DNA of 64,000 nt, taken from contig JAYKKI010000038.1 in NCBI GenBank assembly GCA_039881145.1, positions 3,280,001 through 3,344,000 on the forward strand, in the 5' to 3' direction. A program made the position numbers and the translations under genes. Numbering within the stretch: the first letter of the stretch is position 1; each line of letters starts with the position of its first letter. Positions 1 to 64,000 of the stretch are shown here, in pieces. This stretch comes from Druceiella hillmani (lineage: Eukaryota; Arthropoda; Insecta; Lepidoptera; Hepialidae). Under the pieces are notes generated by a model. That model searched no databases. It saw only the letters and a list, made by a program, of their open reading frames with translations, and had not been told where the DNA came from.

Positions 1-259
1 ATTGCACGTAATGTTTACATAATAATATATATCTAATAATCGTACTTTTCATTGGGACATATTTGTTTCAACAATTTTTGTGTGAGTTTTAAAAGTTTAT
101 TGCACATAAAATTAAAATGAAATTTGCAAACAAATGGTGCCTAAGGAAATTTGATGTCCGAAAAAATTCCTGAGAAAATTGTATCAAACCTTGTGTTTAC
201 CCTCTCCGTCAGGCACAGTAAACATTGTATTTTACTATTGTTTTCATTTGATTTATGAC
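1..259. other. AT-rich non-coding flank of Helitron 1
   Basis: No coding signal, repeat boundary or RNA gene is visible here. The segment lies beyond the apparent 3' terminus of the neighbouring minus-strand Helitron, so it is probably host DNA or another degraded repeat. Confidence 0.4.
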
Positions 260-2605
260 CTAGCTGGGGTATCAGGCTTCGCTGCGGGCCTTGATATGAG
301 ATTGTGTGGTAGTTGGAGTAAATACTTGTTTATAACATTGTTATAATACTTGTTTATAAACATGTTTATAAACAATCCGGGGTATATACGTCCAAATTTT
401 TTTAATTTTCTGCTCGAGAGCAAGCTGTTGTGTGCAATGTATAAAAATAGTTCGTTGATGTTGTAGCTTTTTTCCTTTGTAATTTCGAAGTTTAGCAGAC
501 TGAAAACATCTTGTCGTGGTGCTGGCATCCTAAGATGTACTAAGGTCTGTTTTTTTATTGCTAAACATTTATCTTCTAGGCGAATGAGCGTTTCATTGAA
601 GATGTCGTTGAATTCGATGGCAAGTTCTAGATGAGCTTGTCGGATTTGGTGGATATGTCACCACTCATACTCTCTTAATTTGTTCAGCTGAGGCTGAGAG
701 TGTAGGCTTGTTGTAGTGTTAATTTCCGGTGGTTGTCGTTTCCTAGCCTTTATTGGCATGCTTCTCTGTACGTCTAGCATAGGTAACGGTCAACAGTCTT
801 GAGATCTGAAAAACTTGTTGGTCCCCGTATTTCGTGTAGCAAGAACCGGAGTTAGAAACATTCGGCGTTGTTCGGATGTACGGTGTATACTCGGCTTAGT
901 GATGTTTTGTTGTTCGCCATCTTTGGCTATTTGAAATACTGCCATGTTACTGTGTTCGTTCACATACTTACAGACATATTTAATGGATTTCACTGAGTTG
1001 CAGTATTCTACGTTTATGTGTGCTTGGGACATTTTGGTAAGTAGTGAGGGTTATATAGTGTTACCCATTGATTATCTATTTCCAGTTCGTCCTTGCCTCG
1101 TATTTGTATTTTTGCTGTAAAGCCAGCTGTATTTGGGATAGCCATCATCTCCGGTTTGTGTGTTACTCAAGGATGGTTTTGGGTACTTTTTTGTACATTT
1201 TCCGTCACTCATATATGGCGAATTGGGGTTTAATGGCCCGTATGGTCCGTGTTTTTCACAACCATGTCGTACAGCTCCGTATCATCTTGCTGATTTGGAA
1301 TTATCTTGCAGCTGGGATGATTTTGTCGATATCCGTGAGATGAATTCTGTCATGTAGCCATATGAGATTGTGTGAATGAGGCAGTCCTCGTTTTTGCCAT
1401 TCGATTGTGCACATGCAGCGTCTAACGGTTCCAAAGATGCGGTATTTTGTGATGACGTCAATAAATCTAATTTCTTTTTGTCGGAAAACTCAGGGTAATA
1501 TGTCGTGTCGATCCATGGGGGGGTTGTTTGTATCTTTGTTGTTGTTCTTTGATTTCTGGCCACGATGAGTTGAATGTGAATATTATGAAGAGGCCAGGTC
1601 GTCCACATTTTCTTACGTCATGGCATCGTGAGTGCTTTCGTGCATGTGTCTTGGACCTCCGATGTAAGATGAAAGTAACATCACCACTGTTCCAATGTCG
1701 TCAATGTTTTCGTCATTTATGATCGCGTCTCGAACCGTGCGTAGTTTTTTCTGATTCAGTCTTATGTAAAGCATCCGTTCCGCTTCTATTTTTGCATATA
1801 TATTTACCAGGAATTGTTGGAATAAACGGCGAGTGTTGAGAATGTGATTGTATATTTCATTGTCTCTGATCATTGAGCGGTAGGCATAGAACTCCTTCGA
1901 AGTGACTTTTTTGTTTGTTTCTACGCCTCTTTCAGGTTGGATTTGTTTCACATTTAAATTATATCCGTCCTTTCCAGAAATATTAATGGATATTGGAGGG
2001 CATCATAAGAGCTGTGTGTCTCTGCAAGTTGTAGTCCTTCTCTTCTTCGTTGTACAATTATGTCACGGCTTGTGTTTTCGTTGTCCACAATTACAATGGC
2101 GATTTCGTCTATCTGAGGTGCATTAAATCGACGTTTGTGTTCTCAAGGTGGTCTCTTGTCGGCTCGAGTTGTAACTTTATAGTCATCAGAAATCATTTGG
2201 TCTAGTGCTGTTTTGAATATGTGAAAAAGTTGATTGTATTTTTGTAAGATCCTCATCTTGATTGTATTTGGGTACATCTTCTTGGATTATTTCTCGGCTC
2301 AATCCACTGTTGTTTGCGCATCGTTGATCAATCAATTTCTATTTCTTCATTTCCGATGAAATATACTTCAGAAATTTATAGTTTTCGTTGGGTAGTGGCA
2401 GTAATGATCCCATTTTGTGATAGATTTGTCCTTGGATGTAAAAAACCTAATCAATTTCATCTCTGTTTGTGTTTATCGAAGTGACACGAAAAGAAGTCAT
2501 TTGGAAGCAGGCGTTGTACGCTTTTATATTTTGAAGAAAGTGTTTTGATTCTGGAGTTTCACCGGTCATGTAATATAGAAATTCCTGCGGAGGTGCTCCA
2601 GTAGT
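260..2605 (-). mobile_element. Helitron 1, degraded and internally deleted copy
   Basis: This is a minus-strand rolling-circle transposon remnant. Successive blocks of the Helitron Rep protein can be read between about 2600 and 1030, and linker fragments down to about 400. The conserved helicase motifs are absent, so most of the helicase has been deleted. The lower-coordinate edge looks like a Helitron 3' terminus: CTAG at 260-263, a 6-nt spacer, then an imperfect hairpin (270-277 pairing with 288-296 with one bulged base). The base following CTAG on the minus strand is G rather than the expected T, so the exact end is uncertain. The upper edge stops abruptly near 2605 against a LINE tail, so the 5' end is missing. 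It belongs to a different family from Helitron 2. Confidence 0.75.
400..2600 (-). pseudogene. Helitron Rep/helicase polyprotein remnant
   Basis: Reading from 2600 downwards on the minus strand, the fragments are: an N-terminal block (GETPESKHFLQNIKAYNACF-like, about 2570-2440); a block near IQGQIYHKMGSLLPL (about 2440-2390); a Helitron_like_N block (about 1900-1610: SKEFYAYRSMIRDNEIYNH, then IEAERMLYIRLNQKKLR, then SSYIGGPRHMHE); an FIIFTFNSSWPEIKE block (1600-1550); and the HUH block KRGLPHSHNLIWLHD (about 1395-1350). In the HUH block both histidines survive (codons at 1370-1378). The Y motif region HINVEYCNSVKSIKYVCKY follows at 1015-950. A linker block FNETLIRLEDKCLAIKK then MPAPRQDVFSLL lies at 600-480. 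Several frameshifts and stops separate the blocks, so no functional protein is possible. The family encodes the nickase-helicase for rolling-circle transposition. Confidence 0.75.
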
Positions 2606-2646
2606 GGTAATCGAACAAAAAATTGTGATACAAATAATGACATGAG

Positions 2647-2859
2647 TTAGGATGGAAGAAAGACAGACGGATTAAGGTTTAGGAGAGGTAGGACTTTTAT
2701 CACTCGATCCTTGAAAACGTTTGCCGAGAATATTTTCCTAGTGTCAGTATCCAGTCGATTACAAAGTTTTGCTGCATGGATATTAAAGGATTTATAGTAA
2801 GAAGTGTGTTTGAGAATAACTAGCATATGTAAGCTTTCAGAGCGTAACCCAATTTCCAT
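2647..2859 (-). pseudogene. Non-LTR retrotransposon 3' tail (RT C-terminus)
   Basis: The minus-strand reading contains SYYKSFNIHAAKLCNRL followed about 15 residues later by NVFKDRV. This resembles the extreme C-terminus of CR1/Jockey-type reverse transcriptase ORFs, where a 'SF-x-R-x-x-x-LWN-x-L' segment precedes a '-FK-x-x-L' segment. Only this tail is present, without catalytic motifs, as expected for a 5'-truncated LINE copy. Its upstream reading is lost beyond 2860. It abuts Helitron 1. The call rests on a short match, and a chance open frame is possible. Confidence 0.45.
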
Positions 2860-4480
2860 GTTTTGCTACAAAGTTCTTTTTAAAAAAATACTCATCACAC
2901 ATTTTCGCTTTATTGAGTTCTTCACCCTTGGTTACCTTTGATGAGCCAGGCAGTTTTATTTAAAGTGGGTCTGGTCAGCATCTCAACCAATTTTCGTTTT
3001 TCGTTTTACGTAAGCATCTCAACCAATTTTCAGGGTTGCAACTTATATTTTAATTGGCCACATTCTAACGAAATTTAATACTTTGCAAATTTCGTTACAT
3101 TTTTTATTACTTTGGAAACTGAAATTCAGCAGCATATCCAATTTAAGCATTTTTTTCAGTTGTTTTAAAATGTATATTGCTAGCCTGAGAGACGAAGTCC
3201 GTTGATAATTTCTAATGTTTGGGGTTATAAATATAGTGAAAATGTTTTGATAAACATCGCTTGTCAATTAAAATTAGCCGTTTTTTATATTACCTACAAG
3301 TTCTTTCGTGTATAACTTAACCTCCATGCCGACCTTTTGAAATTTATCAGCAATACCATAATTCGAAAGTTTGTTTGTGTTTATAAGCTCTGTTAGTTAT
3401 GAAAATTGAAATTAATTTATATGTTCTTTTTAATGATTTTCAAGGTTTTTTTTCTAAAATCAACCTTTGTTCCGTTTAACATCTAAGTTGACGATATGCG
3501 TCAGTGCTGTATTGGGATATTTTTTTATTTTATCATACGATACGGTTTTTGCCAATTATAGAAAACAAAATGTCCTAATCAATGTTGGGTATTATTTTCA
3601 AATATTTTTTTATTAATATATAATTTACAGTTTTTAAAAATATTCCATATATTTTAAAAATGTTACGTAAGGTTTTCTTTTTAAGTTTAAATTTACTATG
3701 TATAATTTATTCACATGATCAAAATTCTTTTTCGAACAGTAAATGTCAAAACCGAATTGATAAATTCTGTTTTTAAAAAATTTCTATGTCAGTTTGTAAA
3801 TTGAGAATTAAATTTAAAAATACGACTTGCAGCAATTTTTCCTGCCCAAAACCTGAGTATATAAGCAGAGCGTTGAAGAAAGGAATTTTTTATGCCGACG
3901 AAGTCTCCATAAATGGTAGTTCTAAATATAAACTGGGTTATACGTTTACATATATGAAAGCGATTTTGCCACATAATTACTTTCATCTTGAGTTGGTTTT
4001 ACTTCATTTTTATTTGGAGTTGTAAAGGCTATATTCGATGAAGCCAAATCATGTTGTTGCACATGTTTGGAACGTTAGGCGTAAAACCGATAGTTAAAAG
4101 ACATTCTGTTTAGATAATTAATTTCCATAGAGTTGAGAATGTGCAATCTAGTTTTTCAATTTAGTATTTTTTTACTGAAATTAATACTTTTGTTACTTGA
4201 ACAAATTTTAGTTACTAATTGGAATAGTTGCCATTTCGATCATACTGATTCGTCATGATTTATTGAATGTTGGTTACTAATTGATGCCAAAGATCCTAAT
4301 TGTAGCACACACCGCACATGTCATTCAGATTATTATTTAACGTAATTAATTTGAATTGATTAGAACAATCCACCCCTCAGAGCTAAGACACATTTCTTTA
4401 TGTTGCTTAACTCTATTTTTTACTAGTCCTCCAGCCGCCATCGGTTTTGTGTTTAGGATACAAGTTCGTGAGGTGAATTT
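2860..4480. other. AT-rich non-coding stretch
   Basis: Short open frames here (for example 3786-4025) show no recognisable domain and are densely AT-rich. A short duplication of a motif ending CAACCAATTTTC occurs at about 2979-3032. I see no transposon boundary or RNA gene. Confidence 0.4.
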
Positions 4481-4640
4481 CTCGATAGGACGCGCGCTAA
4501 CGACTACCCAGGCGTGCTCTGATTGCTATCGCGCACCGCACGGCCGAGGCTCGCCCCATGTGAACTCCATTAAAGCGATCATACAACTGTCGACTTCCCA
4601 GTTCGCCGAGAGGAGCTTTGCTAAACACTAGTTAGCACTA
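4480..4640. other. GC-richer island 1
   Basis: A run of CpG-containing sequence (CGCGCGCTAA, CGCACCGCACGGCCGAGG) stands out from the AT-rich surroundings. The overlapping 91-codon frame has no recognisable domain. It could be a regulatory element or an untranslated exon. Confidence 0.3.
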
Positions 4641-4927
4641 CTATGTGCATTTCCGTAGTGCTTTCACTCTCTGTGTAGAGTTAACAATAAGGGTAGTTCG
4701 ATTGACGTGTGTATTTTAGTATAACTTTTGTGTCAGTTTTTTATCTTATTTTGTTTAGATTTGATGCTTATATTTGTCTCTGGATCTCACAGCAGATGTA
4801 TAGTGCATTATGGATAGATTTAATTACACTTATTTTTTGGTTTAAATAATAACACTTTTTTGATATTTAAAAATTGTCATAAGTCATTAACATGTAAATG
4901 CATGCATAAGTCATTAACATGCACCTA

Positions 4928-5450
4928 TCATCATCATCATCATATATATTAATATTAATACGCTAAGGTTAAGATGTTACTCTCCCTTTTTAGAAAAAAC
5001 CTCACAACTAATCCCCATAAATTATATATCATTTTATAGATAATTGCTTGCTCTACCGGCATCCACAACTAAAAAATGTATTATTGCTATTGTTTTTGCA
5101 AATTAATTAATTATTAAAATTATATACACAAAACAGCAATGCTGCCATCTAACGGCTCAACGTCAATATGATTGACGGTCGGTAAAATCATCATCATCAT
5201 CATCATCATCATATATATTAATATGCTAAGGTTAAGATGTTACTCTCCCTTTTTAGAAAAAACCTCACAACTAATCCACATAAATTATATATCATTTTAT
5301 AGATAATTGCTTGCTCTACCGGCATCCACAACTAAAAAATTTATTATTGCTATTGTTTTTGCAAATTAATTAATTATTAAAATTATATACACAAAACAGC
5401 AATGCTGCCATCTAACGGCTCAACGTCAATATGATTGACGGTCGGTAAAA
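4928..5450. repeat. 263-bp tandem duplication with TCA/ATC microsatellites at each start
   Basis: Two nearly identical copies lie head to tail. GCTAAGGTT begins at 4962 and again at 5225, and GCTGCCATCT begins at 5141 and again at 5404, both giving a period of 263 bp. Each copy starts with a short (TCA)n/(ATC)n run followed by ATATATTAAT and ends with GACGGTCGGTAAAA. Few differences separate the copies, so the duplication is recent. The unit contains a GCCATCTA motif also seen near 9483. Confidence 0.9.
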
Positions 5451-6154
5451 TTTTTGTTTAATTTCAAATCCACTCACGTATAAATAAAGTGGCGCTTTAG
5501 CTCAATGCTTTTGATACATGCGCCTCCCAGTACTTGCTACGCTTCTACATATTGACCGTGAGTGAAGTTAATAATTTTTTGTATAGAAATTATTTATTAA
5601 ATATATCTGCAACAGTTTAGTTATTTAGTTTGTGCTTTACTCGGCTATATAACTGTACGGTTCAAACTTGTTACATGTTGTCTAAGTACAATATCTTCAT
5701 ATATTATTTTAATGTATCTATAATGATATACCTATAATGATATCAAAGCTTAATTCAAAAAAGTACACTCGGCACACTTAATATTATATTCCCTCTGTTT
5801 ATGTGGACACTATAGAATACAGGATGGATGAATGAAATGAGACAGTTGTTGAAAGAAAATAAAATCAGAAGTGAAGGCAATAGCGGATTAACTTATGTCG
5901 AGTATTTTAAATAGGCAGGGAAGTTAGATTAATGTCTCATCGTCGATGCTTATTCGCATTATAATACAGATAAATGAAATTGTTTATTATATCTCTTTTT
6001 AAATGGTCATAAACTCCGAACATCGATTTGTCAAACATTTTATGGCCTAATAATGTTATATCTAAATATGCATTTAATTTAAACAAAAGAATAATTTTAT
6101 TGTAATGTATTATTCATAAGTGTTTAAATGGACAGTAAACTTGAATACAGGCGA
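5451..6154. other. Non-coding stretch
   Basis: AT-rich sequence with no recognisable open frame. A moderately GC-rich patch (about 5490-5560) follows the tandem duplication. Confidence 0.35.
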
Positions 6155-6230
6155 GGTAGGGCGCTTGTGAATATCTCCACGAGCGGGTAATTGTGGGTTT
6201 CGTTGCGGCGCCGCGCCGGTAAATCGGAAT
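6155..6230. other. GC-richer island 2
   Basis: Contains GGCGCCGCGCCGG at 6207-6219. The identical 13-mer recurs at 18503-18515, and its first nine bases recur at 10369-10377. Candidate regulatory DNA. Confidence 0.3.
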
Positions 6231-6723
6231 ATCATAAAAAAACGGAAAATTAAACTACATGACACTGATCTCTACCGATCTTTTTTACACTAAATTTCAA
6301 AGCCAGCTTAAAACATTTGTGACTTATCGATGTTCTTTACGCGGTCCATAGAATTATTTGGTTTTGTTACTTGTTTCTTCGTTGTGAAAAAGGTTCACGT
6401 GTAATTTTACGTGTTTATCTGATATAAAATATTTATTTGAGTAGAGAGCGGAAATGTAATGTTTGGAAAATGTTGAAGAATGTTCTGTCCTTTGCGTGTG
6501 TTGATATTGGTTTTATTATGAAATCGTAGGTAGTTCTCTTAATCTTAAACTGTAGAATAATTACATTAATTATTTTTGTATTTTTGAATCGATTTATATC
6601 TATTTTATTAATAAAAACATAATCAGAATGTTTGTATGACCATAAATTATTAAAATTTCATATTAATGAAAGAATTGATATTGAATATATTTGGCGTCAA
6701 TTTTGTAGAAATTAATTATTCAC

Positions 6724-6889
6724 AATTAAATGAAACTACGTGATGTAGTATTATGGCAGGTGGGCTATTAGCAAAGATCTTTTATCTTTGCGGATAGAAC
6801 CTGAAGATGTATTACAACGAAACCTAGGTCGTGGTAAAGAACTTAAAGAAAGTAGAAATAATACTACATCACATAGTTTCATTTAATTA
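6724..6889. mobile_element. Foldback MITE, copy A (internally rearranged)
   Basis: A 31-bp terminal inverted repeat, AATTAAATGAAACTACGTGA onward at 6724 and its complement ending at 6889, has one mismatch. The right half carries ACGAAACCTAGGTCGTGG, which is shared with the copy at 54791-55018. The left arm lacks its inner half and the tip is a short hairpin (GCAAAGAT...ATCTTTGC), so this copy has lost part of one arm. It has no coding capacity. The superfamily is not determined. Confidence 0.75.
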
Positions 6890-7179
6890 TGATTAATATT
6901 TTACATACCTATTTTCAAAATGTGACAGAATAAGTCTAAACAAATTGAATATTTTGGACATTTCATTGTTTAGTCAATCAAATAAGATATCCTAATGGTA
7001 ATTTTAGTTTTCATTCAAATCCTTCTTATAAAATAACGGAATACCCGTAATGATGAAGCTTTGTCTGTTTTACTCAATTATACTTTTGCAGTCGAGTTAA
7101 TCAACTTTGAATTATTCTTCTTTTCCATTCAATTAATGCACATGCAGCATACACTGTAATTTATCGGTACTGCGGTATG

Positions 7180-7280
7180 TGAATCCCCAGGGTTTGGTCT
7201 CGCGCAGTGGCTGGCGCCACGCTTACTCCGTTATCGTGACACTAAACACCGCATGTCTGCGCTAATATGACCAGCTCGTA
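7180..7280. other. GC-richer island 3
   Basis: A GC-rich segment (CGCGCAGTGGCTGGCGCCAC and flanks) in AT-rich DNA, including a GGCGCC palindrome. No coding match. Regulatory function is only an inference from composition. Confidence 0.25.
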
Positions 7281-7423
7281 CTATTGCATTTGGTTCTTAT
7301 TATTACACAAATAATTCCAAGTTAAACTTAATAATTCCAAGAAGCAGATATAATAATAACATATTTGTTTATATACGCAGAGTAAAAACGGATAGATACG
7401 TGGACCGGTAGAGATCAGTGTCA

Positions 7424-9858
7424 AGTAAACGAATGCGGTGAGTACGGTTGGCGTTGCTTGAACTCTGCTTTTGCATCGTGCGAGAAAAGTGGGCCGATTA
7501 TTGCGAATGCTTCATTGTGCCGATCGAATTAGACGATCCCGCATGTGGACTAACAATAAACGTTCTGTTATTGCTTATGTTCGGTTATTTGCTTTTGTTG
7601 ATTATGTACCGATTAGTATATAGCGATTATGATGGTGTTTACTGTCTTGATTATTGCTTTATTTAAAATAACTAACGGTTTAAAGCGTCTGAAAGTCGTA
7701 CAAGCTATTGGCATCAGTGTTGTCTATAGGGATAATTATAAGTCTAATTATTGTGATTGCCTAAAACGCTAAAAATAATTTTGAAATGACATATGAGATG
7801 TGACGGAAATATAAAAATAAAATGATAGATCGACAGGCAACAGTGTGTATGTTAGAAGGATGGTGAGATTATGTAGGCGCGAGCTGGAATAAAACCGAGG
7901 TGAGAATTTCTTAAGTTATACGCATGGAGCTACGAACGCCCCGTCTAATGGAGAAGCCAAAGGTGGGTTGCGAAAGCGATATATTATCACTTAATATCAC
8001 TTCTCTATACGAATTACAAATAATTCGAAATTCAAATAAATCTCGTCCCAAATGGACAAGTAGAACAATCTAAGAGCAGAAAAAAAAATTATGGGAGGAT
8101 TGTCTTTTAAGCAATAAAGGATCAGTGGCGTGTCTAGCTTCCTTGTCGTCCAAGTTTTGAACCCAATGCTATTTTGGGCAAATTACTTTTAAGTGACAGT
8201 GGATTACGAAAAAATAAGTAAATCTTTGCACTTAATTTAAAAAGTCTTTGAATGTGGAGATATGTAAATGTACATTGTCAAGTATATACAACTCTTACAC
8301 GAGGCTGGTTTTAAAGAATCTCCAAATTATAGTTAGATTTGATTAGAGCGAGTGACGAAATTTACGTGACGTGCTCTTCCGTAATGCGTTTGTTTAAGAT
8401 GGTTATAGTTTAGTTTTGTCGAAAGCGACACGAACACGGAAGTCGTAAGTCGAGTTGAGTGAGGATCCATCTGGCACATTGGATGTTGTAAACAAGGCAG
8501 CCGTTTATGGACGAGAATGGGTGAACAGTTCAGTGGATAGGAAGACGGCTCTCGTGTCGAAGTGTTTCCCACTTCCGTGCGCCGGTGAGAGATCTACCTT
8601 GTTTCCCTGTTTACATGTTTCCGAATACTTCATTGACCACTGATGAAATTTATCACTTGCCTTTTTATCTCATAGTTTTAAGGAAAGGAATCGGTATTCT
8701 TTTAATTTTAAAATGGCAATTACTTTGTATTTAACTTTTTTTAAAAGTTTCTTCGCGAAAATACTCGCTCTAATCGGTTAAAGCGTTTTAAAGGTAACGG
8801 TAATTTGAACGTGTTGATGATCGTACTCCTAGAACTTGAAATTGTATTTACAACGAGTATGATGCTAAATGCTGTGGATTTAATTATTTCTTCTTTGTCT
8901 ATATCATTAACCCTACTTATTCACATTTTGTTCTAAATTTCACGTTTATAAGTATATTATGATTACTTATAGGTTTTGACTCCAGTGTTACTATGAGGGC
9001 AGCGTTCGCGTAAACGTTTTTAGTTTTTTTCACAAGTTTTTACATAATATTGTAGTATTTGTATGTCGGATAATTCTAGGAAGTAGTAGCGCGATGGTCT
9101 ACTGGGTGTGATCTTCATTTGCTAATTTCGAATATAGTAAATTCATTGAACACATTAACCTGAGATTTTCTTTTAAAATTATTCTGTTATTGATTCACGA
9201 TAGGAAATGAGATCTAAACGGGCGTTACGTTCCGATCACCCCAGTAGCCGCAGCGTAGCGACGCAGAATGAAATTTAAATATAAAATTTGTTAATAGTTG
9301 ATAAATTTAAAGTTTGTGCTATATAGTGTTTACACATGTTTAGAATTTCAAATTTTCTCCCTTTCAAATTTGCACCTAAAAGGAGTAGAGTCTGATAGAT
9401 AGAGATGGTATGGTAATTGCGAATATGTAAAAATAAATGTATTAATAAAATAAAAATATATGATTATAAATAAAATAAATGCCGCCATCTAGTGGAGAAT
9501 TACTAAACTACATATTTACGATGGTCGCTTGTAAAAGAAATAGATGTCGCTGTCAATTAATTAAGTACTAATATTTTAATTAATTAAGTAACAGTAGAGA
9601 TGTGTAAAAATTTCGATCGAGCCTCTAATATATGAAATTGCAGTTTCGTTAAAATTGGTACAGTGGTCTATACATAATTCGCGTACAGATATGGCGTCTT
9701 TATCATTTTATTATATTTTAGATTTCTTGAAACGGAATTATTTTATCATATTTATATAATGAAATAAATATGGCATTAAAGAAATCAGTACTATTTCAAT
9801 GTAGATATTAAAAACAGTTTTTAGTTGCTAAATTTTTTATTGCGTTTTTTATTATAAT
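7424..9858. other. Non-coding stretch with minor features
   Basis: Open frames here (7448-7666, 8455-8643) lack recognisable domains. Forkhead-like TGTAAACA (8486-8493) and TGTTTACA (8608-8615) lie about 120 bp apart in a patch of balanced composition. A GCCGCCATCTAGTGG motif occurs near 9481. Confidence 0.3.
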
Positions 9859-9903
9859 GAATTGTTTTCACGCAACGGACCGAATTGTTTTCACGCAACG
9901 GAC
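9859..9903. repeat. Short tandem duplication, 23-bp period
   Basis: GAATTGTTTTCACGCAACGG plus AC occurs at 9859-9880 and again at 9882-9903 without a mismatch. A simple local duplication. Confidence 0.85.
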
Positions 9904-10169
9904 GGTAATTAATTGGGTGTGATTAATAATATAATAATTTGGTTGTTTTGATATCACTCGAGTCTAATATATCTAGACATATATTGGAAAAAAAAAACTA
10001 CTAAATTTCGTTTGATAGCAGCTTTTGAACAATCGAGCGCTCAATCGAACTCTACTAAGATAAAAGTCTTATTCGTCGTGCATAAGAATTCAGCGCGTTT
10101 ATTTTATGAATATGTATTGAATCCAAGGACCTCACATTTTATTTGCTCAGTTTTGTACGAGCGAGTTCG

Positions 10170-10440
10170 AACGAGACTGTCAATCCTAGCAGCAGTACTG
10201 CGACTATGTGACCTGCAAACTAGTAACAAAAACAGCATTTATAGGTAGATGCAGCTGTGTTGGACCTCACGCGTAATACGTTCCGTAGCGCGCATGTACC
10301 ATGTAGTCAACGAGAATACGTTCGGATATTTACAAAGGTTAATTCGGGCCGCGGACTGAGGCGGGAGTGGCGCCGCGTCTGTCAGTCTCAATTCATCGGC
10401 GATACCTTGCCCGCGGACCACAACAATGACTCGCGATATA
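10170..10440. other. GC-richer island 4
   Basis: GC-rich DNA with several CpGs, including GTGGCGCCGCG at 10367-10377 (shared with two other islands) and CCGCGGACCACAACAATG downstream. The 110-codon frame through it has no recognisable domain and probably reflects low stop density in GC-rich DNA. Candidate enhancer or promoter. Confidence 0.3.
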
Positions 10441-10702
10441 TTTCAATTCTTCGTAATATGGTTAGTCATCAATCAGTTATCTTAAGGTTTAAACGATTAG
10501 TTACACTTAATATGATTTTACGGTTTGCTGGGCTGGTGCACAATGCGTGTTCTAGATTTCATTATTCATTAATGAATGCATTTCGTTGATACGAGGTCAA
10601 TATATAACACTCGTATGAAAGGAAAAATCTTGCTTTAATACCACTATAACTGTGCGTAGTTGAATAAAAATTAAGTGTGTAGAAATGAGTGGGAAAAAAT
10701 AT

Positions 10703-10965
10703 TCGGATAAAATTATATAAATGTGTTATATCTTTATGTATTTCGACAATTGCATGTTAATTATATAAATTTTACAGTAGTAAAATTGATAAAGCCATTT
10801 TTAGCATGCATACTCTTTATGATTACGTTAAAATATTTCTTTTCGAAATTATATAATTACGGATAAAATTATATAAATATATTATATCCGTATTTCCACA
10901 ATTGCATGTTAATATATAAATTTTACAGTAGTAAAATTGATAAAGCCATTTTTTAGCATTCTGCC
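10703..10965. repeat. 156-bp-period direct repeat
   Basis: GGATAAAATTATATAAAT begins at 10705 and again at 10861. Both copies run through ATTGCATGTTAAT and TTTTACAGTAGTAAAATTG to AAAGCCATTTTTTAGCAT, with scattered substitutions and small indels. A short spacer separates the roughly 105-bp homologous parts. Confidence 0.85.
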
Positions 10966-11039
10966 GTTTTCTCTTTTTAGATCTCCCTGTCGTAAATACG
11001 ATTTATTAGTTTTTATGCATGTACTATATTACTTTTCAC

Positions 11040-11330
11040 ACTACATAAAATGGAAATCCGCACGGGCGGACTAGGAAGTGACCGAGTATCGACAGTACTA
11101 AGGTATGCGCTGTGGACCTGTCGGCGCGATATTATCCATGGCGTCGTCGGTCGCGAGTCCGACGCCGACCCATTTCGCAATAATTGTAGCCTCACTCTCG
11201 TATCTGATGATAATGAGCGGCAGCGGGCGGGTCGATGGCCGCGCGTGTCCGCACGCGCCCGCTATTTGCATGCCCACATTTTGGACGCAGGGTAGTGGAA
11301 ATTCGGTGGTGAAGGTCGGAGGAAAAAACA
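11040..11330. other. GC-richer island 5 with palindrome and octamer-like site
   Basis: A pronounced GC-rich island. GCGCGTG at 11241-11247 and CACGCGC at 11252-11258 form a perfect 7-bp inverted repeat around a 4-nt loop. ATTTGCAT (POU octamer-like) follows at 11264-11271. Three overlapping open frames on both strands show no domain and are best read as composition effects. Candidate regulatory element. Confidence 0.35.
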
Positions 11331-11552
11331 CATTTTTAAAATATGCGAACAATGGTTTTTATTTTGTTTATGTATTGGATTTCGTTTATTGGTAAGTTTA
11401 GATCGATCGGCTCAAGGCTCGCTTGTCAATACTCTGTTACGTCTCTTCGTCTTACATTCCCTCTCGTGTATAAATAAATGAAATATGTGCAGACGTGTGC
11501 AGTAGTTCTCACATATATTACACTACTGTCAGCTATTAGTTGCAGACATATA

Positions 11553-12761
11553 CAGGTTGTCCAGTGGCAGATTTCAAAGTTTGAACTAACATAGTTTCTG
11601 AACGCAACACATAAGAGGGGCGCGGGGGGCGTCGTTAGAATCGCAAGCGGTGCGGATGTTTTAGTAGCCATGGAACAATGGAGTGGAGAGCACCGCGCTT
11701 TTGCCGTCGAGGCGTACATTTCGAGTGGATTTTCGCTGTCTGTAGCACGCCGTTGATTTAATAATCGTTACAGTATTCGTCGATTACGTGATGGACCATC
11801 GATCAACCTCATTCAGTCATGGGTAGCAAGGTTCAGAGTTACAGGATCAACATTAAATAGGCCCAGGTCAGGACCTACACCATTGGTAGCCACGGATGAA
11901 AATGTCGAGCGTGTTATGGATTCTGTCGTTGAAAATCCCCGTTCATCGATCAACTTTACAGGTAATAATGCGAAAAAAGCTCAAGTTCCATCCATAAAAA
12001 ATTCAAATTGTTCAAGATTTGCACGTTTCTGACTTTTAATTAAGAAAAACTTGCGCGGAGGTGATGTTGTTGAGATTTCGTACTGCTACCCGGATGGGCA
12101 ACATATTCTTTAGTGACGAAGCTCACTTTCACATTGGGGGATATGTGAATAAGCAGAACTTTCGTTACTGGGATGCCCACAATCCAAGACAAATGCATCA
12201 AGAGCCTTTACATAAGCCTAAAGTAACAGTCTGGTGTGCCATGTCTGCATCTGCAATCATAGGGCCTTATTTCTTTGAAAATCAACGTGGCCAAACTGTA
12301 ACTGTGAATTCGGAGAGATATGCCCAGATTTTTCAGAGAGAACTACAGAATAGTCCATCCTTCAACCAAAACACATGGTTCCAGCAGGACGGGGCCACAG
12401 CTCACACTGCTAATGTGTCCATGAATGCAGTGCGGCAGTTATTTCCAGAAAAAAAAACATAAGGGGATACTCAAAATCCGTTGTTTACAAAACAAATCCG
12501 AGCACTGTGACACAACTTAAAGAAAATATTCGAGCCGAAGTCAGTAGGATACCCCAGTCGCTCTGCAAACGCGTTTTTGAAAACATGCGTGCTAGACTCG
12601 AAGAGTGTGTCAGACTCGATGACCGCCATTTGGAAAACGTGGTTTTTAAAAAAGGAAATCCGCATTTGTTATTATAAAGTTAAAATAAACCTACTTTGTA
12701 TTAGAGGTGTAGTTTTTTTTTTACAATTTTTCAAACATTGAAATTTGCCACTGGACACCTG
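11553..12761 (+). mobile_element. Tc1/mariner-superfamily element with TIRs and TA target
   Basis: Terminal inverted repeats read CAGGTTGTCCAGTGGCAGAT on the left and, in complement, CAGGTGTCCAGTGGCAAATT on the right, extending to TTTCAA. TA lies immediately outside each end (11551-11552 and 12762-12763), the expected target duplication for this superfamily. The 1.2-kb span encloses a single transposase gene in sense orientation. The copy is inactive: the gene has stops, a frameshift and an internal deletion. Confidence 0.9.
11670..12677 (+). pseudogene. Tc1/mariner-like transposase, defective
   Basis: The start is ATG at 11670 (MEQWSGEHRAFAVEAYISSG), an N-terminal helix-turn-helix region of a type common in insect transposases (DUF4817-like, from memory). 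An in-frame TGA at 11754-11756 interrupts it. After a frame change near 11960 the catalytic core is open from about 12061: FSDEAHFHIGGYVNKQNFRY carries the first Asp, KVTVWCAM and IIGPYFFEN follow, and WFQQDGATAHTA carries the second Asp. At about 12465-12480 the sequence jumps to YKTNPSTVTQLKENIRAEVS, so the block normally carrying the third acidic residue (DLTPCDFFLWG-type) is missing. The C-terminus ends at TAA 12677. The family normally cuts and pastes at TA; this copy cannot encode active enzyme. Confidence 0.88.
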
Positions 12762-12763
12762 TA

Positions 12764-15420
12764 CTTGCTGTTATGTGGATCTTTTTCGAAGGAAAAGGCG
12801 AGGTGGAGGTTTTATTTTTAGTTTCCTATAGGAATATCAGTTTGAAATTTCAAAATACAGTTTTAAGTTTTCTCTTCTATCGGCAGTCCTCATGACTGCC
12901 TCCGATTTTTTTTCAATTCCATGTATAGTGAAAAGACTAATAATGATGGCCTCAAGAATATTGTTTTCAAAGTATACTTCTTTGATATCTTCAGAGATAT
13001 ACATAAAAATATATGAAAGGAAACAATATGGGTACATATTGGTTTTTTTAGAAACGTCCTACAAAAAATCTCAAATCAAAAACCTTTAAAAAATCCTACG
13101 CGAAGATTATAGGATAGCTATAGCGATTATCCTAAATCACATAATTTTTCAAATGTGCATCATGTTTTTAGGCCTGTGAAAGATATAGTAGCCAATATAT
13201 GTGAAAAATTAATATTTGCAAATAGTTTAACAGAAGTAGTATGAACCCATATTTGTTTATAAGTGTCTAAACGTGGAGGGAACCCTCGTAGTGTGAGTTT
13301 TACCTGTGCTTGATAGGTTTATTATATGCTATTTATTTGCGGATACTGTTGTTGAAATGTGTTTCGTATTTGATTTCGACGTGCGTTAAACAATAAAGAC
13401 ATATATCTTAAAATTTCGTTCGTTACTTTTTCTTTTCAGGAATATTTGATTCACTAAGTTGAGAACTCAAATTTTAACCCTCATATTGCGTATACGACGT
13501 GTAACGAGTATAAAAGAAATACTACTAGGCAGAGTGATATCATTTTAGCTGAGTAGCGCAGAAAGGCTAGGGAATAGCTATGCGGGGCGATTGGGCAGCA
13601 ATTGCAAGCCGGATTTATGCTTTCGAAGTACTTTTTGTTAATCAATGTCATAAGAACGGACGTCAAAGAGAGAAAAAGTATAATCGCCTTTTTAAAGTTC
13701 ATTTTAAGTAACCTGTCTAATCTAACTTAAATAACGGGACTAATTTATTGAAATACATCCAAGATAACGCAAGTCAATACATTATCAGGTTTCATTTTAA
13801 ATGGAAATATGTAAATTTAAGCAAATTTACTTGAATACTAATTTACGCGACAATTCCCAACACCCACACGCGTCGATCACACCGAGTTCGTTCATTAACG
13901 AGCGTTGCCATTCTACCCAAAAAGCCGTTTAACAATCGCGTGAAGTATATTCAATAAGAATTCTGTAAATGTGTCTGTGGTATACCACCGAATTAAATTA
14001 GGGCTTCGATGTCGCGTATCGTGTCTGTAGGCCCGAGTGAGACCTATTTGGGTGACCTCCTTCGTTCACATACAGTATACCGTGTTGCGATTCCGCGTTT
14101 CATCAAAACGATGGCCGCCCGAGGAGTAATTGAAATATGTTTGTTTACTTGTTAAATTCTCGGAGCGCCGACCAAACTTGTCGAGACGAGGAGGTTATTA
14201 GAATTAATTAGCTTCTCTTATTTGAATATGTGGATGCGTACTAAATTTGCGTTTCTGCATGCATTAAATCTATCGATACGATTTTGATATTCGATTACCA
14301 AACGTGATCAGTTATTTATTCTTTGCAATGCTTTTTGTATAAGATAATATTTGTGTACGCCCTTTAGTTACCCGCGGATTTGCTCGCGTGGCCAATACGA
14401 AGAACGAATGTTTTATTATGTATAAATACATAATTATTAGTATTTAGATAATTACTATACCCTACGACAATAACCTACTGAAAAAACTGAAAAGTACAAA
14501 ATTACTTAAACTCGATAATAGGCATAGTCAATGAGTGAGCGCTTCAGACGTTCTGAAGATCGACAAAGGCCGCAGCGGTGAGTGCAACGCGACCCCGTCC
14601 CGCCAGGCTATAACACATGCGACTCTCTGTCTCTGTCTAACAACAACGCTGTATATGATTTTTAGTTTTTATAAATTTGTTTAAATTATTAACATTTAAC
14701 TACCAATATAAAATATAACTTTTGTCCTCTTAGGTAGAGTCATCTTTCCAAACGTTATTTTTCTTAAATCGGTTTAGCTGTTTAGGACATTATATCTGAC
14801 AAACTTACATTTCTTCTTTATTTTATTTATGTAGGTTAACAAGCTGTTTATTTATTTGCGAAGTATATCAATAGAACTGAATATTTGGTAAATATCAGTA
14901 CTTATATACGCTCGGGCGTATTTGATTATGCGCAGGCGCATATGATTACGTTATTGAAATGGCAAACGTGCAGTCTCGTGTCTCATATACGTAACTACAC
15001 CTCATTTCTTTTGTTGCCAATTTACATTTTTTCTAATACTGAATGTTTTAAGCGGCAAGGACAGTCTTTGTTAGTTTTACTCAGAGTAGCTGAATTCTAA
15101 CAAAAACTGACGTCTTTGGAATTCAACATAAATGTTACAGGTGATTATTAATTGTTCTCTGAAACACGGGAATTAGTTCGCTTTGAGGACTTTTAGATTT
15201 CGATAGAGAATAATACCTACACGTAAGATACTATACATATAAATAATAATAGATGTACAGGAATCTTTTTCAATACACCAAAATTGGATGGAATATTTTA
15301 GAGTTCAAATTTAAACCAAAATATTTGTCTTTATTTCTATAAGTCGGAAATAAAATAAAAATAAAATAGATTTGATTTTTAAAAGACATGGAATGACTGG
15401 TCACCCGAGGTCCTTTCCGA
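12764..15420. other. Non-coding stretch with scattered GC-richer patches
   Basis: No recognisable gene. GC-richer patches lie at about 13860-14180 and 14535-14640. TATGCGC-AG-GCGCATA, a perfect 7-bp inverted repeat, lies at 14927-14942 and contains TGCGCAGGCGCA, which resembles the NRF1/Ewg binding consensus. Confidence 0.35.
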
Positions 15421-15482
15421 GAATCTGTTAACCCTCGTGCCTTGCTCCGTTCACGGTCAAATGCTCCAATGTTAACAGATTC
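15421..15482. repeat. 12-bp perfect inverted repeat (hairpin)
   Basis: GAATCTGTTAAC at 15421-15432 and GTTAACAGATTC at 15471-15482 flank a 38-nt moderately GC-rich loop. It may be a relic of a repeat or a structured RNA; nothing further supports either. Confidence 0.6.
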
Positions 15483-17660
15483 TGCTCGCAGGCGTGTAAC
15501 TAAAATTTGAGTTATACGCGAGTTATCGAGTAATGAAAAATTTATGACAAAATGTTTAATATTGTTATTATTTATTAATTACGTTTCAAAAAAGATCATT
15601 ATTTTACGCAAACTTCAATATATTAATAGAATTCTCTATTTTTACTTTGTGAAATAAGATTCCAAATTTTCCTTCATACTTTATACGTAAACTCGTACAT
15701 AATGACTATGTTCTTAATTTTTTATTGAAATTGATGATTTCATTGAGGCGTATTTAAAAAATTAAATTCAACTTTTTTACAATAATTGGAAACTTACGTA
15801 CTTAATTAACTTCTGTCTACACATTTTAACCCTCGTTTGAAGTAAAATCCATTACAATACGCCCTCAAATTTGCACGTTTTTCTAAGATTTAGTAAGTTT
15901 TCACCGTTTTCGTCCGTACCGTTACGTCCGTATTTTACCAAAAAATTTAAACTTCACAATTTTACTTGTAATGAATGCGGCCGGACAGACTTTTTTGCGA
16001 GCTGGACAGACACGGGATCACCGCGGTCTAAGGCATATTTAAAAAAAAATTGGAATCAAGGTATTTACAATATTTGAATATTTTTGTATCTGATCAACTT
16101 CTATTTACAGATTTTTATGCCTAAATGATAGTTTAAAAACTGTTCAAACTAGTTCCTTTCGCTCGCAACTAAAAATTATTCTTCAACAAATTCAACGTCA
16201 TTCTGTATCACATTTTATTTCGCTATTATGAAATTATAATTACATTATTAATTATTCCTTCCCACATATTTGCACTGAATTTCACTGGATGGTAATTGTC
16301 TCTAATTTCATGGGGACTAATGTAAGCCCAAAAATGATTACTGTATTTTTACTTTTCACAAATCACTATCGCGTTGAAAATCTGTAGATCACATGCATAC
16401 GCAATTAAGTACAACGCCTGCGTGTGAACGATCCCATGAGTGTGAATCTAGTTCAACCGTGCTGTTAGCGCCTTGTTGGGGTGTGGAGCTTCATAAAATG
16501 TTATTTATTTATGTATAGTAGGCCTTTATTGCATTATTTATAAAGCAGTGCGACACTTGTAGTTACCGACATTTTATAGAAAATTCAATTAATAAATTTA
16601 ATTTTTGTTCGTAGTCGGGTACGTTATATTATTCTTGTGTTCTTTTCGCCAGCCCCTTTCATTTCATACCTATACCAAGAGGGGTACGGAATAACAAAAT
16701 ATGTACCATCTTGGTGCTACAAGATTCCAATTCGCCATATTAAATTCATGAAAATGTTACATACTCAATATCCTCCGGGTGTCAAGTTATTTCTCTGCCA
16801 AATTGATTTAAAACTGATTTAAAAATTTAGCGTATTTCGTGAAAATGTACCAAACAGATAGAAGAAAACAGACTCAATTTCGCATTTATAAAATTATTGT
16901 GGATTAATGTGGATGTGTGTAGTACGTGGTCTAAACAATGACATTATATTAATATAATGTCGTCAGTACTAAAGTTGTTTTGTTTCCTTCTTGAGAAGAC
17001 ATGACGAGTATTATTATTTAATAGTACATATCATTTAATAGCATTCATCCACGGCTTTGCTCTTACATATAAAATTTTAAATTATTTCTATTGAACTAAT
17101 TACATAGTGGTATAAAGTCATTAATTTGTGATACTATTTTTATTGTAATCTTTTTCTAACTTAGTAGCACGTTATACTGAGTAAGGTATCATATAATTCC
17201 GTTGACCGTAATTTATTCAGTAATTTTCCAAATTTGAAACGTATTTCCTTGGTTGATTTGCATAACCAAAATATATGTAAACTTTATATTATCCAGCATA
17301 TCAATTTAATGATAAATGAAAGGTCTGTTAAAATATTTTGCATAGCTTTGTGAGGTAACAGAAAAAAATAGGAACTAAAATCCTTAAATCCTTAAAAGGT
17401 GTCTGTAGATAATCGAGTTGATTATAAAATTAATCAGGTGTCTGTGGAAAATGTGAATTCCTTATAGGATATGCTCATTCTATGAACGTTTTTTCTATGT
17501 TCATCTCTAAGCTAGCCCTTAGAGTAATTTTTGATGATCCATAAAAATTCATGAAAAAAATTTCTTTATTTATTTATAATATGAGAACTACTGTACCGTA
17601 TTTAATAAACTTTTGAAAGTAGTATTTAAGTATTAATCTGTCTATTTACATATTTATTAC
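15483..17660. other. AT-rich non-coding stretch
   Basis: Short frames at 15871-16077 and 16637-16822 have no recognisable domains. I see no transposon ends or RNA genes. Confidence 0.35.
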
Positions 17661-17666
17661 CTGTGT

Positions 17667-17680
17667 GGGGGGGGGGGGGG
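17667..17680. repeat. Poly-G tract (14 G)
   Basis: Fourteen consecutive G residues followed by TGGTGGTG. Its length is likely unstable or assembly-sensitive. Confidence 0.9.
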
Positions 17681-17844
17681 TGGTGGTGTATGTTATATTC
17701 TGATCTATTTTATGGTTTATATTATATGTTTATATTTTTACTTATTATTCCATTCGTATTTCGAATAGGCTTAATCAAGCGGCGAATATAAGTATGTGGT
17801 AACTATCTCGTGATTTGCTAACGTAAGAAAGTGTTATGGCGTCT

Positions 17845-17960
17845 TGACGAAAGTGAGTGGCCGACCCGGCGGGCGCACGAGTCAATATTTGCGCTGTCGT
17901 TTGCCCAACACGTTTGCATCGCTCTTGTCACACTCGCGTTCGGATATTGGCAGTAATAAA
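17845..17960. other. GC-richer island 6
   Basis: A segment containing GGCCGACCCGGCGGGCGCAC in AT-rich DNA, with no coding match. One of the series of islands in this half of the window. Confidence 0.25.
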
Positions 17961-18394
17961 CGCTGTTGGATACTGATGTGAACAGTTGTTATGGTAGATA
18001 TGGTGCGACTTTAGTACTCTTTCGGGAGTATTCCAAAAGGCGAGAATGTAGACAAAACAACTTTATTGGTTGAAAGATATTTCTGCCTTTGCTTCTCACT
18101 TAATCTAACTTTAAGTATATAGTAACGACTTCGGTGCCGTAACTTAATACGATAAGTACATTTCCATCCAGCTACTCAATATAGTCGTGTAATTGTCTGA
18201 GCTGATTGTGAGCTCGTTTTCCGATGTCATTCTTTAAAAAAGGCTAAAATTTAAATTATGAAATTTTTCAGATATTTAGATGTGTTCAAAAATGATCTTA
18301 GCTTTTAACATTTCAAAATGTAATACCTTGAAGTGTTATATTTGGGAAAGTGTTAAATGTTATTTTTAAACGTATCATGCGCGAAGCCTTCGTT

Positions 18395-18630
18395 TGTTTT
18401 GAGTCGTTGACACTACTTATCGCAGAGATAAATCACCCGATGCTCTTTCGCAGACTCCGCATTGGCCGTTATTAATCTGCGTTTGGACTCTTGAGTGGTC
18501 GTGGCGCCGCGCCGGCGAAATTAGCTGGCGATAGTTTCAAGGTCAACGCGTTACTTGCTCGTTGTGCGAATATGGAGTTGCAAGAGAGTCTATCTCCTGC
18601 GGGTGACTGTCAACAGCTTTCGATTCCCTG
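18395..18630. other. GC-richer island 7
   Basis: Contains GGCGCCGCGCCGG at 18503-18515, identical to 6207-6219, followed by CGAAATTAGCTGGCGATAG. No open frame of note. Candidate regulatory DNA because the motif is shared between islands. Confidence 0.3.
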
Positions 18631-20640
18631 GGCCAGAAACGGATTGTTTGAATGTAATGTGTAACGGCAGTCGGAAACTTTATTGATGATTATGTCTTTA
18701 GTGGAATGTTCTTGTGCCATAGAAATTTGATGATGTGTAGCATTTGATATTGAGTACTGAATTTGCCAGTACTACAGTTATCTTAATAATCAATTTGTCA
18801 TTTTCAATTTCCATTTTCAGATCTAGGAAATATGTACAAATAGCTTCCACCTGATTTTCCTTCCACCTACAGTTTAGTCTGATACTGTATCTAACAATTC
18901 ATGCTACACAATGTAGCATTCAGTAATATGTTTATTTTTGTAAATTTTTTTGTAAATCTTATATCATGTTGTTTTTGCTAAGACTCAATGAAAACTTGCA
19001 CTGTTGTAATTATTCATAGATAAGGCGTAATAATAGCTATCGGCTGCTTGTAATGAGATAAATTTCACATATTTGTTTCAATAATAATAATTGTATCTTA
19101 GAGAGAACGGTTCGGGTTTTCCAATCGTTGCTTGAGATTGAACTCATAGAGACGAATGCAAGTTGAGTCGGATGATTACACCGTAAATTACCTTCACTTA
19201 TTGTAACTACTCGAATTTATTTGGCGGTCGTCATTCATATATAACCGTTGGGATCCGAAGTTATTGTACGTAAAATACGAATCTTAAAGTGAGTATCTTG
19301 TTTTAAATGTTCTCTTTGCATTAAATTAATATAAATGAATATGTTTATAGTTAATAATGACGACATTGCGATGGAGTATGGTTATGTTTACTAGCAACGA
19401 TACGGTATCATTCGTGGACATGAACATTTATTTGTATACTTTAAACTTTTCAACCGTTTTTAATTTATGTCTTTGGGTTACGATATAAAGAGTAGTTTGA
19501 CACATTTAAATGTTTATACAATTATTCGCGGTATCTAGAAAATGTCTAATGTTAAGAAAAACATTCTTTCTACTGATTAAAGTCTGCTATTTTAGTGACT
19601 AAAGTCAAAAATGTGTTATTGTATCTAAAAATTTGTTACTGCAAAAATAATAACTTATGTTAACAGGAAAAAGAAACGAAAATCTACCGAAAATGTGAGA
19701 AATGCCGACGATGTAGACAAATATGAGGAATGCACACGTTAAAAATATAATAATGTGATGTTTTTGGAAATATGAAATAAGTTATATTTTTACAAAAAGA
19801 AAAAATTATGAACTTACGGAAAAAAAGGAATGGCATTTACATAAAGTACGTTGTAATTTTTAAGTTGTATAAACTTGTTATCGGAATGTACAATCTGATA
19901 CAGCAGCTGTGCGAACAAAATAAAGTTGTCCGCATGATAAAATACGTACTTTACTAAGACTATGGGCAAATTGAAAGAGCCATTGAATAAGAGGCTCTCG
20001 TGACGCAACCCGGTGGCGCAGACTGACCGAACAGGTATACGTAATGTAAAATCCATAAATAGTAATTAAAGCGAAAACCATAGACCTTTTGTCAAAATGT
20101 TGCCAGTTTGCGGTTCTGGCATTATACATATTCTGTGGACACCGTGAAATAATTTGCTACACTGTTCACCGTGTGTTTATTTGTTTTATTATCATCCCGT
20201 CAATATTCTCTTTAAACCTGATATGAGCATTTAAATAAGTGGTCTATATTAATATTCCTAATAAACAGTGAAATAGTTTTATTACGTCATGGCAATTTCG
20301 TCGAATAGCATTAAATGTTTTATAAGTGTGTATTAACGGCTGTGGAGACGGCGTATTAACAAAACATTTGTAACGACTAGCTGGTGACGCAAAATTTTCT
20401 TTCTATCAGTTGGACTAATGCTTAATAATATATATGATCAATTTGTATAGGGATTGCACGGATTACGCGTATATTGAATTATTATAAAAAAGACTGATTT
20501 TTTTTAGAGATATTGCAAGTTCGATAATGGTGTTATCCGTAACAGTATTTTGAGTTGTATAGAGTAATTGCATTTTGCCTTCGATATTTCGATATTGCCT
20601 TTTTGACAATGTTTTTCAAGTTGAATATAGATAATTTCGG
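18631..20640. other. AT-rich non-coding stretch
   Basis: No recognisable gene, transposon terminus or RNA. Overlapping short frames near 19814-20129 lack domain signatures. Confidence 0.35.
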
Positions 20641-20654
20641 TATATATATACATG

Positions 20655-20695
<41 letters not shown>
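20641..20695. repeat. (TA)n microsatellite
   Basis: An uninterrupted TA-dominated tract with two CATG/ACAT interruptions near its start. It generates spurious Ile/Tyr-rich open frames on both strands. Confidence 0.95.
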
Positions 20696-21179
20696 GCTTT
20701 TATGCTTGATATTTATCAGGAAATTCTTAATAAATTTTGTATGCATCATATGTCTTTTAAGCGTTAGTCATCAAAGACGTTTCAAGTTTCACGCATTCTG
20801 TGTTGCCGGATCTCAGCGATTGGACCTCTCAGCATTTTTACGTTGTTATAATGCATTGAACCAACCCGGTATCGCGACATGCTGTATTGTTAATTAAGGT
20901 GTAAATTACGTTGTATTAAAGCGACAAACTAAATGATTTCTATGATTTATAAGGTATTGATCACGAGTAATCGATTTCCTATTTTATATTGGAAGGTTTT
21001 TATTTGTTGCGCACCAAAGCGTGTCATTGTTTTTCGTTCAGTTGATCGCCGACGTAAAAGCGGTGTTACTTAGCTACATAGCTAACATTATAACTTTGTG
21101 CGAACCGTATGAATAATTTACAATATTGTCTTGCAAAATTTTTTGTGTAATTGAGGAGAAAGTTGTACTGGAAGTGTGA

Positions 21180-21370
21180 CTAAAGAGATTTTAACGTTTA
21201 ACGTGTGGATTTGGCTCAGACGTTAGCGAATTCAACACGGCCTCCCTTTAAAGAGTTTCGCTTCGCGTTGTGTACTCGCGCGCAGTTTGCGCGTATCGAA
21301 TTTTCGTTTGCGCAGACTACACGTTTTAATCTTTCAATTATTGTTAACGTTTCCTCGTCGACCTTGTAAT
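21180..21370. other. GC-richer island 8
   Basis: CpG-containing segment with CGCGCA (21279-21284), GTT, then TGCGCG (21288-21293), a perfect inverted repeat. No coding match. Possibly regulatory. Confidence 0.3.
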
Positions 21371-24150
21371 TTGTTATTATTATGACAGTTCTGAATTCAC
21401 AGATGAGTTCGTGGGCGTACTTGGGCTACATGGATACTTGATACGTACTTGAGATACGTTATTACAAATGTAGTTTGAGTTCGGTTGCTATAAATCATAT
21501 CCAAACTGTAAGATGCAAGATTGACACGTATGGACCCTCAGATAGTTGTATAGAAAATATATATTTGTAAGCCCTGAACGACAAGCATTTGTCTCACATG
21601 TATGATTATTTTTATTCCAATCTAATGAAAGAATAAACAATATTTGGGAAAAGACATAAATATTATCAGAAAATATTTATTTATTTAGACTTATCTATTT
21701 AAATAAATCTGTATTCATAATCTATATTTTAATGACTTTTTTAATCATGGAAGTAGTCTACACAAATAATACGAAAAATGGGCCATATTCCTATCGGCCC
21801 TGGGTGAAGCTGGGTCACGACGGGTTCTATTATAACATGGTGTATGATAAAATTTAATTACGTACGCTTAACGGCGAATCAGTCGTTGATTGACCTATGA
21901 TTACTGATTGACGTGTGAATAGAAAACTTTGCGGCAATTAAATTACTTTTTTGGCTTATTCGATATTGCTTCGATGTAATAATTGTACGCAACAAGTTTG
22001 GACACGCACTTTGTGACCGTTTTCCGTTCGTTTTACAGTACAAGTTATGAAGTAAGTCTTCGTTATTTCGACGAATAGCATTATAGCTATAATGTGTAAT
22101 GTAATTGAATTACCGACATCGGTTCCCTTTAGCGTTTGTTCCGAGAAAATAGCTTCATATTTCGGGCAGTCGATAATTTTGTTAATAACTAGAGTATACC
22201 TGAGCTTTCATCCTCTTTAATTTCGATTTGTACCTGTCCTTGTTTGTCGATGATTACGTCGTTATATCACGAATTCCTAAAATAGTATTAAGACACAGTG
22301 CTCGATGAAGGGCTTTCAATTTTTCTTTTGTTACAAATAAGATCTTTTTTCGTTTATTATGTTAGAACTTGGGATTCGTCCTTCTGTCACTGTTTCTGCA
22401 GTGTTTGATCTATGAAATTTTATGAGAAGGCAGGCTCTTCATATGGAGATCTCAGTGGATGTGCAGTAAACGCACGGACGAATTTATTTTTATGGCGCAG
22501 TAGTGGTAGCGTAGGTCTTCTAATGTTAAATGTACGTCTCGTTTACCAGTTTTTATTTTTAAATTACGTTTGCAAAATATTAATCTTCACAGTGTTTCCG
22601 CAATTCCTCGATATGTCAACCACAGGTTTGAACCTGAAAAGATTCTAGATACTAGCTTTTGATTAGAACTTCCAACTAAAATTATTTATAAATATTATAC
22701 AATTACAAAACTCTAATTGGCGCATCTTTAGAGGCTCACTGGTTGGTTTTATTATTTAAATTAGATCATTGCATTTTGCGGTATAAGGTATGGAAACAAT
22801 CTAAAAATACAGACAGTAATGCAAACGTCATATAAGAAGTAGGGGAGTTATAGATAATTTGTTTAATTGAAATAGTATGAAGGATTCATTGTTGTTCGTT
22901 TATTATTTTGCTTGATGAGACTTAATTCTTTGTAATTAAATACGGGAGATGCAAGTTTTGTAACTTGAGTCCATGCCTACAGTTATAAATAGGTGCATAT
23001 CTGGTGCCGTGTCTGTCGGGCGCGGGGCCGACCGATCGACTGACGCCCGTAACTAACAGTTAGAAGGAAGGATTGTTTGAAAGGAGGTAAATAAACTTTA
23101 AAGAATATAGAGCGACTAGTATAGTTTTCGGCGAGCGTGTCTGTTTTGTAATTTTTTATAAATGTCACGTGTTTTTTGCCTTCTTGCGTAGAAGTCTTTT
23201 CCTTTATATAAATGTCTTCAATAAACTGAATAGTCATACATTTTCAAAAGTGTGTATATATATCGGCTAAATGAGTGTAATTTGGCTTGCTCCTTATTTG
23301 CACACCTACATCTGTTTTGTATAATTTTTATTATTCTATTTCTAATATGTTCCTGCAACATCTATTATTCGTTTTCACAAATTGTCTACAAAAATTGTTA
23401 CCTGATTATCATTGACGTTTTAGTAAGTTAGTTCTGGTTTCAGATTATTGTAAAAAAGGTTGCTTACTCTTGAAACTACTTGCGTTTGTGCTGTTGAAAG
23501 ACCGAGTGTAAAGTTTTTTAGAATGTATGTACTTGTTTAAAAAGCCGCACTTGCAAAATGCGGAAATTTAATTTAGAATAAAAATAAGGTGGATGTGGCA
23601 TGTTAAATTAAACATTTATTTCACATGCTAATGAATCGATCGTGTTCGGCGGTTAGTAATGGTAGGTTCGCATGCAGGCGGTGTGTGTTAGTTTGTAAGC
23701 AGTGCTCAGCTGCTCGTACCTTGTTTGATGACGCGCCGGACCCTGTGAATATCAATGTTTGTCCATTTGTTTCTATGCTGTGCCGATTTGTTGTGCGACA
23801 GTCGAAACAGCGAGAAGAGATATTTAACAAAGTATGGAATAAAACAGCTGCACTATCGATATGTATCTACACATATTTTTCTTGGATAAATATACTTTTC
23901 GAAATTTCCGTTCACGAGATTACCGTAAAATTGGCTTATAAAATTGTATCAACTACTTTTTAACTTATCACATTCAAAAATAAACCACTATGCCACTAAT
24001 TTACAATTATTTTATGATACTTCAAATCAGTTTTGGTTATTGAATATGTAATAAATGTTTATATGTATATAATTCACCATTACCGAAACAAGTAATTGTT
24101 TATATAATTGTCGAATATCTTTATCGTAATATTCTACGAGGCACTAGAGT
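21371..24150. other. Non-coding stretch
   Basis: A small GC-rich patch lies at 22995-23045 (GGGCGCGGGGCCGACCGATC). Short frames at 22412-22648 and 23621-23963 have no recognisable domains. No transposon ends seen. Confidence 0.35.
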
Positions 24151-24159
24151 ACACACTAT

Positions 24160-24370
24160 GTTACGCGCGAAAGTGTTTTACTGGAAAAGCGAGTGTACAC
24201 GCGTCCAGCTCGGACGGCGTAACCGAACCGACTGGCTGCTCGATGATAATATTTTGCGTCTGGCCGTCTCCGCTGTCTTCATTGATCTAGCGAGGCGCGG
24301 GCGGCGCGTGGGGAAGTCCGCGCGGTCGCCCCCGTCGATCATCGAGGGCACGTCGAATGAACAACGGGCC
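24160..24370. other. GC-richer island 9
   Basis: A strongly GC-rich block (for example GGCGCGGGCGGCGCGTGGGG) that ends sharply in AT-rich DNA. A 103-codon frame beginning at 24158 runs through it, but the protein is arginine-rich without a recognisable domain and the frame is best explained by composition. Candidate promoter or enhancer. Confidence 0.3.
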
Positions 24371-26195
24371 TTTTACTTTGGGCAATATCAAAAAGCGATA
24401 AATAATCTTATTAGATTGATAAGTTGCCACATATTCTTTTCCTCGGTGTTGGTAGCGGAATTTGTATGACTTTTCTTCTACCTTTTATTGGCACTTTGGA
24501 TCAGATTTTTGAAGATTGAAGCGTATAAAGTTTCATTTTATTTCTATTTAATATAACATTTTTTATAAAGTTTGCTATTAACAATATTGTGTATATTATG
24601 GTAAATGAAACGAACTTCAGAAAATAAGAAATATTTTTTCATCACACGATTTAACTAACTATAAAGTTTAATGACATTTTATCATCCGATATGTTTTAGT
24701 TTAACGAAACAAAATGTTTTTGGAACATTTACTGCTCACTTTATTAAATATATTTAATAAAAATAAATATATTTTAACACTTTATTAGTGGCTTGAAGTT
24801 TTGTGATAACTTCTTAGAAATTTGTGTATTGTCTGAACAATTAACTTACCTAATACGAGATGCGAGATCTTTAGTAGTTTCGCGTTTATTCTTTTTACTC
24901 TTTTTCTCAAATCGTTCCATGTAAATTCTAATTGTTACCGCCGTCAGTTTGGTTTCGGTACTCATGTTATGGGAAATTATATCGTATTTTCTATACTTTT
25001 TTTATGTTTATATACACATTTACTTCAACATTTGCTTTTACGTTTGTATATTTATATATATTATGGTATCCATTTTCATATGCACATTTCTTTAATTTTT
25101 AAATATATTCAAAGCGCTTTGTCCTTTGTGATTTTTCTTCCTTATATATGTCATATATTTATTAAACTTCTAATTATTTGTAAATGAATTTCAAGGCGGT
25201 AATGTTCCCTCTTGTCTGCTTTTATATCTATTTCGTAAGTCATGTCTTAATGAGGCAGGTTATAGTAAGGATGCACATACTGGACAGAACTAGAACTCAT
25301 CGTAAGCTTTTACCCCTCCCTTGGCTCTTATTCTACGAATTCAACATTTTCTCAGGTACCCGCACAAAAAGTGTCTATAAAAGTTGTGCAACAATGATCT
25401 TCTTATATAGTGTTACAATTTTGCTAGCATTCGTCGTTGCTGCTTCACGTTCACATCACCTACAATTAAACTCACATTTAATTTTTTAAAATGTGAAGTG
25501 ATTTTTGCTTATATGCTTTACATTAAATAATTCTAATTTCAAATATATATTTTTTAGTTACAAGAGAGAGAAATGTACCGTGTAACAACAAACGGGAAAA
25601 TTGGATAAACAAGTCGTAGTTGGCAAACAGTTCTCTGTAACGGATCGTTCTTCGTTATTTCCTTCATTATACTGTGAAATTTATAAATAATCATAAGACA
25701 AAAAACTGCTATCTACACCTCTACATCGCCATAGTCGATTCGCACTGTTTATTGGGAATGTCAGTGAGTGTAAGGCAAACGAATAGTCATAATTGAGAGA
25801 TTTGGAATCCGAATCGATCAGAAAAAAATTCTATGCAATGTTGACAGAAACCAACTTCGTAAACGAAGCTGGTGCGTAACATAAACCTTCAGGAAAAAAA
25901 AGTTTATTTTCCCGTAAATTGCTTTACGCGAGCTATCACTTTTTGTGATTGCTCTCTGTCTATGTTATACTTTCTCATGATGATGAAGTAGATAGTATTG
26001 ATAAACTGTTACCCTATATTTGTATATCGATGCAACGTATGGCTATGCACTACTATAATTGACATTTCAACGCATCAAATACCTTTCAAAACATTGCAAT
26101 ATAACTTAACACTGAGAACTAACAATTACTTTATTTCAAGTGCGTACGTTGTAAACGTAAGGTTGGCAATTTAATTTTGATTTCATCTCTGGTCT
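24371..26195. other. AT-rich non-coding stretch
   Basis: Frames at 24969-25187 and 25184-25489 are hydrophobic and AT-driven, with no recognisable domain. No repeats with clear boundaries. Confidence 0.35.
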
Positions 26196-26340
26196 ATTTG
26201 CGTTACGTGACTCGCCCGTATGCGCTCTGCGCTCGTTAGCAATTATCACAGTCGCTGTAGAAGTCGAGTTGCCGCGATTTTATACGACACTTGTCTCGAG
26301 TCGCCTCGACTTATTAGCTGATAACAAAGAATGATTTGTT
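26195..26340. other. GC-richer island 10
   Basis: A moderately GC-rich segment with several CpGs (GACTCGCCCGTATGCGCTCT and onward). No coding match. Part of the same series of islands. Confidence 0.25.
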
Positions 26341-26649
26341 AGCGTGTTTATCGTCGCCAAGTTATTTGCGACTAGTACTAGGAGGGCTTCAATATAGGGG
26401 AAGGCAGGGCGAGAGTGTTCGTTGGTGTGTGTCATCTCTATTGTCGTGTTTAATTTAAAGCTTACATACATTGCAGATAAAGACAAAGTAATTTAAAGTT
26501 TTCGCGTAAATATTTGGATAACATATCAAATAAATAGATACAAGCTAATATAAATAAAGTGTAACGACTCTACATATGACGCTGTGATAAACATTCTGAC
26601 TCGTGTATTTAAGTTTTTGCAAATAGGTACCTTCGTTGTATCTATAGCG

Positions 26650-26653
<4 letters not shown>

Positions 26654-26716
<63 letters not shown>
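26654..26716. repeat. (AT)n(GT)n compound microsatellite
   Basis: About 45 bp of AT repeat followed by about 17 bp of GT repeat. Short frames crossing it on both strands are artefacts. Confidence 0.95.
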
Positions 26717-27730
26717 GCGCATATGTGGCGTATCATAATTTTGTACATTATCCCCCAGTAATCTTGCTAGAGCTATGTTTTCGACGATCATTACTTGAAG
26801 AGTCAATCAATAGATCAACAGTCTGTCTCAGTGTACTGGTAGATGTAAGTCTCTCTAATATGCGTATCATTGAAGGTAATTGCCCATAAGCACCATGCTG
26901 CATAGGCTGGTTTACGATCGCAGTGCGATCTGGAGAGTGGCTATTTGTGTGTACTGTATATATTTTACAACTTTGCGTCAAGTTGAGAGCAGAAAAGTCT
27001 TCTCTACTTATACTATTATCACTGTCCTGTATAGTTAATCACTACCGTTTTACACCGGCCTAGATTCTTAAAGTTTGAAAAGACGCTTTGTAAGTTATTC
27101 TTGTCCAACTAGTGTCAGTCAAAGAATTGCTACTTGACAGTTCGTTTAACCTTAATAGTAATGATTCAGTCCTTGATATTGGTAAACAAAGATTAATAAT
27201 ATGACATTTGCAAAGGTCGAAGTTTCTTAGCGGTTGAACGCAAAGTTAGAGTTTATTAGTTAGAAATTATTAGAATAAAACTTTTGTCTAAGTGAAATCT
27301 GTGAAATTATTATGTATTGGATCCATTTGGCGCCGTTTGTCGTGACGGCTCGTTGAACACATACCGTTTATTTGAACGACATCGATTCGTACATACTCAA
27401 GTACATACACTGCCACATTGTCTATGAACGTTTTTGCGAAACGCGATGTTGGCGATGCAATAAATGTGTCATATTTGTGAACTACTCCCATCCGAGTACA
27501 GTAAAATGTGTGAATAGAAACAGTGGGCGGATTAGTGGTTGGGGTGTCAGCTTTTGTGCTGCGTGAATAAATGCAGTCAGCTGGAAGGTATGACGTCAGA
27601 ATTCCGATATGCATTTATATATTTAGAAACGTTTTGTAATGAATAAAATATGCGAGATTTTTAAGGTCTATAACGAATAATAACTCATTTATTAAAATCG
27701 GAACAGACCATTGCGCTGTTTAATAGTTAA

Positions 27731-27732
<2 letters not shown>
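26717..27732. other. Non-coding stretch
   Basis: Three short overlapping frames (26748-26981, 27288-27614, 27372-27566) have no recognisable domains. Nothing else stands out. Confidence 0.3.
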
Positions 27733-27809
<77 letters not shown>

Positions 27810-27845
27810 TACATGCACGTGTACACACATACATACGTACATACA
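27733..27845. repeat. (TA)n(CA)n compound microsatellite
   Basis: About 64 bp of TA repeats grade into CA and ACAT-type repeats. Likely length-variable. Confidence 0.95.
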
Positions 27846-29365
27846 TTCGGACATAAAATTCACATTTTGACAACGGTGAAATCGAAGCAGGACATCAGCG
27901 TCGTCAATGCTTCAAGCCGTTATATGCTTTATATTACCTATCTTCTAATATCTTAGTTGCTACATGCCTTTGTGCTTACCTACCCATTTACTTTGTTACT
28001 TTCTTGCTTACGTCAAAACGTTCCTGTATTATTTATGTTAGGTTTATTCTTTTTGTTTTTTCTGTTGACATATCAGACTTAGGCTGTTTTTAATATTTAG
28101 CATTAAATATATTATTTTTTCGATATTTCCATTTATAAGAAATTCATTCTTAAGGTATTAATAGCGTAACATTTTGCAGTTCACCTCGAAATTGATTGTT
28201 TGAATTTCATTGCTGTTTATTATTTGGATAAAATTGTGTTGAGCGCATTGAGTATCTAGGGAATTTCCGTGATTTCTTAAATAATTTAGTCTCTTTTTGC
28301 TCGTATAAGAAGTAATGTTCTACTGAGAACGTTCAAGTTCGAGTTTCAAACCCGTTGTTTCGAGTAACTTGCAGGCTGTGCAGTTTTGATTTCATTAATT
28401 AATTTGTATCTGACAACGGCGAGGAGTTTATACATCAACTAGACGCAACGTAAGCCGCTTTTACTGTAAAGCCTTTGATTTAATATATCTGAAATGCCTA
28501 CACTTCTTGTTCATTCACACTGGAGTCTTTCTGAGATTTAGTTATCTATTTGTATCATTTTATAAACCTGCTTTTAAATGTACAATATACCAAGAGGGTT
28601 TGTGCAGTGTTTTCCTAAGTTTAACCATAAAAATATAGCCCGTTTTATGTCTTTTTTATTGACTAGAGGCTAATAATGTGTACACGCTCAAGAACTATTT
28701 TCTATTTCAAACTCTGTTTCATAATAGAAAACATGTTTGCGCATGTTGAGATTTACGTAGAAATTAAAAAATTATACGTGCTTATCACATACCATAATTT
28801 GCTATAGTTGTGAATTTGGAAGTTATATACCCTTATAATTCCATCCGTCCGTTGTTTCTATAGTTTTAGATCTATGTGAAGGAAATTTAGAATTTGCAAG
28901 TATGTGCTTCATGTAGCGAACTCAATTAATATATTGCCGAATATTAAAAAACAAAATATGTTTAATGAACCACCATGTAAAGTAGTGGTGAATTCTTGTG
29001 AATGGGTTATCTATGGACATATTTTTTAAAACGAAATTGAAATTCCTTACAATTTTTAAAATTTTTAAACCCCTCTTGCGAAATATTAAACTTCAAAGTG
29101 GAGTGCATTGTGTCTCTTCCCTTTTAATTTTTCAACCATTGGCTTGGAAAATATGAAAAAAATTAGGTACTAGCAAAATTAGATGCATCAACACTTTCAA
29201 GGAATATACATAGATAACTATTGAACTCTACTTTTTGCGTATTTACCACGATACGCACTTGGCCGCTGTTTTTCATTACCACCGGCATTAGTCGATCCTT
29301 AAATGTAATGGTATTCCCTTCGATTCTCTATCACACGTATCACTTAGAGAGTCACTTTTAGAAAG
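27846..29365. other. AT-rich non-coding stretch
   Basis: No recognisable gene. CGCACTTGGCCGCTG near 29255 resembles the 3' signature of the lepidopteran repeat described at 44480, so a fragment of that family may lie here. Confidence 0.35.
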
Positions 29366-29396
29366 TAGACGTTATTAAAGTAGACGTTATTAAGTG
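29366..29396. repeat. Tandem 15-bp duplication beside hairpin
   Basis: AAAGTAGACGTTATT is present twice in direct succession, immediately before the left arm of the 29399-29488 hairpin. Confidence 0.8.
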
Positions 29397-29398
29397 AG

Positions 29399-29488
29399 AT
29401 TATACTCTTCGTTAGAAGATATCTTAAATAATATTTAACAAGAAGTTGTTAGATATTCTTTAAGATATCTCCTAACGAAGAGTATAAT
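29399..29488. repeat. 32-bp-arm hairpin
   Basis: ATTATACTCTTCGTTAGAAG onward at 29399-29430 is complementary to 29457-29488 with two mismatches, leaving a 26-nt loop. The dimensions fit either a small foldback element or a microRNA-like precursor. No second copy was noticed in the window. Confidence 0.75.
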
Positions 29489-31540
29489 GAAACGCAAGTG
29501 ACGTATTGGGGTTCCTCAAGACTATTTGAGATCGGTTGACGTTTAACGAATTCTCATCTATGGGTTGAGTCTTTCATGATGTAAACGTCGATTACCTATT
29601 GAGATATATGACGGTCGTTTAGTGTCCTGTGAGTTGGTGCCGTAATGAAATAATCGAGCCGCGATGTTGTGTACGCAATATTTGCTGTACGTAGTAGAGT
29701 GCAATGGCTGGTGCCCACGCATCTCCACCGTGGTTTATGGCTACGACAACTGGCACAAGGCTGCTGCTAGGACGACGTTTGACAGATACGCGGATTAGCT
29801 AAGGTATGGTGAGTAATTTATACTTGTTTTTGACATTTGTGGGCTTGAGGCGGTTTTGGAAATGTCAGTTATCCATCGCGTATCTAACGAACGTCATCTA
29901 TATTCTGAAGTGAAACTTCTTAGGCGGCGATTGGATAATCGATAAATGGACGAGAATCGAGAGTAAAATTTTAAGGTCGCGTCACGTTTAGGCACATTTC
30001 GTTACATGAGAGAGAAGAAAGATATGACGTAGAGAGAAAGAGAAAGAGAACTATATTTTCCGACGCCATGGAAGTGGAGCAAAAGAGACCGGCGTATATA
30101 CAACGGTACAAAGCGAATTGAATAAGATAGTGTTGCCTATGTGCGCTTTGTAGATGTACGCCTCAGACGCTATATACAACAGCTGAGGTACGCATACATT
30201 GTACATATCATTGTGTTTTTTGATTATTTGAATGGACATTTATCTATGTAAATTTATATAAAGATTTTATTAGATGTTTACGTCAATTTATGACATTTAA
30301 TTAATTTTTCTGAATGTATAGTATTCAAGTCATTTTACACAAATTTAGTAAAATCTATGAATTTACACTTGGTATATTCTGTCTCTCTCTCTCTGCTGTT
30401 TTACCCTTACTATATTTGTACAAACCGAGGTTTAAATCGCCAAAGAAGTTTCACTCTTACAACGTGTTTCATTATGTAATTTAATTTTTATTCTGCGTAC
30501 GCTCTTTAGCCTTTTTCTTTTACGGAGCATGGTTGACATTTTTTAAAACATTGGAAATAATTATTGTGTGATGCTACTATGATTGTTAAAGAGTTATGCT
30601 ATTAGCCTAATAATCATGAAATAAATGGAAAGCCTCTCCGATACTGAGTAGTTTCTTCCATCGTGGCTGTCGCTCTCAGAATGTGCAATATCACATGTAA
30701 TACCGGGAGCATTGAAAGGGTTAATCAATTTTATTTGACATTTGTTATTTTAATACTTTTTATGGCCTTTACGAGCAGAATTGCACTGTTCCACATTAAT
30801 ATACTCTAATTATGTCAGTGAAGTATTATTATGATATTATCTTGAGATTTTGGAATGTTGGTGACGAATTTTAGTTTTTTCAAACAAAACATCAAGATAT
30901 CTATGTGTAGCATTAACAGCATTTACGGTTAATATCGAAAAAATAAACAAAGCTTACTGGGAGAATGTAGAAATTAAAATGTGAAACTAGTTTAAAATTA
31001 AATATATTTTTTTTAATTTCCATGTTCACAGACACATATTCGTACAATTATATTAGCTGTTTAGATTTTATATCAGCAAGTTTTTGTATCTTATCTAAAG
31101 AAAATTATTAGTGTGATTATTTTTATTTCACTGAACAATAGGAAAATTCATTGGCGTTATTTTGATTAACGCAAATTTCTCTTCCACTTTGTACTTAGAA
31201 TCGTAATCAGCCAAATACAAAATCATATATCAAAACTTATGAAATTTTAGCTTATTGAAACAATATATTCATTGAATATTTTACTCAATAGAGCAAAGTT
31301 AAATTATTGTTCTACCACAATAGCTAGATAAACCTATCTTATCACTCGTGAGCAACAAGCCGTCTTAACATAAATAAACTCGGTTAAAATGATGTCATTA
31401 GCGAAAGATATAAACTTAATTCCTTTTCCAGATGACATTTGTAAAGGATTTATTTGTATATGCATAATTAAAAAAGATTCTACGTAAAAAAACATCAGTT
31501 GTCTAAGAGTCTTTACAGGCTTTTTATTTTTAATCTTCCG
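29489..31540. other. Non-coding stretch
   Basis: Contains a purine-rich GAGAGA tract (about 30005-30050) and a (TC)n run near 30382. A balanced-composition patch at 29690-29800 has no recognisable coding match. No transposon ends seen. Confidence 0.35.
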
Positions 31541-31556
31541 TGGCAAAATTGACAAA

Positions 31557-31696
31557 ACGGAACACTAATGGAATCACTTCGGAGTCTGTCCGCTTGTGCG
31601 TTCGTCGGTCTTGTCACAGGCGATTTTCTCGGAAACTACTCGACATAAAAATTTGCAATTTGGCACAGAGAGAGTGTAGTGGCCTAATTATAGATA
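31557..31696. repeat. Lepidopteran-type interspersed repeat, left part (split by Helitron 2)
   Basis: Begins with ACGGAACACTAATGGAATCA and continues through TTTTCTCGGAAACTACTCGA to a TTTGGCACAG segment, a pattern I recall from abundant lepidopteran repeats. It stops exactly at the 3' end of Helitron 2 and resumes at 37305. The copy is non-coding. Confidence 0.6.
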
Positions 31697-31728
31697 CTAG
31701 TGGTCGCCCAGTGGTCGAAATTCGACCA
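31697..31728 (-). other. Helitron 2 3' terminus: hairpin plus CTAG
   Basis: TGGTCGAA at 31712-31719 pairs perfectly with TTCGACCA at 31721-31728 around a single base. After 11 nt the element ends in CTAG, and the host base beyond on the minus strand is T. This is the terminator-like structure where Helitron rolling-circle transposition ends. Confidence 0.9.
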
Positions 31729-32032
31729 TAATAAATTTAAATTATAAATTATTTAATATAAATTATTAAAATATAATGCTCAAACATTATTAAGGTTCTA
31801 TTGTCAAAGACTATATACTACTATAACCACAGATTTCGCCTACGCTGTTATTTTCCCATTTAAAAAAAATAAATTATATGGAATTCAAAACGGAGAAAAA
31901 TAAAGAATACCTATTTAAAAAAAAAATTATTGAAACAGAACATGCTGTAAGATGATGCGAAATAAAAAAATTATGCGGTAAAAAATGCTCTCCATTGAAT
32001 AGCATTTTTTATCGCATATTGCGATAATATAA

Positions 32033-33999
32033 TTAACGATATAAAACTTCTATGAAAACAATGTTTTTTGTAAAAACTCTTTCATCGTTTGCTAAACGTC
32101 CTTGACCGTTATATTCGGAAATATAAAACCTTAGACCATCGAATGAACGGACTCTACTTGCTGCGACATACAATTGCCCATGTGTGAAAACTGGCCGATT
32201 CAATAAAATTCCAACCTTTTGGAATGTTTGTCCTTGAGACTTATTTATTGCCATCGCAAATGCAGGTATTATAGGAAATTGTGTTCTTTGAAAGTTAAAC
32301 GGTAAAATAGTTCCAGAGTACGTTAAATTTATACGTGGAATCAAAATTCTCTTATTGCGTGCGATCCCAGTTAAAACTTTGCAATCTATTGAATTTCGAT
32401 CCATCTTGTTCCATTGACTAATGCGCCTTTAGTATTTAAGTTTCTGATCAATAAAACTATGCAATTAACTTTTAATACTAACTTATGCAGTGGTAAACCA
32501 CTAATAGACAAAGAATTAAAAAACTCTACCGGATAGTTATTATTGTCATTGTCATTATCACAAATTATTTTATCATAGCTATGATATGTTCGCTGTTCAC
32601 CAGGAATTTGATTAAGTATATCAGTATTAATCAAAGTACAATCGTCATTTGTGGGTGCTAAAATAACAGAGTTCAATATATTTTCTGAGAGTATGTTATG
32701 GGAAATATTTCCATACACCTCAATAATAATATTGTTTTTATCTCCTATTAATTGATGAGGTATTTCAATAATATTTTTACCAAACTGAGGGAATTGTGGG
32801 GCCTCATCATTACCAATTTTTTTTCAAGAATTCTACAAATTCTATTTCATTTGGTAAAGCTCTCATATTTCGAGTAAATATAACTTTATGAAAATTAGGA
32901 AATTCATGCCAACTTGTAACACAATTTTAAATTAAAGTTCCACGTGATCCATGTGGGATTACTGGTAAGATTTGCCGAAAATCACCGCACAGAAGTATAG
33001 TTTTTCCTCCAAACACTCTATGTTTATCGTTTTCATCACACGCAATAATCTATCTATGATTTTCAACACTTGCAAAGGATACATAGAAACTTCATCAATA
33101 ATTATCAATGATGATGAATTTATGAAACTACCGTAGCTACTATTTGCAGTAATATTTGATACAGAATTTTCTAAAATGGGTATAGGCAATTTAAACACAT
33201 TGTGTAAAGTCCTACCTCCAAGTAATAAAGTTGAAGCTATGCCACTGACCGCAGTTGGAATACAACGAAGATTAAGCGAATTTAATTTGTGAATTAATGC
33301 TGTTTGTGTGAATGTTTTGCCACAACCAGCGTGAGCGGTTAAACAAAAAACATTGGATCCAGTATCATTTTACAAAATGTCACGAATAACTTGATCAATG
33401 AGATTACGCTGTTCAATATTTGCACTTTCGTAATACTCACAAAACAGCATCTCTTGTTCTATTATATCAATAGTATTTTCTTCTTCTATTCTCTGCGAGT
33501 ATGTGGGAACTGGTAAACAAAGAATTTGACAGGACAAATTATGAACAATCAAAATATCATCAATTTCTAATAGAGCTCTGTTAAAGGATACTTCTTTGTT
33601 GTAAAGTCTTAGAAAATCTTCACTAAGATATACTTTAAATTCATTCCATAACGCTAAAGCATTGGCTGGCACATTTATTTCACAAATGTAACCAAATAAA
33701 TTCCGCAATTGTTTTGGTGAATGTAATTCTTTTGATTCATTTAAACATTCCCGCCATTCATTATCATTTGAAGCTATTCTGCGAGCATGGCACGCTTCAA
33801 CAAAAGAAGGGTATAAAAATTCATTGTATGTTCTAACATCCTCGAATGATTTCGGACCACGGACATGTAATAAAAGCAATCGTAAGTGAAAAAGTTCGAT
33901 ATCTTTTGGTGACACTACATATATCCTTGTAATGATTTTATCACCTCCACGGCTTCTCTTCTTCCATTTATTTCGGGAATCTTCCCATACATAATTCAT
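32033..33999 (-). pseudogene. Helitron 2 C-terminal half: linker and PIF1-type helicase
   Basis: From 33999 downwards the frame starts MNYVWEDSRNKWKKR, the linker between Rep and helicase, and continues to NIEQRNLIDQVIRDIL. An in-frame TAA (33367-33369) is followed by TAHAGCGKTFTQTALI (Walker A; the usual first Gly is Ala) and LIIIDEVSM (Walker B) at about 33095. A frameshift near 33040 leads into ILLCGDFRQILPVIPHG (motif III, about 32995-32945). Next come ILAPTND and SISGLPLHKLVLKVNCIVLL (about 32650-32450), a frameshift near 32400, then AFAMAINKSQGQTFQKVGI and HGQLYVAASR (motifs V and VI, about 32260-32145). The C-terminus ends at 32033. The helicase is otherwise nearly full length. It would unwind DNA during transposition. 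Confidence 0.9.
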
Positions 34000-36212
34000 A
34001 GGAATTTCAGTATATTTATCGTGCTGATGGATCAGATCGATTCAACTCAAAAAATGCTAATCATTTTGTTTGTCTTTCATTATAAATTACTTGACGTTCT
34101 TGCCCTTCTCGGAAGTATACATTCTGTCGACGCGGGAAATGAATATCAAGTCTGATTATAGTATGTGATTGAAAATGCATTGGTAATTCATAGATGCGCC
34201 ATATGGCTACTGTTGATCCGACATACGACCAATGAAAAATTGGTAACTTCATTAATTTCTATATTTTGACCTTGTTCATTTCCACCAGACTCTAGTTCAA
34301 CAGATGCACTGTCGTAGCCTTTATACGCATATTTATAAAAGTATTTGACACTTTTGACTGTAGTACATACTTCAACATTTATATGGCAATTAAATTTAGC
34401 AAGTAAATATGGATTGTATGGTACAACATACCGATTGTCAAGGCAACTACCACGAACTTCTGCATTAATACCATTATCACGTCTTCTGTATAATGGATAC
34501 CCATTTAACGATTCACTTATAGTTTCATTAAATCGTTTTGGATACTCTTTTATACATTTTCCATCTCTCATACATACAGAATTAGGATTAAGTACTCCGC
34601 ATGGACCATGCATAATATGTTTTACAACATATTTATGTAATGTTGGATGTGTTTCAATGTGAGGAATCTCCGCAGATACAACTTTATCAATATCTATAGC
34701 ATTAACAATTTTATCTTGCTCATTTAAAGTGAGTAAAACGGGAGCATGAGGCAATCCTCTTTTTTGAAATTCAATTGCATAAATGAGTGCTTCAACTTTA
34801 CCAAAGATGTTATTTTGTATAAGGCCCTTTATGAATGCTTTCAACTTTGACTTGAATACATGCAAAATAATATCAGGTCTAAAATTAGCAGCTTCATCTA
34901 CACCAATGTTGTTAACTATTTCTGGCCAACTTGGATTGCAAGTCATTGTAATAAATAAAGACGGTTTTCCGAAATGTTGTACAATTGACATTTAATCTAA
35001 ATAATTCTGATACATATTTCTTGGAGATCCATTGAATGAAGATGGTAAAATTAATCTATGACCAACATTCCTGGCATTCATGTTCAATTCTAAGTAGTCT
35101 GTTAAATTGTTGTAAACTTCAGACCTAAGAATTGTTTGATTTTGTCGAATGAAAAGTAATCGTGAGCCCTCTATTCTCACATACTTATCAACTATCCACT
35201 GCAGAAACAATTTTTGCGAATGGTGTAACATGCTGAAATCGTCTCTAATTGCAAGTCAATAGGCTGCATACTGAAGCATGGCAAATTTATTTCTGGGTGC
35301 TCTTAAATTAGATGTAGTTGGTGCATTATGTGCAATATTGACATACCACCCAGTATCGCGTTGGGAAAAAGTAGTGGGAACGCTAAAGGATCTAATGATG
35401 AATCCAGAACTGAGATATTTTTAATTACACCATTAACTTTTGAAAAAGAAATCATATTTCGTTCAAAAGGTGGCTCACCATCAACCGTACTAAATATTAC
35501 GGCTACATCAGTTTGAACTGCATCATTGGAGCGGCGTAGATCTAAATCATGATTTTTTAATGAGCATACAAATATCTTTATTTTGATTTTCGACTCTCTG
35601 ACAATGATCTTTCATTGCAATGAATGACCGCACAAAAGGATTACTGCGTTCCAATTGTAGAGAAATTTCTCGCATTATGGTGTTGTTACATGTGTGATTA
35701 AAACGTTCTTGTAATCTATAATTGATAGCAGTGTCAACATCATAAAAATATAATTGCGCATAACATGGTGAGCGACCATATTCAGCAGTCATTGAACCTG
35801 ATCTGTGATAAAAAACATCATGTATTTTGAAATGATACACTCCACTTGTAACTGCCTCGGAAACTTTGGCTTCTGAGCTAACCATAGCAAAACATAAATT
35901 ATATTTCCGAATATTTTCAAAATTTTTCGACTTATTTTTTGTTAAAGGTTCATTAGAAGTAAGTTCATCATACAATGATTTGAAATATTTATTTTGATTT
36001 AATGGTGATAATATTGCTTTACCTTTATGACAACACGAAGTGAATGCAGTTCTGTCGCCTAAAGTCACCTCAGATTCAAAATGTTTCGCATTCCAACACC
36101 TGCACTCTAAATCCATTAATCCACAATCATGACTTAAAAACACTTTTGGAGTAACATTTTGTGCACATTTAAATGTACCTCGTGTAACAGCTCCGCAAAT
36201 TTTATTAATCAA
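34000..36212 (-). pseudogene. Helitron 2 N-terminal half: zinc-finger-like region and HUH Rep nickase
   Basis: The N-terminus (from 36212) has cysteine pairs in ECRCWNAKHFESEV and SCCHKGK, then FENIRKYNLCFAMVSSEAKV and SPCYAQLYFYDVDTAINYR. A frameshift near 35550 leads to DLRRSNDAVQTDVAVIF and an FPNAILGG segment. Helitron_like_N follows (35231-34992: RIEGSRLLFIRQNQTILRSE, SSFNGSPRNMY), then SIVQHFGKPSLFITMTCNPS from 34988. The nuclease block reads FQKRGLPHAPVLLTL: the second histidine of the HUH pair is Pro (CCC codon at 34740-34742). The tyrosine block SVKYFYKYAYKGYDSAS retains both tyrosines (about 34360-34310). A YVGS-AIWRIYELPMHFQSH block follows after a frameshift near 34200. The loss of His and the frameshifts argue against activity. 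Confidence 0.9.
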
Positions 36213-36229
36213 ATAATATTAATCTCAGT

Positions 36230-37304
36230 TTGACCATAGACTTCAACCATAAACAAAATAGTACATATGTGTGTGTACATATGTGTGTGTGTCAAACGCA
36301 TGTATTTCTAATAAAATCTATATATCTCTTTCTATGTAAAAATATTAGCTTTCAGCACTCTTCTCCATATAAACTTTAAGTGTGCCAAATTTCATACTCC
36401 TCCGGACGTGTAATTTTCGTAAAAAGGAGTATAAAGGTTTTGCTTCGCATATTAATATTTTGGTTATTATTAACCTTTAAATTATGGTTATTATTAACCA
36501 TTAGAAAATTTAATAATATTTTATTAAATCGTAATAACTCTAATTTCAGATAAAAGGTCATTTTTTTTACTACTATATATGGGAAAATAACAAAGTTAAA
36601 GCAATAACTTAGAAATTGTCTGGCAGATAAATTACAATGGAAAGCCAGCGGAAAAATAAAATTATGAACAACTCATATGTCAATATGTGTGTATATACAT
36701 GTGCGTGTGTGTGTCAAACGCATGGTAGTATGTGTAATGTTTTTTTTATTAATTTAATGTGTTTCTAATGCATTATTATATAAAAATTTTAGCTTTCCGT
36801 ACTCCTCCATACAAACTTTAACTGTGCCAAATTTCATACTCCTCCGTCCGCGTAATTTTCGTAAAAGAGGTACAACGTTTTTGCTTCACGTATTAATATT
36901 ATGATTATTATTAATAATGTTACATTAAATAATAACAACTGTAATTCTAGATAAAAGATCAAATTTTTTACTATTATATATGAGAAAATAGCAAAGTTGA
37001 AGCACAATAACTTGCGAACTGTCTGGCAGATAAACTACAATGGAAAGCCAGCGGAAAAATAAAACTATAGACTACTCATATGTCAATTGTATGTATATAC
37101 ATGTGTGTGTCAAATGCATGGTAGTGTGTGTAATGTTTTATTTATTGATTTAATGTACTTTATAAGCATTATTATTGAAAAACATTAGCGTTCTGCACTT
37201 CTCCTACATATAAACTATAAGTATGCCAAATTTCATACTCCTCCGTCCGCGCAATTTTCGTAAAAAAGGGTCCAAAGTTTTTGCTTCACGTATTAATATA
37301 TAGA
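36230..37304. repeat. Helitron 2 5' region: three tandem 400-440-bp repeats
   Basis: CCAAATTTCATACTCCTCC occurs at 36385, 36827 and 37226 (spacing 442 and 399). TGTCAAACGCATG-like and CTGGCAGATAAA-C-TACAATGG blocks recur with similar spacing. Only the outermost copy (37226-37304) carries the terminal TATATAGA end; the inner two end in ATATTAATATT and continue into the next repeat. The unit is therefore a duplicated Helitron left end, from tandem amplification or repeated capture. Confidence 0.85.
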
Positions 37305-37877
37305 TAGAGTATAAAAAGCTTAATTTTGATTCTGGACTAAGTTCGAGGGAAAATTAGAAAATAAAAAAGAAATATTTCAAGGTTTTCGTGTAGGGTGTTA
37401 GATGAAAGCTTACTGAGGCACGAATTCAACCATACATATGAAATTGTTTTTAAGTTTTTTTAAACGTTTTTTGGAAAAAACGCTTAAAAATTACTATCCG
37501 TCGTCCTTTTTACTGGAAGGATTGTTCGGAAAAATCTGAAACAATTAACGAATATTCTGAATTAGATATGGATTGAAAGAAAATTATCAGTGTGATTAAT
37601 TTTTATAGATAAATTAGTAGGTTATGTCTCTATAAATGCTGAAACATTATTTTTAGAAAAAAAATGTATACTACAAAAATATTTCTCACGATATAAGGGA
37701 ACAACTGTAGTCCTTACACATTTTTTTTAATTTTCACATACATGAATTGATACGGCGGTGTTCGGCGGCGAGTAGCGGTAGATGGGCCGGCTTAATGCAC
37801 GAAATTGGTGTGCATTATTGTTAATATTTAAGTAAGGGGAGGGGCCCCCCCCCTCCCTGATGGTACGGAACACTAAT
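37305..37877. repeat. Lepidopteran-type interspersed repeat, right part (split by Helitron 2)
   Basis: Resumes at the T following the Helitron target and ends with TACGGAACACTAAT. The 13-mer ACGGAACACTAAT is identical at the start of the left part (31557-31569) and here (37865-37877). A GC palindrome-like block, GGGGAGGGGCCCC plus further C and TCCC, lies at about 37836-37857. Non-coding. Confidence 0.55.
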
Positions 37878-37879
37878 TG

Positions 37880-40800
37880 TGCAAGTACAGCTTACACCTG
37901 ACCGATTTTTTATGTAGTTCTAGCGATTTAGCAACGACTGAAATTATTTTTCTTGTTTTTACGAAATTAATAAACGATGTATTTCTATCGATCCCTCTTT
38001 CAAAATCTTTATTTTTATTACCTGTAAAAACGTCTATTTTAGAATATTCCACGAAGTGACGGTGTTTTCTAAACTTTTATTTTTTTCTTTGTCGGTTTTT
38101 AATTTGGAAAAGTTAAATGTACCTATACCCTTTATTGATTTTGCTTTTTCTATATTAACTGGTTGATTCGACATATTTCCGTAATGTTCCATAATATAAA
38201 GTCTCAGTGTAGTTTAGTCAGAAGAGAACAATTAGACATCACCATCTTTTCACCATATCTGAATTAGTCATGGAAGTGCTTGTGACCTGCTTACTTAATG
38301 CAAGATATTATAGTTTGGTTCTTAGTATATTTCTCTTTTACGTGGTTTTCCTGCTAAATTACGTCGTTACTTCGGTCTGGCTCGGTAGACTCATACAGAC
38401 TATTTGAGCTAATGAGGTAATACATATAACCGTTTTATTGCCGCTACATTGTTTATGGGCGGTATCTCTGTCGCAGCCGTGAGTGGAATTAATGTATGAT
38501 ATTTTTATCTATACCTCTAGAATCTTACGATTTGGCTAGGCAATAATGACGTAAGTGTCATGAGTTTGACATCTCGCTTTGTAGCAATCCATTAGTAACC
38601 GCAGTGTTGTAGATGGCAAATTGTATGTTCTTGAATAAAAAAAAATATTCTGTCAAACTAATTTTTTCGTAATACTGCAATGATGTTAAGAATCAGGTTA
38701 CAGCTTTTGTGATAATTTAAAAAGCTGTGTATGCGGGTCGGTGAAGTAGTGTAAATGAAATTAAGAGCTTTTCGTAACGTCGCCTCACCAACGTTTAATT
38801 TCATCGACTAGTGAAAAATTAATTAAGGTGTACTACTGTAAATAGTTTTGACAAGTGTTAGTTATATAGACAAGTTGTGCAGTTTTGAAATAAACAATTG
38901 TCACCGACCGGCTTTTTTTTTAATTGTCATTATCTGATATTATCACGCCGGCGTACGTAATGTATCTAGTCTTTATCAGATAGTTCTCTTTGTATTGTTG
39001 TTTTGCACTCTTGGATACCGTTCTGAAACATCTTTATAATGTCGTTAATTCCATCGATCCGTCCACTACATCTCGCAGTTTCTATAATTTTGGAGCTGCA
39101 TCGCGCGTGCACGAAATTTTGTAAGTAGATGCATCAGAAGCTATATCAATCGATATGTAAGAAAATACTATTTTGTCTTACACGTGAAGTGGGGTTGGGC
39201 ATTGTTTGTTCACGTGTGGGGAAACGTCTTCCAGAATGAACTTTAGGTTTGTTATTTTTTTATTTTTTAAATCCGCTGCGAAATCTTATGCTTCAAACCG
39301 ACGTGTAATGTCACCCACTTACCTTTATTTTTTCAAGTATGAATTTGAAAAATCAAAATAAATAGTACAATTGTGAATACAAACTAGCTAGATAGATTAG
39401 AGCAATCGAATCAAATAATTTCGTTTAACTTGCATCAACAATTTTAAGAGATGTACATAACCACCGATCCTTACTTTATGCGGCTTTCGACATGCATTTT
39501 ATCGTTTCTTTTCTATTCATGTATTAGTTTATTCCTCTAATGGCGTATCTAACATTTAAGATTATTTTCTAAAAATGTGCAGGTATTAGTAAAATATTTA
39601 GCATTGATTAACTTAAAAATGATATTTTTGTGTAAGTAGTCACTGTGGGATGTCTTTATATATTTTTTTAATTTTTAAATTTTGTTATATTCCTGAGAGA
39701 AATAGTGAAAATTATGATTTTATTAATAAATCATATGAAGCACGTGTTTATGTGAAAAGTGTGTAGATTCGACATCATTTTAGGGATTAGTGATTAAACA
39801 AGCAGATTATTACTTCATGTGATACAAGCCGCTTGTTCTTGTTTCGACACATAAGCTTGGTCTATAAATTCCGTGCTCATTTTGGCACTTCATAGTGGTT
39901 TCGAGTGCTATTTGAGTTCTACGGCGAGTGGGGTGAATCATTTGAAAAACGTAGAGCGAGAAGGTAAGGAATTCGATTAGGTAACTGTGGTTTCGGTGGA
40001 TGATTTATCATTAAAATCTTACGAATGTCGCTCCGCTTTTGAGATACGGCGTTTAAACGATTGCGTGGCGAAGAAATATATTTTGACGTTGTTTCTATCG
40101 ACTGGCGCGAACTTTTCATATAATGTATGCACTTCACATTTCAGTCGTTCTCTATTAACCCTTTTTATTAAAACTATTGAAAATCACGTTCATAAATTAA
40201 TTGTTATGTTATATTTTTATAAACAAGTTTACGTCTGACAATTCTTTATTTTAATTTATTTAGTTACGTAGGGAAGAAGATGAAGGTGAATTTCTAATCA
40301 TTGCTACAGGTGACAGTGGCAATAAATGTTTATCTCACTTTTCAGTCTCAATTCGAAAAAGATATAAATAAGTTAAAGGAGTAATTACAACCATATAAAT
40401 GTTATTCCTGTATGTAAAACAATTATAATTAAAAAACATATAAAATGTTATTCCTGTAGGTAAAAAAATTATGCAAATAACTAATAATTAAAATGTATAA
40501 TAATTATTACTTCTGAGTGATAAAAATATATAAATTCTACTTCAGCTAAGGTGCATTAGACTGTTCAGCGACGGACCGCGAGATCAATTAGAAACCTCAA
40601 ATACCTTCCAGCCTTTAAATTATTTGTGACACAATTTCTTCGTGAAATTTTTGTCGAGTGCTACTTCCACCTCCATTGAGGAATTAGATTTTATAGTCGG
40701 TAAACATTAAGTATGACTTTTTAAATTTTACTTTTGTGTTTATTAATTTACGGTACTTTACTCGACTAAAAATAGAGCTTGTTGTGAGTTTTTCGAATGA

Positions 40801-40937
40801 TTGTGCTGGAAGAATTGTTATATGTTCTTGGTCTAGTTTTCCAGGAAGAGCAAAATAGACAAAGGTCGTTTTCGCACTTTTTAGTTGCACGCTAGTCGCA
40901 TATCCGTCAAAATGTTTTAAAAAAACCTTTATGCGAG
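37880..40937. other. AT-rich non-coding stretch
   Basis: Short frames (37877-38059, 39919-40238, 40684-40890) have no recognisable domains. No transposon termini were identified. Confidence 0.35.
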
Positions 40938-41599
40938 TTTCGTAGTTGCGAATCTATAAAACTATGTCGTGTGTTGGAAGGGTGGAAAACAAAAGTTGTT
41001 CGGTTTCGTAGTTGCGAATCTATAAAACTATGTCGTGTGTTGGAAGGGTGGAAAACAAAAGTAGTTCGGTTTCGTAGTTGCGAATCTATAAAACTATGTC
41101 GTGTGTTGGAAGGGTGGAAAACAAAAGTAGTTCGGTTTCGTAGTTGCGAATCTATAAAACTATGTCGTGTGTTGGAAGGGTGGAAAACAAAAGTAGTTCG
41201 GTTTCGTAGTTGCGAATCTATAAAACTATGTCGTGTGTTGGAAGGGTGGAAAACAAAAGTAGTTCGGTTTCGTAGTTGCGAATCTATAAAACTATGTCGT
41301 GTGTTGGAAGGGTGGAAAACAAAAGTAGTTCGGTTTCGTAGTTGCGAATCTATAAAACTATGTCGTGTGTTGGAAGGGTGGAAAACAAAAGTAGTTCGGT
41401 TTCGTAGTTGCGAATCTATAAAACTATGTCGTGTGTTGGAAGGGTGGAAAACAAAAGTAGTTCGGTTTCGTAGTTGCGAATCTATAAAACTGTGTCGTGT
41501 GTTGGAAGGGTGGAAAACAAAAGTAGTTCGGTTTCGTAGTTGCGAATCTATAAAACTATGTCGTGTGTTGGAAGGGTGGAAAACAAAAGTAGTTCGGTT
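40938..41599. repeat. 66-bp minisatellite, 10 copies
   Basis: TTTCGTAGTTGCGAATCTAT begins at 40938, 41004 and every 66 bp to 41532, giving ten units. Only isolated differences were seen: GTTGTTCGG for GTAGTTCGG in unit 1 and ACTGTGTCG for ACTATGTCG in unit 9. The copies are essentially identical, so amplification is recent. Because 66 is divisible by 3, any frame open in one unit stays open across the array, giving long frames on both strands (215 and 232 codons, 22-residue repeats). Neither has a recognisable domain, and coding is unlikely. Confidence 0.97.
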
Positions 41600-43319
41600 A
41601 AACAAATTTTCACGTTAAATTAAAAATATTGTCGAGCCATTATTGTTTAAATAAAATTTTTATTTCAACGTCGTTGAATATCCTAATTTGTAGATTATAA
41701 AGCATGCTTTATTTAAATTTGTTCGTACACAACGAAAATTTAGCGGAATTTCCTAAAAAACAATACTGATTTCAGTATGGTGTTTTTACAAGAATTCGAT
41801 GAGGCAATTCGTAAACGCCTCATCTTACCCAGCCTTAGAATGCAGGAAGGAGTGCCGCCGGCCGTTCCCGCGAACCCTCACATTGCCAACGTTTTCTGCA
41901 AACTTTCACCGCTCGACTCCGAAATGCACAATCGCAAATTCTATTGTGCGGCGCTATCGATACCTCTTCTCAGGTCTTTTAAATAACAATGAATGAAATC
42001 TTGCTGTTAAATTAACCACCGAGACTTGTTTTTTTTGGCTGAAACAGTGTTTAATTATACTTATTTATGCAATATAAGACGATATCAAAAATAGTTGTTT
42101 CTAAAATACGAGTAGACGTATTATAGTAACGTAGATTCGAACCAAAATGATTTGAATTTAATAGCGGTGAAATTGTTAAACTTCATATTGGGTATTCATT
42201 GAGCGAAAGATAACGAAAGAAGAAATTATTATAGAAAATAAAAAGAAGAATAGTTTATTTAGGATGTTTATATTACATTAGAGCTGCGGTTAAGGCGAAG
42301 GCCAAAAAATATTTTTAGTTCTACGCAATTTGTATAAGTGATATCTCAATTTGACTACTGGATCTCGCTGTGGCCCGGAGCAATTAATAACCCCAAGAAC
42401 AGGCGGTTTTCGCCTTTGGAGGGTTAATAACATTTTAATTGGATTTTATTGTAAATGTAACATTAAGTGGTTTTTGATATGTGACCCGTAAAAGAGGTCG
42501 ATTATAACTTATGTATCATACAATGAGTAAATTAATAAAACCTTTTATAGAAATGTTTCTGTTATCTATAATTTATATACTAATTAATCAAAAACTGTCA
42601 AAAATAGTATTCAATGTCAAATCTAAATCTAATAGAAATATTTTTTCATTTTAATATGTATAGAAATGTCATAACATGATATGTGCTGATGATCGTTACT
42701 TTTTATTTAAATTTATAGTTAATTATGGTAATTTTATGTATCCTAAGAGGACTATAAAAAAATTAATTATACCTTAAAAGGAAAAAAGGGAAAAAATGGT
42801 CATGCCAATTTTAGATTTTATATTTGAGAATTTATATCCGCTTTATGGAATAATGATAATTGGGCCCAGTTTTCCAAATTGGGGGCAACACAATTTTAAA
42901 ATTAAGTGTCATGCACATACCATTCTTTACACACAAAATGATTTTTTATTGAGTTATAATCAGCATTATTCTATCTGGTCATATCTCCGAAACCATTCCC
43001 CCCTCTGCTTCATTTGAACTTTTTAGGTTAATATCATATAATGTTTAGACCACAATTTAATTAAATATGTTGGTCCCTGGAAAGGATGATTTTTAGTAAC
43101 TTTTATTTAAATGTCTCCACACCACTATTACTACTTAACACTTACCTCTGAGGTTTGAATGTATAGACAGATAAAGCGCCTTAAAAATCATACGAGTATA
43201 CGTTTAATGAAATGAACATTTATCAAAATTATAATGGATAATGAACTGATGCTGTACGGGAGTGTTTATTAAACTGATTGATGGGAATCATCCCACAAAT
43301 TTTTTAATATTTCATATTC
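41600..43319. other. Non-coding stretch
   Basis: Two overlapping frames at 41777-41996 run through a short GC-rich patch (about 41835-41930) without a recognisable domain. The patch GGCCCGGAGC...GGCGGTTTTCGCC near 42373-42415 is also unassigned. Confidence 0.35.
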
Positions 43320-43805
43320 AGCTATCTTTAGAATTTGTTATTTAATTAGAGGATATAAGAAATATTGGAGGCAAATTAAAACTTTCTACAGAAAAGCCTT
43401 TTCGAAATAGATATAGGAACAAAATAAGTCTAAAAATGGCAAACTTGATGATCCATTAAATTGTCGTTTTTCAGCGAAAAAAATATTAAAAAATCGGTGT
43501 GTTCTTCTCAAATAAAAATATTTTCAATAACACCCACAGCTTATTGAGGAACAAAATTGGTCTTTCTCTTTACATTTACGGGAGCTCCCTCGAAATATAT
43601 TTTTTAAGTCACATTAAATAATATTAGTCTCGGACCAAGTAAGTATATATATTATATGTGAATTCAAGTTTCTGTCTTATTTCGTTTAGAAGTTAGAAGT
43701 TTCTGAGAGACAGACAGGTAGACAGTCGGACGGATGGACGGATGGAAGACATTGCTACAACAATAGGGTTCCGTTGGAACCCTTTGGGTACGGAACCTAA
43801 AAAAT
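43320..43805. repeat. Lepidopteran-type interspersed repeat with GACAGACAGG tract
   Basis: The 3' part has GAGAGACAGACAGGTAGACA, then GGACGGATGGACGGATGG, then GGGTTCCGTTGGAACCCTTT and TACGGAACCTAAAAAA at about 43705-43804. This order (tetranucleotide-like GACG/GACA tract, then TTCCG and TACGGAAC) is a recurrent lepidopteran repeat signature from memory. The embedded GGGTTCC-GTT-GGAACCC is a perfect 7-bp inverted repeat. The 5' boundary is uncertain. Confidence 0.55.
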
Positions 43806-44469
43806 GAATGGATAAAGCAAAGGGTACTCGAATTTGATCAATATCGCCATAAGAACAGAATAAATAACAATAATCGCAATATATTCCAAAACTATTTACG
43901 TTTGCCTTAAAAGTCACTATGGAGTACAACTGTTCTAGCTGTGAGTATGTGAAGGTTCATACATCCTGTTCTGTGCGCCATAAACAATACCTATGTATAC
44001 CATATTATAAGAGAACGTTTATAATATGACACACATCATTTTAGGTCGTAATAAGTTCGAATTATCCGTACGATATCGCGGAGCGGTATAAGAAAATACA
44101 ATAGAACTTCTTTTGTTTTTTTCATTTTTAGTTAATGTTTTTGAAATTAATAGCATTTTAAAATAAGTGCTTTAAGTGGATTAGGGAAATCCAGGTCGAA
44201 CTTTTTTGTTCTCTTTGTTCATTAGAGTACGTGATTTTTAAATATGTATGTATGAATATATACGTACTTTCGTACGCTATATATTTTGTTTAAACTTTTT
44301 TATCCTTCGATTGCCGGACTAAACTACTTCACTAAAGTTCTACTGAAATTCGTTATAGTTAGTTTTGTATAAATTATTATAATCAATTATTTAATTAGAT
44401 TCTACATATTCAGTGATTTAGTACCGCGTACGTCATATATAGCACTTTAGTACTCTCTAGTCAAAATCT

Positions 44470-44506
44470 ATTTTTATCTGATCCGACACGCACTTGGCCG
44501 GTTTTA
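44470..44506. repeat. Repeat 3'-end signature (CGCACTTGGCCGG)
   Basis: CCGACACGCACTTGGCCGGT followed by TTTAAT matches the 3' end that I recall for a widespread lepidopteran repeat. A related CGCACTTGGCCGCTG lies near 29255. Only this short tail is recognisable. Confidence 0.45.
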
Positions 44507-48690
<4,184 letters not shown>

Positions 48691-49774
48691 AAAGTATGAC
48701 ACGATATATACGAATTCTCGTAAAATATAATAGTGAGAGTTTTAAATAATTGCAGATAGTTAACGAGTTGGTATTTATGAATTTTTTTTAAACCAAGGAA
48801 AAGGTTATGGAACTTTTTGAAAGGTGATAATGGAATTATAGTTATTTAAGTTAAGGACAATTTAAGATAATTAACACTTTAACATTCGCTCGTGAGAGCA
48901 ATATTGTTTTATCTGGCGGAATGGTTTCAAAATTTCACTCTGCGGAAAAAACAAACGAAATTTTTATTTTTTTTTGAAAAGGTTTCAGTACCGTGAACTT
49001 TTATCAGCGAATGTGATAATAACGGCATAACAAGTTGGATAATAATTAATTTTCTAAGCATTAGGCATATTCAAGTAAATTTACTCCTCAAATTCATAGA
49101 AAGCATTAATTACCTCGTGACCTTTTTGATTGGGCCACATTCATTTTCACGCATTTTATGTTGTCATATCGCCAAGTTAATCGACGTTACATGTACATTC
49201 CTTCAAAAGTTTTTTTATCATTCGGGATAAATTTCTCGCGCTAAGTGTATTTATTTATCATTAGTAGTTCATATCTTGCGAATTTAATACACAGTGCATA
49301 AGAGATTGAATAAGCTTAACCAAAGATGTACGTATAGCGTTTTATTCCCTAATAGCGATTCTATCGATCTTCGCTTATTATATTCGTTAATTAAAAAGTA
49401 AGAATTATTTACTGTGTACACTTTTCTAAATGATCCCTCGCAAAAATGTTAACATGCCTCCGATAAAAACTATCGATATCAATATGCTAATTGTGGATGT
49501 CAGATATGATGTTACAACATTTTAACATTTACAATTCGGTTATGCTCCGTTTTATCTGCGTATCTACTTGTTAGCATTCCAGTTCATATTTTGATTTACC
49601 TCTTTGATCCAAAAATTATGTTAATTTGTATACAGCTAAATCTTTCCCAAGAAATACAGTATCGATTGACATAAAATATTGATTGATTACATATTAGTTT
49701 AAAAATCGTTAGAGTTTTCGAGGTAGCCTCGAAATTACGGGCAGATAAATATATCCAAACTTTATTTCATATAG
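48691..49774. other. AT-rich non-coding stretch
   Basis: No open frame or repeat of note. Composition rises sharply in GC at its right edge. Confidence 0.35.
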
Positions 49775-50070
49775 TGTATCGGCGACCAGTCGAGCGGTCT
49801 CGTGCGGCACTTGCATGCGCAATATCGCGTTGCCGCCCTGTCTGTCCGGACGATGACTCGGTAGTGGCGGCGACGTAGTTATTGTCTCAAAATAGTCGTT
49901 ACGTTTCTTGCATAGATCAGTCGGTCGTCTTTCACCGAATGTGTGTTAATTTGTATCGTTAGTGCATCGGCCCGCTGCGCTTATTAGCCCCGTCGCATCG
50001 CTCGGTGCATCGCGACTCTCAAAATATTTATTATGATTATAACGACTCCGTTTACTTCTATTACTGTACG
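49775..50070. other. GC-richer island 11
   Basis: A CpG-rich block with TTGCATGCGCAATATCGCG near 49811 and GCGGCGACGTAGTTATTGTC further on, bounded by AT-rich DNA. No coding match. Candidate regulatory or promoter DNA. Confidence 0.35.
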
Positions 50071-50607
50071 TACGTTCGGTGGATCGGTCTTTAATGTGTA
50101 AAGGTTCTCATTGGGTCGGATGTTTACTTAAATCAATTAGGCGGGCTAGAGATGAGGCTCGTTTATGCATTTAAATTGGTGAAATGTAAACAACTGAAGT
50201 CGTTAATATGTGTTAAGGCGTTAAACTTGAGTGAATGAATTAAGTTCCGGTTGGTTTTTGATCGAGTGTAATTTTCGTTTCTGAGAGTGCGTGTATGTAT
50301 ATTCAGGTTAGAAAGTGGAATGTGCGCGTATCCGCCTATGTATATTCAGGTTGCAAAGTTAAATGCGACAAAGCCGCGAAGAGATAATTCCTTTCTATTC
50401 CAATTATATATTGAAGAGAAAAATGAAAAGCGTTTTTACATAAGAAAACAATTAAGACCGTTTGTAAAATTAAAAAAGAAAGATCGGTATATGAATCACC
50501 CCGGAACCACCAAATACATTCTGAAATCGAAAAACGTTTTCAACTGTTCACTTCAGGATATTGAAAAGAATTATCTCTCCGCGGCTTTGTCAGTTTCAAC
50601 TTTACCC

Positions 50608-50680
50608 ATACATACACACACACGCATGCGCGCGCGCAAGCACACACGCACGCACGCACAAACTCACACACACACACACA
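50608..50680. repeat. CA/CG-rich imperfect microsatellite
   Basis: CACACA, GCGCGC and CGCACGCACG runs. A 165-codon frame (50287-50784) passes through it, but its repetitive half is microsatellite-encoded and the rest has no recognisable domain. Confidence 0.9.
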
Positions 50681-50859
50681 TGTTTGTGCGTACACGTGCG
50701 TATATTTCATGGAGACTATTCTATAATATATGTATATACATATTATTAGTCCGTAACCGTATTATTAGTCCCAAGTCAACGTAAATAACAGCATAACATA
50801 AATTGATCGTTTTCCAAAAACACCGGGACGGAACTCGTTTCGTGTTCTGTCTCGTTTTA

Positions 50860-51115
50860 AATGTCATTTTTATAATTTTTAATCGTTCACGCCCAGCTCC
50901 GGTCGAGCGGCGCGGCGGGCGCGTCGAAACCTCGGGCACATCCGTCCGGCCGGCGAGTCTTTCGATGAACATTCGACGCGCGTCCGCGGAACGGGTTAAT
51001 CCGGTCGCCATCGCCAAATGTCGCTGCGGCCTATATTTGCATGTTAATCGTGGTTCGCATCCGCGCAACAGGGCTGCCAGACTCCCAATACTGGTTCGAC
51101 GCCGTTTTGTCTGAT
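50860..51115. other. GC-richer island 12 with octamer-like site
   Basis: A GC-rich island with GAGCGGCGCGGCGGGCGCGT, ending in ATTTGCATGTTAAT (ATTTGCAT at 51035-51042). The same octamer-like word closes the island at 11040-11330. Frames on both strands are arginine/alanine-rich without domains. Candidate regulatory element. Confidence 0.35.
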
Positions 51116-51519
51116 CTAATTATAATTAAACGATCCAGACTACGAAATGTTTGATTTCCGTAATCATTAAATTCAATAATTAATTAAAAAAGGTACTCTT
51201 CGTGTTTTTTTTTCAAAGCAAAATCAGTGTCAATATGTATGTCATGTTCGATTGCCAATTTAGCTAAATTTGATAGTCTCAACGTGGACGTATTTGATTT
51301 TAGATAATTTTTAATTAACTTAATTTAGAGAAGCTTCCCTCGTAACTGGCGTTACTAATGACCGCTGTTAAGTATATTCTCAATATTATGGCAATATTTG
51401 GTAAGCCATCTTCAAGTATAGACTCAATAATATATTTTAATAAACTCAGTGACCTTGAGTTCCTTAAAGCTCTATTTTACAGTCTGGGTCTGTTGCAGTT
51501 ATTAAAGGCCGTAGACGTA

Positions 51520-53522
51520 CACGCTTAAGTTTGAACTCTTTTAATGTCTTGAGGAGCTTGATCTGGGCTAAGTTCGTCGACGCCCAATATTACTGCAGGT
51601 CTTAAAAAGGGATATTTTTGTGCCAGATTATGCAGCTGTTGGAATCTTTCTCGAATTTTAGCGATTTCTTTGTTTTTGTTTATTTAAGAAAACATTGTTC
51701 GTCTAAAGTCGTCTTCATATGATAACCCAACATCTTTACTTCCGTCGCCAAATATATGCCTCCTCTTAATTCGTATTGGGGGTTCAAAAGAAATTCCAAG
51801 CTCTTCGCATATCCTTTCAACGTATCTTAAAGCCTCGTCTACGAATACGTCTCGTTTTTCTTCCAATACGGTTTGTAAAGCGCTTATTTTCTGAGCACAT
51901 TGATGTATCTTTAATCCCTTTGTTTGCAAACAACTTTGAGCATCATTGACTAAACGCAGTACCAGTTTCCAGAGGCCTAAATACCATAAAAACGAAAATG
52001 ATTGCATCGCAACTAATAAACTTACTGCATCCGTCCGTGTAAAAGCTTTCGTTCGTATCCATTGGTTTTTCTAGTGCAGTTAAAATTTCTTTGTAATGAT
52101 CTCAAATCAAATTTACAGCACCGCCTCTAGCGTTCCAACGTGTGTTCTGAACCCTCACTTTATCTCAAATACTCTTCAAATTTTATCCTGTGGCTACAAT
52201 AAGAACTTCCCACCGGTACACCGATATATAAAAAAACGTAGCAGCGTTCTAGCGTACCATAGAAAGTCTCCGAATTTATTTCCACTGATGCTGTATCTAG
52301 ACTAACTAGGTTTAGTGAATGGTTTGAGCAAGGGACAAATTCGGCATTAAGATTGATATTCTTTATTCGCTGTTTGTACACCCATCTGACATCCAGCCAT
52401 CGTAGTAGCATTATCGTAAGCTTGCCCTCTACAGTTCATAACATCGAGTTTGTTTAGTTTTATGTTACTAATAGCTTCTGCAGTTTTTATTTCACTACCC
52501 GAACCTCCTGGTTTTCAATCATCACATATCGTAATACTTGGTTTTTTTGATCTTTGTAGGAAATTTCCGGGGTGCTGTCAAAAATTATGGAATAATACTT
52601 GGCCCTTTGCACATGACCTATAATTTTTTTATGAACTAACTTTATTATCTAAAATTTCCATAAACTCGTTTTGAATTTCAGGTAACATATAAGAAAGAGA
52701 AATATTTTGGCCCATTTTTATTCCAAAATGCTCTCTGAGTACAGGATCGTATTTTGCCAGCAGATACACCAATTCTAAAAAGTAGCCTTTATTGACACTG
52801 GTGTCATCTTCCCTGTGGCTACGTAACGTCAAATTTTGTTTTGCCAGAAATTGTATTATATCTAACGTTCTGGTTAAGATTTAATTCCATTTTTTAGTCT
52901 CTTTTGTCACTACTTCTTGTTCTTTCTTATTAATAGTCCTTTTCGAAGACTTATTTCTAACGTCTTTCATTTGCAAAAATGTTGGTTATGTTGAACAAAA
53001 TTATCTACTTATACACTACACTACACTACCTAAACTTTCAAAGTCAGAATAAAATTATAAGAGTAAATTAAAGACAGATGAATAATTGAAGAACTTGTCA
53101 CTCGCGGATCGAATCACATATTGTGTGTGTTGTGGCTTGTGACATGAAAAATGAAACAAAACAGTGAATTACGTACGATAATTTATTTGTGTAAATAAGT
53201 GTCGAAGTTCAAAGACACTCATTCCGAAATAAGTGTTGGTGTAATAAAAATAAGGAGTGTTATCTATATATTAGCTCCTTCGCTCTCGTTTGTTAGCCCG
53301 TTTGTTTTCGTTCGGGAAAGCTCGGCTTGGCGGGCGCTGCATTTCGGCAGCGCGCGACCGCAACCCGCCCATGCCGCCGCCCTCTATCGGGCTTGGGTCA
53401 GTGCGGGCGTGATTTGAATAAGGATTTTCTAATGTTATATTTATAAAATTGCGGCACCACCCGTCCCTTTTCATGTGCCGCTCGGGGCCATGGCCCCCTG
53501 CTCACCCCACGTCACGCCACTG
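51520..53522 (-). mobile_element. hAT element remnant (ZMYM1/DUF4371 type), 5' end present
   Basis: The minus strand begins CAGTGGCGTGACGTGGGGTG at 53522, typical of hAT terminal inverted repeats beginning CAGTGG. A perfect palindrome GGGGCCATGGCCCC lies subterminally at 53484-53497. A GC-rich leader (about 53290-53520) precedes the transposase remnant at 51530-52975. I found no matching terminus on the low-coordinate side, so that end is truncated or too diverged. No target duplication could be established. Confidence 0.75.
51530..52975 (-). pseudogene. hAT transposase (DUF4371/ZMYM1-like), degraded
   Basis: From 52975 the minus strand reads MKDVRNKSSKRTINKKEQEV, then after a stop ILTRTLDIIQFLAKQNLTLR and EDDTSVNKGYFLELVYLLAKYDPVLREH. 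Next come YYSIIFDSTPEISYKDQK (first catalytic Asp of the RNase H-like fold), MNCRGQAYDNATTMAGCQ (second Asp) and EFVPCSNHSLNLV. The C-terminal part has MQSFSFLWYLGLWKLVLRLV, EKRDVFVDEALRYVERICEE and RRTMFS, an in-frame TAA, then IAKIRERFQQLHNLAQKYPF to a stop at about 51530. Several frameshifts and stops separate these. Such proteins are annotated in hosts as zinc finger MYM-type 1-like. The late C-terminal dimerisation region is largely absent. Confidence 0.85.
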
Positions 53523-54790
53523 CACTGCAGATAGAAAAGACCAGTATTTTGTATTAACATATTTGGCAACCTTGCTACGTCTCTATTGTCTGTATGATCA
53601 AGCGATTGCTTAATTAGCGAGTGGTTCGGAAATTGGAAGAAAGCGTAGAAGAGATTAACTTACTTATCGGATTTATGCCTCAAGGTTCGGGCAACCATTA
53701 TGTCTGCTATGCTGATGCAGATGAAAGACAAGTTACTTATTCGGCTTTTATTATACTTATATTCTATGTTGAAACAAATAATTATAATTAGTAATAAATG
53801 AGCGACTATGATATGTTATGTTTCAATATTAAATTAGCTGTATATTAGAAAAAAATAATTTTTCAGTTGAAAGTTTGACAATGAAATATCTTCTACTGTT
53901 GTGTACATTGAGAGATTTTAGAAAAATTAAAGTGTTTTTAAAGAACGTGAGTAATATAATAATGTTAAGAAAACATATCTTTCTTCCACTTTGTAAAGTG
54001 GAAATTATATTATACGTTTAGAATTATTGGTAAGCCTTTGAAAGTATATAAGAGCATAAAAATAATATTCAAATTAAAAAAAGATTGTTATTAATCTGCA
54101 AGCTGTAGAATAAATATGGTGTGTTATGTATGGCGTTATTCATCTTATGATATAGTACATCTTGCTTACCTATAAGTTTTAACGCTCAATGATATCATAC
54201 ACACAATTATAAATTATGTATGAATTTAGTATGACCTTAGATAAGTAAAGCGGTCCTATTACTTCGTATCGGTGAGGTAGGTAACGTTTGTCTGTCATTA
54301 TGATATGATGGATGACTGGATGGTTGAGACGAGACAGGCGGCGCCCGCACGGCGGGATCTTTGATCGACGCAGCTAGATAAAGTCTAGTTTTTTAGTTAT
54401 AACCACTTTTAATAGTTCACTTTTCGCTTATCGGTACATTTCTATGTGTGTCAAGTTAAGCCTCATTTTATGATTAAACTAATGCGAAAACTTACGAGGA
54501 TTTATAATAATCGTAGATTAGTATTATATTAAAAATGGTAAGGTTATTTAACTATTCAATAGTCGTGTTCTTTTATATGCAGTGGATTAATTTTGAGCAA
54601 TGCATTGGATAAGTACTTGAATAGAGTATTTCACGTGTTTATAGTTATATCCTAGTACTAATTTTTATAGTTTGTTATTAAATGATTTATAGTTTGTTAT
54701 TAAATGATAATGATATATCATTTGATAAATGACTTTATTAAATGATATGTAAATTTTTTATTGTTATGATAACACTTAATTTCTATTCAT
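53523..54790. other. AT-rich non-coding stretch
   Basis: No recognisable gene. A local duplication of TTTATAGTTTGTTATTAAAT plus GAT occurs at about 54663-54708, next to ATGATATATCAT-type palindromes. Confidence 0.4.
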
Positions 54791-55018
54791 AACTAAACGA
54801 AATTACGTGATGTAGTATTATTTCTACGTTATTTGAATTCTCAACCACGACCTAGGTTTTGTTGCTTGACAACATCTTCAGGTGGGAATTTGTGAAGATA
54901 CAAAGATAGATTTTTACAAATTGCCCACCTAAAGATGTTGTCATACAACGAAACCTAGGTCGTGGTTAAGAATTTAAATAAATTAGGAATAATACTATGT
55001 CACGTAGACATTTATTTA
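54791..55018. mobile_element. Foldback MITE, copy B (near-complete palindrome)
   Basis: The left arm runs AACTAAACGAAATTACGTGA, then GTAGTATTATTTCTA, AACCACGACCTAGGTTT and GACAACATCTTCAGGTGGG. The right arm is its complement back to CACGTAGACATTTATTT. A short AATTTGT...ACAAATT tip closes the hairpin. The whole 228-bp element can fold on itself. The terminal and CCTAGGTCGTGG parts match copy A at 6724-6889. Non-coding, so mobilised in trans if ever mobile. Confidence 0.85.
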
Positions 55019-56430
55019 CACTTCTTTTTACAGTTACTATAATTCAGTACTCTTTTGACTTCTTTACTGCTAATGAATAACTTTATATTTTTTGGTACAC
55101 TATCTTTATGACAACCAAAAGTAATAAATTTAGTTTTATCTATATTAAGAGACAGCTGGTTAGCGCCAAGCCAAAATACTTAAACAGTTTAACCATTTAG
55201 AAATTCTACTCCGTACTTTAGACCCAAACCAAGTTTTTCACGAAATATAGATTTGTCATCAGCATATGAAACAAGAGAAATTCCTGGCAACAGATTGAAG
55301 ATTTCGTTAATATACAAAATAAATAAAAGTGGTCCAAGAATTGTACCTTACGGTACACCAACAGAAACCGTCATATTCACACTAGTATTATTATTATTTT
55401 TCACATATTGAGACCTGTTCTTCAGGTAATCCTTTATAAATTCCAGGACCACGTCCCTTATTCCATACATTGGTTGTACCTAAAAAATTGAGTGATTAAT
55501 CATGTCAAACGCTTTAGCGAGACCTAGAAAAGCAATTATAATAGTAGAGCAATCAATATTTAAATTTTTGTATATATCTATAGTATAATTGTTTCATTTG
55601 TCCGTTTGCCTATAACGAAACGAAATTGATATTCAGAAATTATGTTATGTTTAGTAAACAAATAAATAAGCCTTTTGTAGGTCACTTTTTTCATTATTTT
55701 TATAATATTCGATATTAATGATACAGGCCGATAATTAGTTGAAAAATATTTATCTTTGGATTTATAAATTGGTATTATTTTGGATGATTCTAATGCATTT
55801 GGCCAGATACCCTTATTAAAAGAAATATTAAAAATATGTTCAATAGGTTTACTAATGTTACTGGTCAAACATTTAAGTACCCTACTGTTTATACCATCTA
55901 TAGCTCGAGCTTTATCCTTATTAGTTATTTTTTAATAGTTATCTCAATTTCTTCTCTGGTCCTTGGAGGTAAGAATCTACTAGGAATACACGACACTGGA
56001 AATAATTGTTTTAACATCTAAGGTTTTTTTATCTTTTTTTGTTATCAAATCCACACCAATATTTGATTACATTATCAATAGTTTGTTTATTATCAAATAC
56101 TTTAATATCGTCGCATATTAAGTAATCGATATTACTAGTTTTTTTATAATTTTTTCCTATCTTGGATTTAAAAAAAATCCCACAATTTTTTTGTCGTCTA
56201 TCGTCTATAATCTGTTTAAAAAGGATTGCTTAGCTAATTTGATAAATTTATTGAGTTACTGACAACACGAGTATAACCAGTCTTGTAATACTGGTTATAC
56301 ACGTGTTTTAAAAACTTATTACCCTTGTTCTTAGAGCAATTTATATACAGTAATTCTTTAGTATTATATAATTTATTTTGGTTATTATTTTTTATTTTTG
56401 TTGCTTATTTAATATATGATGTATTTATAA
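55019..56430 (-). pseudogene. LINE reverse transcriptase, downstream part (CR1/Jockey-like)
   Basis: Reading from 56430 downwards: a pre-RT region (VYNQ, DDRRQKNCGIFFKSK), then DKARAIDGINSRVLKCL, PIEHIFNISFNKGIWPNALE and IIPIYKSKDKYFSTNYRPVS (about 55790-55730). Next come the fingers (SEYQFRFVIGKRTNETI) and motif A as FLGLAKAFDMINH near 55525, where the expected first Asp is Gly. GTILGPLLFILYINEIFNLL and VSYADDKSIF (YADD at 55255-55266) follow, then NIDKTKFITFGCHKDS. In-frame stops (after INHSIF and SVGVP) and frameshifts occur. It is separated from its endonuclease part by the P element at 56431-59371. The family copies RNA into DNA at nicked targets. Confidence 0.85.
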
Positions 56431-58648
56431 CACAGATTTAAAATTGCTATTAGCAGATGACATATAAATAATCGAATAATATCTAGCGAAAATCGTAATA
56501 AGTGGCACACTTTCATTTCATTCTTTTCGTCTTTATTTATAATAGTTCGAGCGATATCCCATTCGTTTAATATGTTTTCTTAACTCGAAACTGTCACCAC
56601 GCCTTATTTTGCCGTGTAACCAGGATATAATATTGACAGGCTGTATTGTTATATTTATTCAACTTTGTCGAATTTGTTATTTTATGTGTGATTTTTAAAT
56701 TTACATAAATCAATGACACAAAATTTATCCCTAAAAATGGTTAAATGTAGTGCCTACATGTGTGATAGCGCTGCATACCGGAAAATTGCCAGGTATTACA
56801 TTTCATAGGTAAGTAACATCTGACATTGACTGCTTCAATTTGAAACTTTCTCGTTATTGTTGTGAAATATATAATTCTGTAAGTATTTCAAGTTTCCTAT
56901 ATTATCGAATTATTAATCCACAACCCGTATATATAGTTTAGGTTTACTTCTTTTTTCGTAATAAAGTAACAAATCTTTGTAAGTCGTCAACATCTTTGTA
57001 GATACATGAAATACAAATTCTGCAAGATAGTCCTGGTCAAAACATGGATTTTTTGAAAAGATATGTAAATAAATGTAAAGGAGTTCCACTTTGCAGAAAA
57101 TATTCGCCAGAATAATGGTCGTTTGCCCTTCACCACATAAGACAACATTAACTGTTACAAAAAAGTTGACGCTAAGCCGGGGTTTACGAGAGTCTTTAGA
57201 TATTTAAAAAAAAATCGTGGCAGTATCGAAAAATAAAGTATTTGTTAATCTTTGTACCGATGAAATGTCTATTAGGAAAGGGTTAATTTAGGATTCATCG
57301 CAAGCTGTACATCCAGGTTATGTCAACGTAGGTATAGAGGTAGCAATCGACAACTTACCACTTGCAACGCAGGCGCTAGTTTTTATGGTTACTGCTATAA
57401 ATAATAAGTGGAAATTATCGATAACCTATTTTTTATACAATCTATGAAGGACTCAGAAAAATCGAACAACGTGACTATTGCCATAGACATTAGAGGAAAT
57501 TGGGATTTGTATTTTCGGCTTAACATTCGATGGCGCATCTAACAGTATTAACGTGTCTACGGAACTTGGGTGTCAGTTAGTTTGGCCAAACATAAAACCG
57601 TATTTTATATCCAAAAATGATCACAAAATTAAAATTTTCTATGATAAAATTAATTCGTAATGCTTTGGGTGATTTTAAAAGTTATTAAAGATTTAAATAA
57701 TAATATAATCAAATACGAATTTTATAAATTATTTTTAAAAATATTTGCTTTTATTATAGGAAACAAAAGGTTTACATTTAGGGAATAAACTCAAATTGGC
57801 TCATATTTATTTTTCACGACAAAAGATGAAAGTGCGATTAGCGACACAACTGTTCAGTAATTCTGTTGCCGATGCACTGATATTTTGTAAAAATATTTTG
57901 AAGCTTCTTTAGTTTCAAGGAGGTGCATCTGCGGCTAAATTTTTAAAGTATATTAATAATATTTTTGATATTTTGAACAGTAAGTCTATTTATGCATCTG
58001 GTTGGAAAAAAAGCACTTTGTGTAGCAAATATAGAAAGAACAATTCCTTATTTTTCCGAATGTAAAATTTACTTGTCAATACTGAATTTTTCAATTGGCG
58101 AGTTGATTGTAACTTCTCAAAGAAAGATTGCGTTTGTTGGTTGTATCATTGATATGGATTAAATATTTTTTTCTGAATTAATAATTAAAAAAAAGTTACA
58201 TTTTGTACCTCTTTATAGAATTAGCCAAGATCATATAGAAATGTTTTTTTCAATGATTCTTACGAGAGGAGGCTACAACGATAATCCAAATGTTATTCAC
58301 TTTAATTAATATTGTTATTTAGGAAAAAAAAATTAATACGTCCTAAGCTTTGTGAAAATAGTGCAGGAAATTGTGTTCCTTTAGAAGAAATATCAATGCT
58401 TACATCGCCTTGTACAAATCTGAATAAATTCATTAATGAAACAACTGCAGCTATAGACATTGTAGCTCATCAATTTGATCACCAGGAAATAGAGGTCGAT
58501 GACATTGAGGATGAATTCTTTGAAAACCTTGTTACCTTACTAGATGAGTACTCTCAACATGTCATAACATACATTGCTGGGTTTATTGTCCGAAAAATTC
58601 TCAAATAAAATGTAATATGTATTGTATGCTTCTCATGGGAGACGAGGG

Positions 58649-58699
58649 ACCCCTGTCTTTGATTTTTTTCGTTCTCTCATTAAAATCAAAGACAGGGGT
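58649..58699 (+). repeat. 18-bp perfect inverted duplication inside the P transposase
   Basis: ACCCCTGTCTTTGATTTT at 58649-58666 is exactly complementary to 58682-58699 around a 15-nt loop. The right arm corresponds to the coding segment (IKIKDRGG). The left arm appears to replace or displace normal sequence, as a local template switch would do. Confidence 0.85.
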
Positions 58700-58985
58700 G
58701 GCTTGATTTATCCTTCAGAAGATGTCGTCACCAGTTACGCAAAATTGTGAAAAAATAGTCAGACAATTTAATTGTCCACAAAATGTAATAATGGTTGTGA
58801 CACTCATTTCAGAAACAAATGATTTTTATAGGATATTTAATAGCGAAAATTGTGAACACGACGCAAACCATGTTTTAGTTCTGGTAAAATTAATAGTTCA
58901 ACATTACCTGAATGTAAGATATCATTATGAGGCTAGGAAAATGACTCATAAGATATCCAACAGAAACTATTTAAAAAAAAAAGAT

Positions 58986-59013
58986 GTATATATATATATA
59001 TATATATATATAA
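58986..59013. repeat. (TA)n microsatellite
   Basis: A short TA run near the 3' end of the P-element coding region. Confidence 0.9.
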
Positions 59014-59379
59014 TGTGTTCGTTCACACGACAAGAAATTTCATTTAACCACCATTTCGATAAAGCCTTTATTACTATTGTTTAAATTATTTACATTCACA
59101 GACAGCATAGGATAATGTCATGTTATATTGAGATTTATTATGAATTAATTGATGACAATATGAAAAATTTAAACATTTATTTTGTTTTAATAATGTAATG
59201 TAATGTAGTGTAATGTAATGGAAATATTTATACGTTAATGCTCAGTCAAATACGTGTTGCCGCTGCATAAAGACACACCCCTGAATATATTTAGTCTTTA
59301 TAGACTCCGCCTTTTGGTTACGGTTGTCAAGCTGTGCTATGTCATCTACTTCTTGATATTGTAAATCTGTGATTTATAA

Positions 59380-60210
59380 GGAATTGTATATTTTTCACTA
59401 ATGAATTAATCGTCCCATTTGGATCAGGTATAGCCAATAAATTTTTCCAAATTATTTGATCACTAATATTGCTCATTTTATTGTAATAAATAACTGGGAT
59501 TTTTGCAGAACTGATTATTTCCTTAATTTTACTATTAAAAAATAATTAACCACTATCTCCAATTGCACAAGGCCTTGTTATGCAGTCGAAGTTCGGAATA
59601 TAGCTAGCATTTAAAAAAATATTTAAAAATTCATCAGTTACCCCGTCACAACTAAACAAGTTTATATTAAAGTCACCATTAATAATATAATTCTTCTACA
59701 TTTTGTTGTTGTCTAGATACAATTTTACAGAGTTGACGAATAGAAATCTTCTTTACCTTTTTAAGTTTTATAGCACCCTGTGTTCTGGTTCTGGATAGCA
59801 GCATCCGATTTATTTTTTATTATAGCCAATAAGATCTTATTACATTCAAACACGTCAACGTTCACTGGATGCCCAATATACTCCTTAATGAACATGACAC
59901 AACCATCTGCTTTATTTATATGGCTGTTATTGTACTAAATATTGTAGTTTTTAGGTTTAAGAATTTAAAACAAGGCAAGTTCTATAATTGAGTATATCCA
60001 ATAATATCTGGTTTCACTAACATTATGTCAATAAAACATTCCAACCTTTCGAAATATGTATTTAAACCTTTGACATTGATGTTAAGTGTAAGTAAGTTGT
60101 TTTCAACAAACTGTTTAATTCATAAAATTAAACGGAACGATGATCAACTTTACATTCGTCAACATTATTATCGTCCGCTGATATAGTGAATTGATTTATC
60201 AATAGTCGAT
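59380..60210 (-). pseudogene. LINE apurinic-type endonuclease, upstream part
   Basis: From about 60130 downwards the minus strand reads NNLLTLNINVKGLNTYFERL (endonuclease start), then KPDIIGYTQL, where the usual catalytic ET pair appears as TQ. Next come NKADGCVMFIKEYIGHPVNV and, after frameshifts, INGDFNINLFSCDGVTDEFL (GDFN codons at 59668-59679). SYIPNFDCITRPCAIGDSG follows, then a stop where the SDH/IDH segment should be, and IISSAKIPVIYYNKMSNISD. It is the same LINE as 55019-56430, separated by the P-element insertion. The endonuclease nicks the target for primed reverse transcription; several catalytic positions are altered here. Confidence 0.8.
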
Positions 60211-61079
60211 ACAATAAATTTTGTCTTTATCACAGATACTGAGGAATAAGTGGATTGCAAGAATATTTCGTTGAAACAACAAACTTTTTAATCTTTTATT
60301 ATAATGACATTTTTTATTATATAACATTTATAAGTGTCAGTTGCTTTATGATTTGTACATCTGTTCTTGCCAAACTTTTTGTTGGGGATAGAAAACACAG
60401 TTATGGAAAAAAACAAATAAATAAATTATGGATTACAAAATATTTGCAGAAAGATCTAAAAGTATGTTTTCTTACGTCGTAATTTGTAATGGTACTCTCG
60501 TACGCATTCGCTTGTTTCTTCAGTGCCCTTACATTTGAATACAAAGTTTATGTCTTAGTAAATTACACATACTCGAAATGTGCAAAGTAAATGTTTTTAA
60601 CTTCAATAAGTATGCGTTCATTGTTCTAATATAATTAAGGGTAAAGTTTTGTCTCTACGGTTTGGCACAAACAATTTTATATCTAATTCGAATGACACTT
60701 TCATCATCGCGTAGTTTTCGGTAGTGTAAGGCAGGCGCAGGGAGTCCGGTGTATATATGGCAAAAACTTTGAAATTGCTATAGACACATTAAATGAATGT
60801 ACGCACATGTTGTAGCCAACATGAACATCTCTAGAAATTTAAATCTGAAATATATTGTCAATTATTACAGATGTCAGACATTTTTTTATAACCCGTTTTC
60901 TGCTGCAAAATCGGCCCATAGAATAATTTTTAATTTGAACAAACTGAATAATTTAAATGAATATTGGGAAGAATTGTACGTGATCATGAAACTACAAAAA
61001 AAATAGCAAATATATAGTACTATACAAATTTTATATGAAAAGTTGTTTAAACATAATTCAGTCACGATTCCTAATTTGC
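60211..61079. other. Non-coding stretch upstream of the LINE
   Basis: Frames at 60255-60482 and 60797-61086 have no recognisable domains. The stretch may include more of the LINE 5' region or another repeat; I cannot decide. Confidence 0.3.
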
Positions 61080-61105
61080 TCAGCAACGCCGAGTCGGGCA
61101 GCTAG
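61080..61105 (+). other. Possible Helitron-like 3' end
   Basis: CAACGCCGAGTCGGGCAG followed by CTAG (61102-61105) and T resembles Helitron 3' ends. The hairpin is weak (CTC...GAG) and no matching 5' end or coding remnant was found. Treat as tentative. Confidence 0.25.
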
Positions 61106-61812
61106 TATTTTTATGGATTACATGTTTTTCAAGTTAAAAACTAGCATTAATGTTGTTTGGATTATTTGAAAATGCCATGCCTGTATCACAAGGCGAGTTT
61201 GGTATGGGAATATATCGCTGGTTTGCGAGAATATTGACGCATCTCAAAATTCCTTAAAATTTAAGTAAGTATGCCAAACGATCATAAACCGATTATATTT
61301 TATCGTGAACAGAGACGCACCGCAGTTTTCGTGCTAAGGTTCATTAGAATGAGACAGCGTCATTGTTCATTTGACACAAAACATACTAGGGCCAATCACA
61401 AACACCGACTAATGTCAGTTGTGCCGACGACGCTGGATTGAACGAACGCTCGTTTGTCGTAAACAGTGACGCATTACGAATTCGATTGCAATAATATGTA
61501 TATTCTGTTCTAGAATAGTGACGCAATTAGTGATGTGTCAATATGTTTGATGAAGGCGAGTGGTTTTCTAAGTATTATTTTGACTACTTCTTACTTGAGT
61601 CTATATTCACGAAAAAATTATCGTATCGTTGTTTTTGAAAAGCATGGTCCTGTTTTTGCTTCTTTTTACGAAATGCGTCTTTGTTGAAGGAATTATACGA
61701 TAATATTTTTGAGTTAATGATAACGTCATAATATCAATAATTCATTATTTATATAAAATTATTCATTTACATTAAGTATAATACATTAAATTAATCATTG
61801 TGATTATCCAAG
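61106..61812. other. Upstream region of the terminal transposon-like gene
   Basis: About 700 bp of non-coding DNA. The part from 61300 to 61500 is less AT-rich and repeats GTGACGCA-type words (GACGCA near 61310, GTGACGCA at about 61468 and 61520), which could be part of a promoter or the subterminal region of a DNA element. A terminal repeat cannot be tested because the other end lies outside the window. Confidence 0.3.
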
Positions 61813-61909
61813 ATGTCAGAAAGAACAGTATTCATGGAAAAGTTGAAAGAGTCAAGTAGTAAAAAAGCTGAAAAGGAGGATCTACAAGACACGGTTAATG
61901 AACGAGAAG

Positions 61910-62011
61910 GTAGCCTTAAATACCTACAAACTATAAATATTTACAATTTGTCTTAGCTTTGTTTATAAAAATATTCTTGAAGTATAATTTAATGACTAAA
62001 TATATTTTCAG
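61910..62011 (+). other. Intron 1 of the terminal gene
   Basis: 102 nt, GT at 61910 and AG at 62010-62011 after a pyrimidine-rich TATATTTTC. Removal keeps exon 1 (97 nt) in frame with the only open frame of exon 2. Confidence 0.65.
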
Positions 62012-62101
62012 AAACCATTATACATGAAAGCAGTACGCCGTTAGGTGAAAAAAATTACGACGATAATATCGAAAATGATATAAATATTATCAACACATCA
62101 G

Positions 62102-62212
62102 GTAAGCAAACCATTATACGAGTGCATTAAATATATAATTATAAATAATTTAATTTTGATATTCACTTATTCGAATGTGTCTTTAGTAAATGAATTAATG
62201 CTTATTTTTCAG
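62102..62212 (+). other. Intron 2 of the terminal gene
   Basis: 111 nt, donor GTAAGC and acceptor TTATTTTTCAG. The phase-1 junction leads into GNNADEKE, which differs from the long exon 3 frame by one base. The join is therefore good but the reading frame is broken just after it. Confidence 0.6.
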
Positions 62213-64000
62213 GCAATAATGCAGATGAAAAAGAGTTTTGTTTCACGAAACAGATCTTTATCTATATCGTCCTCATCGTCATCCTCCTCTTTATCTTCCT
62301 GCTCGTCATCTTGTTCAAAATGTAATACCACAAACTTAGAACAGTGTAATAAAGAACCCGACAATATGGTGAACTTAAATAATATCCGGGCCCGTAGTCT
62401 GCAAAATGAAACTAAAGAAAATAGGGTAAAGAAAATAGATTCAGATGACAGATTGGAAGAGAACGTTGAAGAAAACATTTTAAATGAGTCAAACCAAAAA
62501 GGACGAAAGAGGATAGCTCAGCCAGAACTTTGGAAAACGAATGTAGCAAAATGTCTACGAAATGCAGGGCAAGAATATATAGGTAAAAATAAAAAAGTCA
62601 TACAGAAAAGACGATTGCGACAGGGATGTACAGAGAAGTCCAAATTGAAACGTAACACTAAATTTGATAATGAGACTCGCCTCCATATTTTTAACGCTTT
62701 TTATAACTTGCCTAATTTGCAAAATAAAAGAATTTTTGTAGCATTCAATTTAACCTCTGTTGTTCCGGCGTATCAATATAAGAAAGGAACACGTCGAAAT
62801 AATAACGCATTTTATTTGACTGATAAAGAAGGCGATAAAATTCGTGTCTGTAAAACATTTTTAATGTCTACCCTGGATGTGTCAGACAGATTTATTCGAA
62901 CAGTTACAGATAAATTTAAAAATGATATTCCGGGAATTATAGCTGAAGACTTGCGAGGCAAACATGGCAATCATAATCGTGTAGATAATAATATTAAAGA
63001 TAGTGTAAGGAATTTCATAAACGCAATACCAAAAATAGAAAGCCATTACTGTCGAGCAGATACGAACAAGGAATATATTGACGGAAGTAAGACTATTGCA
63101 GAAATTTATAGAGACTACGCAAAACTGTGTGAGGAGAAAGGAGAAACAAGTGCGAATTATATTATGTTCAATAGAATATTTCATGGAGAATTTAATATCG
63201 CTTTTTATCAACCTAAAAAAGATCAGTGCGAGGACTGTACAGCCTACAATAATGCAACTGGAGAAGATAGAATTCGTCTAAAACCTAAATGTGACAACCA
63301 CATAAAAGAAAAAGAACTTTCGAGAAAAGAAAAAGATAAAAAAAGAAGCAGAAGAAAAAGACTCGACTATAGTAGCGGTTTATGATTTACAGGCCGTGAT
63401 GCCATGTCCCAGGGGAGATGTATCAAACTTTTACTATGTTTCGAAAGTGAATACCTTAAATTTCACTATATATGAGATGAAGAATAAAAATGCGCTCTGC
63501 TTCGTCTGGCATGAAGGAGATGCTAATAGAGGAGCTATTGAAATCGGAACTTGCGTTTGCGAATATTTGAAAAGTCTTGGTAAAAATATAACTCCCGGAG
63601 CCAAGCTACATGTGATTTTTTATTCGGACAACTGTTGCGGGCAACAGAGAAATAAATTTATTATTAGCATGTACATGTACGTTGTTTCTACTTTTAATTA
63701 CATCGATAGTATCACACAGTAGGGGCACACCCGAAACGAAGGGGACAGTGTCCATTCTGTAATTCAAAAAAATATCAACAAGACTTTGAAATCTGGCCCC
63801 ATCTAAACACCGGATCAATACATATCCATTATTCGCAAAGCAAAAAAGAAAGGAGGTCCTTTCCATATAAAGTAATAGAGATGGACCATAAATGTTTTTA
63901 CGATTTTAAGTCTCTTGCCTCTGATGTGGGTAAAAATGTTAACAAAAACACAGGCAACGAAAATATGAAAATGACAGATATAAAGATTTTAAAAGTAGAT

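What the first reader, a model, noticed from the sequence alone, without database searches (positions are those of the whole stretch)
56423..59379. P element with matching TIRs and perfect 8-bp target duplication, nested in a LINE
CACAGATTT ends in opposite orientation at 56431 and 59371, each flanked by ATTTATAA. The interior reads as a THAP9/P-type transposase, and the outer flanks are the two halves of one minus-strand LINE (endonuclease at 59380-60210, RT at 55019-56430). The insertion can be dated as younger than the LINE. A full-length P-type element with recognisable ends is worth classifying.
Basis: partly seen in the sequence, partly recalled or inferred. Interest (0 to 1): 0.75.

Follow-up and report, generated by a model that had tools for sequence, protein, structure and literature searches.

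The report
Decayed P-element nested inside a LINE
An old, broken P-type DNA transposon sits inside an older retrotransposon in what looks like an insect genome; both its ends and the duplicated target are preserved, but the element is dead, internally deleted and of a well-known kind.

Summary
ATTTATAA lies at 56423-56430 and 59372-59379, flanking CACAGATTT at 56431 and its inverse ending at 59371. The inverted repeats are longer than noted: 34 bp, 27 of 34 matching. The interior is a P/THAP9-type transposase (three Pfam domains; best homologue E 2.1e-118), broken by 10 in-frame stops in nine frame blocks. Removing the element and one ATTTATAA joins the LINE: for 4 of 4 LINE proteins tried, one tblastn match crosses the junction, so the LINE is older. 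"Full-length" is wrong: in the host genome (2.59 Gb; 106 matches) 10 of 10 fetched copies that keep both sides of 57006-57008 hold 0.45-2.75 kb there, homologous between copies and missing here. Other copies share the termini (5 of 13 left ends exact) and their flanks are unrelated to the window's. A separate, younger P-type family in the same genome has CACA-type ends and perfect 8-bp duplications in 6 of 6 copies examined. A survey lists P elements in all arthropods it studied (PMC6327564). Ordinary: a new member of a known kind.

The parts
56423..56430 (.). target site duplication ATTTATAA, left copy
56431..56464 (+). left terminal inverted repeat, 34 bp, begins CACAGATTTA, inner end AGATGACATA
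   Evidence: the same left end in other genome copies
56737..56810 (+). possible remnant of the THAP zinc finger (MVKCSAYMC, then GITFHR in the next frame) followed by a GTAAGT splice-donor-like sequence; by eye only
   Evidence: translation; Pfam gave no match
57008..58979 (+). decayed P-type transposase reading in nine frame blocks with 10 in-frame stops
57259..57261 (+). codon for the first catalytic Asp (aligns, through P0009, with residue 230 of the Drosophila transposase)
57529..57531 (+). codon for the second catalytic Asp (aligns, through P0009, with residue 303)
58238..58240 (+). codon for the catalytic Glu (aligns with residue 531)
58987..59012 (+). (TA)n microsatellite where the last residues of the transposase would be expected
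59338..59371 (-). right terminal inverted repeat, 34 bp
   Evidence: same right end in other copies
59372..59379 (.). target site duplication ATTTATAA, right copy
59380..60116 (-). 5' part of the interrupted LINE: endonuclease and start of the linker
55027..56430 (-). 3' part of the interrupted LINE: linker and reverse transcriptase (RT proper 55919-55027); the last ~180 residues of ORF2 gave no match down to 53000

Best explanation
A P-superfamily cut-and-paste DNA transposon, about 4.2-4.3 kb when less damaged (judged from one duplicated locus), inserted by its own or a sister copy's transposase into ATTTATAA within an existing LINE copy. The staggered cut was filled in, giving the 8-bp duplication. 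This copy has an internal deletion of roughly 1.1 kb (before or after insertion is not known), then decayed by point mutation and small indels; it is now inert. Shown: ends, duplication, transposase homology, interrupted LINE, sister copies with the same ends, missing interior. Inferred: that the chemistry was that of Drosophila P (GTP-dependent RNase H-fold transposase), and that the inner TIR block AGATGACATA is a transposase contact site.
For: TSD and 34-bp TIR, 27/34. Pfam PF21787, PF21788, PF21789 above cut-off. 205 homologues at E <= 1e-3, 120 listed, best 2.1e-118 at 39% over 98% of the query. Match to the solved Drosophila P transposase 6p5a, E 1.4e-10; the three catalytic acids are preserved in the decayed reading. 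LINE match across the junction for 4 of 4 proteins tried, of 120 listed. 106 genome matches. In the fetched copies CACAGATTT is exact at 5 of 13 left ends and AAATCTGTG at 4 of 13 right ends, within one mismatch at 9 and 7 of 13. Of 16 outer flanks of 11 copies, none matches the window's flanks. 10 of 10 copies that keep both sides of the break hold extra interior, and these blocks are homologous to one another. A second P-type family in the same genome has perfect 8-bp duplications in 6 of 6 copies.
Against: Duplications in the sister copies are mostly worn: of 6 other copies with both ends, 7/8, 6/8, 5/8, 3/8, 3/8 and 3/8 letters match (random 8-mer pairs reach 7/8 in 0.2%, 6/8 in 1.2%, 5/8 in 6% and 3/8 in 43%). 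L020 and L024 have no recognisable left terminus, L017 and L019 a worn one, and the left-end alignments of L027 and L028 are weak. L009 and L010 are one duplicated locus counted twice. The THAP domain gave no Pfam match. LINE continuity was tested with proteins only.
Confidence: 0.95

Rival explanations
1. A domesticated THAP9-like host gene (immobile) that happens to lie between LINE pieces.
For: P-derived THAP9 genes exist in human and other vertebrates (PMC7776569, passages).
Against: TIRs and 8-bp duplication, the LINE match across the junction, many dispersed copies, and 10 in-frame stops.
Confidence: 0.01
2. A non-autonomous, internally deleted derivative that was mobilised in trans already in its present short form, rather than a longer copy that lost its middle after insertion.
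For: The missing stretch has sharp borders (homology in other copies resumes at element positions 576-580), and two other copies, L014 and L015, have their own, different internal deletions. Internally deleted P elements are described in Drosophila and zebrafish (passages).
Against: None of the 20 fetched stretches shows the same deletion, so there is no sign so far that this short form multiplied.
Confidence: 0.3

Closest known systems
Drosophila melanogaster P element (PMC7776569, passages)
   Same: RNase H-like transposase split by a GTP-binding insertion, catalytic acids in the same places, 8-bp target duplications, TIR of about 30 bp
   Different: Imperfect 34-bp TIR (27/34) against a perfect 31 bp; this copy is dead and internally deleted; remote sequence similarity only
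Anopheles gambiae P subfamilies (PMC1562414, passages)
   Same: Elements of 4.2-7.5 kb, TIRs of 27-31 bp with up to 8 mismatches, perfect 8-bp duplications; several subfamilies coexist, some with stops and frame shifts
   Different: TIR sequences not compared here; the host of the window is not identified
Zebrafish Pdre2 / THAP9 (PMC10983969, passages)
   Same: P-type transposase, 8-bp duplications, terminal CA...TG
   Different: 13-bp TIR CATACCTGTCAAC with distant 12-bp subterminal repeats; here a 34-bp TIR

Membership tests
P superfamily of DNA transposons | P/THAP9-type transposase with RNase H halves and GTP-binding insertion domain | tested here: met
   PF21787, PF21788, PF21789 above cut-off; 6p5a match
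P superfamily of DNA transposons | catalytic D, D, E in place | tested here: met
   codons at 57259, 57529, 58238; that these three residues are the catalytic ones is recalled
P superfamily of DNA transposons | 8-bp target site duplication | tested here: met
   ATTTATAA both sides
P superfamily of DNA transposons | terminal inverted repeats starting CA | tested here: met
   34 bp, 27/34; shared by other copies
P superfamily of DNA transposons | N-terminal THAP zinc finger | tested here: inconclusive
   short by-eye remnant at 56737-56810, no Pfam match; no THAP match in the fetched copies either (P0009 residues 1-94 unmatched in 20 loci at E <= 0.01)
P superfamily of DNA transposons | transposition activity | not testable with these tools
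   the reading is broken by 10 in-frame stops

The most novel reading that the evidence does not exclude
The genome around this fossil hosts P-type lineages of very different age with CACA(G)...CTGTG ends, and the youngest one seen (4.5-5.0 kb, copies 97-99.5% alike, 6 of 6 with perfect and different 8-bp duplications; 1 of the 6 with no stop in its transposase match, the other 5 with one stop each) is still mobile today.
Probability: 0.3. Interest if true: 0.4.

Novelty: new member of a known kind. Interest (0 to 1): 0.2.

Why it matters
It gives genome-checked ends (34-bp TIR, 8-bp duplication) for an old P-type family in a large insect-like genome, and led to a young P-type family in the same genome that could tell when such elements last moved there. 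In itself it is one of many dead transposon copies.

Tried and rejected
Viral contigs: no exact match to the TIR pattern, no relative of the transposase alignment (69 pattern matches, none confirmed). Two further CACAGATTT sites in the window, 27295 and 31828, looked isolated: by eye the bases that follow do not resemble the TIR. The reading that the element is full length was dropped. A search of the genome for other LINE copies (to test continuity at DNA level) was asked for 17 times and never answered, so the LINE test rests on protein alignments with 4 of the 120 listed LINE proteins. Only 20 stretches around the matches were fetched and mapped; L006 and L007, delivered, were not analysed. 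The number of matching bases in the TIR was first given as 26 of 34; the recount gives 27. The first comparison of the element with the young family was printed only in part and compared loci without turning them; replace it.

Full report
Observation. The inverted repeat continues: 27 of the first 34 positions match, with perfect blocks of 10 bp at the outside (CACAGATTTA) and 10 bp inside (AGATGACATA). With low-complexity pairs left out it is the only 8-bp duplication plus 9-bp inverted end in the window at 0.5-10 kb spacing. Dinucleotide shuffles produce such a pair in 20 of 1000 trials of the 5.5 kb region and in 16 of 60 trials of the whole window, so the letters alone would be suggestive, not proof.

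Interior. A pieced translation matches three Pfam domains of the P-element transposase (TNP-like RNase H N-terminal, GTP-binding insertion, RNase H C-terminal) and 205 proteins at E <= 1e-3 (120 listed), the best at 39% identity over 98% of the query; the listed hits that carry a species name are from moths, butterflies, a seed beetle and two fishes, called THAP-type, THAP9-like, hypothetical or unnamed. It matches the solved Drosophila P transposase (6p5a, E 1.4e-10). Three acids align with residues 230, 303 (through P0009) and 531 (directly) of that protein, counted by me in the printed alignments; that these are the catalytic triad is recalled. Their codons stand at 57259, 57529 and 58238. 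The reading is broken: nine blocks in changing frames with 10 in-frame stops; some breaks could be introns. The C-terminal end runs into a (TA)n repeat. A THAP start is visible by eye only, without Pfam support.

LINE. With the element and one duplication taken out, one tblastn match crosses the junction for 4 of 4 LINE proteins tried (P0121, P0122, P0123, P0132, of 120 listed). With the element in place no match can reach across 2.9 kb; for P0121 the linker then scores 83.6 and 26.9 bits in two pieces instead of 97.8 bits in one. Frame agreement across the joint alone would occur by chance one time in three. The LINE reads on the minus strand from 60116 to 55027, with the insertion in the linker between endonuclease and RT, and is itself decayed (8 in-frame stops in six aligned blocks; the block next to the joint was printed in another frame and not counted). 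So the P-type insertion is younger than the LINE.

Genome. The window lies in a 2.586 Gb assembly of 181 contigs. A DNA search gave 106 matches, with 40 of 1364 candidates scored, so this is a lower bound. I fetched 20 stretches. Of 13 left ends examined, 5 read CACAGATTT exactly and 9 within one mismatch; of 13 right ends, 4 read AAATCTGTG exactly and 7 within one mismatch; two of the left ends (L027, L028) rest on weak alignments. Of 16 outer flanks of 500 bp or less from 11 copies, none matches the window's flanks; the only matches among them are L009 with L010 (one duplicated locus) and an inverted 192-bp match between the left flanks of that locus and L014. Of the 6 other copies with both ends, target duplications match at 7, 6, 5, 3, 3 and 3 of 8 letters, which is what old insertions could look like but not strong support. 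All 10 copies that keep both sides of 57006-57008 hold 0.45-2.75 kb there (1.07-1.18 kb in L009, L010, L011 and L017); each of these ten blocks has homologous stretches in others of the set, so it is ancestral sequence that the window copy lost; the longest blocks also hold additional sequence. Eight copies (L009, L010, L011, L015, L017, L019, L021, L028) show about 56-77 bp more at 57130-57132. L009 and L010 measure 4293 and 4219 bp between the ends. All 8 copies printed for P0001 (of 20 mapped) have in-frame stops.

A younger family. A protein search of the same genome found 61 matches with 59 of 4771 candidates scored; six rows have no stop and an open frame of 680-817 aa. Six copies of one family, fetched at greater width, are 97.0-99.5% alike over their long collinear matches and 4.5-5.0 kb long; they begin CACAGACTATG (4 of 6) or a one- or two-base variant of it (2 of 6), all end CTGTG, and all 6 have a perfect 8-bp duplication, each different. 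One of these six has no stop in its match, five have one. The window's element shares only one 40-bp stretch at 82.5% with them. This is an independent check that P-type elements in this host have CACA-type ends and 8-bp duplications.

Place among known things. P elements of Drosophila (31-bp TIR, 8-bp duplication; PMC7776569, passages), Anopheles (27-31 bp TIR with up to 8 mismatches; PMC1562414, passages) and zebrafish (13-bp TIR; PMC10983969, passages) share the plan. A survey with 73 arthropod genomes lists the P element superfamily among those present in all investigated species (PMC6327564, passages). The finding is therefore ordinary: a family of a known kind, represented here by a dead, internally deleted copy. 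Whether this particular family has been described before was not searched for. Other papers were seen only as search listings.

Noticed in passing
L039-L044 (G000 C73, C50, C61, C41 twice, C127): A separate young P-type family, 4.5-5.0 kb, 97-99.5% alike, CACA(G)...CTGTG ends, 6 of 6 with perfect 8-bp duplications; 1 of these 6 has no stop in its transposase match, 5 have one.
   Followed up: partly
window 58649-58699: Perfect 18-bp inverted repeat with a 15-base loop; one arm is conserved transposase coding sequence (KIKDRG), the other its exact reverse complement, as a template-switch mutation might leave.
   Followed up: no
window 54804-55006: 88-bp arms, 85% complementary, 27 bases apart: a fold-back-like repeat next to the point where the LINE stops being recognisable.
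   Followed up: no
window 32033-36218: Long minus-strand readings; the one at 34188-34991 matches Helitron_like_N (PF14214, E 2.2e-30): probably a Helitron.
   Followed up: no
window 62084-63385: 433-aa open reading with 71 homologues, many carrying PF25273 (DUF7869 in some names), named ones from butterflies, moths, beetles and other arthropods; no Pfam match of its own.
   Followed up: partly
window 40937-41599: Ten copies of a 66-bp tandem unit (99% matches), in open readings of 240 and 235 codons on the two strands.
   Followed up: no
L009 and L010 (G000 C103, about 720 kb apart): Two copies of the element with the same structure and 99.8-100% identical 500-bp flanks: one locus duplicated within the contig, or an assembly duplicate.
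   Followed up: partly
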